NCBI RefSeq assembly: GCF_010119545.1
Contig: NZ_JAAEAA010000006.1
Location: 154,776 to 218,775, forward strand
Direction of reading: 5' to 3'
DNA: 64,000 nucleotides
From: Pontibacter fetidus
GTDB taxonomy: Bacteria; Bacteroidota; Bacteroidia; Cytophagales; Hymenobacteraceae
Below, one piece after another: positions 1-64,000 of the stretch. The stretch's first letter is position 1; every line of letters starts with the position of its first letter. The position numbers were made by a program, and so were the translations under genes. The notes under the pieces were generated by a model. It saw only the letters and a list, made by a program, of their open reading frames with translations. It had not been told where the DNA came from and did not search any database.

Positions 1-49
1 GTTCTGGGATAACCTGGCAATGATGAAACAGATCGGAGTTGTGCAATAA
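1..49 (+). CDS. 3' end of an unidentified gene (partial)
   Basis: The first bases carry an open frame read from position 2 that ends with FWDNLAMMKQIGVVQ and a TAA at 47-49. Only 15 residues are visible. The ending resembles the C-terminus of SnoaL-like ester cyclases, which often finish in an LGMMxQIG-type motif, but this is only an impression from a short tail. The rest of the gene lies left of the window. Confidence 0.45.
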   Translation, partial: FWDNLAMMKQIGVVQ

Positions 50-82
50 CCTTTTAATCTATAGTTAGAAAAGTATTTTCAT

Positions 83-414
83 CTGGAAGTAAACGACTAT
101 CACCCCGAAGGGGCTGAAGAATTCAGGAAACTTATTTTGGTACCAGAATTTATCCGGATACGTTTTCGCTGGCTACGGCCTATGAGGCATTTGATGCGGG
201 CGGAAGTATAGCAGATGAAAAACTGGCAGAACGCTTTGAAGACAACCTGCTTAGCTTTATGAACCTGGTCGAAGCTTCCAAACATTATCCGTGCATCAAA
301 AAGGCGTGGGTGGCATTCCTGGGAGAAAAGACCAATAAGGAAACAGGACGGGTGGAGTTGCACAAGCAATTTAGTTTCCCTTATCATTATTTTTTTGAAG
401 CCAAATACGTTTAA
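83..414 (+). pseudogene. decayed copy of NADPH-dependent FMN reductase
   Basis: This stretch is a damaged duplicate of the intact flavin reductase at 5243-5905. Bases 83-138 match the part that encodes LEVDNYHPKGAEEFRK; the sequence then jumps to the part that encodes GTRVYPDMFSLATAHEAFD and follows it to near the end. Roughly 199 bp corresponding to 5485-5683 are missing, at a place where the intact gene has short TTTGG repeats, and the loss shifts the frame. The 5' third of the gene is absent as well. The 3' part reads with about 85-90 percent amino-acid identity to the intact copy (AFDAGGSIADEKLAERFEDN against AFDTSGSIADEKLAKRFEDN). The original stop codon has become TTG, so the frame runs on to a TAA at 412-414. 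No functional product is expected. Confidence 0.85.
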
Positions 415-434
415 ACTACAAATGATAACATGCG

Positions 435-1898
435 ATGGCTTCTCTAAACCAAACACAGCCTACTACTGCCAGTTACCAGGGCACGGACATGCTTATTTTA
501 GGTATAGTTCTGGCTGTTATCACATTCTGGCTCTTTGCTCAAACAACCCTGAACATTGCGCCCGTAATGCAGCAAGACCTGAACATCAGCCATGAGCTGA
601 ACAATCTTGCTGTAAGTATCACCGCGCTGTTCTCCGGAATTTTTATAGTTGTAGCCGGTGGATTAGCAGACCGGCTGGGCAGGGTAAAACTGACGTATGT
701 TGGGTTGCTGCTTAGTGTTATCGGATCTTTCCTGATTATAATCTCCCCTTCGGGCACCGCTGTATTTCTATTAACCGGACGAATATTGCAGGGGCTTTCC
801 GCAGCCTGTATCATGCCATCGACCCTGGCCCTGATGAAAGCTTATTACGATGGTAAAGCGCGCCAGCGGGCACTTAGCTTCTGGTCTATCGGCTCTTGGG
901 GTGGTTCTGGTCTCTGTTCCTTGTTTGGTGGTCTGGTTGCCTCAACTATAGGGTGGCGCTGGATCTTTGTTATGTCTATAGTTGTCGCTATTATAAGTTA
1001 TCTGCTTATTAGAGGAACACCGGAAAGTAGATCAAGTGCTGCAGAAGATAAAGCTTTTGACTGGCCGGGACTTATTGCTTTTATCATTGCCATGCTGGCC
1101 ATTAATATTGTGGTCGGGCAAGGTTCGGGGCTTGGCTGGTTAAGTCCTGCTGTACTGATTGGCATAGCTGTTTTTATCATTGCCACTATCATCTTTCTAC
1201 GGATAGAAAAAAGGAGCGAAAATGGTTTTGTAGATCTGTCGCTTTTTAACAACCAAACATTTTCGGGAGCTACTTTATCTAACTTTCTGCTGAACGGGGC
1301 TGCCGGTACGTTGTTGGTTTCGCTGGCACTGGTTCAGGCAGAAGCAGGCCTTTCTTCGTTACAATCGGGTTTAATTACAGTTGGTTATTTAATAGCCGTA
1401 CTGAGCACTATTCGTGTTGGCGAGAAATTACTGCAGAAACTAGGGCCCCGAAAACCAATGTTATATGGCTGCTTTATTACAGGGGTTGGAATTTTACTCA
1501 CTAGCCTTACCTTTTTGTTGGCCCAACAATACATCATCGCTTCCTTTATCGGGTTTACCTTATTTGGTATAGGCCTCGGCTTTTACGCAACTCCATCTAC
1601 AGATGCAGCGCTTAGTAATGTGCCGGGTAATAAAGCAGGTTCAGCGTCGGGTATCTATAAAATGGCTTCGTCGTTGGGTGCTGCTTTTGGTGTGGCCATT
1701 TCAGCAGCCATCTACTACGGCCTTAGCGAGATGGAAGGTGTTACTCCCTTGGCTGAACTCTTTTTGGGCAGAACGGATAACATAAACATACGATTTGCTG
1801 CCGGCATCGGACTGCTGTTTAATGTATTTATGATTGTTGTAGCCATCGTTGCCATTTTTAAAACAATACCGAAGGGTAAGCCAAAAGAAGCCATTTAA
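435..1898 (+). CDS. MFS multidrug efflux pump, NorB-like (DHA2, 14 TM)
   Basis: This 487-residue protein is a proton-driven major facilitator transporter of the DHA2 drug-export type in the inner membrane. The first loop carries motif A (GGLADRLGRVK, residues 75-85), and GRILQGLSAACIMPSTLALM fits the TM4/motif C region. From memory the sequence follows staphylococcal NorB closely (GIVLAVITFWLFAQ, AVSITALFSGIF, RQRALSFWSIGSWGGSG, GLGFYATPSTD), so quinolone or biocide export is a reasonable guess. No symbol is given because substrates cannot be read from sequence. The ATG at 435 is preceded by the decayed reductase copy. A short gap of 42 bases leads to the M20 peptidase gene, which is probably co-transcribed. 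Confidence 0.88.
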   Translation: MASLNQTQPTTASYQGTDMLILGIVLAVITFWLFAQTTLNIAPVMQQDLNISHELNNLAVSITALFSGIFIVVAGGLADRLGRVKLTYVGLLLSVIGSFLIIISPSGTAVFLLTGRILQGLSAACIMPSTLALMKAYYDGKARQRALSFWSIGSWGGSGLCSLFGGLVASTIGWRWIFVMSIVVAIISYLLIRGTPESRSSAAEDKAFDWPGLIAFIIAMLAINIVVGQGSGLGWLSPAVLIGIAVFIIATIIFLRIEKRSENGFVDLSLFNNQTFSGATLSNFLLNGAAGTLLVSLALVQAEAGLSSLQSGLITVGYLIAVLSTIRVGEKLLQKLGPRKPMLYGCFITGVGILLTSLTFLLAQQYIIASFIGFTLFGIGLGFYATPSTDAALSNVPGNKAGSASGIYKMASSLGAAFGVAISAAIYYGLSEMEGVTPLAELFLGRTDNINIRFAAGIGLLFNVFMIVVAIVAIFKTIPKGKPKEAI

Positions 1899-1940
1899 TA
1901 CCCAGAAGTTTAATCTTTAGCCTGACTTAAAACTATAGTT

Positions 1941-3206
1941 ATGGAGATTCCTCAAATCAAAGCCTTTAATGATACGCTGGATAGCTTTATAAATAAGCTG
2001 CTGCCTGAACTGGAAGATATTTATAAAGATATTCACCAAAATCCGGAGTTATCTATGGAGGAATTCCGGACGGCCCAGATAGCTGCTGATTATTTAACCC
2101 GATACCAGTTTGAAGTGTCTACAGGTGTTGGGGTAACCGGTGTGGTCGGCATCCTACCAAACGGAGACGGGCCTGTTGTCATGCTTCGGGCAGATATGGA
2201 TGCGCTTCCGGTTGCCGAGGACACGGGATTACCTTATGCCAGTACAAAAATAGCCAGAGACGAAGAAGGAACAGAAGTTGGTGTGTCGCATGTATGCGGG
2301 CACGACATGCATGTAACCTGGCTGATGGGCGCAGCCCGGCTGTTTTCAGAGCACCGGGAACTATGGAAAGGAACATTAATGGCTGTTTTCCAGCCGGGCG
2401 AAGAAGTAGGCCGTGGCGCACAAAGTATGATAGACGATGGTATGGTAGAGCGTTTTCCGAAGCCGGATATTATATTGGGGCAGCACGTAATGGTGGGCGA
2501 AGCCGGTACAGTTGGGCATCGGAGCGGCACCATTCTATCGGCAGGCAACAGTCTGAACGTAAAACTCTTTGGGCGTGGGTCGCATGGCTCGCAGCCGCAT
2601 ACTTCCATAGACCCGGTAGTGATGGCGGCGGCTACTACTATGCGCCTGCAAACTATAATTTCACGCGAAATAGCCCCGATCGAAAATGCTGTACTTACCG
2701 TGGGCGCCCTGCAGGCCGGCACCAAAGAAAATATCATTCCCGAAGACGCCACCCTGAAACTGAATATCCGCACCTTTAATGAAGATGTAAAAGACCATAT
2801 TTTGTCAGCTGTCAGACGGATTTGCTGTGCGGAATGTGCCGCGTCCAATGCCCCGAGAGATCCTGAATTTACAGAACTTGTCAGTTACCCGCTTACAGAG
2901 AACGATGCCGCTGCTACGGCAAAAGTAGCTGCAGCATTTAATGCGCAATTCGGCAACAAGTCTTTCGAAACCAAGCCGGCTTCTGCTAGCGAAGACTTCA
3001 GTATTTTCGGACGAAACTGGCAAGTACCGTATGTATTCTGGTTCGTTGGCGGAACAGATCCTATAGTATACCTGGAAGCTAAAAAGAATAACCAGCTAAA
3101 CTCAATACCCAGTAATCATTCACCTAAGTTTGCACCTGTCATCCACCCAACATTAAAGACCGGCCTTCAGGCAATGATGACAGCGGCAGCAGCCTGGTTT
3201 AGTTAA
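1941..3206 (+). CDS. M20D family amidohydrolase (hippurate/IAA-amino-acid hydrolase type)
   Basis: A 421-residue zinc- or manganese-dependent amidohydrolase of the M20D family, which cleaves N-acyl amino acids. The metal site is visible as MLRADMDALP (81-90), VCGHDMH (118-124) with Cys119, His121 and His124 as likely ligands, and QPGEEVGRGA (151-160) carrying the catalytic Glu pair. The family length is normally 380-430, so it appears complete. No signal peptide is present, so it should be cytoplasmic. It lies 42 bases after the efflux pump on the same strand; a pump/hydrolase pair could act on one class of acylated compound, but that link is inference. Confidence 0.9.
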   Translation: MEIPQIKAFNDTLDSFINKLLPELEDIYKDIHQNPELSMEEFRTAQIAADYLTRYQFEVSTGVGVTGVVGILPNGDGPVVMLRADMDALPVAEDTGLPYASTKIARDEEGTEVGVSHVCGHDMHVTWLMGAARLFSEHRELWKGTLMAVFQPGEEVGRGAQSMIDDGMVERFPKPDIILGQHVMVGEAGTVGHRSGTILSAGNSLNVKLFGRGSHGSQPHTSIDPVVMAAATTMRLQTIISREIAPIENAVLTVGALQAGTKENIIPEDATLKLNIRTFNEDVKDHILSAVRRICCAECAASNAPRDPEFTELVSYPLTENDAAATAKVAAAFNAQFGNKSFETKPASASEDFSIFGRNWQVPYVFWFVGGTDPIVYLEAKKNNQLNSIPSNHSPKFAPVIHPTLKTGLQAMMTAAAAWFS

Positions 3207-3970
3207 TCTGAATAGGTGCCACATCACAAGAAATTCGCTACGTCAGAAAGCTGATGAGTTAAAAATCATGAAAGATAATATGATCATTCCGAAGGATGGT
3301 GAAGCAATAACTTTTTAAATCTGAAACTTTGGTTAGGGATGCATAAGCATCCTTAAATAAAACATATCCCTGTAAAAATGGTCCGATACTTCAATCTTTG
3401 GTCTACTGAAAGGGAAAAACGATCATTCTGATTGCTTTTCCCTTTTTCTCCAAATTATACGCTACAATGTAAATTATCACTCTTTGGAATATATAAGCGC
3501 TAAGCACAATAATTTTCTAGCCTCTTTGCTAACTATAGCAATATCTCTACAATCTCCTCTGGAAACTCTTTAGTTGCAATTAAACGTTGTTATCGCGACA
3601 TTTGCTACTTAAATATTGTATACTGTTTTGCTGCCACCTGTTACGCTACATACTTCTTTCCTGAGGCCGATCACCGGTTTTGTGGCAGCATCGCACCATG
3701 TAACGCTTTGCGATAAACTTACAGGATATTGCCTAAACTTTCTTTCGGCGCCCAAAGCCTTTAATAGATAAGCCGTAACTACGGCCTCTCCCAATACCAG
3801 TAAGATGCTACCTTACTTAAACAAACCTATACTAGCCTGCTCTCTGGCAGCCACCAGGTAGGTAAATAAAAGCCATTAAGGTACACTCTGTATTTACCAT
3901 TTATCAACCATAACAGGATCACAAACTTTGCTGCATACTCGAACAGCATTTTACTTTTTTACTTAACATC
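3207..3970. other. 764-bp intergenic region without a convincing gene
   Basis: No persuasive coding sequence is present. A 61-codon minus-strand frame (3609-3794) has no recognisable motif and no plausible start signal. A terminator-like hairpin lies at 3409-3447, about 200 bases beyond the amidohydrolase stop. The promoter of mreB must lie in the last part of this region, but I cannot pick a clear -33/-7 pair. Confidence 0.6.
3409..3447 (+). terminator. A/T-rich hairpin with T run
   Basis: Ten-base arms AAAGGGAAAA (3409-3418) and TTTTCCCTTT (3436-3445) enclose a 17-base loop and run into T residues. It could end the transcript of the pump/amidohydrolase pair, although it sits about 200 bases beyond the stop codon. 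Confidence 0.55.
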
Positions 3971-4993
3971 ATGGGCTTCTTCAATTTTCTGACACAAGGC
4001 ATTGCTATCGACATCGGAACCGCAAATTTCCTGGTTCTGCAGGAAGGCAAAATAATTCTGGACGAGCCTTCTATAGTTGCCTTTAACAGGGCTACCGGCG
4101 AAGTGATGGCTGTTGGCAGTAAGGCAGAACAGATGGAAGGAAAAGAACATGAGAACATACGCACCATCAGGCCCCTCAAAAATGGTGTGATCGCCGATTT
4201 CCATGCAGCAGAACACATGATCAAGGGCATGCTAAAGCTGGCAAACCCTGCTAAACGGGGCTTCTCCCCATCTTACCGAATGGTGGTGTGTGTGCCTGCC
4301 GGTATTACCGAAGTAGAGAAAAGAGCTATCCGGGATTCGGCAGTTATTGCCGGGGCAAAGGAAGTTTACCTGATTCATGAGCCTGTTGCAGCCGCCATTG
4401 GTATTGGCCTGGATGTACAGGAACCTACCGGGCACATGGTTATCGACATAGGCAGCGGTATTACAGAAATTGCCGTGATTGCCCTTAGTGGGATAGTTTG
4501 TGAACAATCGGTGCGCGTGGCCGGCGATACGTTTGACGACGACATTATACAATTTATGCGCAAGGAGCATAATATACTGATCGGGCAGAGTACCGCAGAA
4601 AAGATAAAACTGGAAGTTGGCGCCGCCATAAACGAGCTGCAAGACCCACCTCAGGATTTTGCAGTGAAAGGCCGCGACCTGATGACCGGCCTGCCGAAGC
4701 AGGTAAAAGTCACCTACCAGGATATTGCCTATTGCCTGGATAAATCTATTACCAAAATAGAAGAAGCGATCTTGCTGACATTGGAGCTAACCCCACCTGA
4801 GCTTTCATCCGACATACACCAATCCGGCATTTACTTAACAGGCGGCGGGGCACTGCTGCGCGGACTGGACAGACGACTGGCCCAGAAAACAAAATTACCG
4901 GTACATGTTGTGGAAGGTCCTTTACTGGCAGTGATAAGAGGAACAGGTATTGCACTCAACAACATCGATAACTTTAAATTCTTAATGCGATAA
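3971..4993 (+). CDS. mreB: rod shape-determining protein MreB/Mbl (actin-like)
   Basis: A 340-residue bacterial actin that polymerises under the inner membrane and guides the peptidoglycan elongation machinery. The actin ATPase signature is clear: phosphate-1 loop IDIGTANFLV (13-22), the EPSIVA segment typical of MreB, phosphate-2 loop VIDIGSGITEIAVI and the adenosine-binding GIYLTGGGALLRGLD near the C-terminus. The length is normal for MreB. It stands alone, with no mreC/mreD downstream, so it may be a second MreB-type paralogue rather than the copy in the canonical mre operon. A strong hairpin terminator follows at 5038-5063. Confidence 0.93.
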   Translation: MGFFNFLTQGIAIDIGTANFLVLQEGKIILDEPSIVAFNRATGEVMAVGSKAEQMEGKEHENIRTIRPLKNGVIADFHAAEHMIKGMLKLANPAKRGFSPSYRMVVCVPAGITEVEKRAIRDSAVIAGAKEVYLIHEPVAAAIGIGLDVQEPTGHMVIDIGSGITEIAVIALSGIVCEQSVRVAGDTFDDDIIQFMRKEHNILIGQSTAEKIKLEVGAAINELQDPPQDFAVKGRDLMTGLPKQVKVTYQDIAYCLDKSITKIEEAILLTLELTPPELSSDIHQSGIYLTGGGALLRGLDRRLAQKTKLPVHVVEGPLLAVIRGTGIALNNIDNFKFLMR

Positions 4994-5037
4994 CCACGCT
5001 TCGCAACCGCTTTAAAATTACTACCTATGCTTTACAG

Positions 5038-5063
5038 AGCCGCTTCGTTCCGATGCGGCTTTT
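5038..5063 (+). terminator. Rho-independent terminator of mreB
   Basis: AGCCGC (5038-5043) pairs with GCGGCT (5055-5060) across an 11-base loop and is followed by a T-rich stretch, 45 bases after the mreB stop. Confidence 0.75.
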
Positions 5064-5242
5064 GTAATTTTAAAAGATATAAATTGTGTTTCCGCTATAG
5101 TTCCTAACTGCTTCTATGGTTAACTATAGGCAATCTATAGTTGGTTTTAAGCATCCTTAGCTCTTCTAAACTGGCTACCAACGGCTTGTTTTCGTATCGC
5201 TATAGTAACGTCACGTTTAACTATACTTTAGGCAGATACCTT

Positions 5243-5905
5243 ATGGAAGAACAGCAAAAGAATACGCAACACGGGCACACGAGCTTTCTTGTTTTTTCGG
5301 CATCGCTCAGAACCGGATCGCTCAACACAAAATTAGCAGAACTTGCCGCACAGGTTATCCAGAAAAATGGTGGAACAGTAGATTTTGCCAGCATGGTCGA
5401 GTTTGATTGCCCATCTTTTAACCAGGACCTGGAAGTAGATAATTATCACCCTAAAGGGGCTGAAGAATTCAGGAAACGTATTTTGGCAAACGATGCCTTT
5501 ATCATTGCATCACCAGAGTACAATGGTTCCATGCCCGGTATCATTAAAAACATGATTGACTGGGTTTCACGGTATCGCCCGCAACCTTTTCACCAGCACC
5601 ATGCCTTACTGATGTCTGCATCGCCTTCTATGGCCGGGGGTAACCGGGGGCTTTGGTCTTTAAGAATTCCGTTAGAACATTTGGGCACCAGGGTATATCC
5701 GGATATGTTTTCGCTGGCTACGGCCCATGAGGCATTTGATACGAGCGGAAGCATAGCAGATGAAAAGCTGGCCAAACGCTTTGAAGATAACCTGGTGAGC
5801 TTTATGAACCTGGTGGAGGCCTCCAAGCACTATCCGTGCATCAAAAAGGCGTGGGTAGAGTTTCTGGGTGAAAAAACAACTAAGGAAACCGAGCGCGTGG
5901 AGTAA
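5243..5905 (+). CDS. NAD(P)H-dependent FMN reductase (flavodoxin-like)
   Basis: A 220-residue flavodoxin-fold oxidoreductase of the NADPH-dependent FMN reductase family. It shows the FMN phosphate loop SASLRTGSLNTKLAELA near the N-terminus, the SPEYNGSMPGIIKNMIDWVS segment that contacts the isoalloxazine ring, and ALLMSASPSMAGGNRG. The frame is open from 5141, but the ATG at 5243 (MEEQQKNTQHGH) fits the family length better, and the bases before it hold CTATAG repeats rather than conserved coding. The physiological acceptor cannot be told. A truncated duplicate lies at 83-414, on the far side of the pump, hydrolase and mreB genes. A long hairpin follows at 5943-5989. Confidence 0.87.
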   Translation: MEEQQKNTQHGHTSFLVFSASLRTGSLNTKLAELAAQVIQKNGGTVDFASMVEFDCPSFNQDLEVDNYHPKGAEEFRKRILANDAFIIASPEYNGSMPGIIKNMIDWVSRYRPQPFHQHHALLMSASPSMAGGNRGLWSLRIPLEHLGTRVYPDMFSLATAHEAFDTSGSIADEKLAKRFEDNLVSFMNLVEASKHYPCIKKAWVEFLGEKTTKETERVE

Positions 5906-5942
5906 ACAACACGCACAACTATAACTCAATTAGCACTGCATA

Positions 5943-5992
5943 AGTAAGGCAAGCTGGTATACCTATAGTTATACCAGTTTGCCTTACTTTCT
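5943..5992 (+). terminator. long hairpin terminator after the FMN reductase gene
   Basis: Arms of about 18 bases (AGTAAGGCAAGCTGGTAT at 5943-5960 and its near-perfect complement ending about 5989) enclose a loop containing CTATAG, followed by a T-rich run. Confidence 0.75.
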
Positions 5993-6170
5993 TATCCTTT
6001 CCACTTCAGGGTAAGTTTGTATAGTATAGCCTGTAACATAAAAATATACCCATACCTATGTTTATTTGCTTTACTATAGCAACTTTGCTTTTGCTTTGCA
6101 CCTGCGCATTAACTTTTGTTAAACAGATGCAGCATAAGCCAACTATAAAACTATAGCACCGTTCGCCAGC

Positions 6171-6824
6171 ATGGAAGAACTTCACTCTTTGTATTATCTG
6201 CTCGAGCTTGCAGGTACTTTTGCTTTTGCTATAAGCGGCGCTACTGCTGCCAGAAAACGTAACCTCGACCTGTTTGGGATCTGTGCCATTGCCTTTACAG
6301 TTGCCTGCGGGGGCGGTATTATCCGGGATTTATGCATTGGGGCAATACCGCCTGCCGGGTTAACCAACTGGCCATACCTGGTAGTAGCTATAGTTGCCGC
6401 AGCTTTAACAGTAGGCTTTTATCCGATTGTGCAGCGGCTGAAGCGTCCCGTTCTTTTCTTTGATGCCGTGGGTTTGGCCTTGTTTGCTGTAACGGGTGCC
6501 GAAAAAACCTTGTCTTATGGGCATAACGGCGAGGTGGCTATCCTGTTAGGCATAACTACAGCTGTTGGCGGGGGTGTAATCAGAGATGTGCTGCTTACCC
6601 GCGTTCCGGTAATTCTGGAAAAAGAGATCTATGCATCTGCTGCGTTGATGGGGGCTGTAATTGTTGTGCTGGGTAATTACCAACAATGGCTTTCTGATGA
6701 CTGGGTGGCAGTTATTGCGCTGGTTTTATGTTTTACGCTCCGCATTTTTGCATTGCGTTTTCACTGGAACCTTCCTACACCGGCCAACACCAAAACCGAT
6801 TCTGCTAAACAAGATCTGAGGTAA
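6171..6824 (+). CDS. TRIC-type (UPF0126) membrane protein
   Basis: A 217-residue integral membrane protein with two copies of the UPF0126/TRIC domain, the bacterial relatives of trimeric intracellular cation channels. Each repeat carries the signature glycine/arginine motif: GGGIIRDLCIG in the first half and GGGVIRDVLLTRVP in the second. About seven membrane segments are predicted, which matches the family. TRIC channels conduct monovalent cations; some bacterial members are annotated as glycine transporters, so the exact substrate is open. It is a single gene with nearly 240 bases before the next start. Confidence 0.9.
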   Translation: MEELHSLYYLLELAGTFAFAISGATAARKRNLDLFGICAIAFTVACGGGIIRDLCIGAIPPAGLTNWPYLVVAIVAAALTVGFYPIVQRLKRPVLFFDAVGLALFAVTGAEKTLSYGHNGEVAILLGITTAVGGGVIRDVLLTRVPVILEKEIYASAALMGAVIVVLGNYQQWLSDDWVAVIALVLCFTLRIFALRFHWNLPTPANTKTDSAKQDLR

Positions 6825-7059
6825 CTATCTTTAGGTATCACCAAGGTCAAAGTTCCTTAAACTATAGTTTGCATACTACTCTACTTGTAACAATAAATCC
6901 CCACAAACTCAGCCTTATACTTTCATTCAGCGTTAACTAGTTCGCTGGCATACAACGTTTTTGTTTCCCGTATGGGCTGTACAGTAAAACATCTTTTGGT
7001 AATACCTTGTACCTGTAATCCAGAGAGAAACGTTGCTCCCTTCAACTTGCAAATTCACT

Positions 7060-8136
7060 ATGAAATCATTGTTACAATGGACGGTAATTATACCGATACT
7101 GGCCTGGGTACTATACTTTTCGGGGCTCATTTACGACAGCAGTATATTCCAGCTAATTGCCAGTATCCTGCTTGTTTTTAGTGTAATGTCGGCGGTGCAT
7201 TACTCTGAAATAATTGCCGAAAAAGTAGGCGAACCTTACGGCACCATCATCCTGGCCATTTCCATCACCGTTATCGAAGTTTCCATCATCATCTCCCTTA
7301 TGATAACCGAAGGCAAAGAGGCTGCTTCGCTGGCCCGCGACACCGTATATTCTGCCACCATGCTCATCCTGAATGGTATAGTTGGTCTTTGCCTGCTAAT
7401 AGGAAGCATAAAACATTACGAACAGAACTTCTCCAAACCATCGGTAACTATAGCATTGGTGTCGCTGGTTACTATAGTTGGCTTTACGCTGGTTTTTCCT
7501 ACGTTTACCGAAAGCGTTTCGGGGTCCTATTACTCTAATCCTCAGTTGATATTTGCGTCTGCTGCCTGCCTGGTTATTTACGGTTTCTTCCTTTTTGCGC
7601 AAACCAAAAGGCACCGCGATTACTTCCTGTCTGCCACCGAAGACGAAGATGATGATACGGCAGCGCCAATGCCCATCAGTAACAGGGTATTTTTTATGAG
7701 CCTTGTTTTTCTCATTCTCTGCCTGGGCATTGTGGTGTTGCTGGCCAAAACCCTCTCCCCTACCATCGAAAGTATCATTACAAACTATCATCTTCCCAAA
7801 ACACTGGTTGGCGTAATTATCGCATCTATCATTTTGTTACCGGAGGGCATTGCGGCTATTATTGCGGCCAGAAACAACCGGCTACAAACAAGTATAAACC
7901 TGTCGTTGGGGTCTGCGCTGGCAAGTATAGGGCTCACTATTCCAAGTGTTGCCATCGTTTGCATTATCTATGATTTCAAGATCATCTTAGGCCTGGACAT
8001 CAAATCCATTATCCTGCTTGGGTTATCCGTTTTTACAGTCATGCTTTCGCTGAGCAGCGGCAAAACAAACATTGTGTATGGCGTGGTGTTGCTCGTAAAC
8101 CTGTTCGCCTTTATTTTCCTGATGATCTATCCGTAA
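7060..8136 (+). CDS. ChaA-like Ca2+/cation-proton antiporter
   Basis: A 358-residue CaCA-superfamily exchanger with about ten membrane segments in two homologous halves. The alpha-1 repeat GEPYGTIILAISITVIEVS and the alpha-2 repeat LPEGIAAIIAARNNRLQ with the acidic residues used for cation binding are clear, and the first resembles E. coli ChaA and rhizobial y4hA. A short acidic loop (ATEDEDDDTAA) separates the halves. The frame can be opened at a TTG at 7033, but the ATG at 7060 starts exactly at a typical N-terminus (MKSLLQWTVIIPILAW). The likely role is extrusion of Ca2+ or Na+/K+ in exchange for protons. Confidence 0.88.
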   Translation: MKSLLQWTVIIPILAWVLYFSGLIYDSSIFQLIASILLVFSVMSAVHYSEIIAEKVGEPYGTIILAISITVIEVSIIISLMITEGKEAASLARDTVYSATMLILNGIVGLCLLIGSIKHYEQNFSKPSVTIALVSLVTIVGFTLVFPTFTESVSGSYYSNPQLIFASAACLVIYGFFLFAQTKRHRDYFLSATEDEDDDTAAPMPISNRVFFMSLVFLILCLGIVVLLAKTLSPTIESIITNYHLPKTLVGVIIASIILLPEGIAAIIAARNNRLQTSINLSLGSALASIGLTIPSVAIVCIIYDFKIILGLDIKSIILLGLSVFTVMLSLSSGKTNIVYGVVLLVNLFAFIFLMIYP

Positions 8137-8259
8137 GTCAACGTAACAAACTATAGTTCAACACTATACAGGCACTAAAAGTGGAGTACAACTATAGCAT
8201 ACAACAACTATAGCACCTGTTATTTTAAGGTTGATTTCCCTATCTTTAGGTAGTAAACT

Positions 8260-10149
8260 ATGAAGCGTATGAAACAGCTATTTTCTTTATTTATACTGAT
8301 CACTTTTTCACTGGCTGCAACGGCACAGCAAACCCAGAAGCCTGTGCTGCATGGCAAAAACTGGATGGCTATTACCGGTAAACCATTAGCTGCTACAGCT
8401 GGCGCCATGACGTTTCAGAAGGGTGGAAATGCCGTAGATGCGGCCTGTGCGATGCTGGCAGCCACCTGCACCATGTGGGATGTGTTAAGCTGGGGTGGCG
8501 AAACGCAGGCACTCATTTACAACCCGAAAACTAAAAAAGTGATAGCCATAAATGCCATGGGTGTAGCCCCAACCGGTGCAACTCCTAAGTTCTTTAAAAG
8601 CAAAGGCTATAACTTTCCGCCGGAGAACGGGCCATTGGCTGCCACCACCCCCGGCACACCCGGCGGGCTTTTATACATGCTGGCCAACTATGGCACTCTG
8701 AGCCTGGAACAGGTACTGGCACCCGCTATGGAAATGGCAGCCGGTTACCCCATAGAAGCCCAGACCGCCAACAGCATCGAGAAAAACAAAGACCTAATAA
8801 AGCAATGGCCTTACAGCAAGAAAGTGTTCCTGACGCACCCCGGCGAAAAACGCGAAGCCCCGGAAGCAGGTGAGATTTTTGTGCAGAAAGACCTGTTGCA
8901 AACCCTTACCAAACTGGTAGAAGCAGAAAGAGAAGCACTGAAAAAGGGCAAAAACAGGAAAGATGCAATTATGGCCGCCTACGATCGCTTTTATACAGGC
9001 GACATTGCCAAAGAATTTGTACGGGGCAGTAAAGAACAAGGCGGTTTGATTACGATGCAGGACCTGGCTAACTGGAAACCCATTGAGGAAGAACCGCTAA
9101 AAGCAACTTACAAAGGCGTTGATGTTTACAAACTACAGCAATGGACGCAAGGCCCGGTTATGCTGCAGGCACTAAACATCCTGGAAAATTTTGACCTGAA
9201 AAGCATGGGATATAACAGTACAAAATACATCCATACGCTATACCAGGCCATGAACCTCAGCTTTGCAGACCGTGATTTTTACTACGGCGATCCATACGCT
9301 GCTCCCCAGGAACCGATCAAAGGACTGCTGAGTAAAGCGTATGCCAAACAAAGGGCCAGCCTTATACAATTCGACAAGAACGATCCCACGATAGGCCCGG
9401 GCGATCCTTACCTGTTTGAAGGCAAAAAGAATCCTTACCTAAAGCTCCTTAAGAAAAGAGGCTTTGAAATGGATACGACCAAACGCAACTTCGCCCCTAC
9501 CCACGACACCCGAAACGGCTCGTCGCAGGTAGAATACCAGGACAGACTATGGCGCGGCACCACTACTGTTGAGGCAGCTGACAAAGAAGGCTGGGTAGTG
9601 TCGATTACGCCAAGTGGTGGCTGGCTACCGGCAACTATAGCCGGCAACACAGGTGTTGGCATGAGCCAGCGCATGCAAAGCTTTGTGCTGGATGAAACAC
9701 TGAACCCATTTAACGTGGTGGCACCGGGCAAACGGCCACGGGTAACTTTAACGCCTTCTATGGCTTTAAAAGATGGAAAACCATACTTATCGTTCGCAGT
9801 GCAGGGCGGCGACACCCAGGATCAAAACCTGTTACAGTTCTTCTTAAACGTAGTGGAATTCGGGATGAATGTGCAGCAGGCCGCGGAGGCAGCCAACATA
9901 AACACAAACCAACTATGGCTATCGCTGGGTGGTACCAAAACAGACGACCGAAAACCAAAACCGGGGCACATATTACTGCACGACAGCACTCCGGAGGCCG
10001 TAAGAAACGAGCTTAAAAAAATGGGTTATACATTAAGTTTTGATGACAGAACCAGCGGCCCCATCAATGCCATTTACTTCGACTGGAAACATAACAGCTT
10101 CTGGGGTGGCTCCAGTAACCACGGCGAGGATTACGGTATAGGTTGGTAA
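8260..10149 (+). CDS. gamma-glutamyltransferase / Ntn-hydrolase, exported
   Basis: A 629-residue exported N-terminal-nucleophile hydrolase of the gamma-glutamyltranspeptidase family. A signal peptide (LFSLFILITFSLAATAQ) ends near residue 22. The large subunit carries GGNAVDAA and PGTPGGLLYML, and the autoprocessing site lies in WRGTTTVEAADKEG, where Thr435 aligns with the nucleophile of the usual TTHxSVVD motif. His and Ser of that motif are replaced by Thr and Glu, so substrate choice may differ from glutathione hydrolases; an acylase-type activity is possible. The ending SSNHGEDYGIGW is glycine-rich, as often seen in the family. A terminator follows at 10194-10240. Confidence 0.87.
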   Translation: MKRMKQLFSLFILITFSLAATAQQTQKPVLHGKNWMAITGKPLAATAGAMTFQKGGNAVDAACAMLAATCTMWDVLSWGGETQALIYNPKTKKVIAINAMGVAPTGATPKFFKSKGYNFPPENGPLAATTPGTPGGLLYMLANYGTLSLEQVLAPAMEMAAGYPIEAQTANSIEKNKDLIKQWPYSKKVFLTHPGEKREAPEAGEIFVQKDLLQTLTKLVEAEREALKKGKNRKDAIMAAYDRFYTGDIAKEFVRGSKEQGGLITMQDLANWKPIEEEPLKATYKGVDVYKLQQWTQGPVMLQALNILENFDLKSMGYNSTKYIHTLYQAMNLSFADRDFYYGDPYAAPQEPIKGLLSKAYAKQRASLIQFDKNDPTIGPGDPYLFEGKKNPYLKLLKKRGFEMDTTKRNFAPTHDTRNGSSQVEYQDRLWRGTTTVEAADKEGWVVSITPSGGWLPATIAGNTGVGMSQRMQSFVLDETLNPFNVVAPGKRPRVTLTPSMALKDGKPYLSFAVQGGDTQDQNLLQFFLNVVEFGMNVQQAAEAANINTNQLWLSLGGTKTDDRKPKPGHILLHDSTPEAVRNELKKMGYTLSFDDRTSGPINAIYFDWKHNSFWGGSSNHGEDYGIGW

Positions 10150-10193
10150 ACTTCTCTAGATTACGCATGTAGGTAAACTATAAAATTGATAAT

Positions 10194-10240
10194 GCCCGGT
10201 TGTTCCGTTTAGCACTCAGCGGAGCAACCGGGCTTCTTTA
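10194..10240 (+). terminator. strong GC-rich terminator
   Basis: GCCCGGTTGTTCCG (10194-10207) pairs with CGGAGCAACCGGGC (10220-10233), one mismatch, followed by a T-rich run. It ends the gamma-glutamyltransferase transcript. Confidence 0.85.
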
Positions 10241-10349
10241 TTTACATATTCAGGTTATACTTTCTGCTTTTTATAATTTAAATATCACGTCTCCTAAATC
10301 CGATCTTCTCTCCCGCTCGTTTGTATGGTCCACTTAAAAGTATAAAACT

Positions 10350-10592
10350 ATGGTAGCAGCAAACATTTTATTATTTCTTGGGGGTTTGGGCGGTACAGAA
10401 ATAGTACTGATCGTATTGGCTATACTTTTATTTTTTGGTGCCAAGCGCATTCCGGAACTGGCTAAAGGGCTGGGCCGTGGCATCAGGGAATTTAAAGATG
10501 CCTCAAAGGATATCAAACAGGATATTGAAGTATCCCTGACTGAAAGAGAAGAATCCCAACCAGTAGAAACAGAAACCAGACTCAGAGCTTAA
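10350..10592 (+). CDS. tatA: twin-arginine translocase subunit TatA/E
   Basis: An 80-residue pore-forming subunit of the Tat system. It has one N-terminal membrane helix (GTEIVLIVLAILLFFGAKRI), the FGAKRIPELAKGLGRGIREF hinge and amphipathic helix that define TatA, and a charged C-terminal tail. There is no tatC beside it. The genes downstream encode two proteins with Tat-like leaders, which fits a local link between the export subunit and its cargo. A terminator at 10599-10629 separates it from them. Confidence 0.95.
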   Translation: MVAANILLFLGGLGGTEIVLIVLAILLFFGAKRIPELAKGLGRGIREFKDASKDIKQDIEVSLTEREESQPVETETRLRA

Positions 10593-10598
10593 AAGCTA

Positions 10599-10629
10599 AA
10601 ACGCCCACCCTACCAGGTGGGCGTTTTTT
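10599..10629 (+). terminator. Rho-independent terminator of tatA
   Basis: AAACGCCCACC (10599-10609) pairs with GGTGGGCGTTT (10616-10626) across a 6-base loop and runs into T residues, 7 bases after the stop codon. A textbook terminator. Confidence 0.92.
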
Positions 10630-10789
10630 TGTACGTAGTCTCCTGTTCGGTACTTAACGCGCACCGCTACAACTTTTTTTATAGTTGCTAAATCCAATAC
10701 TCACTATTGCCTCGTAGGTCTCGCAACGCTGCAGTTACCACTATTAACCTGTGGCCATTTCACATCTCGTTAATTTATGATTTAAAATT

Positions 10790-11494
10790 ATGGAAAAACT
10801 ACAAGACAAACCCACCGAGAAAGAACCAGGCGTATTGAAGGCTCCGATGGAGCGTCGTATGTTTATGCGCTATGCAGGGGCTACGGCAGCACTTACTACC
10901 CTTCTGTTTGCTACCACCTCCTGCGACGAAGACGGCGATGACATGCCAATGGACCCAACTGCAGTAGACCTGGGCAAAGGAGATACAGGTATATTGAACT
11001 ATGCCTACGCACTGGAGCAATTGGAAGCAGCCTTTTACGCAGAAGTGGTAGCAAAATCGCTTGGCCTGTTCAGCCAGACAGAGCAACAAATCATGCAGGA
11101 CATTAAAGGACACGAAGGAATCCACCGCGATTTCCTGAAAGCAGCTCTGGGCACCTCGGCTATCCGCGACCTGGAAGTAAATTTCAGCAGCATCAATTTT
11201 AACGATAAGAACAGCATCTTAACTACAGCCCGCACTTTTGAAGACCTGGGCGTAGCCGCCTATAACGGAGCCGGAAAATTGCTGGAGAACGCCGGTTTCC
11301 TGACACTGGCTGGTAAGATCGTTTCTGTTGAAGCACGCCACGCAGCTGTAATCCGCGACCTGATCTCTAATGGCACTTTCTCCGATTCGGCTAACAACCA
11401 GGGCCTGGACCCAGCCATGATGCCAGCGGATGTGCTTGCAGCAGCAGCACCATTTATCAAGACAAAGATTTCAGCTAATAACCTACCTAAATAA
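10790..11494 (+). CDS. Ferritin_2 (ferritin-like) lipoprotein with Tat-like leader
   Basis: A 234-residue exported protein with a ferritin-like four-helix domain. The N-terminus has twin arginines (ERRMFMRYAGATAALTTLLF) and then a lipobox ending TTSC, so it is probably a Tat-exported lipoprotein. The mature part starts with an acidic linker (DEDGDDMPMD). The four-helix part shows paired acidic/His motifs: YALEQLEAAFYAEV, DIKGHEGIHRDFL, ARTFEDLGVAAY and VSVEARHAAVIRDL, the EXXH pattern of the Ferritin_2 family (PF13668). The function of this family is not established; iron or redox chemistry in the periplasm is inferred. The next gene, 8 bases on, encodes a second member. Confidence 0.85.
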   Translation: MEKLQDKPTEKEPGVLKAPMERRMFMRYAGATAALTTLLFATTSCDEDGDDMPMDPTAVDLGKGDTGILNYAYALEQLEAAFYAEVVAKSLGLFSQTEQQIMQDIKGHEGIHRDFLKAALGTSAIRDLEVNFSSINFNDKNSILTTARTFEDLGVAAYNGAGKLLENAGFLTLAGKIVSVEARHAAVIRDLISNGTFSDSANNQGLDPAMMPADVLAAAAPFIKTKISANNLPK

Positions 11495-11502
11495 GCCTCG
11501 CC

Positions 11503-12303
11503 ATGAACATATTTAAGATAATAGAAGACATAGAAAAAGTTGACCCGGAAGTATACAACAGGTTAGACTCACGCCGTAACGCTTTCAAAGGCTTAGGCAC
11601 AATCGGTAAAAAAGCAGCTATGGCTGCGGTGCCATTTGCCCTGGCTTCTGTTTTCCAGAAAGCTTACGGGCAAGGGAACAACACCGTGCTGGAAGTGCTG
11701 AACTTTGCCTTGAAACTAGAATACCTGGAGCGTAATTTCTATACGCAGGCATTAGCTTCATCGGGGCTTATACCTGAAGGTGCCGCCAGAGGTGCCATCC
11801 AGAAAATACAGATGCACGAAGCAGCCCACGTCGAAATTCTGAAAACAACCATACAAAGCCTGAATGGCACACCTATCAGCGAACCTACTTTTAATTTCGG
11901 TAAGAACTTCCCGGACTGGAACACGAACTACCAGACCTTTTTAACGTTGGCACAGGCGTTTGAAGACACAGGCGTACGCGCTTATAAAGGACAGGCAGCT
12001 AACCTCATCAGCAACGACGCAGTGCTGACAGCAGCATTACAGATACACTCTGTAGAAGCCCGACATGCCGCCCACATCCGGCGCATGCGCAACAACCAGG
12101 GTTGGATAGTTGGTGCCGGTGCCAACAGCAATGTACCAGCAGGTGCACAACCGGTTTACGCCGGCGAAGAAAATGTAGCACAGGGTGGTATAAACGATAT
12201 CACCAAGCTAGGTGCCGGATATTCAGCCGAAATAGCTTCCGGTGCTTTTGATGAGCCGCTGACCAAAGAGCAGGTTGCCGCAATCGTTTCCTTGTTCGAG
12301 TAA
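11503..12303 (+). CDS. Ferritin_2 (ferritin-like) exported protein
   Basis: A 266-residue paralogue of the preceding protein. The leader is long and contains SRRNAFKGLG (residues 23-32) followed by a hydrophobic stretch ending AYGQG, which fits a Tat signal. The four-helix domain repeats the same pattern: ALKLEYLERNFYTQAL, IQMHEAAHVEIL, AQAFEDTGVRAYKGQA and HSVEARHAAHIRRM. The C-terminal 60 residues (YAGEENVAQGGIND onward) extend beyond the ferritin-like part. It lies 8 bases after its partner, so the two are surely one operon; they may form a hetero-oligomer. An A/T hairpin terminator follows at 12374-12406. Confidence 0.86.
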   Translation: MNIFKIIEDIEKVDPEVYNRLDSRRNAFKGLGTIGKKAAMAAVPFALASVFQKAYGQGNNTVLEVLNFALKLEYLERNFYTQALASSGLIPEGAARGAIQKIQMHEAAHVEILKTTIQSLNGTPISEPTFNFGKNFPDWNTNYQTFLTLAQAFEDTGVRAYKGQAANLISNDAVLTAALQIHSVEARHAAHIRRMRNNQGWIVGAGANSNVPAGAQPVYAGEENVAQGGINDITKLGAGYSAEIASGAFDEPLTKEQVAAIVSLFE

Positions 12304-12373
12304 CTATAATTGATGGCTGCTATTAGTCAATAATGTTACATAGACATTCAATAATTCTACATAGACCCCGATA

Positions 12374-12406
12374 GAAAAGAGCTGCCTTTGGTGGCTCTTT
12401 TCTTTT
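12374..12406 (+). terminator. Rho-independent terminator of the ferritin-like pair
   Basis: GAAAAGAGC (12374-12382) pairs with GCTCTTTTC (12394-12402) across an 11-base loop and is followed by TTTT. Confidence 0.8.
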
Positions 12407-12543
12407 AAATCTTTCATCATTAAAAGTCAGAAACTGCATGTGGTGGTGTAGTTATTTTAGTTTGGCGCTAAACTTTTTACTTCTGTAGCAGTTTCAATTT
12501 AATTTCAGGAACGGGCTTAACAGAATATGTATTAAATATTTAC

Positions 12544-12551
12544 TATCTTTG
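12544..12551 (+). promoter_or_regulatory. Bacteroidota -7 box (TATCTTTG) before the ECF sigma gene
   Basis: TATCTTTG matches the TAnnTTTG -7 consensus of Bacteroidota sigma-ABfr promoters, about 40 bases before the sigma-factor start. I do not see a good TTG -33 element at the usual distance, so it could be weak or activator-dependent. Confidence 0.4.
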
Positions 12552-12591
12552 GTAAGCCTTTGTAAGTTTTATAGTTATAAAGGTTATATAC

Positions 12592-13152
12592 TTGACGAAT
12601 CAACAACAACCTATACTTAAGCTTAGCGAGGAGGAATTAGTGGAGCGCCTGCGTGCCCGCGATGCTTCTGTAGTGTCTGTACTATATGATATGTACAGCC
12701 CGGCGCTTTATGGTGTTGTTCTACAGATAGTGAAGATTGAGGAGACCGCGGAAGATGTGCTGCAGGAAGCATTTGTAAAGATCTGGAACTCATTCGAAAG
12801 CTACGATGCTTCAAAAGGAAGGCTTTTTACCTGGATGTTAAATATCTGCAGGAACCAGGCTATCGATGCAATCCGTTCGCGTCAGCACCGCGTAAATACC
12901 AAGACAGAAGATATTGAAGGTCCACAGGTTTCCGGGTTTTCGGCAGCCGAGTTTAAGCCTGAATATATTGGCGTACGGGATATAGTAGACAACCTGAACC
13001 CGGAGCAGAAACAGGTCATAGACCTGATGTATTTTGAAGGGCTGAGCCAGAGCGAAATTGCTGAAGCCTACGACATACCATTAGGAACTGTAAAAACCAG
13101 AGCGCGCAGCGCTGTAAAAGTATTAGCAAGATTTTTTAAAGGCCGTGCATAA
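12592..13152 (+). CDS. ECF-type RNA polymerase sigma factor
   Basis: A 186-residue sigma-70 family protein of extracytoplasmic-function type. Region 2 covers VVSVLYDMYSPALYGVVLQI through GRLFTWMLNICRNQAID, and region 4 has the helix-turn-helix LSQSEIAEAYDIPLGTVKTR. The start is a TTG at 12592, the only start codon upstream of region 2 in this frame, with AAAGG about ten bases before it. Its end overlaps the start of the anti-sigma gene by 8 bases, so the pair is translationally coupled. Members with this arrangement are usually autoregulated and respond to envelope or oxidative stress; the nearby ferritin-like proteins are possible targets, but that is inference. Confidence 0.92.
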   Translation: MTNQQQPILKLSEEELVERLRARDASVVSVLYDMYSPALYGVVLQIVKIEETAEDVLQEAFVKIWNSFESYDASKGRLFTWMLNICRNQAIDAIRSRQHRVNTKTEDIEGPQVSGFSAAEFKPEYIGVRDIVDNLNPEQKQVIDLMYFEGLSQSEIAEAYDIPLGTVKTRARSAVKVLARFFKGRA

Positions 13153-13981
13153 CGAAGATTACATAGCATCCGGAGTTCTGGAGCTGTATGCTGCGGGCGG
13201 TTTATCGTTGGCAGAACGTGAAGAGGTGGAGCGCCGGGCTGCTGCCTCTCCTGAAATACGTAAAGCCCTGGACGAAGCCTGTATGGCGATGGAAGAGTAC
13301 GCAGTGCTCCATGCTGTACAGCCCAGACCTGAACTTAAAAACAGGATACTGGACCAGATCAATGCATCTATACCTACCCACACCAGCGAACCAGACACTG
13401 CACACAACAATGTAACGCAATTACTTTACGAAGAAGATAAAGCTGCATCTCCGTACAGATGGATGTTTGCTGCAAGTATAGTTCTGTTTTTACTTTCGGG
13501 CTGGATGAGTTTTCATTTCTATACGAAGTGGCAGCAGGCCGAACAAAAACTGGCAACCGTAACAGCCGATCAGGAGTTACTTGCCCAAAACTTTAAAAAT
13601 ACCTCGTTTCAACTTCAGCAACAGGAACAGAAGTTAGCTATCCTTCAGGACCCAGCTTTTAAGCCCGTAAAACTGAAGGGAGTTGAGGCGCACCCAGATG
13701 CGAGCCTGCAAGTATACTGGAACCCGCAACAACAACAGGTATATGTAAATGTCGTTAAACTACCTGCACCTCCTGCCGGTAAACAATACCAACTATGGGC
13801 CCTGAAAGACGGACAGCCTATAGATGCCGGTATGATTGAAATTTCGGGAAATAAGGGCACCATGCAACAGATGAAGAACATTGGCGCTGCTCAGGCTTTT
13901 GCAGTTACCCTGGAGCCGGTAGGCGGTAGCAAAGTACCTACCCTGGAGCAGCTTACTGTAATAGGAAATGTAGAGTCGTAG
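13145..13981 (+). CDS. membrane-anchored anti-sigma factor (RskA-type)
   Basis: A 278-residue anti-sigma factor. The N-terminal cytoplasmic part (GVLELYAAGGLSLAEREEVE) is the sigma-binding domain of the RskA type and lacks the HxxxCxxC zinc motif. One membrane helix lies at about residues 103-120 (WMFAASIVLFLLSGWMSFHF), followed by a coiled segment and a periplasmic RskA-type C-terminal domain (QVYVNVVKLPAPPAGKQYQL). The start codon is a GTG at 13145 inside the sigma gene. Regulated proteolysis of such proteins frees the sigma factor. A perfect hairpin follows at 13999-14038. Confidence 0.9.
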   Translation: MHNEDYIASGVLELYAAGGLSLAEREEVERRAAASPEIRKALDEACMAMEEYAVLHAVQPRPELKNRILDQINASIPTHTSEPDTAHNNVTQLLYEEDKAASPYRWMFAASIVLFLLSGWMSFHFYTKWQQAEQKLATVTADQELLAQNFKNTSFQLQQQEQKLAILQDPAFKPVKLKGVEAHPDASLQVYWNPQQQQVYVNVVKLPAPPAGKQYQLWALKDGQPIDAGMIEISGNKGTMQQMKNIGAAQAFAVTLEPVGGSKVPTLEQLTVIGNVES

Positions 13982-13998
13982 TTTACGCACAATTTATA

Positions 13999-14040
13999 CA
14001 GAAAAGCCTGCTATAGTTAATAATAGCAGGCTTTTCTGAT
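13999..14040. terminator. bidirectional terminator between the anti-sigma and pirin genes
   Basis: CAGAAAAGCCTGCTAT (13999-14014) is perfectly complementary to ATAGCAGGCTTTTCTG (14023-14038), with an 8-base loop. T runs on both strands suit the two converging transcripts. The repeat CTATAG forms part of the hairpin. Confidence 0.85.
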
Positions 14041-14093
14041 TTTTATGTATCAAGCAGTTACAGTTTCAACTATAGCGGAATTACAACTATAGC

Positions 14094-15008
14094 TTAAGAC
14101 AATGCTTGTGGCGACGGGTTACCGGCTGGTTTGGATTTATCTTCCGGCAAGGGTACAAATTCCTGGTTATCGGTGGGTGGTAAAAGTATGCGGCCTTCTT
14201 TCCAGTCTGCTTTGGCCTGCTCGATGCGTTCTTTCCGGGATGACACAAAATTCCACCAGATGTAGCGTTCTCCCAATGGTTCTCCGCCCAACAGCATTAA
14301 GGTTGTTGGCTCTTTGGCAACTATAACCGGTTCCGCATTTTTATCAAATACCAGCATTTGTCCTAAAGTATAGTTCCGACCAGCAACTTCTATAGTTCCT
14401 TTGGCAACATAAACTCCTCGTTCGGTGTGTTCAGTGGGTAAAGTAATTTTGGCGCCCTGCTCCAGCACAGCATGCAAATAAAACATAGGCGAATGCGTTT
14501 TTACCTCATTCCGTAATCCGTAAGCATCTCCCGCAATCAGTCGCATCCAGACGCCGGTATCTGTAACGATAGGCAGTTGTTCGGGTTTATAGTTGTTAAA
14601 AGCCGGAGCAGCTTCTTCCTGTTTTTCCGGTAATGCTACCCAGGTCTGTATCATCTCCAGGGTGCCTCCGGCCAGGGCTGCAGGGTCTTCGAACCGTTCG
14701 GAATGGGCTATGCCGCTACCGGCTGTCATCCAATTTACTTCGCCCGGCCGGATGATCTGCTCCACACCCAGGCTGTCGCGGTGCGTAACCTGGCCGCCAA
14801 ACAAATAGCTTACTGTAGAGAGCCCGATATGCGGATGCGGCAGTACATCCATGGTATGAGACGCAGCAGGGGCAGCATGCACCGGACCGGCGTGGTCCAT
14901 GAAGATAAACGGGCCTACCATCCGGCGAAGCCTGAAAGGCAAAATACGGCGCACATCCATGCCCGGAGCAAGAGAGGCTTTACGGGCTTCGATAACGATA
15001 TCCAGCAT
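14094..15008 (-). CDS. pirin family protein
   Basis: A 304-residue bicupin. The pirin N-terminal motif is complete: PFIFMDHAGPVH, then HPHIGLSTVSYLFGGQVTHRDSLG and GEVNWMTAGSGIAHSER carry the metal-binding His and Glu residues. The C-terminal cupin (GGEPLGERYIWWNFVSS) is also present. Bacterial pirins include quercetinases, but activity varies and the natural role here is unknown. It is the last gene of the minus-strand group running from the Crp/Fnr regulator, with 158 bases to the esterase gene, so it may have its own promoter. Confidence 0.92.
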   Translation of the reverse strand: MLDIVIEARKASLAPGMDVRRILPFRLRRMVGPFIFMDHAGPVHAAPAASHTMDVLPHPHIGLSTVSYLFGGQVTHRDSLGVEQIIRPGEVNWMTAGSGIAHSERFEDPAALAGGTLEMIQTWVALPEKQEEAAPAFNNYKPEQLPIVTDTGVWMRLIAGDAYGLRNEVKTHSPMFYLHAVLEQGAKITLPTEHTERGVYVAKGTIEVAGRNYTLGQMLVFDKNAEPVIVAKEPTTLMLLGGEPLGERYIWWNFVSSRKERIEQAKADWKEGRILLPPTDNQEFVPLPEDKSKPAGNPSPQALS

Positions 15009-15166
15009 ACAACTATAGGTTTAATTTCTTCATCAAACGTAAAAATACTGAGTGCCGGCTAAGTTAACCATCGCCCAGCTTACAAGCATAAACTATAGTT
15101 TGCACGGTAGCCGCTATACCTATAGTTCCCCGGAGGGTTTCATGCCCCTGGGGCTAGCGCCTATCG

Positions 15167-15841
15167 TTATTTTTGCTGCAGCCAGGTAACCATATCTGTC
15201 AGCATCTGGTTGTTTAACTGGTGGCCTGCCGGGTACTCGTGATAGGTTGGCTCCACTCCCAGTTCCTGCAGATACGTTTTTGCTTCACGGGCATACTGTA
15301 CCGGCAAGGTAGCATCCTGAGTGCCATGCGATATAAATACGTTTAACTGTTGTAACTCCTCTCCCGGTTTCACTAACGGCCTGATCTCACTTAAGATCCT
15401 GCCGCTAAATGCTAAGATGCCCGCCACGGCCGCAGGCAAAAGCAGCCCGATCGTATAGCTCATGATAGCGCCCTGGCTAAAGCCGCCCAGGTACACGTCA
15501 TCCACTTTATAGGTAGTTTTTACCTGTGCTATAAAATCGGCTATCGTATTCCTGATTTGTGCTTCCTGTGCTGCATTAATCAACGGTTTACCAGTAGCAA
15601 AATCTACCTCGTACCAGGCGTAGCGTTTAGCAGCCAGGGTATAAGGCCCGCGCGGGGAGATCACTATAAAATCATCCGGCATCAGCTGCGCCAGGCTAAA
15701 CAGGTCCTGCTCGTTGCTGCCAACGCCGTGCAATAAAATAATTGCCTTTGGTTGTATAGTTGCTGCGCTTGCCGGCCTAACTAAATATTGTAAAGCCAAC
15801 CCTTGCTGCAGCTCTGGTGTGTTTGTTTCTATAGTTTGCAT
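15167..15841 (-). CDS. alpha/beta-hydrolase esterase (phospholipase/carboxylesterase type)
   Basis: A 224-residue cytoplasmic serine esterase of the phospholipase/carboxylesterase (acyl-protein thioesterase-like) family. ILLHGVGSNEQDL is the oxyanion-hole segment, LGGFSQGAIMSY holds the nucleophile serine, and a late Asp (HGTQDATLPV) and His (PAGHQL) complete the triad. The length is typical. It lies 17 bases downstream of the dioxygenase gene, so the two are likely one transcript. Substrate unknown. Confidence 0.9.
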   Translation of the reverse strand: MQTIETNTPELQQGLALQYLVRPASAATIQPKAIILLHGVGSNEQDLFSLAQLMPDDFIVISPRGPYTLAAKRYAWYEVDFATGKPLINAAQEAQIRNTIADFIAQVKTTYKVDDVYLGGFSQGAIMSYTIGLLLPAAVAGILAFSGRILSEIRPLVKPGEELQQLNVFISHGTQDATLPVQYAREAKTYLQELGVEPTYHEYPAGHQLNNQMLTDMVTWLQQK

Positions 15842-15858
15842 AGTGTTCTTTTTTATAG

Positions 15859-16740
15859 TTACCCGATCCGTACCGATGTCATGGTCAGCGAACCGCCCAC
15901 CGCTTTATCGTTAAAAAACGAAACGTCGTCTTTCGTGCCTTTTAGGCCAAGGGTGTACATCAATGGCCAGTAATGTTCCGGGGTTGGTATAGCTAACAGC
16001 GCCTCCTTGCCCAGTTGCTCATATTTTATCAGCTTGTCATGCTGCCCGTTACTGATCAGGTCTTTGAACGTTGAGTTAATCTGTTTGGCCCAGTCGTAGC
16101 CGTATTCGGGTTCGTTCATTTTATCCCAGGCCACCATGCGCAGGTTGTGTACCATGTTGCCACTTCCCATAATAAGTACGCCTTTTTTGCGCAGGCTATA
16201 AAGCTCCTTGGCCAGGTCGTAATGGTATTGCGGGCCTTTGGTGTAATCTATACTTAGCTGCAGAACCGGTATATTGGCTTCGGGGTACATGTGCCGGATA
16301 ATGGTCCAGGCGCCGTGGTCCAGGCCCCAGTCGTGGTCCATTTCCACATCTACTGATTTTATGATAGATGCTGTTTCTTTTGCCAGTTCGGGGTTACCGG
16401 GTGCGTTATATTGTACCGCAAAAAGCTCCTTCGGGAAACCTCCAAAATCGTGTATGGTCTGGGGGAAATCCATGGCTGTAATGCGGGTGCCTTTGCTCAG
16501 CCAATGCGCCGAAATTACCAGCACGGCTTTAGGCGTAGGAATCTCTTTGGCCAGTTTTTTCCAGTACTGGCTAAACTCGTTATCTTCTATCCCGTTCATC
16601 GGGGAACCATGGCCCATGAATAAAACCGGCATCAGCTGGTCCTGCTCATTTAAGCCATCCGTAAACCTGTTAAATGCTCCTAAAGTTGTCATACCTACTA
16701 CTCCTGTAATCATAGTTTTAAGGAACTGTTTGCGTTGCAT
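15859..16740 (-). CDS. 4,5-DOPA-dioxygenase-like extradiol ring-cleavage enzyme (YgiD family)
   Basis: A 293-residue member of the LigB-type class III extradiol dioxygenases, nearest to E. coli YgiD and plant DODA. Metal ligands are seen in VLFMGHGSPMNG and LVISAHWLSKG, with further conserved HDFGGFP and GSGNMVHNLR motifs. An N-terminal segment (RKQFLKTMITGVVGMTTLGA) looks like a Tat or Sec leader, which is unusual for the family and suggests export. The true substrate is uncertain; many relatives cleave DOPA-like catechols. Confidence 0.87.
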   Translation of the reverse strand: MQRKQFLKTMITGVVGMTTLGAFNRFTDGLNEQDQLMPVLFMGHGSPMNGIEDNEFSQYWKKLAKEIPTPKAVLVISAHWLSKGTRITAMDFPQTIHDFGGFPKELFAVQYNAPGNPELAKETASIIKSVDVEMDHDWGLDHGAWTIIRHMYPEANIPVLQLSIDYTKGPQYHYDLAKELYSLRKKGVLIMGSGNMVHNLRMVAWDKMNEPEYGYDWAKQINSTFKDLISNGQHDKLIKYEQLGKEALLAIPTPEHYWPLMYTLGLKGTKDDVSFFNDKAVGGSLTMTSVRIG

Positions 16741-16879
16741 AGTTTCAGTTCTATTTTCAATCGTTTAAAGTAGCAGCAAGTATAAACTATACCTATCCGC
16801 TACAATACAAAGGTACGGCTTACCTATAGCTACCGGAATGACATATGATAAGAAATGGACTTGACATTTATCAAGCCAG

Positions 16880-17455
16880 TTAACGGGAAATCTGCTTGCG
16901 GATGCGGCTCAGGGTTTCGGGGGTTACACCCAGGTAAGAGGCAATTAAGTTTAGCGGTATGCGCTGCAGTATAAAAGGATATTGCTCCAGCAGGCGGTTA
17001 TACTTTTCTTCGGCGGTAAGGCCTATGGTACTTTCTACGCGGCGCTGCAGGGCAATGTAGGCGTTCTGGTAAAGTATCCGGATGTAGGTTTCGTATTTGG
17101 GTAATTCAGCTAACAGTTGGTAGTGCTGTTCCTGGTCTATCAATAGTACCTCGCTGTTTTCCAGGGCCTCGATGTTGAGGTTAGATGGTTCCTGGGTAAA
17201 GAAACTATACATATCGGATATCCACCAGCCTTCGAATGCAAACTGTATGACATGCTGCCCGCCTTTTGCATCCGTAGTGTAAGAATATAGCGCACCTTTC
17301 TCTACAAATGCCAGCCTGCTGCAAACTTCACCTTCCTGCAACAAAAACTGGCGCTTCTTTAATTTCTTCTGTGTGAAATAGCTTTTACAGATCTGAAGCT
17401 CCTCTTCTGTGGCGGTAACCTTTTCCCGGATAGATTTTAAAAGCAGTTCAGACAT
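16880..17455 (-). CDS. Crp/Fnr family transcriptional regulator
   Basis: A 191-residue regulator with an N-terminal cyclic-nucleotide-binding beta-barrel (LLQEGEVCSRLAFVEKGALY, QFAFEGWWISDMYSFF) and a short C-terminal winged helix in which SYLGVTPETLSRIRKQI is the recognition motif. The length is typical of the many short Crp/Fnr paralogues in Bacteroidota, which often do not bind cAMP. It precedes the dioxygenase gene by 139 bases on the same strand and may control that group; this is inferred from position only. Confidence 0.9.
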   Translation of the reverse strand: MSELLLKSIREKVTATEEELQICKSYFTQKKLKKRQFLLQEGEVCSRLAFVEKGALYSYTTDAKGGQHVIQFAFEGWWISDMYSFFTQEPSNLNIEALENSEVLLIDQEQHYQLLAELPKYETYIRILYQNAYIALQRRVESTIGLTAEEKYNRLLEQYPFILQRIPLNLIASYLGVTPETLSRIRKQISR

Positions 17456-17667
17456 ATGGCGGCGTTGATGACATCACAAAGTAAGTATAAAGTTATACTT
17501 ATGCATGGTATAGCGGTTAAGCTACAGCTATAAAATTACACCTCATTTTTGCCACCCTGTTTTCCTTATTTACCAATTCAGTAAAGCTGTTAACTAATAT
17601 CCAGGACTTAAGTAAGTAATCTTTTAACTATAGTTGTTCTGATATAGACCATCATTTATAAGCAGCT

Positions 17668-18268
17668 ATGAAAACTATACTTTTAATTTTATCTGTGGTA
17701 ATGACATTTGTCTCAGTTTGCTATAGTCAGCAAGCCACCCAAACACTCACTAACCTCGAAAAAGCGTACCAAGCAGAGTCGAATGCTACCCGCCGTTACG
17801 AAATGTTTGCCCAGAAAGCATCGGAAGAAAACCAAGAACAGATTGCTAAGCTTTTCAAGGCAGTTTCTAAATCAGAAGCGATACATGCGCAAAACCACAA
17901 ACGGGCCATTGAGGCGCTGGGCGGCACTCCCGGTGAAATAGTGTATGAGGACGTTAGCGTAGAAACAACCAGGCAAATCTGAAAGGTCCGATTGAAGGAG
18001 AAAAACAGAAACTGAATCGTTGTACCCAGATTTTGTGAAAATAGCTGAACAAGAAAATGCCAGCCAGGCTGCCCAGTCGTTTAGGTATGCTATGAAAGCC
18101 GAAGCGCAACACGAAAGACTATTTAAGAAAGCATTAAAGCAATTCGGGAAAAATAAAAAGATGGACTATTATGTGAGTACAGTTTCAGGCTCAACTATAG
18201 CTGCAAATCCGGGTAAACCTTCGCCAGCGCCAAAGTATAGCAACGAGCAATACATTAAAATTGAGTAA
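17668..18268 (+). pseudogene. exported rubrerythrin with two frameshifts
   Basis: A rubrerythrin-type diiron protein with a signal peptide (ILLILSVVMTFVSVCYSQ). The first frame (17668-17982, 104 residues) holds the first helices with EKAYQAESNATRRYEMF and AVSKSEAIHAQNHKRAI, including an EXXH motif. It stops at a TGA at 17980. A second frame from about 17976 continues as NLKGPIEGEKQKLN, and a third from about 18018 as LYPDFVKIAEQENASQAA, KAEAQHERLFKKALKQFG and the C-terminal domain, ending 18268. Each step is a one-base loss. The C-terminal YYVSTVSGSTIAANPGK region aligns with the rubredoxin domain (YYVCPVCG), but the iron-binding Cys are Ser. A sequencing error cannot be excluded. The gene ends 20 bases from the converging motB-like gene. 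Confidence 0.8.
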
Positions 18269-18287
18269 ACTATACCTGCGTAATTGG

Positions 18288-18941
18288 TTATTTAACCTTT
18301 TCGAGCGTTCCAACTTTTGGCAGAATCTGGATCACGAACCTACGATCCCGGATATCGCCTTTACGGCCGGCTCCTTCAAAACCACTACCTGCAGCAATCA
18401 GTTCTATCCGGTCTTTGGGGAATTTGATGCCGGCACTTTGCCAGAACTTGAGCAGGGCCAACGCCCGCTGGTAACTTAACTGCAAGGCATACTCTCGCTG
18501 GGTAACATTGCGCGGATCGCCAGCCGGGAAACTGGCTGCGCGACCGTCTATCACTATCAGGTATTTTACATCTTTCTCGTCTATGGAATTGATGACCTGG
18601 CTCAGGTTCTGCCCGGCTCTGCGCAGTGGTGCCCTGGAGCGTTCCGGTATTACAGCGCTGCTTTGCTCGAACAGTACATCAACCAATAATTCGTGTCGTT
18701 TATACTTTTCGTTGTACTGGAAATACTTATCATCCAGGCGGGCAAGGGCGGCTTTGATTTCGTCTAGTTTGCGCTTTTCCTGTACCTCTACCTGCAGCCG
18801 GGCAATGTTCTCGCGGTTCTCCCGGTCCTTGCCCTGGAACATTTTATAGCTTAGTACAAAAAGCACCAGCATCACCAGAAAAAGCACCGTCATCAGGTCG
18901 ACGTAACTGGGCCAGAAAAAGTCTCTGCTCTCCTTGCTCAT
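18288..18941 (-). CDS. MotB/ZorB-like protein: one TM helix plus OmpA-like domain
   Basis: A 217-residue protein and the last gene of the seven-gene cluster. The N-terminal helix (SYVDLMTVLFLVMLVLFVLS, residues 12-31) has Asp15 in the position of the proton-carrying Asp of MotB (YADFMT) and ZorB. A coiled segment (about 36-85) leads to an OmpA-type peptidoglycan-binding domain with QLSYQRALALLKFW and, near the end, DRRFVIQILPK, matching the LSxxRA and NRRV motifs. It starts 2 bases after the stop of the MotA-like gene, so the two are coupled and probably form a stator-like ion channel anchored to the wall. No ExbD/TolR features are seen. Confidence 0.85.
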   Translation of the reverse strand: MSKESRDFFWPSYVDLMTVLFLVMLVLFVLSYKMFQGKDRENRENIARLQVEVQEKRKLDEIKAALARLDDKYFQYNEKYKRHELLVDVLFEQSSAVIPERSRAPLRRAGQNLSQVINSIDEKDVKYLIVIDGRAASFPAGDPRNVTQREYALQLSYQRALALLKFWQSAGIKFPKDRIELIAAGSGFEGAGRKGDIRDRRFVIQILPKVGTLEKVK

Positions 18942-18943
18942 CC

Positions 18944-20704
18944 TTACCTCCTGCTGTTGCCGCCACCAAATAACTTATCAAGTGCCGCTTTAATTGGGCC
19001 CGGCTCCAGGCTTCGCGCCATGTGCATGTTAAGTACCTGTAGTTGCTGTAATAACTGCTGTTGTATGGCCATGTCGGTCTCTATTTTCTGAAGCAGGCGT
19101 TCGTTGGTTTGCTGTATCTCTCCGGATAGTTGTTGTTGTGTTCTGTTCAGGTCGCTTTGCTGCTGATTCAGGTTCTCGAAAGGCTGCATATAATCCAGAA
19201 TGCGCTGGTAAACGTTGTCTTCGTTGAGGTTCCGGAAATGTTCCTGCCACTTTTCGTAGGCGTTCTGTGCATCGCGTTCCTGGTGCTGCAGGCGGGCTTC
19301 CATCAGGTCGGTTAAGCGAAGGGCGGCTTTATCGAAATACTGTTCTATGCGGGAGCCAATGTCATTTAATTCGCGCTCGTGCTGCCCAAAAAAGTTAACC
19401 TGCCGTTGAATGGACTCATCGTGCTTTTGCAGGTAGCCCGGCACTTTGTCAAAGCCTTCCTGCAGGCTGGTTAAACGGCCCAACACATCGCTTATCGTAT
19501 GCGTCAGTTCTGCTCCTTTCTGCACCGATTCGTTCAATGCCACCTGGTACTGCATAAAGTTTTTAAATAGCTGTTCGCTTTCCTTCATCTTATCAAATAC
19601 CTGCAGATTAGCGTTCGCCATCTGCGTAAAACCGATCTTGTCCAGCTTCTCTATGAATTCCTTTTGGGTGCTGATGTTCTCCGTAAGTGTGTCAACTATA
19701 GGCCGGAAGCCAAGTACCTTATCTAGGAAATCTTTATTGAATGAATCGAGCACCGACTTCAGGTTGCTTAGGCTGGCCGCCATATCGGAGTTCAGCTTGG
19801 GCAGCAGGTGCGTTTGCAGGAAAGTATAATAATCGTTCTGTCGCCTGTCCCGTATACTTCGGGCATTTTTCAGGGCATGGTTCCCGATCAAGGTAAGCAG
19901 CAAACCACAGAAGCTACCGGCCATCGCGATCATCACCCCGAACAGGAAAGATGGAATGTTTTGATCGGTTATAAAAGAGCCTGCCGCTGCTCCGTTTTCA
20001 TCTGCCGTAAAACCAGACCAGATCAAACTCGACAAACCAATTATTACCCCTGAAAAAGTGCCCAGTAAACCTACATAAAGCGGCGTAGTTATAGTTGACT
20101 GCACTTCTGCATCCAGAGCTTCAGAGTAGCGCTCCGATACATCTTTCAGTATATCGAAATCTGCGGCCGCACCCTTATTGCGCTTCAGGTACTCGTTGGT
20201 GTTCCGGATGATCCGGCTAAACGTCTCTGAGGGATTACGGACTTCTATCAAGTCTATAGTTGCAGCACCTTTCCCACCCGACGAAACCGAACTTACCAGC
20301 GCATCCGGGTCGCCCTGCACCAGGTAAATGTTATGGCCGGTTACCAGTTTATCGAACTTCTCGCGGGCTATAGTATATGCCGGCACCGGGCCACCTTTTG
20401 CTTCGATGTGCAGCAGGTCATTTTCCACAGCAACAATGCGTTTTACAGCCGGGTTAGAGGGTGTAAACTCCCGGAAGGGTTTGCCGGCCAGCAGTGCCCC
20501 CCATAGTTGCTCTATAGTTTGTGGTGCAGTGGCAACTATAGGTGCGGTGTGATCTAGTAAGGTTTCTGTAACAGATAACTTCTCTTCGGAAGGAAACAGG
20601 TTTTTGATAAGCTCAATTTTGACCTTGTTATTCCGGTATACATAAAACTGGTAACCAAGTATAGCAAGTACTAAAAGTGCTTCAAAAATAAATATTCCTT
20701 CCAT
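18944..20704 (-). CDS. MotA/TolQ/ExbB-family channel subunit with long coiled-coil tail (ZorA-like)
   Basis: A 586-residue inner-membrane protein. One helix lies at residues 5-24 (FIFEALLVLAILGYQFYVY); after a soluble part of about 180 residues come two hydrophobic segments, VGLLGTFSGVIIGLSSLIW and FGVMIAMAGSFCGLLLTLIG, which form the MotA/TolQ/ExbB proton-channel signature. From about residue 285 to the end lies a long cytoplasmic part rich in Q, E and L (DLNRTQQQLSGEIQQTNERL), predicted coiled coil. This layout, channel plus long tail, is that of ZorA of the Zorya defence system more than of TolQ. It is coupled to the MotB-like gene and follows the Q/R-rich protein gene by 9 bases. Confidence 0.84.
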   Translation of the reverse strand: MEGIFIFEALLVLAILGYQFYVYRNNKVKIELIKNLFPSEEKLSVTETLLDHTAPIVATAPQTIEQLWGALLAGKPFREFTPSNPAVKRIVAVENDLLHIEAKGGPVPAYTIAREKFDKLVTGHNIYLVQGDPDALVSSVSSGGKGAATIDLIEVRNPSETFSRIIRNTNEYLKRNKGAAADFDILKDVSERYSEALDAEVQSTITTPLYVGLLGTFSGVIIGLSSLIWSGFTADENGAAAGSFITDQNIPSFLFGVMIAMAGSFCGLLLTLIGNHALKNARSIRDRRQNDYYTFLQTHLLPKLNSDMAASLSNLKSVLDSFNKDFLDKVLGFRPIVDTLTENISTQKEFIEKLDKIGFTQMANANLQVFDKMKESEQLFKNFMQYQVALNESVQKGAELTHTISDVLGRLTSLQEGFDKVPGYLQKHDESIQRQVNFFGQHERELNDIGSRIEQYFDKAALRLTDLMEARLQHQERDAQNAYEKWQEHFRNLNEDNVYQRILDYMQPFENLNQQQSDLNRTQQQLSGEIQQTNERLLQKIETDMAIQQQLLQQLQVLNMHMARSLEPGPIKAALDKLFGGGNSRR

Positions 20705-20713
20705 GTATGCGGG

Positions 20714-21658
20714 TTATCTGAAATCGATTCTGGCTTTCTCCTGTATTCTCCAGCCATTGTTTACTTTAGCCAGCACGCCGTCCTGTTGCTGCACTATCCG
20801 GGATACCATGCGGTTCGATGGCTTCTCAAAATCAAAGGCATTCTCCAGGCGGTCTATCCCCTGCGAAATAACAAAGGCATGGTTACCACTCAGGTTAAAA
20901 CGGTAATGCGTTGTGTTACTGCCTTCGGCTGGTACATCTACTTCAATGTAACTATCAGAGTCGGGCTGGCGCTGTAAATGATGCTGGCGTATCACCCCGT
21001 CTTCCGGGATAATGGCAAAACGCATACCTGAATCGGCTACCACTTCGGGCGCTTGTTCGGCTATAGTTGTGGGCTGGTTAAATCCTGCTTCCTGTTCCAG
21101 TTCATCCAGCAAATGACTCCCGACAATTTCGAAATTTATACCATCTGTAGCTGCCAGTGGCTGTTCGCTAACAGGTTCTTCCGAGTTGCCCGATCGGTCT
21201 CTTGGCTCGTTACGTCTGCGGTTCTCTTTTTTGCGACGCTGTTGCTGCTCCTGCTGGCTTGTATCCTGTTGCTGCTGTTGCGGCCTTTCTTGTTGTTGGG
21301 GTCTTTCCTGCTGACGTCGCTCCTGCTGTTGGCGCTCGGGTTGCTGTCTTTCCTGTGGTAGCCGTTCCTGTTGAGGCTGTCGCTCTTTTTGTTTCTGACG
21401 TGGCTCTTGTCTCTCAGGCTTCTGTTGTTCCTGTTTAGGCTGGTTTCTACGCCCAGTCTCTTCCAGCTCAGGCGCTGGTTTATTTCCCCGGTTAGCTGAG
21501 CTTTGTAACCTGCTCTGGTTTGCTTCCAGGTACTTTACACGCTCCTTCAGGTCTTCTATGCGTTTGCCTAAAATATGATGTGAGCTGCTGGCCCTGATAA
21601 AAGCAAAACCTGCCCCAACCAGTGCTACTAAACTTATTATAATTGCGATTGTAACCAT
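20714..21658 (-). CDS. membrane-anchored Q/R/E-rich coiled-coil protein, unknown
   Basis: A 314-residue protein I do not recognise. An N-terminal membrane helix (IAIIISLVALVGAGFAFI) is followed by a short coiled coil (KRIEDLKERVKYLEANQSRL), then a low-complexity stretch at about residues 68-150 made almost only of Q, R, E, P and K, with imperfect repeats of the form QERxQ. The C-terminal part (about 170-314) has ordinary composition and looks folded; it contains RFAIIPEDGVIRQHHL, HYRFNLSGNHAFVISQ and NNGWRIQEKARIDFR. Its place between the ATPase and the channel gene suggests a scaffold linking the two, which is inference. The 127 bases before it contain only AT-rich DNA. Confidence 0.75.
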   Translation of the reverse strand: MVTIAIIISLVALVGAGFAFIRASSSHHILGKRIEDLKERVKYLEANQSRLQSSANRGNKPAPELEETGRRNQPKQEQQKPERQEPRQKQKERQPQQERLPQERQQPERQQQERRQQERPQQQERPQQQQQDTSQQEQQQRRKKENRRRNEPRDRSGNSEEPVSEQPLAATDGINFEIVGSHLLDELEQEAGFNQPTTIAEQAPEVVADSGMRFAIIPEDGVIRQHHLQRQPDSDSYIEVDVPAEGSNTTHYRFNLSGNHAFVISQGIDRLENAFDFEKPSNRMVSRIVQQQDGVLAKVNNGWRIQEKARIDFR

Positions 21659-21785
21659 TTTTCAATGTAGTTTTATTCTGATGAAGAAATAATGTCTTTG
21701 TGAAAGTATACTCTGTCAAACTATAAAATCAACCACCCCTGATTATAGTTGAGAATGATTGATTTATAGTTTGATTTTCTGTTTG

Positions 21786-24700
21786 TTAGGAAATAGCGCT
21801 TACCTGAGACTGCTGCTTATATAACTCTTTCGATAGCAAGTACAGCGACTGCTTTAGCGGCATAAAGAACATGGTCTCATGTAGCGGCTCCCGGTCTGTC
21901 AGGCCACGCACGGTATCTTCCAGCACCATGGTATAGCTGTCCTGCAGGTTCATGCGCATAAAGTCCAGCACACGCATCGGGTCTACCTCCACGCCCATCG
22001 AGCGCATCAGCGGCGAAATATCCGGATCATCCAGCAACATGGTCAGGCAGTTCATTACATTATCCATAACTTCCTGGCGTAGCTCACCGGTAATCTGTGT
22101 TTTGGTTACTGGCGTCAGGGCATCTGTTACGTTGGCAGAACCAGTCGGTTTTAGTATCGGGATGTTCGTTAAGTCGTTCAGGTCTGTGCCTTCCAGTGCC
22201 ATCGCGCCGCCATTGGCCGTTACCTGCTTCGGATTGTCTACCAGTACCAGTTTAAAGTTTGCCGGCGGCTCCTGCCCTGTTACCTTCTGGAAAATAGCCT
22301 TCGCATAGCGCTCCACATTCGACAGGTTGTTGCCTGCACTCAGCAACTTAATGTATAAACTACCGCGACCGCTAAACGAAATGTAGCGTGGCACTTTTAC
22401 ATCCAGTTGCTGCACCAGTTGTGCCAGGTGGTACATCAACGAGCCGAAGTGTAGGTAGAACATCAGTCTTAACTGACGCGCCTGCAGTAGCTGCGAACTA
22501 TAGTTCAGTTCCTTATCATAACTAAACAGCAATGCACTTATATCCGCTGAGTTAAAGTCCGGGTTATCCAAAGCTGTTTCCAGGAATTTGCGATACTCGC
22601 GTCCTTCTTCGGTTAGCGGAATACGCAATACGTGGTCCACGCCATACTGCAGCAGGCCATTGTCTTTACTTGTTTTTACAGTAGCAAAACCATCACCCCA
22701 CAAATCGTTGCCGGCAAAACGGAACGACGAACTATGCGAAGGCCTGCGGTTTGTGAACAGTAACACATCGGTTGTACCACCACCAATGTCCACGTTGATC
22801 AGGTTCTCGTCCTGGCTCGGCACTACAGCCCCTGTCCTGGACAGGAAGTAGAACGGAGCCACTGACTCAGTAATGCAAACCGTATTCCTGCCATTTTTGA
22901 ACACGTTGTTGTACACCGTATCCCACACGTTCTGGAACATGTTGCGGGAATATTCATCAAAGCTCAATGGGGCAAACCATACTATTTTGGTACTCGCCAC
23001 ATTGCCGTTGTTCAGTACTACCTTGTTCTTGATGAGCAGCATGATTTCGGTGAAGAAGGCTTCGATGCGGCGCTTGCCGGCATTGGTCAGCGTTTCGCTC
23101 CACTTCAGGTCGGTGTGGTAGGTTTGCTTGTACTGGTCCTGGTGCGTGCCTTCGGTATTAATGGAGAAACCTATGTTGATATTGCCAAACAGGTTCGTGA
23201 TCTGGTTCTCAAAATCAATAGACTCGCAGGTAGCCGTACGTGTCGGGAAGTTATACAACGAGCCACCGGAGCCGATAATCAACGGTATAAATTCGCGCTT
23301 CAGCAAAGTCTCTACGGCAAACAATCTACCAAAGCCGCGCTTATGGAAACGCTGGTAATCTGTTAGCGACTGATCATCGGAAGGCTTGTTGAGCATAACC
23401 AGTTGCTGGTCGTTAGCTGTGATGGAAAACTCGCGCGGCGGCTGGTTCGAGCCTGAAGTATAGGCGATATGCGTGTTCGAGGTACCAAAGTCAATAGCAA
23501 AAGTAAAGTTATGAATACCCTGCTGTTTCTCTTCAAATTTAGGAACGATGAGTGCCTTGCCCACAAAATCTACCCCGGCATGAGTAAACTCCGCTACATC
23601 GAAGTGTATGCCACGGATCTCGTAGTAAGTGCTGCCCGCGCTGCTGTTACTCTTCCTGGTTCTGCGGTGTGCAGTAGCTGAAATAATACCACCACCAGCT
23701 TCCAGTAACTTGCCACCTGCATAGAAATTGAGCGAATGGTTCTTATTCACCAACAACGGATCAATGTCTTCATCTACCAGCATCACCTTGTAAAAGTCGT
23801 TGTACTGCACCGCGTCGGTAAACTTATAGAACGGAAATACACCCAACCCAATTCTGGATTTCAGGATATGCCCTTTCTCCGGAATCACGTTGCCGTTCGC
23901 GTCTTTTGAGTTCAGTGGGTTGTCGTAATAGCTGCGCTCGTATACCACATTTCCTTTTTCCGTCGGCACGTTCAGTGTTACCCGCACATGGTTCACATCG
24001 ATATGGAAGGTCAGGTGATTGGCCAGGTCTTCTGGTGTGAAAAACTGGAAGTATAAACTGGTGATCGGCAGCAGGTAATTAAAAGTTTTATCGGTTACAC
24101 CCGGCTGGTACACTACGGTACCACTATAGAAACGATCCGTGTTTACTTCGTAAGGAACCTGCACCAGCGTTTCCTGTAACAGGTCGTTTATCGTTAAGTA
24201 TGGATAGTTAAACCCGACACCCGGAAGTGAACGGTTCTCCAGCGGTTTCTCGTCGTAATAGCCCACCACTGTATTAACCGGCCATGCCAGGTTGTTTACA
24301 TACTTTATAGTTGGTGCTAAGCGTAGTTCGGGCTTCAGTACAATTGGTCGCTCGCCTGAAAAACCGGTATGTGTCGGGCGAATGAACAGATCGCTACTGA
24401 TAACGGCTGTCTGATCCTTTTTCACCAGGAAGTTGATGTGGCCCACGTGTACCGGGTTTTGCTGAAAATCTACCAGTTGCAGGTACTCCGAAGCTATGGC
24501 TCCCTGACCAACCTCACCTGCCATATTAATTTTGCGCAGCAAATTCTCGTCCAATGAATTATACACCGCCGGAAATGCCTGGATCATGGCTGGGTTTGAT
24601 ACAAATAGCTTGTGCACATACTCCCTGAAATCCTGCTCACGATCTTCCAGCGATACAAAATTATGGTCGAAGTAAGTACCGATATTCTGGGCACGGTTTA

Positions 24701-25250
24701 TACTAAGCGGCTGCACGTTTGGTGCCACAAACAGGAATGTCAGCGGCGATGTACCGCCAATCAGCTGCATGTGCCTGTCGCCGCGTGGGGTTGTTGTTTC
24801 AAAAAAGATCAGGAAAATGTCATCGATTCCCTGGAAGCGGCTGTCGTTCATGAACAGTTCCAGCGTGCGACCCAGCAAGCTCGTGTTCGGGTTGGCCTGC
24901 ATCGCACCCAACTGCTGGTGCTTGTTCCAGCGGCGGATGATGATCTTGTTACCAGCCTGCGCATAGCTTTGGTGATTGTAAAGCAGTTCCCACAGATCCC
25001 AGAAATGGGTTACAAATTTGTGGTAAATGGTGTTGGTGCTATTACCTGCTACGCCGCGTTTCACAAATTCGAAAGCGGTTTCGAAAAGGTGCATGCGGGC
25101 AAATGGCGTTGGTATGGAAGCGTTAATCTTCAAAGCGCGGCCACCAGCGCCATCGGTTATATCTTTTATCTCGGTGCTTGTGATCTGGCTGGTCTTAGCC
25201 CAGCCTTCCACGTTTGATCCGGTTTTATGTAGACGAAGAACTTTCGGCAT
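21786..25250 (-). CDS. large protein with C-terminal Hsp70/actin-type ATPase domain
   Basis: An 1154-residue protein without a signal peptide. The C-terminal half is an actin/Hsp70-fold ATPase: phosphate-1 loop FAIDFGTSNTHIAY (Asp587 onward), phosphate-2 loop VDIGGGTTDVLLF (about 820), an adenosine-type motif ISFSGRGSLYIKLL and VTANGGAMALEG. The first 570 residues match no domain I know; they include HFWDLWELLYNHQSYAQAGN and IDDIFLIFFETTTPRGD and look globular and beta-rich. The nearest family that comes to mind is the large SrfB-type Hsp70-like proteins, but I cannot confirm this. It is separated from the tubulin-like gene upstream by 334 bases holding two inverted repeats. Confidence 0.8.
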   Translation of the reverse strand: MPKVLRLHKTGSNVEGWAKTSQITSTEIKDITDGAGGRALKINASIPTPFARMHLFETAFEFVKRGVAGNSTNTIYHKFVTHFWDLWELLYNHQSYAQAGNKIIIRRWNKHQQLGAMQANPNTSLLGRTLELFMNDSRFQGIDDIFLIFFETTTPRGDRHMQLIGGTSPLTFLFVAPNVQPLSINRAQNIGTYFDHNFVSLEDREQDFREYVHKLFVSNPAMIQAFPAVYNSLDENLLRKINMAGEVGQGAIASEYLQLVDFQQNPVHVGHINFLVKKDQTAVISSDLFIRPTHTGFSGERPIVLKPELRLAPTIKYVNNLAWPVNTVVGYYDEKPLENRSLPGVGFNYPYLTINDLLQETLVQVPYEVNTDRFYSGTVVYQPGVTDKTFNYLLPITSLYFQFFTPEDLANHLTFHIDVNHVRVTLNVPTEKGNVVYERSYYDNPLNSKDANGNVIPEKGHILKSRIGLGVFPFYKFTDAVQYNDFYKVMLVDEDIDPLLVNKNHSLNFYAGGKLLEAGGGIISATAHRRTRKSNSSAGSTYYEIRGIHFDVAEFTHAGVDFVGKALIVPKFEEKQQGIHNFTFAIDFGTSNTHIAYTSGSNQPPREFSITANDQQLVMLNKPSDDQSLTDYQRFHKRGFGRLFAVETLLKREFIPLIIGSGGSLYNFPTRTATCESIDFENQITNLFGNINIGFSINTEGTHQDQYKQTYHTDLKWSETLTNAGKRRIEAFFTEIMLLIKNKVVLNNGNVASTKIVWFAPLSFDEYSRNMFQNVWDTVYNNVFKNGRNTVCITESVAPFYFLSRTGAVVPSQDENLINVDIGGGTTDVLLFTNRRPSHSSSFRFAGNDLWGDGFATVKTSKDNGLLQYGVDHVLRIPLTEEGREYRKFLETALDNPDFNSADISALLFSYDKELNYSSQLLQARQLRLMFYLHFGSLMYHLAQLVQQLDVKVPRYISFSGRGSLYIKLLSAGNNLSNVERYAKAIFQKVTGQEPPANFKLVLVDNPKQVTANGGAMALEGTDLNDLTNIPILKPTGSANVTDALTPVTKTQITGELRQEVMDNVMNCLTMLLDDPDISPLMRSMGVEVDPMRVLDFMRMNLQDSYTMVLEDTVRGLTDREPLHETMFFMPLKQSLYLLSKELYKQQSQVSAIS

Positions 25251-25280
25251 GTTTGTTTTTTGTTTTAAGTACGATTACCT

Positions 25281-25403
25281 GCCCTCGCTCGCGTCCCGCG
25301 AGTGTGAGCTATTTGGCGGACTCTGGCCGCTTTAATTTGTACCTGTGGTACAAGTGGCGGGACACCACTGGATAACACACACTCGCGGGACGCGAGCGAG
25401 GGC
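25281..25403. repeat. perfect 26-bp inverted repeat, REP/MITE-like
   Basis: Arm 25281-25306 is the exact reverse complement of arm 25378-25403 (both contain CGCGAGxGAGGG/CCCTCGCTCGCG-type sequence). The 71-base interior has further palindromes (TTGTACCTGTGGTACAA and GTGGCGGGACACCAC). It is far more GC-rich than its surroundings. No open frame is inside. Confidence 0.88.
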
Positions 25404-25452
25404 TATCTTTTATCATTTTGCTCTTTAGGATTTGTAATCCAGAAGAGAACTA

Positions 25453-25560
25453 TCCCCTTGAGGGGATTATAGGGGTGTTTACAACTGCTTAAGATTCGAG
25501 GACATTTATCAGCAGCTAAACCTCGTGCACGATTACACCCCTGCAGTCCCCTCAAGGGGA
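25453..25560. repeat. imperfect 26-bp inverted repeat around CCCCTTGAGGGG
   Basis: Arm 25453-25478 and arm 25535-25560 are reverse complements except for about four central bases. Each arm is itself partly palindromic (CCCCTTGAGGGG). Similar palindromes recur between genes in Bacteroidota, so this is probably a REP-like element; that comparison is from memory. Confidence 0.75.
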
Positions 25561-25584
25561 CAGTCTCACTAAAGATTATCAACC

Positions 25585-27036
25585 TTAACTATACTTCAGT
25601 TTCTCCTCCACCAGCCGTTCTGTAGCGGTTTCAAAAGCTTTTATAGTTGCCTTGAAAGCGTCGCGGTCAGAGATGGATTCGGAAGCGCGGTTAAGCTCTT
25701 TTACAAAAGCCCCCTGGCTTATTCCTTTGTTCAGGAAACCGGTCTCAATCTGCTTATCCGATACCATGCGGTTAAAGTCCGTTTCGTTCAGGTTTAGCGC
25801 AGCAAAAGTTCTCTCTTTGCGGCCCAATTCACGCAACCACGACTGGTAACCAAATTCCGGGTTTGCTAAAAACTTGTTGAGCTCTTTAAACACTAGCTCG
25901 TTACGGATAGCCCCTGTCAGGTCTACACCTTTGGCATAAGCGGCCTGTGCATCGCCCGGCAGGTGGGTAGCGTAATAGCGTTCGAAGTAATGGAAACGGA
26001 TTAACTGTGTAGCGATACGGTCTCTTGTTTCGCTGTCCAGGTGCGAGAACTGCACGTTGCTTACATCTTCGCGCAAACCATACTCGTGGTATACTTCGTT
26101 GCCAGATAGCTCATTATCCGAGTAATCCATGAAGTCAACTATAGCTAAAGCGCTCAGCAGTTCTACTAAATGTGCGTCGTTTTTCTGGCTGGCACGACCC
26201 GGATTGTTTTCCATTGGTTTATCCGGCGTATCACCCATATAGTATACAGCATTCACGCCGTTCAGGTGATTCTGGTAGTAAGATAGCGCGTCTTTTGCCT
26301 TCGTGGTGAAGGTATTAGAATCGATAAAATCTGCCTCTACCCCGGCGGCCGGTTGCTCCAGAGAAAAGTATGGAAGAACCACCATTGCTCCTGTCAGCGC
26401 TGAGTTCAGACTAGCCGCGTTTGGCAAGGTTGTTCTGCTATCCTTAAAGTTCTTAAGTAGAAGCGGGAAACCGGCAGCGCCAGTTCCACCAAAGATCGAG
26501 CTCACAAAAAAGATACGGTCACCAGCCTGGAAGTTGGACGCGAAAAAGCGCATTTCCGGAGAATCAATGATCTCGTTCAGCACCACGCTACCTACGTTCG
26601 GGCTACCGCGGAAACCTACATCCAGGCTGTTGTTCAGGTTCTCAGGTGTAAACAGTAAGTCGATCAATGCCTGGCTTTCAATGTCGAGCTGGTTGTAACC
26701 TACATGGTCTTTAAACGGCTTGTTGATGCCACCAAAATCATACACAAAACTGTCACGGATCTTGGCTGTTCCGTCGCCGGCTATACTTGACAGCGTGCTG
26801 ATATCGGTATGGAAGAAACCTTCGTCGCGGTTACCCAGGGCATCATGTATGTGCTTGTAGGTTTTGAGCAGCTCCACGGTACGGTTCATGTCGCCGTTTT
26901 GGGTGTCGGGGTCGATAATGATTGGTACTATTTTATCACAGTTCTGAATTTTGACACCTGCAGCCATCAGCATGACCAGCGAACGGATCACGCGGGAACC
27001 GGTGCCACCTATTCCGAATACAAAAAGCTTTGCCAT
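25585..27036 (-). CDS. tubulin-like GTPase (Tubulin_2 type)
   Basis: A 483-residue protein with a tubulin/FtsZ-type nucleotide-binding domain. The N-terminus MAKLFVFGIGGTGSRVIRSL is a Rossmann glycine loop, and the signature loop appears as SSIFGGTGAAGFPLLLK near residues 180-195, corresponding to the GGGTGTG/G loop of FtsZ and tubulin. Other tubulin features (an IIIDPDTQNGD segment in the T3 region) fit loosely. It is not FtsZ: the length, the extra C-terminal helices and the context differ. It is annotated as the Tubulin_2 family (PF13809) by recognition. It begins 2 bases after the stop of the small membrane protein gene, so it is in the same operon. Confidence 0.85.
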   Translation of the reverse strand: MAKLFVFGIGGTGSRVIRSLVMLMAAGVKIQNCDKIVPIIIDPDTQNGDMNRTVELLKTYKHIHDALGNRDEGFFHTDISTLSSIAGDGTAKIRDSFVYDFGGINKPFKDHVGYNQLDIESQALIDLLFTPENLNNSLDVGFRGSPNVGSVVLNEIIDSPEMRFFASNFQAGDRIFFVSSIFGGTGAAGFPLLLKNFKDSRTTLPNAASLNSALTGAMVVLPYFSLEQPAAGVEADFIDSNTFTTKAKDALSYYQNHLNGVNAVYYMGDTPDKPMENNPGRASQKNDAHLVELLSALAIVDFMDYSDNELSGNEVYHEYGLREDVSNVQFSHLDSETRDRIATQLIRFHYFERYYATHLPGDAQAAYAKGVDLTGAIRNELVFKELNKFLANPEFGYQSWLRELGRKERTFAALNLNETDFNRMVSDKQIETGFLNKGISQGAFVKELNRASESISDRDAFKATIKAFETATERLVEEKLKYS

Positions 27037-27038
27037 AG

Positions 27039-27452
27039 TTATTTTTTATTAGGCCATTTCATAGGAGTTGTCCATGCCTGCACGGAGCCCCTTTTGAGTA
27101 GTATAGAGAAAACGAAGAAAAGGATGATACTGTATATCACGTTCACAAAAGCGAACATATACGTGTAAGAGTGTGTCTCGATCTCGTTGCCGGTTACCTG
27201 CGTTATCGGGATGATGAAAGCGATGATGGCGTTCAGGATCAGGAACATGACCCAGTGCTGGGTTTTATACAGGCCAGTGCTCATGGCGCGGTTCAGTACA
27301 TAGTAGTAAAGTATAACGATGCCCAGCGTAATCAGAAACAGCATCAGCCCGGTGTTTGGGAAAACCACTTCACGGTAATCGTTGGTGAAGTTTGCAGGAA
27401 TCGGCCGGCCTAAAAACAGCTCGTAGAGTCCGGAGAAAAACTTTTGTATCAT
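27039..27452 (-). CDS. small membrane protein with three TM helices, unknown
   Basis: A 137-residue protein I do not recognise. Three hydrophobic segments are clear: GLMLFLITLGIVILYYYVL, VMFLILNAIIAFIIPITQV and FAFVNVIYSIILFFVFSILL. The N-terminal 30 residues (FFSGLYELFLGRPIPANF) are soluble or peripheral and the tail is basic. It sits 5 bases after the lipoprotein gene and 2 before the tubulin-like gene, so tight coupling suggests a membrane anchor or docking subunit for the tubulin-like protein. Confidence 0.8.
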   Translation of the reverse strand: MIQKFFSGLYELFLGRPIPANFTNDYREVVFPNTGLMLFLITLGIVILYYYVLNRAMSTGLYKTQHWVMFLILNAIIAFIIPITQVTGNEIETHSYTYMFAFVNVIYSIILFFVFSILLKRGSVQAWTTPMKWPNKK

Positions 27453-27457
27453 GGGTG

Positions 27458-28831
27458 TTAGTCTGCTTTTTTAAATTGTATGGTTGCATTAAAAACGAAG
27501 TCGCTCTGGTCGCGGTAAAGTGCCTGAACGCCGTCTATTATCTTGGTTAACTGGTATGTCTTTTTGGGAGCCACAGCCGGGTTGTTGTCGTTGTCTGTTG
27601 ACCAGGCTGTAATCCAGTTTGGCGTTACTTGTGGCAGTTGCACAGCTATAGTTCCGGAACTGGCAGTTAGTTCTGGTACCCGCAGGCGCACAAAATGGCT
27701 ATACTTGGCCAGGTCTGGTGTTGACTTTATACTTTCGTCGGCAGCGGTAACCGAAACTATAGTTGGCCTGCTGCCCGTGCTACTTATTTTCAGGTTCTTT
27801 TTCAGGTAGTCTGTACTTTGCATCGACAGCGGCAGTTGGCTCAAATCCAGGCCAATGGTAAACTCCACAGGTTCTTTTTTCTCTGGCTGAAGATTTACAG
27901 AAGTACACGGATCGGCATTTCGGCTGCTGCAGTAAACGACACCGGTCGGTTTAAATTGCTTTTCCTTGAGCAAGGCCGAAAATGGTATAGACTTGTACTC
28001 AAAGCCAAAGTATGCCTGTTGTGCCGGAAGGTTACGCAGCACTTTGTTGGTTACAACCTGCACATCCTCCTGCTTTCCGATTACCCAGATATAATACGGT
28101 ATTTCCTCGCCGTTCAAAGTTCTTCTCAGTTCCGGTTTTTTTACGGCCGGGTGATATGTACCGTAGAATGGTGATGCATTAGCAAGTATAGCAATGGCCA
28201 GCCCCTGGTACTCGGCTTCGCGAAGGCTGCTACGGATGTCTGAGTCGAGTGATATAAACTGCCCCTGGTCGCGCGGGTCCGGGCCGTGTATAAAATCGGA
28301 AATGATAACGCTTACTGCCCCCTGCTCTATAGATTTTTGTAATGCAGTTTTCAGTAAAGCCGGCAGCGGGGTGCCACGTACATCATCTTTTATCCCGCTA
28401 ACGATGTAACTTTTGATGGTATTGTACGACACGCTATCCAGCACTGGACGGCTTTGGGCATCCTCTTTCGCCAGGTAAAATCCTTTCTCAGCAACGTAGC
28501 GTCCATCCTGTACTTCTGAGAGCAGTTTGTTGAGGTTGTTCTGGAAGGTAGTGGCTTCTTTTCCGGCAGCAGGGGTTGGCATAAAGCCTTTCATCCCGTT
28601 CGAGATCTCAAGGTATACGTTCACATTTACTTTGGCAGGAGCCTTGGTTTCTGCCGGAACTATAGTTTCCGGGGCCTTTGCTGAAGCTTCAGTTTTTTCG
28701 GTTTGTGCAGGGGTTGTGGTGTCAGGGTTTGTTTCTTCGGTGCCAGACTGCTTTTTAAAGCAACCGGACAGGGTTAGTATGATGCAAAGCAACACTACAT
28801 AGAAGGTACTCAAAAACGTTGTTTTAAGCAT
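27458..28831 (-). CDS. lipoprotein with VWA-like domain, first gene of the cluster
   Basis: A 457-residue lipoprotein. The open frame extends to 28924, but the ATG at 28831 begins a normal lipoprotein signal (KTTFLSTFYVVLLCIILT, lipobox LSGC), followed by a T/E/A/P-rich linker of about 45 residues. The folded part starts VNVYLEISNGMKGFM, which resembles the first strand and metal site of a von Willebrand A domain (DxSxSM) with Asp replaced by Glu, and has VSVIISDFIHGPDPRDQG as a second VWA-like motif. The C-terminal portion looks like beta-sandwich. It is the only predicted periplasmic subunit, so it may sense or contact the envelope side. Confidence 0.8.
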   Translation of the reverse strand: MLKTTFLSTFYVVLLCIILTLSGCFKKQSGTEETNPDTTTPAQTEKTEASAKAPETIVPAETKAPAKVNVNVYLEISNGMKGFMPTPAAGKEATTFQNNLNKLLSEVQDGRYVAEKGFYLAKEDAQSRPVLDSVSYNTIKSYIVSGIKDDVRGTPLPALLKTALQKSIEQGAVSVIISDFIHGPDPRDQGQFISLDSDIRSSLREAEYQGLAIAILANASPFYGTYHPAVKKPELRRTLNGEEIPYYIWVIGKQEDVQVVTNKVLRNLPAQQAYFGFEYKSIPFSALLKEKQFKPTGVVYCSSRNADPCTSVNLQPEKKEPVEFTIGLDLSQLPLSMQSTDYLKKNLKISSTGSRPTIVSVTAADESIKSTPDLAKYSHFVRLRVPELTASSGTIAVQLPQVTPNWITAWSTDNDNNPAVAPKKTYQLTKIIDGVQALYRDQSDFVFNATIQFKKAD

Positions 28832-29276
28832 GCATTTTATATTTATAGGCCGTTGGGCAATACTATGAAAACGTAAATAAGGTTGTTTAGTACATTTTTG
28901 AATGCTGCCGATATTGAAAAGCACAGCCGTACCGTTTTTAAAGTATAGCTTACTAACGATATAGCGCTATTGTTAGATACATGAACGGGTGTAAATTATT
29001 AATAAGATGGCCCCTAAAGGTTTAATGGCAGACCTATAGTTTTAGTTTGGAGCATCTAATTACCTACGTTCACCTCTTAACTACTTCCGCCAATGCCATA
29101 TCCGTAATGCAGCATAAAAGCGAAATAAGATTTATAATAATTTTTATAATTTACTAAACTATAGAACCTTTAACCTGAATTACTTGTCTTTTATTTAACA
29201 TAACAGTCTGATAAAGTTTAGTTTAAGTTTCGGAAGCAGAAGCTACTTTTTAAAATTACAGTAGAGGGAAAGAAAG
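28832..29276. other. 445-bp divergent promoter region
   Basis: No gene is seen. The region separates the seven-gene minus-strand cluster from the plus-strand 80-residue gene and must contain promoters for both. It is AT-rich near 29120-29170 and holds several copies of the CTATAG repeat. I could not choose a -33/-7 pair with confidence. Confidence 0.6.
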
Positions 29277-29519
29277 ATGGAAATAGCAGCTTACAAATAC
29301 CTGAATGTAGCCTTGAATAAGAAAGACGCGTTGGTTTTATATTACCAGCTTACTACGTACATCCGTGAGAATGACCCTGCCTGCTTTAGCCGGTTAATGG
29401 AGCAGAACGACGGAAAATTAGAGGATAACACCTTAATGCAGCTAGTTTTAGATTGTATGCAGAAACAGCATCCGCAGGTTTTAAAGCAAGCCATAGAGCC
29501 TTATACCGAAGCCGCATAG
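29277..29519 (+). CDS. small conserved-looking cytoplasmic protein, unknown
   Basis: An 80-residue protein I do not recognise. It is predicted all-helical (AAYKYLNVALNKKDALVLYY, NTLMQLVLDCMQKQHPQVLK) with no signal or membrane segment. A good Shine-Dalgarno-like GAGGGAAAG lies 8 bases before the ATG, which is unusual in this window and supports the start. It is transcribed away from the cytoskeletal cluster and is not obviously part of it. Confidence 0.6.
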   Translation: MEIAAYKYLNVALNKKDALVLYYQLTTYIRENDPACFSRLMEQNDGKLEDNTLMQLVLDCMQKQHPQVLKQAIEPYTEAA

Positions 29520-29636
29520 TTTTAACACCTGGCTATAGTTAAGCCTATCTGGATTGCAACCTTAAAATTTCCCCTGCGCTGTACTTTCCCTTTTATACTT
29601 TTCCATTAAAAACAAAAAAGTGATGTTACTTCCTGT

Positions 29637-29644
29637 TACCTTTG
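29637..29644 (+). promoter_or_regulatory. Bacteroidota -7 box (TACCTTTG)
   Basis: TACCTTTG fits the TAnnTTTG consensus, 40 bases before the TTG start at 29685. No clear -33 TTG lies at the usual spacing. Confidence 0.4.
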
Positions 29645-29684
29645 CAGGGGCATTGTAGCCGCTGTTTCTCAGGAAAATATCTGT

Positions 29685-30488
29685 TTGTTACCCTCTACCT
29701 TACAACCCCTCACCTGCTTTATCCCTTTCAGCGAAGCAACCGAAAGTTATAGTTTACCCGAACGGTTCACCTATCCATTTAACTATACGCCACACCCGCT
29801 TAGCCTGCTGGCTGCTACCGGGCTCCAGAAATACCTTGCACAACTAACCGACCTGGACCATAATTTTGGGCTTAATGAAAACCAGGATGGAAAAGTGATC
29901 GGGAAAATGTTTGGAGTGCTGGTAGTAAAGAACCAACAAAACGAACTGGGTTACCTGGCAGCTTTTTCGGGGAAACTGGCAGGCAGCAACCACCATGCTA
30001 ATTTTGTACCACCCGTTTTTGATGGCCTGGCAGAAGGCGGTTTTTTGAGTGAAGGTATGCAGGAGCTAAGCCGCATAAATAAAGAGATAAGCCAGCTTAA
30101 AGCCAATAATATTACTGAGGATACCACCAAAATTGAACAACTTCAGGAACTGCGCAGAACAAACTCCATCGCCCTGCAAGGCAAACTGTTCGACCAATAT
30201 CGTTTTGTAAACAAGGCCGGAAAAGAAAAACCATTACGTCAGCTTTTTCTGCAGGCCAACTATAGCAACCCACCCGCCGGAGCCGGTGAGTGTGCTGCTC
30301 CCAAACTGCTGCAGTATGCTTTTATGCACAGGCTACAACCAATTGCCATGGCAGAGTTCTGGTGGGGATTATCACCTAAGTCTGCTACCTGGAAACATGG
30401 CCACTACTACCCTGCCTGCCTCGAAAAATGCGCCCCTATACTTGCCCACATGCTGGAAGGTATAGTCATGGATGAAAGGCCACTATAG
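29685..30488 (+). CDS. orphan N-terminal domain of an RluA-type pseudouridine synthase
   Basis: A 267-residue protein that corresponds to the N-terminal extension found in long RluA-family pseudouridine synthases of Bacteroidota: GVLVVKNQQNELGYLAAFSG, NPPAGAGECAAPKLLQYAF, AMAEFWWGLSPKSATWKHGH and ACLEKCAPILAHMLEG. In the fused enzymes this part is followed by the catalytic domain, with its HRLDxxTSG motif. Here the frame stops at TAG (30486-30488) and the 150 bases that follow show no trace of the catalytic domain. It is either a truncated gene or a stand-alone version. The start is a TTG with AGGA about ten bases before it; the next in-frame ATG would delete 73 residues. Confidence 0.75.
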   Translation: MLPSTLQPLTCFIPFSEATESYSLPERFTYPFNYTPHPLSLLAATGLQKYLAQLTDLDHNFGLNENQDGKVIGKMFGVLVVKNQQNELGYLAAFSGKLAGSNHHANFVPPVFDGLAEGGFLSEGMQELSRINKEISQLKANNITEDTTKIEQLQELRRTNSIALQGKLFDQYRFVNKAGKEKPLRQLFLQANYSNPPAGAGECAAPKLLQYAFMHRLQPIAMAEFWWGLSPKSATWKHGHYYPACLEKCAPILAHMLEGIVMDERPL

Positions 30489-30640
30489 TTTATGTCACGT
30501 CAGTCCGGACTATAGTTGCAACTATAGCAATACAGTTTGTTTTAGCATCTCTCAGAATTTAAGATTTAATTTGTACTATAGTAGCTCTAACGCCTGCCGG
30601 TAAGCTACTAAGGCACTTTGTTCATCCTTTTACTAAAACA

Positions 30641-31297
30641 ATGGAGTTTATTCAATACCTGATTGATTTTGTGTTGCATATAGACCAACACCTGGTAGAG
30701 TTGGTTCATGAATATCGAAACTGGATTTACCTGATCCTGTTCCTGATCATATTTTGTGAAACCGGCCTGGTGGTAACTCCTTTTCTGCCAGGCGACTCGC
30801 TGCTGTTTGCGCTTGGTGCTATGGCTGCGGTGCCGGAGTATGGCCTTCACTTGTGGCTGCTGATGGGTTTGCTTTGCATTGCCGCTATTCTGGGCGACTC
30901 TTTTAACTACTATACAGGCACCAAGATCGGGAACCGGATTTACCTGCGCGACTTCTGGTTTATGCGCCGCAAACACATAGACGAGACCCAGAAGTTTTAT
31001 GAAAAGTATGGCGGCCGTACCATTATTTATGCACGTTTTATGCCTATAGTGCGAACGTTTGCGCCCTTTGTAGCTGGTATCGGTAAAATGAACTACCGTC
31101 GATTCCTGTCTTATAACGTTATCGGGGCTGTCATCTGGATCGGCTTTTTTATGACAGTAGGCTATATTTTCGGGAACATCCCGGCCGTAAAAAGAAACTT
31201 TACGCTGCTTATACTTGGTATTATCGCCTTATCGCTTACACCGCCCATTATCGGTATCATAAAAAACTGGCTTAAGAACCGGAAAAAAGTAGCCTGA
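30641..31297 (+). CDS. DedA family membrane protein (VTT domain)
   Basis: A 218-residue DedA-family protein. The family motif is clear: ETGLVVTPFLPGDSLLFALG, then GDSFNYYTGTKIGNRIYLR and GGRTIIYARFMPIVRTFAPF with the conserved arginines, and a late helix (VIGAVIWIGFFMTVGYIFG). DedA proteins are now seen as lipid-carrier flippases/scramblases needed for membrane integrity and undecaprenyl-phosphate or phosphatidylethanolamine recycling. It converges with a second, divergent DedA gene (31414-32019). Confidence 0.9.
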   Translation: MEFIQYLIDFVLHIDQHLVELVHEYRNWIYLILFLIIFCETGLVVTPFLPGDSLLFALGAMAAVPEYGLHLWLLMGLLCIAAILGDSFNYYTGTKIGNRIYLRDFWFMRRKHIDETQKFYEKYGGRTIIYARFMPIVRTFAPFVAGIGKMNYRRFLSYNVIGAVIWIGFFMTVGYIFGNIPAVKRNFTLLILGIIALSLTPPIIGIIKNWLKNRKKVA

Positions 31298-31342
31298 TAA
31301 ACTATAGTTTCAGGTAACTATAGTTATGCACTTTATACATAT

Positions 31343-31380
31343 AAAAGCCGCTCCTGCCTATTGCTGGGAGCGGCTTCTTA
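31343..31380. terminator. bidirectional terminator between two DedA genes
   Basis: AAGCCGCTCC (31345-31354) pairs with GGAGCGGCTT (31367-31376) across a 12-base loop, with A/T runs on both sides; it fits the convergent stops at 31297 and 31414. Confidence 0.8.
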
Positions 31381-31413
31381 ATTACTATCTGACTTGGTTT
31401 GCTGAACGTACAA

Positions 31414-32019
31414 TTAGTGTGCAGCGCTGTTCTTTTTACTTTTCCGGATCTGGTTAAAGACAGGTATAAGCGCCAGCACAATACTGATAGGCAGTATCCA
31501 GCCCAGGTAATCTTTTATAACCGGGAACTGGTTGCCCAAAAAGTAACCAGCCAGCACATACGTGCTCATATACAACACTCCGGCTATCACCGTCAGCGAC
31601 ATAAACGTAGGCAATTGCATGTTGGTAGTGCCTGAAAACACAGGGCCGAACGGGCGGATGATTGGCAGGTATTTACCAAATATAAGGGCTGCTTTACGGT
31701 GCTTTTCGAAATAATCGGCGGCCATGTGCAGGTACTTCTTTTTAAAATACCAGGTATCCTCTTTCTCAAAAAGCTTGCTCCCGAATTTCCTGCCTATAAA
31801 ATAACCCGACGTGTCGCCGGCTATACCTGCCACAATCAGCACAATCAGCAACACAGGCACAGCTACAGAGAGCGTACCTGTACTTACAAGTAGGCCGGCT
31901 GTAAATACCAGCGTTTCACCGCCAGGCACTACCAACCCAACAAGCAAGCCGGTCTCAGCAAATACCAGTAAGGTAATAATAAGAAAACCACCCCATTCAA
32001 TTATGCTCGTAGTATCCAT
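31414..32019 (-). CDS. DedA family membrane protein (second copy, VTT domain)
   Basis: A 201-residue DedA protein of a different subgroup: ETGLLVGLVVPGGETLVFTA, GDTSGYFIGRKFGSKLFEKE, FGKYLPIIRPFGPVFSGTTN and a basic C-terminus (IRKSKKNSAAH). It shares low identity with the neighbour on the other strand, so this is not a recent duplication. A role in lipid-carrier transport is likely by family. Confidence 0.9.
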   Translation of the reverse strand: MDTTSIIEWGGFLIITLLVFAETGLLVGLVVPGGETLVFTAGLLVSTGTLSVAVPVLLIVLIVAGIAGDTSGYFIGRKFGSKLFEKEDTWYFKKKYLHMAADYFEKHRKAALIFGKYLPIIRPFGPVFSGTTNMQLPTFMSLTVIAGVLYMSTYVLAGYFLGNQFPVIKDYLGWILPISIVLALIPVFNQIRKSKKNSAAH

Positions 32020-32319
32020 TCATCTCATTTATGTAAAACTCTAAGCATTAACCTCAACTCTATTTCTTTTGTTACGCGCTTGCATTTTTTCTACCCTACA
32101 GTTATAGTTTAAACCGGATAAGTACAGCAGTAATTGGTAAACGGTGATCTATTTATGGTTTTTTGATGAGTTGTTACCAGGCCTGTTACGTATGTAGATG
32201 AATAGTACACCGTTAGATTTAAACCTCGCACAAGACGCCGCCAGGTACCGGAGTACCCTGAATTACTCTGGTTGCTGCTATACTTATAATTTCTAGAAAT
32301 GACCTAATGTAAGGTAACT
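32020..32319. other. 300-bp intergenic region, nothing recognised
   Basis: This region lies between the start of the minus-strand DedA gene and the start of the PAP2 gene, so it holds two divergent promoters. Apart from a short palindrome (GGTACCGGAGTACC) I see no structure. Confidence 0.5.
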
Positions 32320-33192
32320 ATGAAGAACATACTACACTTTTGGCTTAGCCTGGTGCTTTGTATTTTTATGTTCGGCCAGCCCGCACAGGCACAACAACAA
32401 GACTCCCTAAAAAAATACCAGACTCCCCGCCCCGATTCGCTCAGAGTACCTTTTTACAAATCAAAACTTTTCAGAGCTACTATTATTCCTGCTATACTTA
32501 TTGGCTACGGCGTTAGCACGGTTCGGGACAACGGCATTTACTCCAGTTACGATGCCCGGGAAGACATACTGGAAAGGTATCCCAATTTCGATACCTGGCT
32601 TGATAACCCCTTATTGATTGCGCCTTACGTAGAATTAGCTATTGTAAACCTGGCTCAGGTACGGTCTAACAACGACCTGATAAACACGGCACTTGTTACC
32701 CTGAAAGCCGAAGCAGTAATGGCAGTTATGGTGTTCGGGCTGAAAGAAATTACCAATCTGGAACGGCCCAACGGGGAGGACAACAAGGCCATGCCATCGG
32801 GGCATACAGCACAGGCTTTCCTGGCGGCTTCTATCGTTCATACCGAGCTCAGGCACCATAGCCAATGGTATGGAGTTGGAGCCTATGGTATTGCCGCCAG
32901 CGTGGCTGCCATCCGGATGCTGAAAAACAAACACTGGCAATCGGATGTATTTGTAGGCGCAGGCGTGGGTATCCTGTCTTCGCATTTGTCTTATCTGTCG
33001 CACCGTAACCGTTGGGGTCGCAAACCATTTACCCTTATTCCAACTTATAATTCCTACGCACCGGGCATGGCGCTTTTCATTAACCTCGATGAGCTCAGCA
33101 AACCCAAAAAACTGCCTGTAACCCAACCCCCTACACAAAACCCCAGCAACCTGTTTTATAAAGATAAAACCTATAGTATAGCGGGCTATTAA
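32320..33192 (+). CDS. PAP2-family phosphatase, exported
   Basis: A 290-residue phosphatidic-acid-phosphatase-type enzyme with a signal peptide (LSLVLCIFMFGQPAQAQ). The three catalytic motifs are present: KEITNLERP, MPSGHTAQAF and AAIRMLKNKHWQSDVFVGAG, giving the conserved Lys, Arg, His, His and Asp. It probably dephosphorylates a lipid phosphate such as undecaprenyl pyrophosphate on the periplasmic side. The C-terminal 70 residues are unrelated to catalysis and look like a loop-rich extension. Confidence 0.9.
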   Translation: MKNILHFWLSLVLCIFMFGQPAQAQQQDSLKKYQTPRPDSLRVPFYKSKLFRATIIPAILIGYGVSTVRDNGIYSSYDAREDILERYPNFDTWLDNPLLIAPYVELAIVNLAQVRSNNDLINTALVTLKAEAVMAVMVFGLKEITNLERPNGEDNKAMPSGHTAQAFLAASIVHTELRHHSQWYGVGAYGIAASVAAIRMLKNKHWQSDVFVGAGVGILSSHLSYLSHRNRWGRKPFTLIPTYNSYAPGMALFINLDELSKPKKLPVTQPPTQNPSNLFYKDKTYSIAGY

Positions 33193-33349
33193 AAGAGCAA
33201 CCTTACTGCTGATAGATAAAACATTGTATAAATGCAGCGCCAGTTAAGCATGAAAATCAGCGGGTTAGTATAATTAATTTTTAAAAGCGACAGGATATTT
33301 TTTAATTAACAGTTATTCATCGCTCCCATTACCTATACTACCTCAAACT

Positions 33350-34120
33350 ATGCTGAAAAATAAAGACCTCCTCACAATTCTGATTCGCCTTTCCCTGGGC
33401 TATATTTTCTTTTCGGCGGGTGTATGCAAACTTACGCACGGCGAGTTCGGGCAAGTGATTGGCCCACCATGGCTGGAAGAATCATTGGCAAAGTATGGGC
33501 TGGGGCTTTTTGCGCAGGTAGTGGCGGTAAGCCAGGTAATTTGCGGCACATTGCTGCTGTCGCAACGCTTTAGTTTACTGGGCGCTGTTATGCTGGTACC
33601 CATGAACGTGGCCATCCTTGCCGTTACGGTGTCTATGCAATGGGTGGGTACCCCGTTTGTAAATACGTTTTTCCTGGGGCTTAACCTTGTACTGCTTGGC
33701 CTGGAGCACCGCAAATTCAGTTTCCTGTTTCAGCCCAACCACCAGCACCTTATTCAACCTGTTACCACTGATGCTATCGGCCAAGATAACTATAGCTGGC
33801 TGGGTATAGGGTTTAGCATTTTTACTATACTGATGACATTTGTAAGTATAACACTCACCAATATAGCTGCGCTGCTGGTTTTTGCGAGTTTTGCCACCAC
33901 CATTTTACGATCCGGGTTACTAACTAAACTAGATATAGCGCTGATACTGCTGCCATTTATGGGTATGGTTGCCATTACCTATGCCGACTTAAACACACTG
34001 ATAACTAAGTTTATAGTTGGGTTTGCAGTTGCTGAGGCACTACTTTTAAGTTACCGCTTATACTTGGGCAAAACAAAAAACACTGCCCAAGATCTTACTG
34101 CCACTATAGCCAGCAGCTAA
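33350..34120 (+). CDS. DoxX-like membrane protein
   Basis: A 256-residue integral membrane protein. The first 120 residues match the DoxX-like pattern (IRLSLGYIFFSAGVCKLTHG, AQVVAVSQVICGTLLLSQRF, LVPMNVAILAVTVSM). The second half has three or four further hydrophobic segments (FSIFTILMTFVSITLTNIAA, LDIALILLPFMGMVAITYA) not found in short DoxX proteins. Function unknown; DoxX relatives are linked to thiosulfate or oxidative metabolism, but nothing here supports a specific role. Confidence 0.7.
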   Translation: MLKNKDLLTILIRLSLGYIFFSAGVCKLTHGEFGQVIGPPWLEESLAKYGLGLFAQVVAVSQVICGTLLLSQRFSLLGAVMLVPMNVAILAVTVSMQWVGTPFVNTFFLGLNLVLLGLEHRKFSFLFQPNHQHLIQPVTTDAIGQDNYSWLGIGFSIFTILMTFVSITLTNIAALLVFASFATTILRSGLLTKLDIALILLPFMGMVAITYADLNTLITKFIVGFAVAEALLLSYRLYLGKTKNTAQDLTATIASS

Positions 34121-34284
34121 CAAATGCAGCGAGCCCGTTACTAGCCAGAATGTACTTAACACCAGCCCTTTGCGTAATACAGTTGCATAACACCCGCAAC
34201 AAACTTACCTTGAGCATAAAAAGCCAGCTATAGCATCTAGCTGATTTTACGGCAGTAAAGTATACACCCATTAATGCCCCAACT

Positions 34285-35160
34285 ATGGCTCAATCTGGCG
34301 AAAAGCTGGCAGTAACCAAATCATCCGGCGAGAAAGCAGCATTTTCTATTCGTAAACTAAGCTCTTCACTACGCAGGGCCGGAGCCGACGCGCGTATGGT
34401 ACAGGACGTGTTGGCAGCGCTGGAACCAAGCCTTTATGAGGGCATCTCAACTAAAAAGATCTACAGAAAGGCTTTCTCTATTCTAAAAAAGCTTTCCAGG
34501 CCAATTGCCGCACGCTATAGTTTAAAACAGGGTATTATGCAGCTGGGCCCAAGCGGTTTCCCGTTCGAGAAATTTGTAGCCGAAATACTGAAAACACAAG
34601 GCTATGCCACACAAATCGGGGTATTTGTAGATGGCCATTGCGTGCGGCATGAGATCGATGTAATGGCTATAAAAGACGGGAACACCCACATGATCGAGTG
34701 TAAGTTTCATAACCTGGCCGGTACCAAGAGCGATGTAAAAATACCGATGTACATCCACTCCCGGTTTAAAGATGTGGAGCAGGTGCAGGTAGCTGAGAAT
34801 GAATTTACCACTCGTTTTCATAAAAGCTGGGTGGTAACCAATACGCGTTTTACAGACGATGCCATCCGGTATGGTACCTGCATGGGCATGCACCTGATGG
34901 GCTGGGATTTTCCGGCTAAGAGCAGCTTAAAAGACTTTGTAAATTCGTATGACCTTTACCCGCTTACCTGCCTTACAACCCTGACCCACGCCGAAAAACA
35001 GCAGTTACTTAATAATGAATTTGTGCTTTGCAGGGAGTTGCTGGACAACAGGCAACTATTGGTGAAGGCAGGTTTAAAACAGCACCGCATCGATAGTATT
35101 ATGCAGGAAGCCCGTAACCTTTGCAGCTATAGTTACCGCCGGACATCACAAGATTTGTGA
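34285..35160 (+). CDS. ATP-cone / Mrr-type nuclease fusion
   Basis: A 291-residue cytoplasmic protein with three parts. Residues 8-90 are an ATP-cone (VTKSSGEKAAFSIRKLSSSL, ISTKKIYRKAFSILKKLSRP), the nucleotide-sensing module of ribonucleotide reductase and NrdR. Residues about 95-215 are a PD-(D/E)xK nuclease fold of the Mrr type: PSGFPFEKFVAEILKTQGY, RHEIDVMAIKDGNTHMIECK with Asp, Glu and Lys of the active site, then WVVTNTRFTDDAIRYG. The C-terminal part (LLVKAGLKQHRIDSIMQEA) looks like a helix-hairpin-helix. Such fusions are known in Bacteroidota, but their biology is not; dNTP- or ATP-gated DNA cleavage is a reasonable guess. Confidence 0.85.
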   Translation: MAQSGEKLAVTKSSGEKAAFSIRKLSSSLRRAGADARMVQDVLAALEPSLYEGISTKKIYRKAFSILKKLSRPIAARYSLKQGIMQLGPSGFPFEKFVAEILKTQGYATQIGVFVDGHCVRHEIDVMAIKDGNTHMIECKFHNLAGTKSDVKIPMYIHSRFKDVEQVQVAENEFTTRFHKSWVVTNTRFTDDAIRYGTCMGMHLMGWDFPAKSSLKDFVNSYDLYPLTCLTTLTHAEKQQLLNNEFVLCRELLDNRQLLVKAGLKQHRIDSIMQEARNLCSYSYRRTSQDL

Positions 35161-35174
35161 TGCACTGATGCCGG

Positions 35175-35201
35175 TTTGCACGCACAATTCCGCTACTTTT
35201 G
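35175..35201 (+). promoter_or_regulatory. possible sigma-ABfr promoter before the acetyltransferase gene
   Basis: TTTG (35175-35178) and TACTTTTG (35194-35201) resemble the -33 and -7 elements, but the 15-base spacing is shorter than the usual 19. The start codon is 50 bases further on. Confidence 0.35.
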
Positions 35202-35251
35202 TCTGAACTATAGTTCTGCAGCCAGAGCTGGCTAACAGCAGAAAAAAAGAT

Positions 35252-35902
35252 ATGACAACCAAATACAGCAAACAATTAATACCTATAGCCGGCTGGGAAC
35301 GTGAAGAGACTTTCCGGTTTTTCAGTACCTTTTCGCAGCCATTTTTTAATGTACACACCGAAGCCGATATCACTCCGCTTTACCACTATTGCAAAAAACA
35401 CCGGTTATCTGTTTCGCTGGCGTACATGCATGCCACAGTGCAGGCTGCCCGTAACGTAGAAAACTTCCTGCTGCGTCTCGAAAACGGGCAAGTTGTAAAA
35501 TACGATGGCCTCGACCTGTCCACAACTATACTGAAAGACGATCACAATATTGCCTTTACCCATTTTCCGTATCACGAAAAGCTGGAGGACTTTTGCAGGG
35601 AGGCTGCTGCCATTACAGCTGAGGTTAAAAAAAGTAAAAAACTGTTTAATGGCTACCAAGGTGTAGACCTGCTGCACATGACCACCCTGCCCTGGTTTAA
35701 GTTAAAAGGTATGGAACACGCCTTCAGCCTGACACCGGAAGACCCGGGCGTACCTAAAATTGGTTACGGTCAATTAGAGTTAACAGCAGACAAAGTTATT
35801 CTACCGATAAGCATCGGGTTGCACCACGCCCTGGCCGACGGTTACCATATGCACCTGTTTATGCAGGCACTCGAAACAGTTATTCAAAAGTACGGGTCTT
35901 GA
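35252..35902 (+). CDS. CatA-like acetyltransferase (chloramphenicol acetyltransferase family)
   Basis: A 216-residue trimeric CAT-fold protein. The catalytic motif HHALADGYH (residues 191-199) is intact (HHxxxDG), and PWFKLKGMEHAF and the YGQLELTADKVILPISIGL strand follow the CAT pattern. Chromosomal CatA-like proteins in Bacteroidota are common and often do not confer resistance, so chloramphenicol acetylation is possible but unproven. It starts 91 bases after the nuclease gene and may share its transcript or have its own promoter. Confidence 0.86.
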   Translation: MTTKYSKQLIPIAGWEREETFRFFSTFSQPFFNVHTEADITPLYHYCKKHRLSVSLAYMHATVQAARNVENFLLRLENGQVVKYDGLDLSTTILKDDHNIAFTHFPYHEKLEDFCREAAAITAEVKKSKKLFNGYQGVDLLHMTTLPWFKLKGMEHAFSLTPEDPGVPKIGYGQLELTADKVILPISIGLHHALADGYHMHLFMQALETVIQKYGS

Positions 35903-35936
35903 TCTGTTTTAAGCTATAACCAACAGGAGGCCGCAA

Positions 35937-36746
35937 CTATAGCAATGCTGGTTCTTTAGGTTTAACGGCGTTCTGGTAAAAGACAAACAGCACAGCTAAA
36001 GCAACTATAATAAGGCCAGCCCAGGCAGTAGCAATAATATTCATACTTGCCGGCAAGTTTAAGGCCTGGTGCTTTAAAATGATGCCGTAAAAAGCCCATG
36101 TGGTTACCAGACCTACAAACGGATTATGGCGGTTTAGCACTACAAAAAGTGTGAGCAGCGTAGCTACAGCTAGCATAGCTATAGTCCATACTTCAGGAGA
36201 AATTCCGAAGCCGGTCCAGCCTAAGCCAACCAGCGCAGCACTAATATTGGCTATAGTAGCAATGCATATCCAACCAAAGTAAATACTGAGCGGGAATTGT
36301 GTAAACCAACGCGAAGCAGCTGACCGGCTAGTATCATAAATACCTAACCTCAGGTGTATGAGAAGTAGCGTAACAAGCTGCACCAGCATCAGCAACACCG
36401 AGACAAGTAGCCATTCATATACCCAGGCAATAGTCCAGGCACCGGTTGCAAGGTTGTTCAGCATAAACAAATAGCCTATGCGTTGCAGGTCTTTATTAGC
36501 TTCGTCGGAAGGTGGTGCTTTAAAGGCCCGCACTACATGGTATAGGCAGAAACCGGTTAAAGCTAGGTAAATTACTCCCCATATAGCAAACGTTATACCT
36601 GCCGGCGTAAACAAGGTAGGATATTTATCTGAAACCTCTCCTATTGTCTGGTTATTGAGCAGTTTAAGCTGCGTTAACTGCGAAGGCACCAGGTGTATCA
36701 GGAAAAAGAGTGCATTCAGGATAGCTAATGTTTTAATGCTTTTCAT
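35937..36746 (-). CDS. tryptophan-rich membrane protein (TspO/MBR-like)
   Basis: A 269-residue protein with about eight membrane segments, of the kind annotated as tryptophan-rich sensory or TspO/MBR-like. Signature parts are FTPAGITFAIWGVIYLALT, NNLATGAWTIAWVYEWLLVS and PLSIYFGWICIATIANIS. It is longer than classic TspO (about 160 residues), so it belongs to the large subfamily. Two tandem 16-bp repeats lie 23-54 bases before the start, suggesting a dedicated regulator. Ligand unknown. Confidence 0.78.
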   Translation of the reverse strand: MKSIKTLAILNALFFLIHLVPSQLTQLKLLNNQTIGEVSDKYPTLFTPAGITFAIWGVIYLALTGFCLYHVVRAFKAPPSDEANKDLQRIGYLFMLNNLATGAWTIAWVYEWLLVSVLLMLVQLVTLLLIHLRLGIYDTSRSAASRWFTQFPLSIYFGWICIATIANISAALVGLGWTGFGISPEVWTIAMLAVATLLTLFVVLNRHNPFVGLVTTWAFYGIILKHQALNLPASMNIIATAWAGLIIVALAVLFVFYQNAVKPKEPALL

Positions 36747-37123
36747 GGTTTTACAGTGTGTAAGGCAGTTTGAATGTTAACAAGTTTGCATGTTAACAAC
36801 AGAAGCAACATGTTGTTTTTTTAGCGCAGCTTCCTTATACGGGTTGTTTCAGGATATTTATTCAAAACGACGCCATTGTACTTGCAATGTCTCCCAGTTC
36901 TTGTCAGCCAGCTCAACACAATCTTATAAGTGTTAACTAACCCCTTGGTTAAAAATGCAATCAGTTACCAGATTTAATAAAAAATTAAATCAATCATAAA
37001 GTAACTATTCAAAATTATACGTCGTAATTAAAACCTGTTATTTTGTTGGTATATTTTTTAAATATTCTAATTGTAAATATAGAATACTATATATTCTGAT
37101 TTACAGCTTTTGCCCTAAACCTG
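36747..37123. other. 377-bp AT-rich divergent region before the polysaccharide locus
   Basis: Besides the tandem repeats near its left end, the region becomes very AT-rich between 36950 and 37110 and must hold the promoter of the exopolysaccharide transcript. I cannot assign a single -7 box. Confidence 0.55.
36769..36800 (-). promoter_or_regulatory. two tandem 16-bp repeats, probable operator
   Basis: TTTGAATGTTAACAAG (36769-36784) and TTTGCATGTTAACAAC (36785-36800) are adjacent direct repeats that differ at two positions; each holds the palindrome GTTAAC. They lie just upstream of the minus-strand start at 36746, where a repressor or activator would bind. A nearby perfect palindrome CAACATGTTG (36806-36815) with a T run follows. 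Confidence 0.6.
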
Positions 37124-37915
37124 ATGCTTATGAAACCCTTCTACGCTACGTTGTTATGTGTATTGTTTCTCCTCTTAAGCACTGCCTCCTGTACCAGCAC
37201 AAAAAATGCGATCTACTTTGATAACATCAAGAATACAGACTTCCCTGACCAGGTAGAGAACCTGGAACCGATTATCCAGAAAAACGACCTGCTAAGTATA
37301 AGAGTAAACAGCCTGAGTCCTGAAGCCAGCGAACTATTTAATGATGCCTCTGCTAACGCAACGCGCGGTTCCAATACGACTAATGCAGTATCGCAGGCGG
37401 CTGGCTATCTGGTAGACCAGGACGGATACATACAGTTTCCGTTATTGGGTAAGATAAAGGCCGCCGGATTAACCAAAAAAGCCCTCGCCGAAAAACTAAG
37501 GAATGAACTTACCAACAGCAAGCTTTTAGTTAGCCCAAGCATCGATATCCGCTATTTAAACTATAAAGTGTCGGTCTTAGGCGAGGTGCTTCGCCCATCG
37601 GTACTAACTATACCAAACGAAAAGATCACGTTACTGGAAGCGCTTGGCCTGGCCGGCGATTTAACGATATACGCCAACCGCGAAAATATATTACTCATCC
37701 GGGAGGAAGAAGGCAAGAAACAACTGCGAAGAATTAACTTAACAACGGATGAAATATTTAAATCTCCCTACTATTACTTGAAATCAAATGACATAATTTA
37801 CGTAGAACCTAATAAAACAAAGATTCAGAACGCAGGACTAGCAAGACAGTGGTTGCCAGTAGTTTTCAGTGGGGTTTCAGTTATAGTTATCGCCATTGAC
37901 CGCCTAACCCGATAA
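37124..37915 (+). CDS. polysaccharide export lipoprotein (Wza-like, SLBB)
   Basis: A 263-residue outer-membrane export protein of the Wza family. A lipoprotein signal ends in the lipobox STASC; translation may start at 37124 or at the second ATG, 37130 (MKPFYATLL). The Poly_export domain is visible as IIQKNDLLSIRVNSLSPEA and AGYLVDQDGYIQFPLLGKIK, followed by an SLBB repeat (VSVLGEVLRPSVLTIPNEKI). A membrane-like helix near the C-terminus (QWLPVVFSGVSVIVIAID) fits a Wza-type ending. It opens the export operon and should form the channel with the kinase encoded 27 bases downstream. Confidence 0.92.
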   Translation: MLMKPFYATLLCVLFLLLSTASCTSTKNAIYFDNIKNTDFPDQVENLEPIIQKNDLLSIRVNSLSPEASELFNDASANATRGSNTTNAVSQAAGYLVDQDGYIQFPLLGKIKAAGLTKKALAEKLRNELTNSKLLVSPSIDIRYLNYKVSVLGEVLRPSVLTIPNEKITLLEALGLAGDLTIYANRENILLIREEEGKKQLRRINLTTDEIFKSPYYYLKSNDIIYVEPNKTKIQNAGLARQWLPVVFSGVSVIVIAIDRLTR

Positions 37916-37942
37916 TTTATTTACAGCAAATGGATCAATATT

Positions 37943-40255
37943 ATGTCTAGATCTGAGGATAACTTTTTTAACGCGATCACCTACAGGTATTTTCCTTATT
38001 GGCCGCTTTTCTTGGGTCTGATCATCTTATCCCTGGCTGGTGCATGGGCTTACCTTAACTTTTATAAAATACCAACCTACGAAGTAACTGCTTCTCTGTT
38101 AATTAAAGACGAACGCAAGGGCGTAAATGATGCCAAAATGACGGAGTCGATTGATGCCTTTACAACCAACAAGATTGTAGAAAACGAAATTAATGTAATT
38201 CATTCGCATGCACTGGTTCGGGAAGTTGTAGATAAATTAGGGCTGTATGCACCCATTTATGAAGAAGACAGATTTAAGGCAATTCCGGCTTACAGTACAA
38301 CCCCGATAAGAATAAAACTAAAGAACCCCAATAAAGCCGAAGAGGTAGGAAAAGTTTATTTTACCTATAACAAAGCAACCCGCAGGGTAACTATAAATGG
38401 GAAACAGTATGTCTTAGACAAGTGGGTAAAAACGCCCTATGGCAAAATGAGGTTTACAGCAAACAAACAACAGGTTGAAAGCCCCAGCAATCCCCTCTTC
38501 TTTTCCATCGTTTCACCTAAAAAAATAACCAGCTCGCTTCTTGGCAGAATTAACATACAGGCCTCCAGCAGGCTATCTACGGTAGTAGACCTTACCCTAA
38601 GCGACCAGGTACCGGAACGCGGCGAAGACATACTTAACACGCTGATAAAATCATACACGCAGTTAGCTGTTTCGGAGAAGAACGTACTGGCGGCCAATAC
38701 ACTTCAGTTTGTAGAGAACCGCATAAAACTGGTAGAAAAAGAGCTGCTTGATTTAGAGAATGAAGTGGTAAAGTATAAAGCCAATAACGGGGCCGTTGAC
38801 CTGAGCTCGCAGAGTAAGCTGTTTTTAAATAATGTAGGCGAAACCGACCGTAAAATTTCGGAGATAAATACCCAACTGGCGGTGCTGGATATGGTAGAGC
38901 GTTATATTATTTCTAAAAACAACCGGGCTGGTATTGTGCCATCCACGCTGGGTATCAGCGACCCTGTACTTACCCAGATGTTGCAGAAACTATACGACTC
39001 AGAAATACGCTATCAGCAGCTTAGCAAAACTATAGGCGAAAACAACCCTATCCTTATTTCACTGTCTAAAGAAATTGAAAGCATACGTCCTGGCATCCTG
39101 GAAAATATCCAGAACCAACGGGCAAACCTGATGGCCAGTCGTTCCAATCTGTCTTCAACCAGTAACTCCTATAGCACTGCTTTACAACATATACCACAAA
39201 AAGAACGCGAGCTGTTAGAGATCAGCAGGCAGCAGGCCATTAAAAATGAAGCCTATAGTTTCCTGTTGCAGAAACGGGAGGAAACTGTTTTATCCAATGC
39301 ACCTAGTGCCGGCGAAGTGCGCATCGTAGATATGGCAGAATCGTCTCCGGTGCCATCCAGTCCTATTCCGCTGTATGTTTACCTTATTGCGGTTACTGTT
39401 TCTACTGGGCTGGGCTTTTTGTTTGTAATAGGCAAAGAGCTGATGAACAGCAAATTACTCTTCAGATCTGAGATTGAGCAATGCACCAACGCACCTATAG
39501 TTGCCGAACTATCAGCTGGCAAACCACAGCAGGGCAGGTTATTTCAGGCGCCTACCGATATCAGTGTTGTTGAGCAGTTCAGGCAACTGAAAGCAACTAT
39601 GGGCCTGTACGGGCGCACTTCCCTCAAAAAGAAGATCATGGTTACCTCGAGTATACCCGGCGAAGGTAAAAGCTTTGTGAGTGCGAACCTGGCCTATAGC
39701 CTGGCCTCGGCAGGCAAAAAAGTAGCATTACTCGATTTTGACCTGCGTAACCCCAGTACGTCCGTTCAGTTCGATTTACGAGAGCAGACAGGTATTATAG
39801 ATTTCCTGAACGATGAAATCTGCCCCGAACAGATCGTAAAATCCACGCCATTTAAGAACCTGTACCTGGTGCCTGCAGGTTTAAACAGCGGCGACCACAC
39901 CGACCTGATGGTTACTGAAAAGCTGGATACCTTCTTTACTTACCTTGAAAAAGAGTTTGATTACATCATTATAGATACGCCACCTGTAGAGCTTGTATCA
40001 GATGTATACCTGCTTTCAGAATATATTGATATAACGCTCCTGGTTTTACGGCACGCGCATACGCCTAAAAATATAGTGCAGCGCTTATCACAGAGCAGCA
40101 AGTTTAAGTGCTTAAGCAATGTTGCCATTGTGTTTAACGGTGTAAAATCGAGAGGCTTTGTAAAAGGACAATTTGGCTATGGCTATGGCTATGGTTACGA
40201 AAACAAGTATGAGGATAAAACCTACAGAGCGCGTAATGTAGCCGCCAGAATGTAA
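37943..40255 (+). CDS. polysaccharide copolymerase / tyrosine autokinase (Wzc-like)
   Basis: A 770-residue inner-membrane protein. The Wzz-type chain-length domain is bounded by TM helices (WPLFLGLIILSLAGAWAYL and VYLIAVTVSTGLGFLFVIG near residue 480), with a long periplasmic coiled part between. The cytoplasmic BY-kinase has Walker A SSIPGEGKSFVSANLAYSLA (near residue 570), Walker A-prime VALLDFDLRNPS and Walker B DYIIIDTPPVELVSD. The C-terminus is a tyrosine cluster (GYGYGYGYENKYEDKTY) that is autophosphorylated in this family. It controls chain length and export of the polymer. Confidence 0.94.
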   Translation: MSRSEDNFFNAITYRYFPYWPLFLGLIILSLAGAWAYLNFYKIPTYEVTASLLIKDERKGVNDAKMTESIDAFTTNKIVENEINVIHSHALVREVVDKLGLYAPIYEEDRFKAIPAYSTTPIRIKLKNPNKAEEVGKVYFTYNKATRRVTINGKQYVLDKWVKTPYGKMRFTANKQQVESPSNPLFFSIVSPKKITSSLLGRINIQASSRLSTVVDLTLSDQVPERGEDILNTLIKSYTQLAVSEKNVLAANTLQFVENRIKLVEKELLDLENEVVKYKANNGAVDLSSQSKLFLNNVGETDRKISEINTQLAVLDMVERYIISKNNRAGIVPSTLGISDPVLTQMLQKLYDSEIRYQQLSKTIGENNPILISLSKEIESIRPGILENIQNQRANLMASRSNLSSTSNSYSTALQHIPQKERELLEISRQQAIKNEAYSFLLQKREETVLSNAPSAGEVRIVDMAESSPVPSSPIPLYVYLIAVTVSTGLGFLFVIGKELMNSKLLFRSEIEQCTNAPIVAELSAGKPQQGRLFQAPTDISVVEQFRQLKATMGLYGRTSLKKKIMVTSSIPGEGKSFVSANLAYSLASAGKKVALLDFDLRNPSTSVQFDLREQTGIIDFLNDEICPEQIVKSTPFKNLYLVPAGLNSGDHTDLMVTEKLDTFFTYLEKEFDYIIIDTPPVELVSDVYLLSEYIDITLLVLRHAHTPKNIVQRLSQSSKFKCLSNVAIVFNGVKSRGFVKGQFGYGYGYGYENKYEDKTYRARNVAARM

Positions 40256-40421
40256 TATAACTACCCGTTTTCACACATCAGCATCAGGTTTACAACCGAT
40301 CATCACCCTCGGCATTCCTGTATTTTAGTATTTATCATCATAAAAACGAGTGTCCCGGTTACTGTATGTGACTGAGGTAGGCGAAGCCATAGTTTATTCT
40401 TAAAAATAGCAGGAAGCAGAT

Positions 40422-40937
40422 ATGGAACAAGAAGATAAATGGTTTGCAGTTTACACGAAACCGCGCTGGGAAAAGAAGGTAGCCGAAGAACTTACAAAAC
40501 TGCAAATAGAGAGCTATTGCCCACTTAACAGGGTTGTCAGAAACTGGAGCGACAGAAAAAAGACAGTGCAGGTACCTTTGTTTACGTCTTATGTATTCGT
40601 GCATCTCCACCAAAATCAGGTACAGGAACTATACAAAGTAAACGGCATACTTAACCTGGTTAACTGGCTGGGCAAACCAGCTGTAATTAAAGATGCAGAA
40701 ATAGAAACAATCAAACGCTTCCTGAACGAGCACACAAATGTGCAGCTTGAAAAAACGAATGTAAACATCCATGATTCGGTGAGGATTACGGCCGGAACAT
40801 TGATGGATAACCAGGGTACCGTAGTAGCTATTAAGAACAATACGGTTCGTATGGCGCTGCCCTCACTGGGCTATACCTTGTATGCTGAAATTAGTAAAGA
40901 AAGTATAGCCAAAATGCCTGCGTCATTAACAGCTTAA
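40422..40937 (+). CDS. NusG-like antiterminator, UpxY family
   Basis: A 171-residue NusG paralogue. The NGN domain starts WFAVYTKPRWEKKVAEELTK and includes VPLFTSYVFVHL, and a KOW-like C-terminal domain follows (DSVRITAGTLMDNQGTVVAI). In Bacteroides such UpxY proteins are encoded at the head of capsular polysaccharide operons and prevent early termination of their own locus. Here the gene lies inside the locus, 4 bases before the first glycosyltransferase gene, which fits that role. Confidence 0.92.
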   Translation: MEQEDKWFAVYTKPRWEKKVAEELTKLQIESYCPLNRVVRNWSDRKKTVQVPLFTSYVFVHLHQNQVQELYKVNGILNLVNWLGKPAVIKDAEIETIKRFLNEHTNVQLEKTNVNIHDSVRITAGTLMDNQGTVVAIKNNTVRMALPSLGYTLYAEISKESIAKMPASLTA

Positions 40938-40941
40938 TGAA

Positions 40942-42045
40942 ATGAAGATCGCCTTCTTTTTCAGAAGATTAAACCAGGGTGGCATCCAACGTATGATCCT
41001 GAATTGTGCTGAGTACCTGGCCCATAACGGTCACGACATAAGTGTAATTCTTATCAAAAAAGAAGGCGAATACCTGGATATACTTGACCCGAAAGTGAGG
41101 CTGATCACGTTTGGTAACACTAAAGCAAACAGTCTTTATAAATCATTTAAAGCGATACTGGAGAACTATAAATTCGATATACTTTTTACCGCCTCTCCAC
41201 CCCTCAATATTTTTGCTATAGTTTGCAAACTGCTTACGGGCACCAGAACCAAAATTGTAATATCGGAGCGGAACAACACCTTGTCGCTTTTCCTCAACAA
41301 CAGGCTCTCTTTCTCGAAGGTTACGTTTTTAGGTATACCTCTTTTTTACAGGTTTGCTGATAGTATAGTAGCTGTTTCGAAGGGGCTTTCGCAACGACTG
41401 GCAACTATAGCCCTGATCCCGGAAAAACGGATAAATACAATTTATAACCCAGCCTATACAGATAGCCTTTCACAGCACATGCATGATACCATAGATCATC
41501 CGTGGTTGGTTTTTAAGCAGCAACCGGTACTTGTAAATGTTGCACGGTTAACAAAAGCCAAAAACCACCTGCTGCTTATCCGTGCTGTGGCCAGGGTGCT
41601 AAAAAACAGGAATATTAAATTGCTTATAGTTGGCGACGGACCTTTAAAAGAGATGCTGCAGCAAGAGATTAACCAACTGGGGCTGCAAGAACACATCGAA
41701 CTGGTGGGCTTCCAACTAAACCCGGTTTCGTGGATAGCTAAGGCTGACCTCTTTGTTTTATCCTCTGATTACGAAGGCTTCGGGAATGTTATTGTAGAAG
41801 CATTAGCCACAGGCATAACTATAGTATCTACTAACTGCGACTTTGGCCCTCCCGAAATTATAAACAACGGCGAGTTTGGTTACCTGGCTGCTGTCGGAAG
41901 TGAAGAGGACCTGGCCGCCCAGATCGAACATGCCCTGGATAACCCGATGGCTAAAGAAAAGCAGATAAAGCGGGCAAAAGATTTCCATGTAGACCTGATC
42001 ATGCAGAAATATAACGATCTGTTTGCCAGCTTAACGGTTTCCTGA
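40942..42045 (+). CDS. glycosyltransferase family 4
   Basis: A 367-residue GT-B fold glycosyltransferase. The N-terminus (IAFFFRRLNQGGIQRMILNC) has the acceptor-side glycine loop, and the GT4 nucleotide-sugar motif is VLSSDYEGFGNVIVEALATG with the conserved EGFG and E residues. A middle segment LLIVGDGPLKEMLQQEINQL is also typical. It probably adds one sugar in assembly of the repeat unit; donor and linkage are not readable. Confidence 0.92.
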   Translation: MKIAFFFRRLNQGGIQRMILNCAEYLAHNGHDISVILIKKEGEYLDILDPKVRLITFGNTKANSLYKSFKAILENYKFDILFTASPPLNIFAIVCKLLTGTRTKIVISERNNTLSLFLNNRLSFSKVTFLGIPLFYRFADSIVAVSKGLSQRLATIALIPEKRINTIYNPAYTDSLSQHMHDTIDHPWLVFKQQPVLVNVARLTKAKNHLLLIRAVARVLKNRNIKLLIVGDGPLKEMLQQEINQLGLQEHIELVGFQLNPVSWIAKADLFVLSSDYEGFGNVIVEALATGITIVSTNCDFGPPEIINNGEFGYLAAVGSEEDLAAQIEHALDNPMAKEKQIKRAKDFHVDLIMQKYNDLFASLTVS

Positions 42046-42079
42046 AACTCCAACTATAGCTGTAGTTTCATTTTAACAT

Positions 42080-43399
42080 ATGAAGCTCTACCACTATTAT
42101 ATCATTTTTATTTTGTTGCTGGCCTTAACACTAAACTGGGTGGTGGCGGGTAATAACTTTCTGGGCAAGGCTGATATGAACCTGGGCTTATTACCTAAAA
42201 CTGCTATCATGGTCATTGAGGCTTTGCAGGTTATCATGCTTATCAGGCTGCTGTTAATTTACCCTGACAACAAATTTATACTTGGTGCTATAGTTGCAGT
42301 CGTCGCTTTCTGCCTCTTCGAATTTCTGATTATAAAAGCTATGAGAGCCCATTATCTTGTTTGGGTTTCCGGCATAAGGTACTATTTTTCTTTTTTCCCT
42401 CTTTTTCTGGTAAGCTATCTAATTGCATCTAAGGGGCATAATCTAAAGCAGGAAATGTATTGGCTTACTGGTTTAGCGCTGTTACAGGTGCCTGTGGCTG
42501 TGTACCAATTCTTAAACACCTCCAGCGTTCAGAACCTGGGAGACCGGCAATTACTTTATGATATGATCTCAGGTACCATGGGTGGCTTTGCATCAAATGT
42601 AATGTCGTTGGTTGTAGGCATAGGCCTGCTTTATTTCCTTGTCCAGCTCTTCGATAAGAAAAAGCTCATTTACCTGGTTCTTGCGCTGTTATTGCTGGTT
42701 CCTCCTATCCTGTCAGAGGCAAAAGGTATGTTGTTTGTGCTCACCATTATTTTCGTGTACCTGGCCTTTATATTCAAGTTCAGTTTCTCTAGGCTGATGC
42801 TTCTGGGGGGCTTGGCAATGCTCATGTTGGTTGGGTTCATCCATATATATGCTATGCTTGGGTATGGCTATGGCAAAGAGATTAATTTAGAATACCTGAT
42901 GGAGTATGCCGCAACTAAGTCGGGCACCGGGCGCTTATCAAGAATAGACTCCATCATCTATAGTTTTAACCTGCTTATCGATAAAGGTACATTGCTGTTC
43001 GGGACAGGTATTGGCAACGCAAACAAAAGCCCCCTTGGCTACGACGGACAGTTTTATGATTTCTATAAATTACGCCATAGCGTTGATATTTTTATAACCG
43101 AGACAGGGCTTTTAGGCATCTGCTTTTTATCCTACCTTTTCTGGAAACTGATCCGGATTACCAGAAGCCTGCTTAAAAACGAAGTGGTTCAGCAAAATGC
43201 AGGAGACATACTTATACTTCGCGTTTTCCTGGGTACGATCTTCATTTTTATGTTTGGCATGTTCTGGGTCGATGTGCTTTTCAGGGTTCAGTTTATGTAC
43301 CCGCTTGGTATGATGGCAGGCTACGTAGTGGGGCTATACCACAAAGTAAAATCCGAAGAAGAAATAGCCACAACTGCTACCTACCAACTTCATTATTAA
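42080..43399 (+). CDS. O-antigen ligase/polymerase-like membrane protein (Wzy-like)
   Basis: A 439-residue protein with about eleven membrane segments and one large periplasmic loop (about residues 270-340, MEYAATKSGTGRLSRIDSII and GTGIGNANKSPLGYDGQFYD), the layout of the Wzy/WaaL O-antigen polymerase-ligase family. Sequence conservation in that family is low, so the call rests on topology and place. Its likely job is polymerising lipid-linked repeat units in the periplasm. Confidence 0.75.
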   Translation: MKLYHYYIIFILLLALTLNWVVAGNNFLGKADMNLGLLPKTAIMVIEALQVIMLIRLLLIYPDNKFILGAIVAVVAFCLFEFLIIKAMRAHYLVWVSGIRYYFSFFPLFLVSYLIASKGHNLKQEMYWLTGLALLQVPVAVYQFLNTSSVQNLGDRQLLYDMISGTMGGFASNVMSLVVGIGLLYFLVQLFDKKKLIYLVLALLLLVPPILSEAKGMLFVLTIIFVYLAFIFKFSFSRLMLLGGLAMLMLVGFIHIYAMLGYGYGKEINLEYLMEYAATKSGTGRLSRIDSIIYSFNLLIDKGTLLFGTGIGNANKSPLGYDGQFYDFYKLRHSVDIFITETGLLGICFLSYLFWKLIRITRSLLKNEVVQQNAGDILILRVFLGTIFIFMFGMFWVDVLFRVQFMYPLGMMAGYVVGLYHKVKSEEEIATTATYQLHY

Positions 43400-43483
43400 T
43401 TTTTTGCAGGTTTATCGGCATAAAACATATAAAAGGCAAGGCACCTATAGTTGCTGGTTTTGCTTGTTTAAGGGCTAGAGAAG

Positions 43484-44362
43484 ATGAGACTGTTGATTAT
43501 AACTCCTTTTAAAAATGAAGAAGCCTCAATAGAGCGAACGATAACTTCTATATTAAAGCAGGGTACCAAGCCCGAAGCGTGGCTACTGGTGGACGATAAT
43601 TCAACAGATACATCTCCGGCTATAGTTAAGCAATACAGCACTCAGGTAAACTATATACACTACTGCCTGAAACCGGATAACAGCGACCGGGCCACTGGAA
43701 AAAACATCATCGACGTTTTTAACTATGGCCTGGAAAAGGCTGCCGGGTTACAAATAACCTGGGATGTAGTGCTTAAACTGGACGCTGACCTGGTTATTGA
43801 CAGGGATGATTACCTTGGATTTATACTTCAGAAGTTTGCTGCATTTCCAGCCTTAGGTATTGCAAGTGGTGCCACCTATATCTTAAAGGATGGCAAAAAA
43901 ATAGTGGAGTCGAAACATAAATGGCATACCCAGGGGCCTAACAAATTTTACAGGAAAGAATGCCTGCAGGCTATTGGCGGGCTCAAACCCTTTAAAGGTT
44001 GGGATGGCATAGATGATATTATGGCAAGGCACAAAGGCTTTATAACCGAAAAGTTTTTTGAGCAACCTGTTTTACACTTATACCCTACCCAGACCCGGGC
44101 AGCCGAAGGCGGCATAAAGCACGGTATCATGCGCGAAGCAGCCAGCTACCACAACCGTAGCTACCCGGTATATATGTTCATCCTGAAAGCCATTAAACTA
44201 GCCAGGTCACGGAAATTTTACGAAGCCATTACTTTTTTAGTGCATGGGTTAAAACTGAAGTTAAGTACACGGCCATTGGTTACCAAAGAAGAAGAAAAGA
44301 TAGTAAGCCAATTTCTGAAACAGCGCTTCTTCAGCCAGCTAAAGTATACAAACCAGTTATAG
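43484..44362 (+). CDS. glycosyltransferase family 2
   Basis: A 292-residue GT-A fold enzyme. The start LLIITPFKNEEASIERTITS is typical, with AWLLVDDNSTDTSP as the nucleotide-binding segment and VVLKLDADLVIDRDD giving the DxD metal site. It lacks a membrane anchor. It probably adds a sugar to the repeat unit. Confidence 0.9.
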   Translation: MRLLIITPFKNEEASIERTITSILKQGTKPEAWLLVDDNSTDTSPAIVKQYSTQVNYIHYCLKPDNSDRATGKNIIDVFNYGLEKAAGLQITWDVVLKLDADLVIDRDDYLGFILQKFAAFPALGIASGATYILKDGKKIVESKHKWHTQGPNKFYRKECLQAIGGLKPFKGWDGIDDIMARHKGFITEKFFEQPVLHLYPTQTRAAEGGIKHGIMREAASYHNRSYPVYMFILKAIKLARSRKFYEAITFLVHGLKLKLSTRPLVTKEEEKIVSQFLKQRFFSQLKYTNQL

Positions 44363-44469
44363 TTTCCGCATTTTATTTTAAAGCATACTTGTACTTTACC
44401 AGGTTAAGGCCTTACACCAAGGCAGTTTTTTTAAGCTATATCACCTGCATTTAGCTAAAGGTAAACCAC

Positions 44470-45504
44470 ATGAAAAGTAAGAAAAAGATACTATTCGATA
44501 TAAAGCACCCGGCCCAGTTAAACCTCTTCAAAGGCATATCAAAGGAACTGCTGGACGAGGACTGGGATGTGACGATCTGTTACCTGGAACGTGGAAAGCT
44601 GCCTAAGATTATAGAAACGGAATACGCTGGTTTTAACACGATACCTATCGGAAGCAGCAATGGCACCAAATGGTCTATACTCTGGGATGGAAATATAAAA
44701 CGTACCCTGGTGTTCCTGGACCTGATAAAAAAGCACAGGTATAACATTTGTGTAGCTGCCAGCAGCATCCCATTAGCGTTGGCCTGCAAACTATCCAACG
44801 TCCCGATCATCCAATTTTATGATGACCCTGAAAGAAGCCGGATAACAGACCTGAATGCTACTTTTTCTAACCAGCTGTTTTTCCCGCCTATAGTTAAAAA
44901 GACCAGGAAAACATCTGTCTTCAATTGCCTGAAAGAATGGAGTTATTTAAGCCCTGCCCGGTTTAAACCTGACACAACTATACTGCAGCAATACGGACTT
45001 CAGCCACACGAATATGTCTTTATCAGGGAGGTTAGTAACAAGTCGTTTAACTACTATAACCAGGACGATGCGATCGTTTGCAGTTTCAGTAAAGAGATAG
45101 ACCCAAAAGCCAAAGTTGTATTATCACTGGAAGATAAAACTATAGCTCACCGGTTTCCTGCCCACTGGGTTATCTTACAAGAGCCGGTTGGCGATATTCA
45201 TTCTCTTATCTACTACTCCAAACTGGTTGTTTCGTCAGGTGATAGCATGGCCCGGGAAGGCGCCATGCTGGGTGTGCCAAGCATTTACTGCGGCATCAGA
45301 AAAATGAAAGCCAATGAGCTGCTTATGGACCTTGGTATACTAAAACACTTGCCGGAAGCTAACGCAATCGATTATATAAATCAACAGGTTAGTATCCCTT
45401 TTGACGAGCAAGTGCAAACAGCAGTGCGTACCCAATTGCTTCATGACTGGGATGACATGAACGTATTTATGAAAGAACAGATAAACAACTATAGCTATCA
45501 GTAA
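44470..45504 (+). CDS. DUF354-like GT-B protein
   Basis: A 344-residue protein whose start (ILFDIKHPAQLNLFKGISKE) and RFPAHWVILQEPVGDIHSLI, VVSSGDSMAREGAMLGVPSI parts match the DUF354 family, a group related to GT-B glycosyltransferases and UDP-GlcNAc 2-epimerases. The SGDSMAREGAMLG motif resembles a nucleotide-binding site. The role in this locus is not known; a transferase function is the best guess. The next gene begins one base after its stop. Confidence 0.8.
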   Translation: MKSKKKILFDIKHPAQLNLFKGISKELLDEDWDVTICYLERGKLPKIIETEYAGFNTIPIGSSNGTKWSILWDGNIKRTLVFLDLIKKHRYNICVAASSIPLALACKLSNVPIIQFYDDPERSRITDLNATFSNQLFFPPIVKKTRKTSVFNCLKEWSYLSPARFKPDTTILQQYGLQPHEYVFIREVSNKSFNYYNQDDAIVCSFSKEIDPKAKVVLSLEDKTIAHRFPAHWVILQEPVGDIHSLIYYSKLVVSSGDSMAREGAMLGVPSIYCGIRKMKANELLMDLGILKHLPEANAIDYINQQVSIPFDEQVQTAVRTQLLHDWDDMNVFMKEQINNYSYQ

Positions 45505-45505
45505 T

Positions 45506-46813
45506 ATGGTAATCTCAATTTTTGGCTTAGGATACGTAGGGTGTGTAAGTCTGGGGTGCCTGGCTAAGAACGGGCACCAGGTAATTGGCGTAGATGTGAG
45601 CGAACACAAAGTTGACCTCATTAACAAAGGTATTCCTACCATATTAGAGAAAGACATCGATGTTATCATAAAAGAGGGGCACGATAAAGGCTTAATAGCC
45701 GCTACCTTATGTGCCTGTGAGGCTGTTCATAACTCAGAGCTAAGTATAATATGTGTCGGTACTCCCTCCTCTCCGCAGGGCCACTTAAACCTGTCTTTTA
45801 TCTATAACACCGCCGAGCAGATCGGAGAAGCGCTTAAATCGAAAGATGATTTCCATACTGTCGTGATCAGGAGTACCGTTTTGCCGGGCACAAACAAGCG
45901 CTTTGGGGAGATTATAGAAGAAAAATCAAGCAAGAAACGTGGCGAGCATTTTTCGGTGGTATCAAACCCGGAGTTTTTAAGGGAGGGCTCAGCCGTAAAA
46001 GATTATTACCACCCTTCGGTAACTGTAATTGGCGGCGACCACGACGGAGCAATCCAAAAAGTGGTATCTATCTATAGTTGCCTGGATGCCCCGATTGAGG
46101 TTACAGATGTTAAAATTGCGGAGGTAATCAAGTATGTAAACAATTCCTATCATGCCCTTAAAATCGCTTTTGCCAACGAAGTGGGCAATGTATGCAAATC
46201 CCTTTCCATCGACTCGCATAAGGTAATGGAGCTGTTCTGCAAAGACACGCGGCTCAATATTTCGCCGGCCTATTTTAAACCAGGCTTTGCTTACGGCGGC
46301 TCGTGCCTGCCCAAAGACCTGAAAGGTTTTGTAACATTGGGCCACGATAACTATATACAGACGCCTATACTTGGCTGCATCGATAACTCCAACGAACATC
46401 AGAAAAAAATGGCGTACGAACTGGTGGCAAAAACCGGTAAACGGAATGTATGTTTTATAGGCCTGAGCTTTAAAGAAGGCACAGACGACCTCAGGTATAG
46501 CCCATCTGTAGACCTCGCTGAAACGTTAATTGGCAAAGGGTATCATGTAACGATCTACGATGAAAATGTGCGGCTCTCAAAACTGATCGGGGCTAACAAA
46601 GCTTTTATAAACGAGCGTTTGCCACACTTATCAGAACTAATAACAGATGACCTGGAAACCGCCATCCGCAACAACGATGTGATAGTAATAAACCACCGGA
46701 ACTTTGATGCCGGGCCACACAACGAGCTCTTAAAAGATAAACATGCCGTTATAGACCTTGTTAGAGTGAAAGAACTTGAGTGCCTGCCTAACTATGAAGG
46801 ATTATGCTGGTAA
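45506..46813 (+). CDS. nucleotide-sugar dehydrogenase, AlgD (GDP-mannose 6-dehydrogenase)-like
   Basis: A 435-residue NAD-dependent dehydrogenase that oxidises C6 of a nucleotide sugar to a uronate in two steps. The N-terminal Rossmann loop is ISIFGLGYVGCVSLGCLAKN, the middle holds VIRSTVLPGTNKRFGE and SNPEFLREGSAVKDY, and the catalytic Cys267 lies in YGGSCLPKDLKG. From memory it follows AlgD more closely than UDP-glucose dehydrogenases, so GDP-mannuronate is the likely product. A uronate-bearing exopolysaccharide is suggested. It begins one base after the stop of the DUF354 gene. Confidence 0.88.
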   Translation: MVISIFGLGYVGCVSLGCLAKNGHQVIGVDVSEHKVDLINKGIPTILEKDIDVIIKEGHDKGLIAATLCACEAVHNSELSIICVGTPSSPQGHLNLSFIYNTAEQIGEALKSKDDFHTVVIRSTVLPGTNKRFGEIIEEKSSKKRGEHFSVVSNPEFLREGSAVKDYYHPSVTVIGGDHDGAIQKVVSIYSCLDAPIEVTDVKIAEVIKYVNNSYHALKIAFANEVGNVCKSLSIDSHKVMELFCKDTRLNISPAYFKPGFAYGGSCLPKDLKGFVTLGHDNYIQTPILGCIDNSNEHQKKMAYELVAKTGKRNVCFIGLSFKEGTDDLRYSPSVDLAETLIGKGYHVTIYDENVRLSKLIGANKAFINERLPHLSELITDDLETAIRNNDVIVINHRNFDAGPHNELLKDKHAVIDLVRVKELECLPNYEGLCW

Positions 46814-46897
46814 GCTTATTAAGTGGTAAGTGCATTATAGTTGCGCTAAGGTCTGGCCACGTAAATCTTAGTTGGATAGTGGTAAATGCAAGTATAA

Positions 46898-48355
46898 ATG
46901 GAAGCCGGAAAGTTAAAAGGTAAAATAGTCAGCGGGTTATTCTGGAGCACCATTCAGCTCCTGATCAGCAGGGTATTTGCCTTTGTGATAAAACTTATAC
47001 TTGCCCGCTTACTTTTCCCGGATCAGTTTGGCTTGGTTGGTATGGCTACCGTTTTCATAAGCTTTATACAAATACTAAACGACCTGGGAATAGGCGCAGC
47101 ACTTGTTCAAAAAAAAGAAGAGAACCTGACCGAACTGCACTATCACACTGCTTTCTGGGCTGGTATTGCCTGGTCTGTAGTTATTTACCTGCTCATTGCG
47201 TTTGTGGCAGCTCCGTTGGCTGCGCAATTTTACAAACAACCACAACTTAGTACCATCATTCCAGTGCTGGGTTTAGGGGTGCTTTTTAATCCTATAAACC
47301 TAGTGCACCGGGCACAGCTCACGAAACAGATGAGCTTTAAAAAGCTGGCTTTCATCAATAATGCTTCGTCTATAGTTGCGGGGGTGGCGGCCGTTATTTT
47401 GGCTTTACTGGGTGCCGGTATTTGGGCATTGGTTTTCAATTCGGTTGCATCTACCATTATAGCGGTGCCTTTATATTTTAATGCGACCAAATGGCTTCCC
47501 AAATTTAGCTGGGATAAGCAGGCTTTTAATGATGTGTTTAGCTTCGGGGTGTATACCATGGGCACTGAATTTTTAACAACACTGATGCTGAACTTTGATT
47601 ACCTGCTGATAGGAAAATTGTTAAGTGCCACTGCCCTTGGGGTATACACGCTTGCTTTCGTGCTGACAGATACCTTCCGGACGCAGCTTACCAAAATGAT
47701 AAACCGGGTAATGTTTCCGGTTTACGGGCAAAACCAGGACTCAAAAAGCACACTAAAGAATGTGTATTTTAAAGTAGTAAAGTATAACAGCATCTGCGTT
47801 TATCCTGTTATGGTTTTCCTCATCGTGCTGGGCGAGCCTTTTGTGGTCAATTACTTTGGCCTGAAGTGGGTGGAAGCAGTCATTCCTCTAAAGATCCTGG
47901 CCTTCTCTGTTATGATTCACTTGCTGGTAAACAGCCACTCTACCTTAATAAGAGGACTGGGCAAAACCAACCTGGAGATGCGCATGCAGTTTTTAAAGGC
48001 CATTTTATACTTGCCAACTATAGCACTCGGCATTTACTGGTACGGCATTATAGGTGCTGCTTCGGCGTATGTTATCAATAAAGTGCTGGAAGTGGTCATA
48101 GCCCAATTTTATTTAAAGAAATTCCTGGGTATCCGGTTTTCAGATGTCATTTCAGCTATTAGCCCGCCCTTAACCGCAAGTGTGGTAGCCTATGTTGTTA
48201 CGTTTGTGGCCTATAGTTATGGTGTTCATTACGTGGTATGTGCGGTATTGCTGGGGGTAAGCTATAGTCTTGTAATCTGGCTGATGATGAAAGCTGAACT
48301 CCTCAAACACCTCAGAAGTATAAAGTTTTTAAGGAAGAAAACGGTTGCACCTTAA
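46898..48355 (+). CDS. Wzx-type polysaccharide flippase (MOP superfamily)
   Basis: A 485-residue membrane protein with about fourteen helices. The start KIVSGLFWSTIQLLISRVF and LFPDQFGLVGMATVFISFIQ are typical of WzxC-like lipopolysaccharide flippases, and LSATALGVYTLAFVLTDTF is a conserved middle motif. It should move lipid-linked repeat units across the inner membrane. The match is to the polysaccharide transporter (PST) family; the sugar is unknown. Confidence 0.9.
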   Translation: MEAGKLKGKIVSGLFWSTIQLLISRVFAFVIKLILARLLFPDQFGLVGMATVFISFIQILNDLGIGAALVQKKEENLTELHYHTAFWAGIAWSVVIYLLIAFVAAPLAAQFYKQPQLSTIIPVLGLGVLFNPINLVHRAQLTKQMSFKKLAFINNASSIVAGVAAVILALLGAGIWALVFNSVASTIIAVPLYFNATKWLPKFSWDKQAFNDVFSFGVYTMGTEFLTTLMLNFDYLLIGKLLSATALGVYTLAFVLTDTFRTQLTKMINRVMFPVYGQNQDSKSTLKNVYFKVVKYNSICVYPVMVFLIVLGEPFVVNYFGLKWVEAVIPLKILAFSVMIHLLVNSHSTLIRGLGKTNLEMRMQFLKAILYLPTIALGIYWYGIIGAASAYVINKVLEVVIAQFYLKKFLGIRFSDVISAISPPLTASVVAYVVTFVAYSYGVHYVVCAVLLGVSYSLVIWLMMKAELLKHLRSIKFLRKKTVAP

Positions 48356-48415
48356 CTATAATCAGTCCATCGCTATAGTTTTATAAAGCGCTCTATCACT
48401 ACATCATAAAGCATA

Positions 48416-49342
48416 ATGCGTCCTGAGTTTTCTGTAATAATTCCGGTTCATAATAAGCTTCCGCATCTCGAACGGTCTGTTTTTTCGGTACTAAACCAGA
48501 CGTATCCTCATTTCGAGCTTTTACTGGTGGACGATGCCTCTACGGACGGCTCTTCTGAAAAACTTCTGGAATTCGACGACTCCCGTATTCAACTGCTCCG
48601 GCGCGACACACCCGGCCCCGGTGGCTATGCTGCCCGCAATGCCGGCATACAACACGCTACTAAAAAGTGGGTTTGTTTTCTGGATGCTGACGATGAATGG
48701 ACACCCGATGTAATGGAAACGCTGGCCCGGATAGTTCAGGAAGATGCAGAAGTGGAAATTTTGAGCTGGGGTTGGCTAAAGGTGAAAGGAAACAGCCGAA
48801 AACCGGATCCCTATTCGCTGAAATATAAAGATGAAAAAATAAAGCAGTTTACGTTAACAGACTTTTTTAACGGCCCGCAACCCATGTGGACCGGCGGTAT
48901 CTCCATGAAAAAGGAGCTTATAACTATAGCAGGCGGTTTCCCGGAAACAGGGTTTAAAAGAGGTGGCGATATGGACACCTGGATCAGGTGTTTATGGCAA
49001 AGCAAAAAGAACCTCCGCATCACCAAACCCATGACATCGTATTACCTGGATTCAGTAAATATGGTGACAAAAGCAGTTGAACGGGATGTTGCATATTCTT
49101 TTTCCAGCTCAATACAGAACATACAGCAAAGCACTACTGATAAAAGACTGAAGAAAGCAATCCGTTATTTCCAGAACAGGCGCATTTATAAAATACTGAC
49201 TGAAAAAGTAGACGGTGGGAAAAGTATAGACTATAGCCTGCTGTTTAAAATGAACCTAAGCCTTTCGTTTTACTATATGTGCCTGAAACTGCATGTGAAG
49301 AAGTTGCTGATTGAAACCCGGTTAAGAAAGCCGCAACTATAG
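48416..49342 (+). CDS. glycosyltransferase family 2
   Basis: A 308-residue GT-A enzyme: FSVIIPVHNKLPHLERSVFS, ELLLVDDASTDGSSEKL and VCFLDADDEWTPD contain the nucleotide-binding and DxD motifs, and RGGDMDTWIRCLWQSKK is the acceptor/catalytic region. Its TAG stop lies inside a CTATAG repeat and is 3 bases from the stop of the converging beta-helix gene, with no terminator between them, so the two transcripts must overlap at their ends. Confidence 0.9.
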   Translation: MRPEFSVIIPVHNKLPHLERSVFSVLNQTYPHFELLLVDDASTDGSSEKLLEFDDSRIQLLRRDTPGPGGYAARNAGIQHATKKWVCFLDADDEWTPDVMETLARIVQEDAEVEILSWGWLKVKGNSRKPDPYSLKYKDEKIKQFTLTDFFNGPQPMWTGGISMKKELITIAGGFPETGFKRGGDMDTWIRCLWQSKKNLRITKPMTSYYLDSVNMVTKAVERDVAYSFSSSIQNIQQSTTDKRLKKAIRYFQNRRIYKILTEKVDGGKSIDYSLLFKMNLSLSFYYMCLKLHVKKLLIETRLRKPQL

Positions 49343-49345
49343 TTT

Positions 49346-50965
49346 TTACTTACCAGCCCACTTTACTAGTTCTGCATCCAGGTTGCCTTTTCTCTGGGCA
49401 GCTATAGTTACATTTTTTACCGCGCTGGGGCCAAGCCTGTCTTGTAGTTGCGCCAGGTATAAGCTTCTGGGTTTAAGCGCTTGCCCTACACCTTCATTGT
49501 AGCCATTTCCACTTACATTTCTGCTTTCACCGCCCATTAACCAGTTTATACTTCCGGGTGGGCTTTCCACGGATATTCCTTTGCCAGATGTACTGGTGCT
49601 GTTCCAGAACATTGTTTGTGCGCCTGCCCAGCCGTGCCCTGTGCCACTGCTTTTCCTGTTTATTACTCGTAACTCCCTTCCTGCCACATTATCAAACAAA
49701 GTACCTGTCGCCCACCTGTGGTGTGGCCCTATATCAGATTTCGCATCGGCACTATAGCAATCTAAAAACACATTGGGGCCAGTTACTTTAGGTCCGGTCA
49801 CAAAGTCATGGCGCCCTCCCCTGGTATAGCACCTCTGTATTAAATTAAAACTACCCGACTGTATATTAAATGAATATTTACGTTTGCCCTCTGTTTTAGC
49901 CTTGGGGTCGAGCATGGCGCAATCCTGCACGGTATTAAAGGTGGCGCTCTTATCTATAGTTACCGCCGAAAACCCGAAGTATAGCGCAGTAACGTTTTTT
50001 ACCCAGCAATTTTCGGTGTTCTGAAACTTAATGGCTGTCCAGGCATGGGCCTCATCCTCATCATTTTTGTAAGCAGATACTAATCTCAGGTTTTCGATGC
50101 CGCTTTGTTTTATTCGGCCGCGATTAAGTGCTTTATAAATCACGGCTCCTCCTTCGCTTTTACTGATTGGGTCTACGATTGGTATATTTATAGTTAGCTG
50201 CCTGTCGTTAACTGCTGTTATTACACGCTCATGCGGTATTCTGTATTCTTCCGGCGTCCAGCCATACTTTGCCATATCCAGCTTTTTAATCCAATCCATG
50301 GTCGGGGTTTTTAGCACCACAATGGTGTCCCCTGCCCGGTAATTATCAGCATTTTCTATAGTAAACTTTACGGCACCGGTTGGTACAAAATCAGACGTAA
50401 TAGTAACATAGCTTTCTTCTGCAACCTTTGCTGGTTCTGGGGTATTTCCGACAAGTATAAAAATATGTTTGGATGGTTTGTCAGCCTTGAGTATAGTTCC
50501 TTTCTCCCCCTGCCCTTCTCCTGAAAGTATAACCCCGCCTGCCCTTATTTTTAAGCTACCGTTTACACTATAGCTGCCGGCTTTCAGTAAAATCTTCCCC
50601 CTTAAGCCATGCTTGTCAGGCGCCAAACTGCTTATGCTATCTATAGCCTTCTGAAGCTGCTGTTTGTTATCTCCGGGTAGTGGTGTTAGCGTAATTTTAA
50701 CGGTTACATCAGGCAATGCGACACCTCCACCCATATAGCCTGCAAACGAGAAATCTGGCACCATGTTTATTGCTTCGGCTTCCCCTTCGTTGGCATATAA
50801 ACCATAGTGTAACCTGCCGTCATCTGATAGCTTTACCAGGCTCTGCTGACGGTTATTGGGTATTTGATGATAGGCATAGGTTTCCCGCTTCTGGCTTGTC
50901 GCCAGAAAAAAACAGAACGAAAAAAATAACAGAAGTATGAAGAGGGCTTTATTCATTAACACCAA
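49346..50965 (-). CDS. exported right-handed beta-helix protein, polysaccharide-lyase-like
   Basis: A 539-residue exported protein. A signal peptide (ALFILLLFFSFCFFLATSQ) follows either ATG at 50965 or the one at 50956. The N-terminal DNKQQLQKAIDSISSLAPD and KHGLRGKILLKAGSYSVNGS segment is that of pectate-lyase-superfamily proteins, followed by a parallel beta-helix (ENCWVKNVTALYFGFSAVTI, FNLIQRCYTRGGRHDFVTGP, NVFLDCYSADAKSDIGPHHR). Catalytic residues cannot be fixed by eye. It lies 40 bases after the glycosylphosphotransferase gene, so it probably trims or modifies the polymer made by this locus. Confidence 0.75.
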   Translation of the reverse strand: MVLMNKALFILLLFFSFCFFLATSQKRETYAYHQIPNNRQQSLVKLSDDGRLHYGLYANEGEAEAINMVPDFSFAGYMGGGVALPDVTVKITLTPLPGDNKQQLQKAIDSISSLAPDKHGLRGKILLKAGSYSVNGSLKIRAGGVILSGEGQGEKGTILKADKPSKHIFILVGNTPEPAKVAEESYVTITSDFVPTGAVKFTIENADNYRAGDTIVVLKTPTMDWIKKLDMAKYGWTPEEYRIPHERVITAVNDRQLTINIPIVDPISKSEGGAVIYKALNRGRIKQSGIENLRLVSAYKNDEDEAHAWTAIKFQNTENCWVKNVTALYFGFSAVTIDKSATFNTVQDCAMLDPKAKTEGKRKYSFNIQSGSFNLIQRCYTRGGRHDFVTGPKVTGPNVFLDCYSADAKSDIGPHHRWATGTLFDNVAGRELRVINRKSSGTGHGWAGAQTMFWNSTSTSGKGISVESPPGSINWLMGGESRNVSGNGYNEGVGQALKPRSLYLAQLQDRLGPSAVKNVTIAAQRKGNLDAELVKWAGK

Positions 50966-51005
50966 TCAGTAAAAAGCGCCAGTATAGTATACGCTAAAAG
51001 GGTAA

Positions 51006-52376
51006 TCAAAAAGCGTTTTTGCGGGTTTTACTACTAAAAATGGTTAACAATATAATTTTCAGATCAAGTAAGAAAGACCAGTTTTCCATGTACCAGATGT
51101 CGTGGCGGGTGCGCTGGCTTTTTTGCTCTTTTGTTTCGGTGGGTCCGCGCCAGCCGTTTACCTGTGCCCAACCTGTTATACCGGGCTTGTAATAATGCCT
51201 GATCATGTACTTCTCTTCGCTTTTCTGTAACTGCTCGTTCAGGTAACTTCTGTGGGGTCTGGGGCCAACTACGCTCATATTCCCGATCAGTACGTTAAAG
51301 AACTGCGGCAGCTCATCTAAACTATAGGCGCGCAGCAGCTTGCCGATTTTTGTAACACGCGGGTCGTTGCTCTGCGTGGACATGGTACCGCCCGCCGGGT
51401 CATCGCTCACTGACATGGTTCTGAATTTGATTACCCGAAATGGTTTACCAGCCTTGCCTATCCGGATTGGGCAATAAAAAACAGGTCCCGGAGAATCTGC
51501 TTTTATAAGGATAGCCAGCACCAGGAAAAGCGGCATCAGTAAAATTATGGCAATAAATGCGAATAGCTTGTCGAAACCGTTTTTAAGTGACGAAGGCAGG
51601 GAGCCATCCAGGGGAAGTTGCCTGACATTTACCGTCTCGATGCTGCCATAGCGTTTGGTTTTAACGCTGGTACCAAATAAATTCTGGTAATCGGGTACGT
51701 ATTTAACCCGTATGCCATAGTAGTCGGCTGCTTTTACAATGTTGCGGATCTTTTTGGAAGGTTTTACAGGTATAGCTATAACAATCTCATCTACAGGGTT
51801 TTTTTTCAGATAATCATAAATTCCAGCCAGCTCCCCTACTATTTTATCCTTTCCTACCTGGCATTCTTCGTTTTTACACTTAATGTACCCTTGTATCTCC
51901 CTGTTGCTCAAGCTCTTTTCTACATTTAAAGCTAAGTTGCCAACGCCTGCAATAAGGGTATGCTTTTTTTCGGGCTCATAGGTCTTAATATAGTTTACAG
52001 CTGTTATGGCTAAAAAACTAACAGGTATAGCTATAGCCGGTAGCCCCAGCACAGTAGCCATTATAAGGTTAATTTGCGGAACTATAGCAGGATGAAATAG
52101 ATACAGAAAGGTAGCAAAGCACATTAGTATGATATACGCTTTGCTCAGGACGTTTGAGAGCGGAGATCCTTCCCGGAAATTTATAGCTGAAACTTTACGC
52201 CAGTAACTGAACAGAATCCAGAACAGGATAAAACCTATGAAAAGTAACCAGATATTCGACTTCTGAATATTTTCATTAACATAATAGATAACGAAAAATA
52301 CAATCAGATTAAGAGATAAGATTTCTCCGCCTATAAGTATAACTGAAACTCTCTGCCAATGCTTTGTCATAATCAA
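51006..52376 (-). CDS. exopolysaccharide polyprenyl glycosylphosphotransferase (WcaJ-like)
   Basis: A 456-residue priming enzyme that moves a sugar-1-phosphate from its nucleotide to undecaprenyl phosphate, starting repeat-unit assembly. Five membrane helices are followed by a CoA-binding-like fold (HTLIAGVGNLALNVEKSL) and the catalytic domain with KADSPGPVFYCPIRIGKAGK, VIKFRTMSV, RAYSLDELPQFFNVLIGNMS and PGITGWAQVNGWRGPTE. The family length fits. It stands opposite to the main transferase run and leads a two-gene unit with the beta-helix protein. Confidence 0.93.
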   Translation of the reverse strand: MIMTKHWQRVSVILIGGEILSLNLIVFFVIYYVNENIQKSNIWLLFIGFILFWILFSYWRKVSAINFREGSPLSNVLSKAYIILMCFATFLYLFHPAIVPQINLIMATVLGLPAIAIPVSFLAITAVNYIKTYEPEKKHTLIAGVGNLALNVEKSLSNREIQGYIKCKNEECQVGKDKIVGELAGIYDYLKKNPVDEIVIAIPVKPSKKIRNIVKAADYYGIRVKYVPDYQNLFGTSVKTKRYGSIETVNVRQLPLDGSLPSSLKNGFDKLFAFIAIILLMPLFLVLAILIKADSPGPVFYCPIRIGKAGKPFRVIKFRTMSVSDDPAGGTMSTQSNDPRVTKIGKLLRAYSLDELPQFFNVLIGNMSVVGPRPHRSYLNEQLQKSEEKYMIRHYYKPGITGWAQVNGWRGPTETKEQKSQRTRHDIWYMENWSFLLDLKIILLTIFSSKTRKNAF

Positions 52377-53210
52377 ACAGTTATTGTTATAGCAAACAGG
52401 TTAAGTGTATAACCTTTATCTTTTAACTCCTGAAAGGGAGAAACCGCATTAAACTACATTTAATGCGTAGCGGCACATTTCAACTTTCGCTTTCCTGGGT
52501 AAAACCCTCCTAAAGCATAAGAATGAATGTAAATGCGCAGTAAGTACGGGTGAGATACCGGAGTAGACAGAACAACAAAAAGGTGGAATTCACTAGTGCA
52601 GTCTTTTTAAGACTGTAGGTTATTTTCCGTTGTGCTATCTATTGTTTTTTGAGGTAGTAATGAGCGTAAACTAACTATAGTTTATGGGGTGAATAACTAT
52701 TAAATAGTAGGTATTTATTAATCGTAGCTTATCCGGTATTAACAGCACGATAAAAAATTTTATAGCGGCAAACCTTTCTCATAGCTTGTTAATTTAAATA
52801 ATTGATTTACTGATGTATGGCCTTGTATATAGTTTGTGAAAGGATTATCATATTTTACATATATTTATATTTTTTATATATATAATACCTTTCAAATAAG
52901 TATACTATAGTTTCACTGAATAAGATGCTTCTATTTTATAATTATCTTATAAATATTAAAATCATACATGTAGCCTAAGAATGCTAAAATCAATATATAT
53001 TATATGGCATTAATAGCTATATACCTAATTATTAATGCTCATCGGCTTTACCCAAACTTACCAAATCTCTTTTAAAAAGCAACTTAAACTATAGGATTTT
53101 ACTAATATAACTATAGCCATCAACTGCCCGGTAACCTACATAATGGTAAATAAAAAAGGGCAGCTTTTAAAGCTGCCCTTTTTATATATGCTTGGTTATT
53201 ACCTAACCAA
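52377..53210. other. 834-bp AT-rich intergenic region
   Basis: This region lies downstream of the lyase gene and upstream of the priming transferase. It is strongly AT-rich between 52740 and 53030, without a credible open frame. It holds a small hairpin at 52598-52615, the lyase terminator at 53153-53183 and the promoter of the transferase gene, which I could not locate. Confidence 0.6.
53153..53183 (-). terminator. terminator of the PL20-like lyase gene
   Basis: AAAAAGGGCAGCTTT (53153-53167) is fully complementary to AAAGCTGCCCTTTTT (53169-53183), with T runs in both directions, 28 bases beyond the stop of the minus-strand lyase gene. Confidence 0.85.
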
Positions 53211-54485
53211 TTATCTGGCTATAGTAAACTGTATCGTTTGAGCTGTACCTGCAGTACCGCTTGCGTCTTTACCTGAATAAGGTGTAGCTTTTAGGGTATA
53301 AGTACCAGTTTTTGGTGGGCTCCAGGTACCATAGTAGTAATTACCGCTACCGTTATCACCAAACAATGCATAAGGGAAGGCGTTGTCATTACCATTTTTG
53401 CTGCTGGCACCACTCAAGTTAAAACGCACACTTCCAACAGATGCAGGATACGTATTGGCACGTACAGTTAATCGCTTGGTAGGTAACGAACTTAACTTAA
53501 TAGTAGCGCCATTCGTGATCGTCATGATATCCTTTTCAGTATCTGCATTTATCAGCGTAAAGCTTACAATTTTGCTTGTAGTAGTGCTTACCGGCTCTTC
53601 TACCGGAGTAGGTTCTGGAGCTGGTGCAGGCGTTGGCTCTGGTGCAGGAGCAGGTTCAGGTGCCGGCGCAGTAGCTGTATACGAAAAGTCTGCTATAGTT
53701 GAATTCTCGTTACCAAGTTTGATGTCGTCATAGTAAAGTACGCGCTTCTTGGTGTCTGTAGTTTCATCGTAGTTCCAGTCAGACTTATAGATACCTAGTT
53801 TCCAGCGTGGCTTGTCGAAGCTTGAATCGTAGCTGTTACCGCCTGCATAGTTAACTACTTTCACACCATTCTGCCAGATCTCAACTAAACCGTCAGAGTT
53901 GTGCGAGTGTTTGATGTGTACAACAAATGTCTGCCACTTATCTTTAATTACAGCACCCATATCAATAGTTTTTGGGTTAGAAGGGTCTGTACGTACATCG
54001 TACACAAGCCTGTCGCGCTTAATTCTTAAAGAAGATGACGGGTTTTTACCTCCGCCCTGGTGCCACTGGCTAATTACATCCTGCTTGCTGTCATACTGCC
54101 AGTCTGATGAAGGCAGGTAAACCGAGAACACATACCATCTGTTCAGGTTGCTCTGATACGGGAAAAGGATCTCGGAACGGGTACCACCACTTGTAATAGG
54201 GTCAGTATCACGTAGTTCAAATCGGCCAGACTTGGCTCCGTTTAGTACCGGGCTGCCTGCTACATTAAAAGCGTGGTCTGTACCGAACTGCTTGTATACA
54301 CCTGAAAAAACGGTGCTATTCTCGAATGTTTCGTTAAAAAGTAAGTTGCCAGACGTGGCTAAACTTGTAACTTCTGAAGATAATGCCTGGTTTGGTGATA
54401 CTTCTTCTAGTTCTTTTTTCTCACAAGAAACCAGCACTGCACCTAGTACTAGGGGCGTTAAAATATTACGAAAGTTAAGATTCAT
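53211..54485 (-). CDS. PL20-like polysaccharide (glucuronan) lyase, lipoprotein
   Basis: A 424-residue exported protein. The signal ends in a lipobox (VLVSC). The lyase domain (about residues 45-270) is of the Polysacc_lyase type (PF14099): GGTRSEILFPYQSNLNRWYV, SDWQYDSKQDVISQWHQGGG, VDIR-type VYDVRTDPSNPKTIDMG and VLYYDDIKLGNENS, resembling family PL20 glucuronan lyases and heparinase-I-like folds. A linker of APEPAP-type repeats leads to a C-terminal beta-sandwich of about 110 residues with cadherin- or Ig-like pattern. It may cut the locus's own uronate polymer or a foreign one. The gene is separated from neighbours by long AT-rich gaps. Confidence 0.8.
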   Translation of the reverse strand: MNLNFRNILTPLVLGAVLVSCEKKELEEVSPNQALSSEVTSLATSGNLLFNETFENSTVFSGVYKQFGTDHAFNVAGSPVLNGAKSGRFELRDTDPITSGGTRSEILFPYQSNLNRWYVFSVYLPSSDWQYDSKQDVISQWHQGGGKNPSSSLRIKRDRLVYDVRTDPSNPKTIDMGAVIKDKWQTFVVHIKHSHNSDGLVEIWQNGVKVVNYAGGNSYDSSFDKPRWKLGIYKSDWNYDETTDTKKRVLYYDDIKLGNENSTIADFSYTATAPAPEPAPAPEPTPAPAPEPTPVEEPVSTTTSKIVSFTLINADTEKDIMTITNGATIKLSSLPTKRLTVRANTYPASVGSVRFNLSGASSKNGNDNAFPYALFGDNGSGNYYYGTWSPPKTGTYTLKATPYSGKDASGTAGTAQTIQFTIAR

Positions 54486-55453
54486 TTTGGCTAAAAAAGT
54501 TAAATGGAAGCAAAATTACTCGACTACACTAAGATCTTCTATCACTTAAATGCAATTTTGCTTTTGAAAAATTTAAAAGTGTTTAAAGTGTTTTAAATTG
54601 TATTATTACAAAAGTTTACAACCTAGAAGTTTAATCATACGCCTGCTAATCAATTATAATTCAACATTTAATACCTATCAAAGACCGTCTGCCTTTTTAC
54701 ACAAATTGAATGTTTGCGCTATTGTGATACATAAAGGTAGAACCAATAATTCAATTGGTAAACACTTAAACTTAGTTTTTTCACAAAATTCTTCTTATCC
54801 GACAATTTCAACCGGGCAGGTTACCAAAAACAGGCAAAATTGCATTACATTTTTTCATACATACCTAAAACACAATGCTTTACGAATTATAATTATACAA
54901 ACAAGGCAGCCCTAATTGATCTAAATTTATTGCAATCCATAGGCGGAGTATCTGCTTAGTTTAAAAGTGTGCGGGTTGTTATAGAGCTTAAAAAACACTG
55001 CACACACTTGTGCCGGATTGAAGAACCAAACCAGACAGATATAACAAAATGTGCTTAACTCATTTAAACCAAACTATAGTTGTACCTGATTAAAATGTGT
55101 TTGTAAGCAAAAGGAAATAATCTGTGAATCTGCAGAAGTGAGACTAGCAAAAGCAACAATGTGTAAGCAAGTTTAGGCCTTGCTGTAAAAAAGAGCTGCG
55201 CTAGAGCAATAACATACTTCTGGGTATAAAATACAACCTATCGTTAAGGCATAATTTTAAACCAGTATGTTGCAGCTATAGCGCAGCAATTGATACAAAA
55301 CAAATCTATCGTTAACTGTTGGTGGCAGTTAGGGTCATACGTTTGTAAGTATAAGTTAATAACCGGTCATAGCTTCGGCTATCCTAACCCATGCAAAGGA
55401 AGTGATAAGTCGTAAAGCAATGTGTTATAGCTATAGTTACCTTTAGAAAACAA
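54486..55453. other. 968-bp AT-rich region without a convincing gene
   Basis: The sequence is AT-rich, with several CTATAG repeats near its right end. An open frame of 105 codons on the plus strand (54598-54915) has a composition dictated by the AT bias and no motif, so I do not count it. The promoter of the lyase gene lies near its left end. Confidence 0.55.
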
Positions 55454-56008
55454 CTATACAAGCGCTTCTTCTTCTTCCTGCTGATACTGTACTTTGGGAG
55501 CAACCGGGGTTAAGGTTTTGATAACGCGGGCCGGGTTGCCTACGGCTACGCAATTGTCAGGTATATCTTTTACTACCACCGAGCCTGCCCCAATCCGGAC
55601 GTTGTTACCGATTCTTACACCGCCTATAATACATACATTGGAGCCCAGTTCTACGTTATCGCCAAGTATAGGTGAGTCGGAGAAAGTCCCGTCTTCGTAA
55701 CGGATGTTACCAAGCGTAGTACAATGCCTCACAAAACAGTTTTTACCTATAATGCTGCACCCGTTTATAACCAACGCCTGCCCATGCCCGATGTAAAAAC
55801 CTTCTCCTACGGTGGTCCAATGTGGCAATTCTATGCACAGAAACCATTCTACAAACACTTTATAAAAGGCCAGATAAGGTAACCACAAAATCCGGAGAAA
55901 CTTATTGTTTAAAGAAGCAGGGCGGGCTAACCGGAAAAGCACCATCACTAACCGGCCTTTCAGGTTATGCTTGTTGGCTTTCCAATCTTGAAATACATAT
56001 GATATCAT
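55454..56008 (-). CDS. serine acetyltransferase-like hexapeptide-repeat protein
   Basis: A 184-residue left-handed beta-helix acyltransferase. The SAT N-terminal helices are short ([20 protein letters not shown]), and the hexapeptide part runs [20 protein letters not shown] to [20 protein letters not shown], ending with the GNPARVI motif. The family includes CysE and many sugar O-acetyltransferases; beside a polysaccharide locus an acetyl transfer to sugar is as likely as serine acetylation. Confidence 0.85.
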
Positions 56009-56253
56009 AAATTTACTATTAAGCTGTTGTGGCGAATACGAGAGACATGGGGCTGCTGTTGTCGGTTTCCGGAATAAAAATGGCCGGTCAGCCTATGTTA
56101 GCATCCTAAAATGCACTAGCTATTACATAGCAGCAAAAGCTTGTATGGTTACAGATTACACAAGCCTGATTTAGCACTTTACGCTTGCTCCCGATAAAAG
56201 GATTACCTACATTGTTAACAGCAAATGATGTATAATTTTACACCGGATCAGAA

Positions 56254-56616
56254 ATGAAAACGATAGCCCTGATTGCCCACGACAACCGTAAAACCGACCT
56301 GCTAAACTGGGTAAAGGAGAACCAGGAAGCGCTACGAAGCTATAGTATGATCGGTACAACCAACACAGCCAAACTTATAAATAACCTGCTGGACCTGAAC
56401 GTAGAGCCATTCGGGCACGGGCCAAGCGGAGGCGACATATTACTGGCGGCACGCATCCTGCAGGGCGAGATACAAAAGGTTATTTTCTTTATTGATGTGG
56501 AAACCCCGCACGGGCACGAGCACGACATCCAGACGCTTATCCGCACTGCTGTCATCAACAACATTCCGATTGCCCTGAACCGCGCCTCTGCCGACCTGAT
56601 CGTGCTTCAGAAATAA
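56254..56616 (+). CDS. mgsA: methylglyoxal synthase
   Basis: A 120-residue enzyme that converts dihydroxyacetone phosphate to methylglyoxal and phosphate, a bypass of lower glycolysis under phosphate limitation. IALIAHDNRKTDLLNWVKEN, FGHGPSGGDILLAARI and FIDVETPHGHEHDIQTLIRT are the conserved motifs, with the catalytic Asp in GGD. Length is typical although short compared with the E. coli enzyme (152). Confidence 0.93.
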   Translation: MKTIALIAHDNRKTDLLNWVKENQEALRSYSMIGTTNTAKLINNLLDLNVEPFGHGPSGGDILLAARILQGEIQKVIFFIDVETPHGHEHDIQTLIRTAVINNIPIALNRASADLIVLQK

Positions 56617-56636
56617 CGAACTATAGTCAGCATCGT

Positions 56637-56756
56637 TTACTCCAGCCAGTAATGGTCGTAAAATTTCTGACTTGGCTCTTCTTTGCCGTACAACTTGTAA
56701 ATCAGGTACCCGACGCCATAAAGCGCCAGCACCATTACTATAACCAGTCTTTCCAT
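56637..56756 (-). CDS. 39-residue small membrane protein
   Basis: A short minus-strand frame encodes a protein beginning MERLVIVMVLALYGVGYLIY, then KLYGKEEPSQKFYDHYWLE and a stop. One membrane helix with a charged cytoplasmic-looking tail fits a small regulatory membrane protein. There is no Shine-Dalgarno site, as usual here. It converges with mgsA, whose stop is 20 bases away. I see no closer relative; the call rests on the sensible composition of a very short frame. Confidence 0.45.
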   Translation of the reverse strand: MERLVIVMVLALYGVGYLIYKLYGKEEPSQKFYDHYWLE

Positions 56757-57037
56757 ACAATTATAGTTAAGTTTAATTTCGTATGATTTGGTGGCAGTTA
56801 TACCCTGTAAACTATAGTTTTCAGATGGTAACTACCCTCCTGTGTTACATACGATTTAAAGCCGATGCATAGCTATAGTTACTGCCCTGTTACACAGCAA
56901 AACAAGACCAAATTTCATCATAAAAACAAGCCTGTCGCGGAAACCTGTAGTTGGCAAAACTTTTTTACAGGTAAATGGCCGCCCGAAACAAAACAAGCTG
57001 TAACATTGCAACATGATTAAACTGGTTTTGAAAGCGA

Positions 57038-57460
57038 ATGGAGCCCTGGCTTAGTTATGCGTTAATAGCAATGTTTACCGGCGGTGTGGCGATGGTATTT
57101 GCAAAAATGGGAATGGGCGGTGCCGACGAGCACGTAGCGCTGGTAATACGCACCGGCGTGTTGTTTGCCATGGTAGTAGCCAACGCCTGGTATGCCGGCG
57201 CCCTCAAAGGCCTTAAAGTTATAGACAACAAAACACTTACCTGGTTTATACTTGCCGGAGCCTGCACCGCCGTTTACTGGATCTTATACTTTAAAGCCCT
57301 TAAAACTGCCGATGTGTCTGTGGTGGCAACTATAGACCGGGCCGGTATTATTATAACAGTACTGCTTTCCTATTTCTTATTGAAAGAGCCGCTCACGCCA
57401 CGCCTGCTGTTGGGCATGGGAACGATACTTGCCGGCACACTAATCCTTATCTGGAAGTAA
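57038..57460 (+). CDS. EamA-family single-domain transporter
   Basis: A 140-residue protein with five membrane helices that equals one EamA repeat (ALIAMFTGGVAMVFAKMGM, TAVYWILYFKALKTADVSVV, ITVLLSYFLLKEPLTPRLLL, MGTILAGTLILIWK). Most EamA proteins contain two such repeats; single-repeat forms are known and are believed to work as dimers, like small multidrug resistance proteins. Substrate unknown. Confidence 0.85.
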   Translation: MEPWLSYALIAMFTGGVAMVFAKMGMGGADEHVALVIRTGVLFAMVVANAWYAGALKGLKVIDNKTLTWFILAGACTAVYWILYFKALKTADVSVVATIDRAGIIITVLLSYFLLKEPLTPRLLLGMGTILAGTLILIWK

Positions 57461-57501
57461 TTTCAGCAAGATTTTTTAGCGTATCTATAGTTGTACCCAG
57501 C

Positions 57502-57984
57502 TTACTGTAGAAAAGGAATAGCCTCTGCGTTGCCTTGCTGGTAAGCCAGGTCGAGGGCGGTCAGGCCGCGAACATCACGTATCGTTTTATCGGCACCGGC
57601 TTCGGTCAGTAATTTTACCAGTTGGTTACGACCAAACAACGTGGCAAACATCAGCGCAGTGCCGCCATTTCCATTCTGCAGATTCAGGTCAGCACCATAT
57701 TTCAGCAATAATTTTGCAATTTCCGGGTAGCCTTTAAAGCTTACTCCCATCAGGGCTGTGTTGCCCGCAGCATCCTGCACGTTTGGGTCGGCGCCGGCTT
57801 CCAACAATAAACGCGTGGCTTCCAGCTGCTCGTCGTACGTGGCTATGATCAGCGGCGTAAATCCTCTCCCGTTTTTTATACTCAAATCAGCACCGTCGGC
57901 AATACATTGTTTCAGGTAATCGAGGTCGCCATTACGAGCTGCGTCAAAAAGCAGGTGTTCTTTATTGGTGGAGTAAAAGGTCAT
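57502..57984 (-). CDS. ankyrin-repeat protein
   Basis: A 160-residue cytoplasmic protein made of about four ankyrin repeats: LLFDAARNGDLDYLKQCIAD, GRGFTPLIIATYDEQLEATR, GNTALMGVSFKGYPEIAKLL and GGTALMFATLFGRNQLVKLL, and a last half repeat. The open frame reaches back to 58101, but the ATG at 57984 gives a normal length (MTFYSTNKEHLLF); the upstream part has no pattern. Partner unknown. Confidence 0.87.
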   Translation of the reverse strand: MTFYSTNKEHLLFDAARNGDLDYLKQCIADGADLSIKNGRGFTPLIIATYDEQLEATRLLLEAGADPNVQDAAGNTALMGVSFKGYPEIAKLLLKYGADLNLQNGNGGTALMFATLFGRNQLVKLLTEAGADKTIRDVRGLTALDLAYQQGNAEAIPFLQ

Positions 57985-58281
57985 GGGGTTGCAGGTTAGG
58001 TTCTTGTATAGTAGGCTCCTACGCAACAACCCCTTAATTGGCTGCCTCTGGTTACATCTTCTAAACCGCTGGTTTATAGTTGCATTACGCCCAACCTTCA
58101 AACTAAAGCAAAACTATAGCTGGCTCAGGAGCAGATACAGCATCCTACAACCTTTCTGATTTAAACTATAGCCGCTTTTGTATCCTATATTTATAGTTAT
58201 ATTAGTGGGTTATTTTATGCTGCAACAGCGTAAGGCAACCCTATAACTAGATAAAACTCCTACTATACCTTACCAACAATT

Positions 58282-59769
58282 ATGGACTTAACCGAACCTA
58301 AAATACCGGAAGCACCTGCCCCGAAGGGCCACCCGAAACAGCTATACATGTTGTTCTTTGCCGAAATGTGGGAGCGTTTCTCTTTTTACGGCATGAAAGC
58401 GCTGCTATTGGCCTACATGGTAACACAGCTCAAATTTGATGAGCCCAAAGGCTACGCTATACTTGGCTCGTATGCAGCCTTGGTATACACTATGCCTTTG
58501 TTTGGTGGCGTTATGGCCGACCGCTTTTTAGGCTACCGCAAGGCTGTAATGTATGGCGGTATTCTGATGAGTATTGGTCACTTGGTGCTGGCTGTGCCCG
58601 AAGACTGGAGTTTCTTTTACGGGATGGCTTTTATCATTTGTGGTAACGGATTTTTTAAGCCCAATATCTCCAGTCTGGTAGGTACACTTTATGCCGACAA
58701 TGACCCACGTAAAGATAGTGGCTTTTCCATTTTTTACATGGGTATAAACATTGGCGCGGCACTGGGCGGTTTGCTTTGCGGGTATGTGGGCCAACAGATA
58801 AACTGGCACTATGGCTTTGGTCTGGCCGGTATTTTCATGATCCTGGGCCTGATCGTGTTTGCCATCGGTAAAAAATCGTTAAAAGAAGGCTTGCCACCAA
58901 ACCCGGAGGCTTTACGGAAACCGATATTTGCCGGTATTTCTACCGAAGTAGGTATTTACGCTGCCGCCTTGCTGGTTATCCCGGCTATAGTTGCCCTGTT
59001 CCATCGCTATGAGATCATGGATTTTATTATGTTCGGCCTGGGTGCGCTTTCTTTAGGGTATATACTTTACATTGCTTCGCAGCTCGATGGCGGTGCACGT
59101 TATAAACTATTCTCTGCGCTTATCCTTATCATTTTCTCAACACTGTTCTGGGCGTTTTACGAGCAGAATGCGGGCTCGCTTAACCTGTTTGCCATGCGCA
59201 ACGTGGATATGCACGTAGCCGGGTTTGAGTTACCAGCCCTGGCGGTAAACAACTTTCTGCCACCGGCCTGGGTAATTGCACTTAGTTTCCCGTTTGCCTG
59301 GTTGTGGCCTGCACTAAGCCGCAAAGGCATGGAGCCCTCCACTCCGTTAAAATTTGGCTTGTCCTTCGTTTTATTAGGCATTGGTTTCCTGGTGTTTTAT
59401 GCTGCCTGCCTTAATGCTGATTCAGGGTTAATTTCACTGCCATACTTTATACTGGGTTACTTCTTTATTATCTCGGGCGAACTGTGCATCTCTCCTATTG
59501 GCCTCTCGATGGTTACAAAATTATCGCCGGCCAAGATTGTAGCCATGATGATGGGTATCTGGTTTTTTGCCAGCGCCATAGGTGAGTTTCTGGCAGGTAA
59601 GATAGGTGCGTTGATGAGTGTTCCGGAAAATGTGGTAGATAACCCTGTACTCTCGTTACCTTATTATGCCGACATCATCAGCAAAATAGGCATGTACTCT
59701 ATTGGTATTGGGGTTCTGTTGATCATATTGGTACCGCTCATCCGCCGCTGGATGCAGGATGTGCGGTAA
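58282..59769 (+). CDS. POT-family peptide MFS transporter
   Basis: A 495-residue proton-coupled oligopeptide transporter. The PTR2 signature is clear: FFAEMWERFSFYGMKALLLA with the conserved ExxERFxYYG motif, then GGVMADRFLGYRKAVMYGG, NGFFKPNISSLVGTLYA, DSGFSIFYMGINIGAALGGL and FWAFYEQNAGSLNLFA. It has about fourteen helices. It takes up di- and tripeptides with protons. Confidence 0.95.
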   Translation: MDLTEPKIPEAPAPKGHPKQLYMLFFAEMWERFSFYGMKALLLAYMVTQLKFDEPKGYAILGSYAALVYTMPLFGGVMADRFLGYRKAVMYGGILMSIGHLVLAVPEDWSFFYGMAFIICGNGFFKPNISSLVGTLYADNDPRKDSGFSIFYMGINIGAALGGLLCGYVGQQINWHYGFGLAGIFMILGLIVFAIGKKSLKEGLPPNPEALRKPIFAGISTEVGIYAAALLVIPAIVALFHRYEIMDFIMFGLGALSLGYILYIASQLDGGARYKLFSALILIIFSTLFWAFYEQNAGSLNLFAMRNVDMHVAGFELPALAVNNFLPPAWVIALSFPFAWLWPALSRKGMEPSTPLKFGLSFVLLGIGFLVFYAACLNADSGLISLPYFILGYFFIISGELCISPIGLSMVTKLSPAKIVAMMMGIWFFASAIGEFLAGKIGALMSVPENVVDNPVLSLPYYADIISKIGMYSIGIGVLLIILVPLIRRWMQDVR

Positions 59770-59781
59770 TTTAAATACAAA

Positions 59782-59832
59782 CAGCAACGTATAGCCGGGA
59801 AATAATTTTCCGGATAATGCTATACGTTGCTG
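59782..59832. terminator. long hairpin between the POT and exonuclease genes
   Basis: CAGCAACGTATAGC (59782-59795) and GCTATACGTTGCTG (59819-59832) form a perfect 14-bp stem with an inner CCGG pair, followed by a T-rich segment. It ends the transporter transcript and lies directly before the -7 box of the exonuclease gene. Confidence 0.72.
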
Positions 59833-59833
59833 T

Positions 59834-59841
59834 TATCTTTG
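59834..59841 (+). promoter_or_regulatory. Bacteroidota -7 box (TATCTTTG) before the exonuclease gene
   Basis: TATCTTTG fits the TAnnTTTG consensus, 25 bases before the ATG, so the leader is short. The hairpin occupies the -33 position, so the upstream element is unclear. Confidence 0.45.
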
Positions 59842-59866
59842 CAGCCTCTATACTTCGCTTTTACTT

Positions 59867-60424
59867 ATGGATTTTGTTTCCCTCGATTTTGAAACCGCCA
59901 CGCCCCAACGCGATAGTCCCTGTGAATTAGGCATAACTATAGTTCGCGACAGGCAGATTGTAGAAACAAAGTCGTGGTTGATAAAACCCTTATACTACCC
60001 TAACTTTAACCACTTTAATATAGCAGTACACGGCATAAAACCAGCCGATGTAGCGCAGCAACCCACCTTCGACCAGCTTTGGCCTGAAATTAAACCATAC
60101 CTGGAGGGCCAGCTACTGATCGCCCATAATGCGAGCTTCGATTTTAGTGTGCTCCGCAAAACCATGGCCACTTATAACCTGCCGGTGCCACAGGCCCGTT
60201 TTGCCTGCAGCTTAAAATTTTCGCGCAACATCTGGAAAGGCCTGAATGCTTACGACCTGAAAACGCTTTGTAACATGCACCGCATCAGTTTCCTGCACCA
60301 CCGCGCCGCTTCCGACTCGCACGCCTGCGCCGCCCTGACGCTTAAAGCCCTGGACCACACCTGCACTTTTTCTGAAACCGAGTTTCCGGATAAAATGCTG
60401 AGCAGGATCTCTAACTTAAACTAA
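59867..60424 (+). CDS. DnaQ-like 3'-5' exonuclease
   Basis: A 185-residue DEDD exonuclease like the epsilon proofreading subunit: motif I FVSLDFETATPQRDSPCELG, motif II LLIAHNASFDFSVLRK and motif III HRAASDSHACAALTLKAL, with the four acidic residues and the catalytic His (DEDDh type). No other domain is present, so it may act alone in repair or RNA/DNA trimming. Confidence 0.9.
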   Translation: MDFVSLDFETATPQRDSPCELGITIVRDRQIVETKSWLIKPLYYPNFNHFNIAVHGIKPADVAQQPTFDQLWPEIKPYLEGQLLIAHNASFDFSVLRKTMATYNLPVPQARFACSLKFSRNIWKGLNAYDLKTLCNMHRISFLHHRAASDSHACAALTLKALDHTCTFSETEFPDKMLSRISNLN

Positions 60425-60455
60425 GCCTCAAAACTATAGTTTATAGTTGGTTGGG

Positions 60456-60842
60456 TTAAGCTTCGTTTTTGGTCAGTTCTGCAATAAGGTTGTCCAGCAT
60501 TTCTTTGCTATAGCCAATGCGACGGGTATAGTCGAGGCATAGGTTATACTCACGTTCTTCAACTTTGCCGTCCTGCACCACCATCATCACCAGTGTTTGT
60601 AGTTCCATGGTGCGCTGCAAACCTTCTTCCGGAACTATAAAACTAAGTGTCGCCAGGTTATCAGCAATTGGGGTAGTATCTTCTTCCGTTAAGCCCAGCT
60701 GGTCCCCGATCATCACCAGGAAATCGCTTTCCATTTCGTCTACATAGCCGTCGGCGGTTGCTACCAGAATCAGGTTCTGAAAAAAGGAAAGCTTCTTTTG
60801 TTTTGTATTTAGCAGGTTGTCTATTTGCGTGCTGGTTGCCAT
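60456..60842 (-). CDS. TerB-like protein
   Basis: A 128-residue helical protein of the tellurite-resistance TerB fold. The two conserved acidic motifs are ATADGYVDEMESDFLVMIGD and VVQDGKVEEREYNLCL. The family binds metal ions and appears in stress-response gene sets; no Ter genes are nearby. It converges with the exonuclease gene, 31 bases between the stops. Confidence 0.8.
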   Translation of the reverse strand: MATSTQIDNLLNTKQKKLSFFQNLILVATADGYVDEMESDFLVMIGDQLGLTEEDTTPIADNLATLSFIVPEEGLQRTMELQTLVMMVVQDGKVEEREYNLCLDYTRRIGYSKEMLDNLIAELTKNEA

Positions 60843-61071
60843 AAGTTTCTGTTTAATGTCTGAATAAGTTAACCGGATTGCCGGTCTATAGTTTATAAAT
60901 TCGTTTCTTGCTGGCAGGTTATGCTCCCCTACCAGGCTATAGTTGTTCAGGTAAATACGGCATTACCCATACAAGGATCGACTTCAGAAGTATAGTTTAT
61001 AGTTGGCCAAAGGATAAAGGCGATGAACAGTGAATTTACCAGTCATTTACACCAGACCGGATGTGGTAGCT

Positions 61072-63723
61072 TTATGCCTGTCGCAGCCGCAGGTATAGTT
61101 TGTAAAGCTCATTCAGTAGCAGCGGAACCACGCCCAGCACCAAAACCATCAGCCAGCCATTTCGGTCCAACATGTGCAGGTTAAAGGCCTGTTGCGTAAA
61201 CGGAACCCCAATAATGACCAGTTGCAGCAGCAAGCCCAGCGCTATGGCGCCTATCAGGTACAGATTAGAAAATAAACCGACCTGGAAGATAGATTTCACG
61301 GCATTGCGCATAGCTAGCGCATAGTACAACTGGCAGGCTACAAGTGTCATAAACGCCAGGGTGCGGGCATTTTTAAGCACTTCGGCAGGCACATTTTTAT
61401 CAAAAGGAGTATAGCCGTGCTCGTAGTAGCCGTACCAGAACGCAAATATGGTCAGGCCCCCGATGAGTATGCCGCCGGCTATGGCCCTGCCTCCGGCTCC
61501 GTTTGCAAAAAAGCTTTCTTTCGGGTCGCGTGGTTTTTCTTTCATCACGTCGGGGTCACCGGTGTCCATACCCAGGGCTATAGCAGGCAAAGAGTCCGTC
61601 ATCAGGTTTATCCAGAGCAGTTGCGTGGCTATAAGTGGTGCTTCCCAGCCCAGCAGCAAGGTAATGAACATGGCAATCACCTCGCCCAGGTTACAGGTTA
61701 GCAGAAAAATGACCGCCTTTTTTATGTTGTTGTAAATGTTGCGCCCCTGCTCTATCGCCGAAACTATAGTTGCAAAGTTGTCGTCCGTCAGGATCATATC
61801 CGAAGCGCCTTTGGCCACATCTGTACCTGTTATGCCCATGGCCACTCCTATATCGGCAGCATTTAACGATGGGGCATCGTTTACGCCATCGCCGGTCATC
61901 GATACAATGTTGCCATGTGCTTTTAGTGTGCGTACGATCTTTACTTTATGCTCCGGCGAAACACGTGCATATACCCGGTAGTCATTTATTTTAGCTGCAA
62001 ATTCTGCTTCGTTCAGTTCGTCGATTTCCTGGCCGGTAATGGCCTGGTCTATAGTTTCGGCTATGCCCAGCATGTGCGCAATGGCAAAGGCGGTGTGCTT
62101 GTGGTCGCCGGTGATCATAACAGACGTAATGCCAGCACATTTTGCCAGCTCTACCGACGATTTTACTTCCAGGCGTGGCGGGTCTATCATACCTACGAGC
62201 CCCAACAGAATCAGGTCCTTTTCCATTTCTGCAGCATCAATTACTGCATCCACTGGCCGGTAGGCTATCCCCAGCGTGCGCAGTGCTTCATCCGACATGT
62301 GGTCTGTTATCTCACTGAATTGCTTTTTATGATGATCAGTCAGGGGTACAGGTCGGCCATTTTCCAGCACGTGAGTAGCAATGCGCAGCAGGTTATCAAT
62401 AGCACCTTTGGTATACACCGTCAGCTCGCCTTCTTCTTCTACCAACGTCGACATCAGTTTGCGCTCTGAGTCAAACGCGTATTCCCCGATGCGTTTATGG
62501 TTGGCTTGCATGGCTTTCCTGTCCAGGCCCAGATCATCACCTAACAGCAAGAGAGCTATCTCGGTTGGGTCGCCGGTTCCTTCCCCGTTTTCGTGCGTCG
62601 CATCCGAACAAAGTATCATTGCTTTTGCCAACAGCTTGCCTGTTTCGGTAGCCTGGTTTTGCTTTTCCCGTTCAACCGCTACTTCCCCTTCCAGGGTAAA
62701 GTATTTCTGCACAGTCATTTTGTTTTGGGTAAGCGTGCCGGTTTTATCGGAGCAGATAATGTTAACCGAGCCAAGCGTTTCTACGGCTGGCAGGCGCCTT
62801 ATAATGGCATTTCTGCGGGACATGTTGGTTACCCCGATAGATAAAACAATAGCAACTATAGCAGCAAGCCCCTCCGGTATAGAAGCCACCGCCAGCGAAA
62901 CCGAAAGCAGAAACATTTGCGCCAGGTCGCGCCCCTGCCACATCGTAACCCCGAATATAAGTAAGCAAATGCCTATGGCCAGTTTCCCGATGGTTTTGCC
63001 CAGTTCGTCCAGACGCAGCTCCAGGGGGGTGGCGGTTACCGTTTCCGTATCGATAATATTGGCAATTTTACCGACTTCCGTTTGCATGCCGGTGGCTACT
63101 GCAATACCTTCTCCGCGGCCATAGGTAACCAGTGTAGACATAAAAGCAGCATTTGTCCGGTCGCCAAGCGGAGTTTGAGGGTCGTTTAAGATACAGCCAG
63201 CGTCTTTACTGCTCGGCACCGATTCACCGGTCAGCGCCGATTCCTCTACCTGCATGTTGGCAGTCTCCACCAGGCGCAGGTCTGCGGCCACGTAGCGGCC
63301 GGTATCCAGTATAAGTACATCTCCGGGCACTACCACTTCCGAATCTATTTCTTTTACCACCCCGTCGCGGCGCACAAGGGCTTTGGGAGAGGCTATTTTC
63401 TGAAGGGCTTCAATGGCGTTACCGGCTTTTATTTCCTGCGCAACACCGAGCACTGCATTCAGGATAATCACCACCAGTATAATGATGGCATCGATGTACT
63501 CACCCATAAACAGGGTAATGAGCACGGCAGCAAACAACACATAGATCAGCCAGTCCTGTAGTTGCGCCACGAAAAGCTCTAAAATGGATTTCTTCTTTTT
63601 ACCTTTCAGCCTGTTGGGGCCATAGGTTGCCAGTCTTTGCTTTGCTTCTGCCTCCGAAAGCCCGATTGCCGGGTTAACATTAAATTGCTGGAGTACATCT
63701 TCTACTGATCTGGTAAACCACAT
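61072..63723 (-). CDS. P-type ATPase, Ca2+-transporting type (P2)
   Basis: An 883-residue cation pump with the SERCA/PMCA pattern: N-terminal cation-ATPase domain (LSEAEAKQRLATYGPNRLKG), actuator motif EESALTGESVPSSKDAG, VASIPEGLAAIVAIVLSIGV in M4 with the Ca2+-type PEGL motif, phosphorylation site Asp326 in SDKTGTLTQNKMTV, and the hinge TGDGVNDAPSLNAADIGVAM. The C-terminal domain (Cation_ATPase_C) holds six helices with NLMTDSLPAIALGMDTGDP. The export of Ca2+ (or Mn2+) is most likely. Confidence 0.94.
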   Translation of the reverse strand: MWFTRSVEDVLQQFNVNPAIGLSEAEAKQRLATYGPNRLKGKKKKSILELFVAQLQDWLIYVLFAAVLITLFMGEYIDAIIILVVIILNAVLGVAQEIKAGNAIEALQKIASPKALVRRDGVVKEIDSEVVVPGDVLILDTGRYVAADLRLVETANMQVEESALTGESVPSSKDAGCILNDPQTPLGDRTNAAFMSTLVTYGRGEGIAVATGMQTEVGKIANIIDTETVTATPLELRLDELGKTIGKLAIGICLLIFGVTMWQGRDLAQMFLLSVSLAVASIPEGLAAIVAIVLSIGVTNMSRRNAIIRRLPAVETLGSVNIICSDKTGTLTQNKMTVQKYFTLEGEVAVEREKQNQATETGKLLAKAMILCSDATHENGEGTGDPTEIALLLLGDDLGLDRKAMQANHKRIGEYAFDSERKLMSTLVEEEGELTVYTKGAIDNLLRIATHVLENGRPVPLTDHHKKQFSEITDHMSDEALRTLGIAYRPVDAVIDAAEMEKDLILLGLVGMIDPPRLEVKSSVELAKCAGITSVMITGDHKHTAFAIAHMLGIAETIDQAITGQEIDELNEAEFAAKINDYRVYARVSPEHKVKIVRTLKAHGNIVSMTGDGVNDAPSLNAADIGVAMGITGTDVAKGASDMILTDDNFATIVSAIEQGRNIYNNIKKAVIFLLTCNLGEVIAMFITLLLGWEAPLIATQLLWINLMTDSLPAIALGMDTGDPDVMKEKPRDPKESFFANGAGGRAIAGGILIGGLTIFAFWYGYYEHGYTPFDKNVPAEVLKNARTLAFMTLVACQLYYALAMRNAVKSIFQVGLFSNLYLIGAIALGLLLQLVIIGVPFTQQAFNLHMLDRNGWLMVLVLGVVPLLLNELYKLYLRLRQA

Positions 63724-63923
63724 GGTACCGGGGTTACAGTTACTAAAAGGACCGAAAAAAATATACCTGTTATACTTGCACTAACTCCTGAAAGGTTTTG
63801 GTGTTACTTATACCCGGTTTAGCTATTAAAAAGTATGGTTACCGAACTATAGAACAGCCGGTAGTTCTTTAAAATACAAACATGAGTCATCCCGAATTTT
63901 AGGTTAGGGATTTCTAAAAAGTA

Positions 63924-63980
63924 AAAGCCTTCTTTTCGTAAGTGACAGTAGTATCAGGTCACTTTAGAAAAGGAGGCTTT
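63924..63980. repeat. long imperfect hairpin at the right edge
   Basis: AAAGCCTTCTTTTCGTAAGT with following TGAC (from 63924) pairs with GTCACTTTAGAAAAGGAGGC and TTT (ending 63980), interrupted by small bulges, around an 11-base loop. It is followed by an ATG frame at 63981-64000 cut by the window end. It may be a terminator for an incoming gene or an element end. Confidence 0.55.
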
Positions 63981-64000
63981 ATGCATTTATTATCAAATAC

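Follow-up and report, generated by a model that had tools for sequence, protein, structure and literature searches.

A set of seven genes in fixed order is kept by many Bacteroidota, and its products likely cooperate in a single machine that changes the shape of the cell envelope or braces it. In the reading that we prefer, with a probability of about 0.4, this machine spans the envelope and consists of an ion-driven stator acting on a pair of proteins with tubulin and actin folds. The basis for this is the gene order, the joint retention of the genes, the two folds as structure models, nucleotide-binding motifs, gene fusions, the similarity of one subunit to MotB and ZorB with its invariant Asp, and the invariant Cys of a lipoprotein.

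Layout and conservation of the gene set

All seven open reading frames lie on the minus strand, to which all coordinates below refer, at positions 18288-28831 of the window (the whole stretch of DNA analysed, 64 kb), as had been claimed in the original prediction. The gaps between them, in the order of transcription, are 5, 2, 334, 127, 9 and 2 bases, which agrees with the spacing of 2-9 bases described for four of the six junctions. Rfam and tRNA scans of the 64-kb window found nothing. Conservation of the neighbours had been proposed as a check on the system, and a profile search recovered the complete seven-gene set in the same order from 77 of the 80 named loci examined, which were the best 80 of 577, with profiles that were seeded with about half of the same 80 loci. 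Chance neighbours are ruled out by this result. The profiles absorbed matches below 1e-4, by which later E-values are flattered, and the MotB match in locus L094 is an ORF of only 61 aa. With the window proteins alone, tblastn found genes 1-4 in 80/80 of these loci; the counts for genes 5, 6 and 7 were 62, 79 and 76. One search scored 8000 candidates, and its matches listed are 120 of 3543; those of another are 120 of 123.

The set is less complete in distant relatives. Among 31 loci chosen by hand from the matches, not at random, 24 had a tubulin gene together with an actin-like gene and 19 had the four core genes complete, while MotA occurred in 9 and MotB in 8. Seven loci had no actin-like match, and five of these came from far relatives of the tubulin. 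The MotAB module is thus not universal, and we suggest that the core works without such a stator in other lineages. The view that the locus encodes an envelope-spanning motor driving two cytoskeletal NTPases is still the best inference, although it has to accommodate distant loci that lack the MotAB pair.

The tubulin-like and actin-like proteins and their proposed membrane partners

Gene 3 (25585..27036, 483 aa) encodes a tubulin/FtsZ-fold GTPase-like protein. Its AlphaFold model (pTM 0.90) has the GTPase-domain fold of the tubulin/FtsZ superfamily and matches FtsZ, CetZ and tubulin, and the patterns of the T1-type loop GGTGSR (residues 10-15, 26992..27009) and the T4-type GTP loop GGTGAAG (residues 183-189, 26470..26490) are each present in 49/49 sequences, which bears out the tubulin-like GTPase of the original prediction. 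Taken by itself, the sequence gives poor support for the assignment of gene 3 to the tubulins. The match to PF00091 (E 8.5e-5) is under the Pfam cut-off, a sequence search of the PDB gave no tubulin match, and the comparison of the gene 3 profile with the FtsZ profile gave an alignment with a probability of 0.8%, too weak to place the T7 catalytic residues. In the structural comparison, Foldseek gave low TM-scores of 0.20-0.28 by query. Gene 3 scores 16.7 bits against Tubulin_2 (PF13809), for which the cut-off is 27, and 27 of the 49 aligned members reach this family at E 0.01; because the score is under the curated cut-off, we regard gene 3 as related to FtsZl1/Tubulin_2 and do not file it there.

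Gene 4 (21786..25250) encodes a giant actin/Hsp70-fold ATPase-like protein of 1154 aa, the AlphaFold model of which (pLDDT 86, pTM 0.74) matches MreB, MamK, DnaK and actin and has the fold of the actin/Hsp70 ATPase superfamily. This fold, with the motifs DFGTSNT and DIGGGTTD, occupies about residues 580-1030 (22161..23513), and the alignment rows of the fold matches cover residues 579-1030. About 580 residues precede it and about 120 follow, so the Hsp70/actin ATPase that had been read in the 1154-aa protein is present with a stretch behind it. By pattern, the phosphate 1 motif was found in 49/51 and the phosphate 2 motif in 48/51 sequences, and D587 and D821 are invariant. The score against the FtsA family PF14450 is 20.7 bits with a cut-off of 31.8, the best match of gene 4 alone in a PDB sequence search is FtsA (E 0.19), and Pfam gave no family above its cut-off for eight giant proteins. 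Natural tubulin-actin fusions exist, which in some species are a single 1600-residue polypeptide. A misreading of the two folds had been named as a danger for the original prediction and is rejected, since the structure models back both.

The remaining proteins of the group are placed at the membrane. Gene 1 (27458..28831, 457 aa) is a VWA-like lipoprotein, as predicted: Cys24 is invariant in 19/19 aligned sequences, 17 of which match a simple lipobox pattern, and a VWA-type motif, in which Glu replaces the first Asp, has E75, S77, M80, T154, S178 and D179 invariant (19/19). The MIDAS-like motif EISNGMKGFMP of gene 1 lies at residues 75-85 (28577..28609). Pfam gave no VWA match for gene 1; a cyanobacterial homologue, reached by an iteratively widened profile, carries D-G-S-G-S-M. 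Gene 2 (27039..27452, 137 aa) encodes a small membrane protein, for which three transmembrane helices had been read and are probable; a homologue is found in each of the 77 complete loci, and most homologues have three hydrophobic segments (range 2-4). Gene 5 (20714..21658, 314 aa) is a tether in which a linker rich in Q, R, E and K joins a membrane anchor to a C-terminal domain of about 85 residues (20717..20971) that is conserved among the orthologues. The anchor and the Q/R-rich linker of the original prediction are retained, but the coiled coil is not established. We take the layout of anchor, low-complexity linker and conserved C-terminal domain to be ZipA-like.

It is possible to read these parts as a signalling device. 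After Kaur et al. 2020, NTP-driven tubulin and HSP70-type proteins would set thresholds around a vWA-mediated assembly in conflict or stress signalling, with no mechanical work. Tubulin, HSP70-fold, vWA and membrane proteins recur in the GAP1-N2 systems, and the DO-GTPase/GAP1-N2 systems share with the present locus the tubulin, HSP70 and vWA parts and a likely position near the membrane (PMC7159879). However, TRAFAC GTPases and GAP1 are central there, tubulin and HSP70 themes occur in non-overlapping neighborhoods, and the text contains no MotA (PMC7159879), whereas the two genes are adjacent here and sometimes even fused. Pfam at E 1 found no TRAFAC GTPase, GAP1 or FNIII in the seven proteins, and the presence of a stator is hard to explain by signalling, which makes this account quite improbable. 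Variants of the locus that carry a second Hsp70 or TerD-like proteins speak for it; the labels TerD-like and TerY-like are our own readings of these proteins.

The predicted stator pair and the question of phage defense

Gene 6 (18944..20704, 586 aa) encodes a MotA/TolQ/ExbB-like stator subunit with a GLLGT helix motif, invariant S264 and T271 and a conserved tail of about 300 residues (18947..19867), which aligns among the homologues and is probably cytoplasmic. The subunit and its 300-residue tail are thus as had been predicted, with the reservation that the window's own protein has no match to MotA_ExbB (PF01618). This family is matched by 8 of the 20 aligned members at E <=0.1 (best 3e-5). 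Gene 6 alone gave no lead in a PDB sequence search, and its profile found TolQ at E 0.75. Gene 7 (18288..18941, 217 aa) is a MotB/ZorB-like subunit with an OmpA-type domain (PF00691, 27.5 bits with a cut-off of 27.2) and an Asp in the N-terminal membrane helix, the predicted ion-channel residue D15 (codon 18897..18899), found in 19/19 sequences; both features had been anticipated. The match to the ZorB model has an E-value of 1.8e-10.

Bacteroidota have the GldLM motor. By comparison with it, the locus might encode a surface motility or secretion motor for which the tubulin and actin form a cytoplasmic scaffold. The conserved tail of gene 6 suits such a role, and ion-driven motors of the 5:2 type also drive type 9 secretion and gliding, as stated in PMC11890865, but we consider this very unlikely.

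It has also been proposed that the locus acts in phage defense. A ZorAB-type motor would then sense peptidoglycan damage and raise an alarm, with its tails recruiting a tubulin-actin effector. ZorB models match 19/19 MotB-like proteins and a ZorA2 model 5/20 MotA-like proteins, and gene 6 has a long tail, as does ZorA. According to PMC11890865, ZorAB has a MotB/ZorB-like subunit with a channel Asp and an OmpA-type domain and an A subunit with a long cytoplasmic tail, and this tail and the peptidoglycan-binding domain are required for defense. The occurrence of the system in Pontibacter also suits defense: it is found in 19/37 genomes, and only 11/91 pairs have a common flank, a patchy presence with changing sites that fits an accessory function. 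Some distant relatives contain proteins that we read, by motif, as TerD-like.

However, neither the seven proteins (at E 1) nor 61 flanking proteins (at 1e-10) matched any of the Zorya effectors ZorC to ZorG, and the locus contains tubulin, actin-like, tether and lipoprotein genes, in which it differs from Zorya. PADLOC at 1e-10 matched just 2 of the 61 flanking proteins (51 of 81 flank ORFs and 10 window ORFs), one of them helicase-like with generic matches. Furthermore, all 120 of 120 genomes of a genus read as Hymenobacter (two loci coincide with named loci) carry the system. There was no match among 50,697 phage records, plasmid matches were 6 of 72,556 records, each with <60% identity, and IMG/VR contained three loci; on these searches, we reject the idea that the system travels mainly as cargo of phages or plasmids. 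In 12 genomes, the tubulin gene diverges no faster than the FtsZ core in DNA (0.170 vs 0.175) and slightly faster in protein (0.065 vs 0.052), with a Mantel r of 0.49 (p 0.001) for DNA and −0.02 for protein, values uncorrected for shared ancestry. A recent sweep through Pontibacter is rejected on the near-equal DNA divergence. The defense idea of the original prediction therefore fares weakly despite the ZorB matches, and we regard it as unlikely.

A proposed motor acting on a tubulin-actin pair

We suggest that the target of the predicted proton- or sodium-driven stator (genes 6 and 7) would be the membrane-attached pair encoded by genes 3 and 4. The two proteins of this pair may bind each other on the cytoplasmic side of the inner membrane, in the manner of FtsZ and FtsA, and the gene 2 membrane protein and the gene 5 tether may anchor both to the membrane. 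When the OmpA-type domain grips peptidoglycan, the 5:2-type stator would open, and its long tails would push on or reorganize the tubulin-actin assembly, with the VWA lipoprotein as a possible docking point in the periplasm or at the outer membrane. A stricter form, in which the tubulin- and actin-family NTPases co-assemble into a composite cytoskeleton on the inner membrane and the ion-powered stator pulls or rotates against it and so deforms the envelope, is more tentative. In FtsZ-FtsA-ZipA with Tol-Pal, tubulin and actin family partners likewise meet at the membrane, and a stator powered by the PMF works close to them. By analogy, the locus could be a compact counterpart of the Z-ring plus Tol-Pal that is distinct from the FtsZ of the cell itself; compared with the known pair, it is one operon that exists besides this FtsZ, and its actin partner has 1154 aa and is sometimes fused to the tubulin.

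The closest relatives are the FtsZl1 (Tubulin_2) loci of Makarova and Koonin 2010. That paper (PMC2875224) describes a divergent FtsZ-family protein mostly beside a vWA protein, some with a signal peptide, and OmpA-family neighbors in several genomes, and it predicts membrane remodelling; gene 1, with its Glu-for-Asp VWA-type motif, provides such a vWA protein in the operon here. In contrast, most FtsZl1 tubulins have a long coiled coil, GTPases and protein kinases are frequent partners, and in the main text (PMC2875224) Hsp70, MotA and MotB do not appear and the actin passages are general background. The claim that no described system has all of these parts agrees with our searches, but published relatives exist in the FtsZl1 loci (PMC2875224) and the GTPase-centered conflict systems (PMC7159879). 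Among the open-licence PMC papers listed by our searches, we found no description of the operon or of a tubulin-actin fusion, and no described machine with tubulin, actin and stator in one gene unit.

Much of the force that proteins generate at the bacterial membrane comes from a few main classes, to which tubulins, actins and ion-driven stators belong. A conserved operon with all three, together with the fusions of tubulin to an actin-type ATPase, makes the "membrane remodelling" predicted for FtsZl1 in 2010 testable in culturable Hymenobacter and Pontibacter and gives the FtsZl1 family a candidate partner. If the preferred reading is true, the locus would be an example of a stator acting on a cytoskeleton.

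Organization and conservation of the cluster

The cluster lies in contig C46 of a 4.07-Mb genome and comprises seven minus-strand ORFs, from 28831 down to 18288, in the order VWA-like lipoprotein, small membrane protein, tubulin-like protein, giant actin-like protein, tether, MotA-like protein, and MotB-like protein. The intergenic gaps are, in order, 5, 2, 334, 127, 9, and 2 bases, which confirms the original prediction of a 2- to 9-base spacing at four of the six junctions. When genome contigs were scanned with the tubulin alignment, at least 577 relatives were obtained, and the best 80 loci were retained, from Pontibacter, Botryobacter, Rufibacter, Sabulibacter, Adhaeribacter, Hymenobacter, Solirubrum, Cesiribacter, Nafulsella, and other genera. 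The nearest named loci among these 80 are from Pontibacter (tubulin of P. vulgaris, 97%). The expectation that tubulin homologues keep their partner genes adjacent was borne out: profile searches recovered the complete set of seven genes, collinear and on a single strand, at 77 of the best 80 of at least 577 loci, and in the remaining three the cluster is interrupted by contig ends. In locus L094, the MotB match is a 61-aa ORF. With the window proteins alone as queries, genes 1 to 4 were found in 80/80 loci, the tether in 62, MotA in 79, and MotB in 76.

Across 59 genomes, including its own, the tubulin gene is present in 22 and the MotA gene in 20 (Fisher 8e-14, with shared ancestry uncorrected); no case of MotA without tubulin was found among them, and tubulin without MotA occurs in two, both outside the family. 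In G040, the cluster is split into two parts about 230 kb apart, one with the lipoprotein, membrane protein, and tubulin (L116) and the other with the actin-like protein, tether, and MotA (L199), and a MotB-like gene was not found in this second stretch. Besides the usual FtsZ, the P. fetidus genome encodes a second FtsZ/tubulin-domain protein (G000:C17:46424-46903, 790-aa open frame); similar frames of about 790 to 799 aa occur in G018 and G014, and G004 and G009 have shorter, further diverged ones of 312 and 330 aa.

Membrane remodelling is the predicted function of the FtsZl1 loci, whose partner genes encode vWA, GTPase, kinase, and OmpA proteins; the authors of that study made no confident identification of the FtsZl1 T6-H7 region, and the main text does not mention Hsp70, MotA, or MotB (PMC2875224). 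GTPase-centred conflict systems hold tubulin and HSP70, in non-overlapping themes (PMC7159879). On this basis, the cluster counts as a variant of a known, uncharacterized kind, to which it adds the actin-fold partner, the fusions, and the stator. The homologous proteins P0122, P0124, P0125, P0257, and P0263 bear discordant public names (cell division protein FtsA, AAA family ATPase, O-fucosyltransferase).

Core genes and the predicted stator

Matches were found in 8/296 genomes of a phylum sample and in 70/241 of an order sample. Among 31 distant loci chosen by hand from the matches, 24 have tubulin with the actin-like gene, 19 the four core genes, 9 MotA, and 8 MotB. The MotAB-less loci L114 (368-8455) and L115 (487-12607) combine tubulin and the giant actin-like protein with a single-helix OmpA-type protein and with putatively TerD-like proteins. 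A second Hsp70 stands in place of MotAB in L201 and probably in L189; in the diverged version at L201:2960-11791 (G622, Hymenobacter genus), the giant ATPase is accompanied by a second, DnaK-like one, and the locus lacks a MotA-like gene. On the mobilizable plasmid Cy782204 of the cyanobacterium Gloeothece verrucosa (NC_014503.1; L198), the small membrane protein, tubulin, and giant protein are consecutive, and a VWA lipoprotein with DGSGSM is on the opposite strand. Since other modules replace MotAB in distant loci, the stator counts as a lineage module, and four genes form the core: those for the lipoprotein, membrane protein, tubulin, and actin-like ATPase.

G033, which already has a standard set, contains another full but diverged set (L119; G033:C1:421500-441000), and next after it comes a small, putatively TerY-like VWA protein. 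Two contigs filed as viral in IMG/VR, of putative viral origin, L151 (103,595 bases) and L152 (58,265 bases), carry every gene of the cluster except the tether, which gave no match in either.

The OmpA domain of the MotB-like protein scores barely above its cut-off. The predicted channel residue Asp15 is present in 19/19 aligned members, all of which are matched by ZorB models, and the profile retrieves the solved structure 8vvn_B (2.7e-6), which is type I ZorAB (PMC11890865). The MotA-like protein is diverged further, with PF01618 in 8/20 members and the ZorA2 model in 5/20; neither matches the protein of the window. Its predicted order of helix, loop, two helices, and a tail of about 300 residues suggests the TolQ/ExbB layout, and the tail has many invariant positions in the alignment.

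Fusions, tether, and proposed mechanism

Gene fusion is classical evidence for the joint action of two proteins. Five of the 120 actin-like homologues listed (123 found), of 1606 to 1644 residues, carry an entire tubulin-like protein at the N-terminus; a 1623-residue tubulin-actin ORF in a genome of the same order (L180) may be identical with one of these.

The tether was compared across 22 loci. Six tethers, from Pontibacter and Rufibacter loci, have an N-terminal helix and a conserved C-terminal domain joined by a linker in which Q, R, E, or K make up 42-53% of the residues. Thirteen tethers from Hymenobacter, Solirubrum, and Adhaeribacter have a longer N-terminal region, often with a signal-peptide-like start, and then a helix at residue 72-229; this later helix is absent in the three copies from Cesiribacter and Nafulsella. 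Because of the charges following the helix, the conserved domain is suggested to be cytoplasmic, and the layout is presumably comparable to that of ZipA.

We tentatively propose, with a probability of roughly 0.4, that the cluster encodes a membrane-bound module of tubulin and actin, driven by the stator, that remodels the envelope. The parts of this proposal that are shown are the co-retention, the modelled folds, the motifs, the fusions, Asp15, and the lipoprotein Cys. The module proteins would form a complex, ions would flow through the stator, the tubulin and actin partners may form filaments, and the stator-driven module would exert force, with the envelope as its putative site of action.

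Inheritance and role

We counted locus pairs with a common flanking family, the downstream flank being short. Such a family was found in 526/528 pairs of Hymenobacter clade A, 81/153 of clade B, 10/21 of the Rufibacter group, and 11/91 of the Pontibacter group, and ten flank proteins of the window gave one match against the 80 loci. Among 12 genomes of the window's genus, the mean DNA difference was 0.170 for tubulin and 0.175 for the FtsZ core (Mantel 0.49, p 0.001, with shared ancestry uncorrected); at the protein level, the values were 0.065 versus 0.052, and correlation was absent. The pattern suggests that the cluster is a long-standing resident of Pontibacter that has at times been lost or relocated, and that its inheritance in Hymenobacter is fixed.

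Six Hymenobacter-genus genomes (G409, G568, G580, G606, G626, and G634) have the tubulin gene as two pieces, which could be frameshifts or sequencing errors.

PADLOC matched 2/61 flanking proteins. A role in defence, which the original prediction had also considered, is not the favoured one given that the cluster is retained by a whole genus: in Hymenobacter, the tubulin gene is present in 120/120 genomes and MotA in 118/120, and the two MotA-less genomes, one of them 82% complete, have tubulin only in diverged form. This retention makes a housekeeping role more probable than one in defence.
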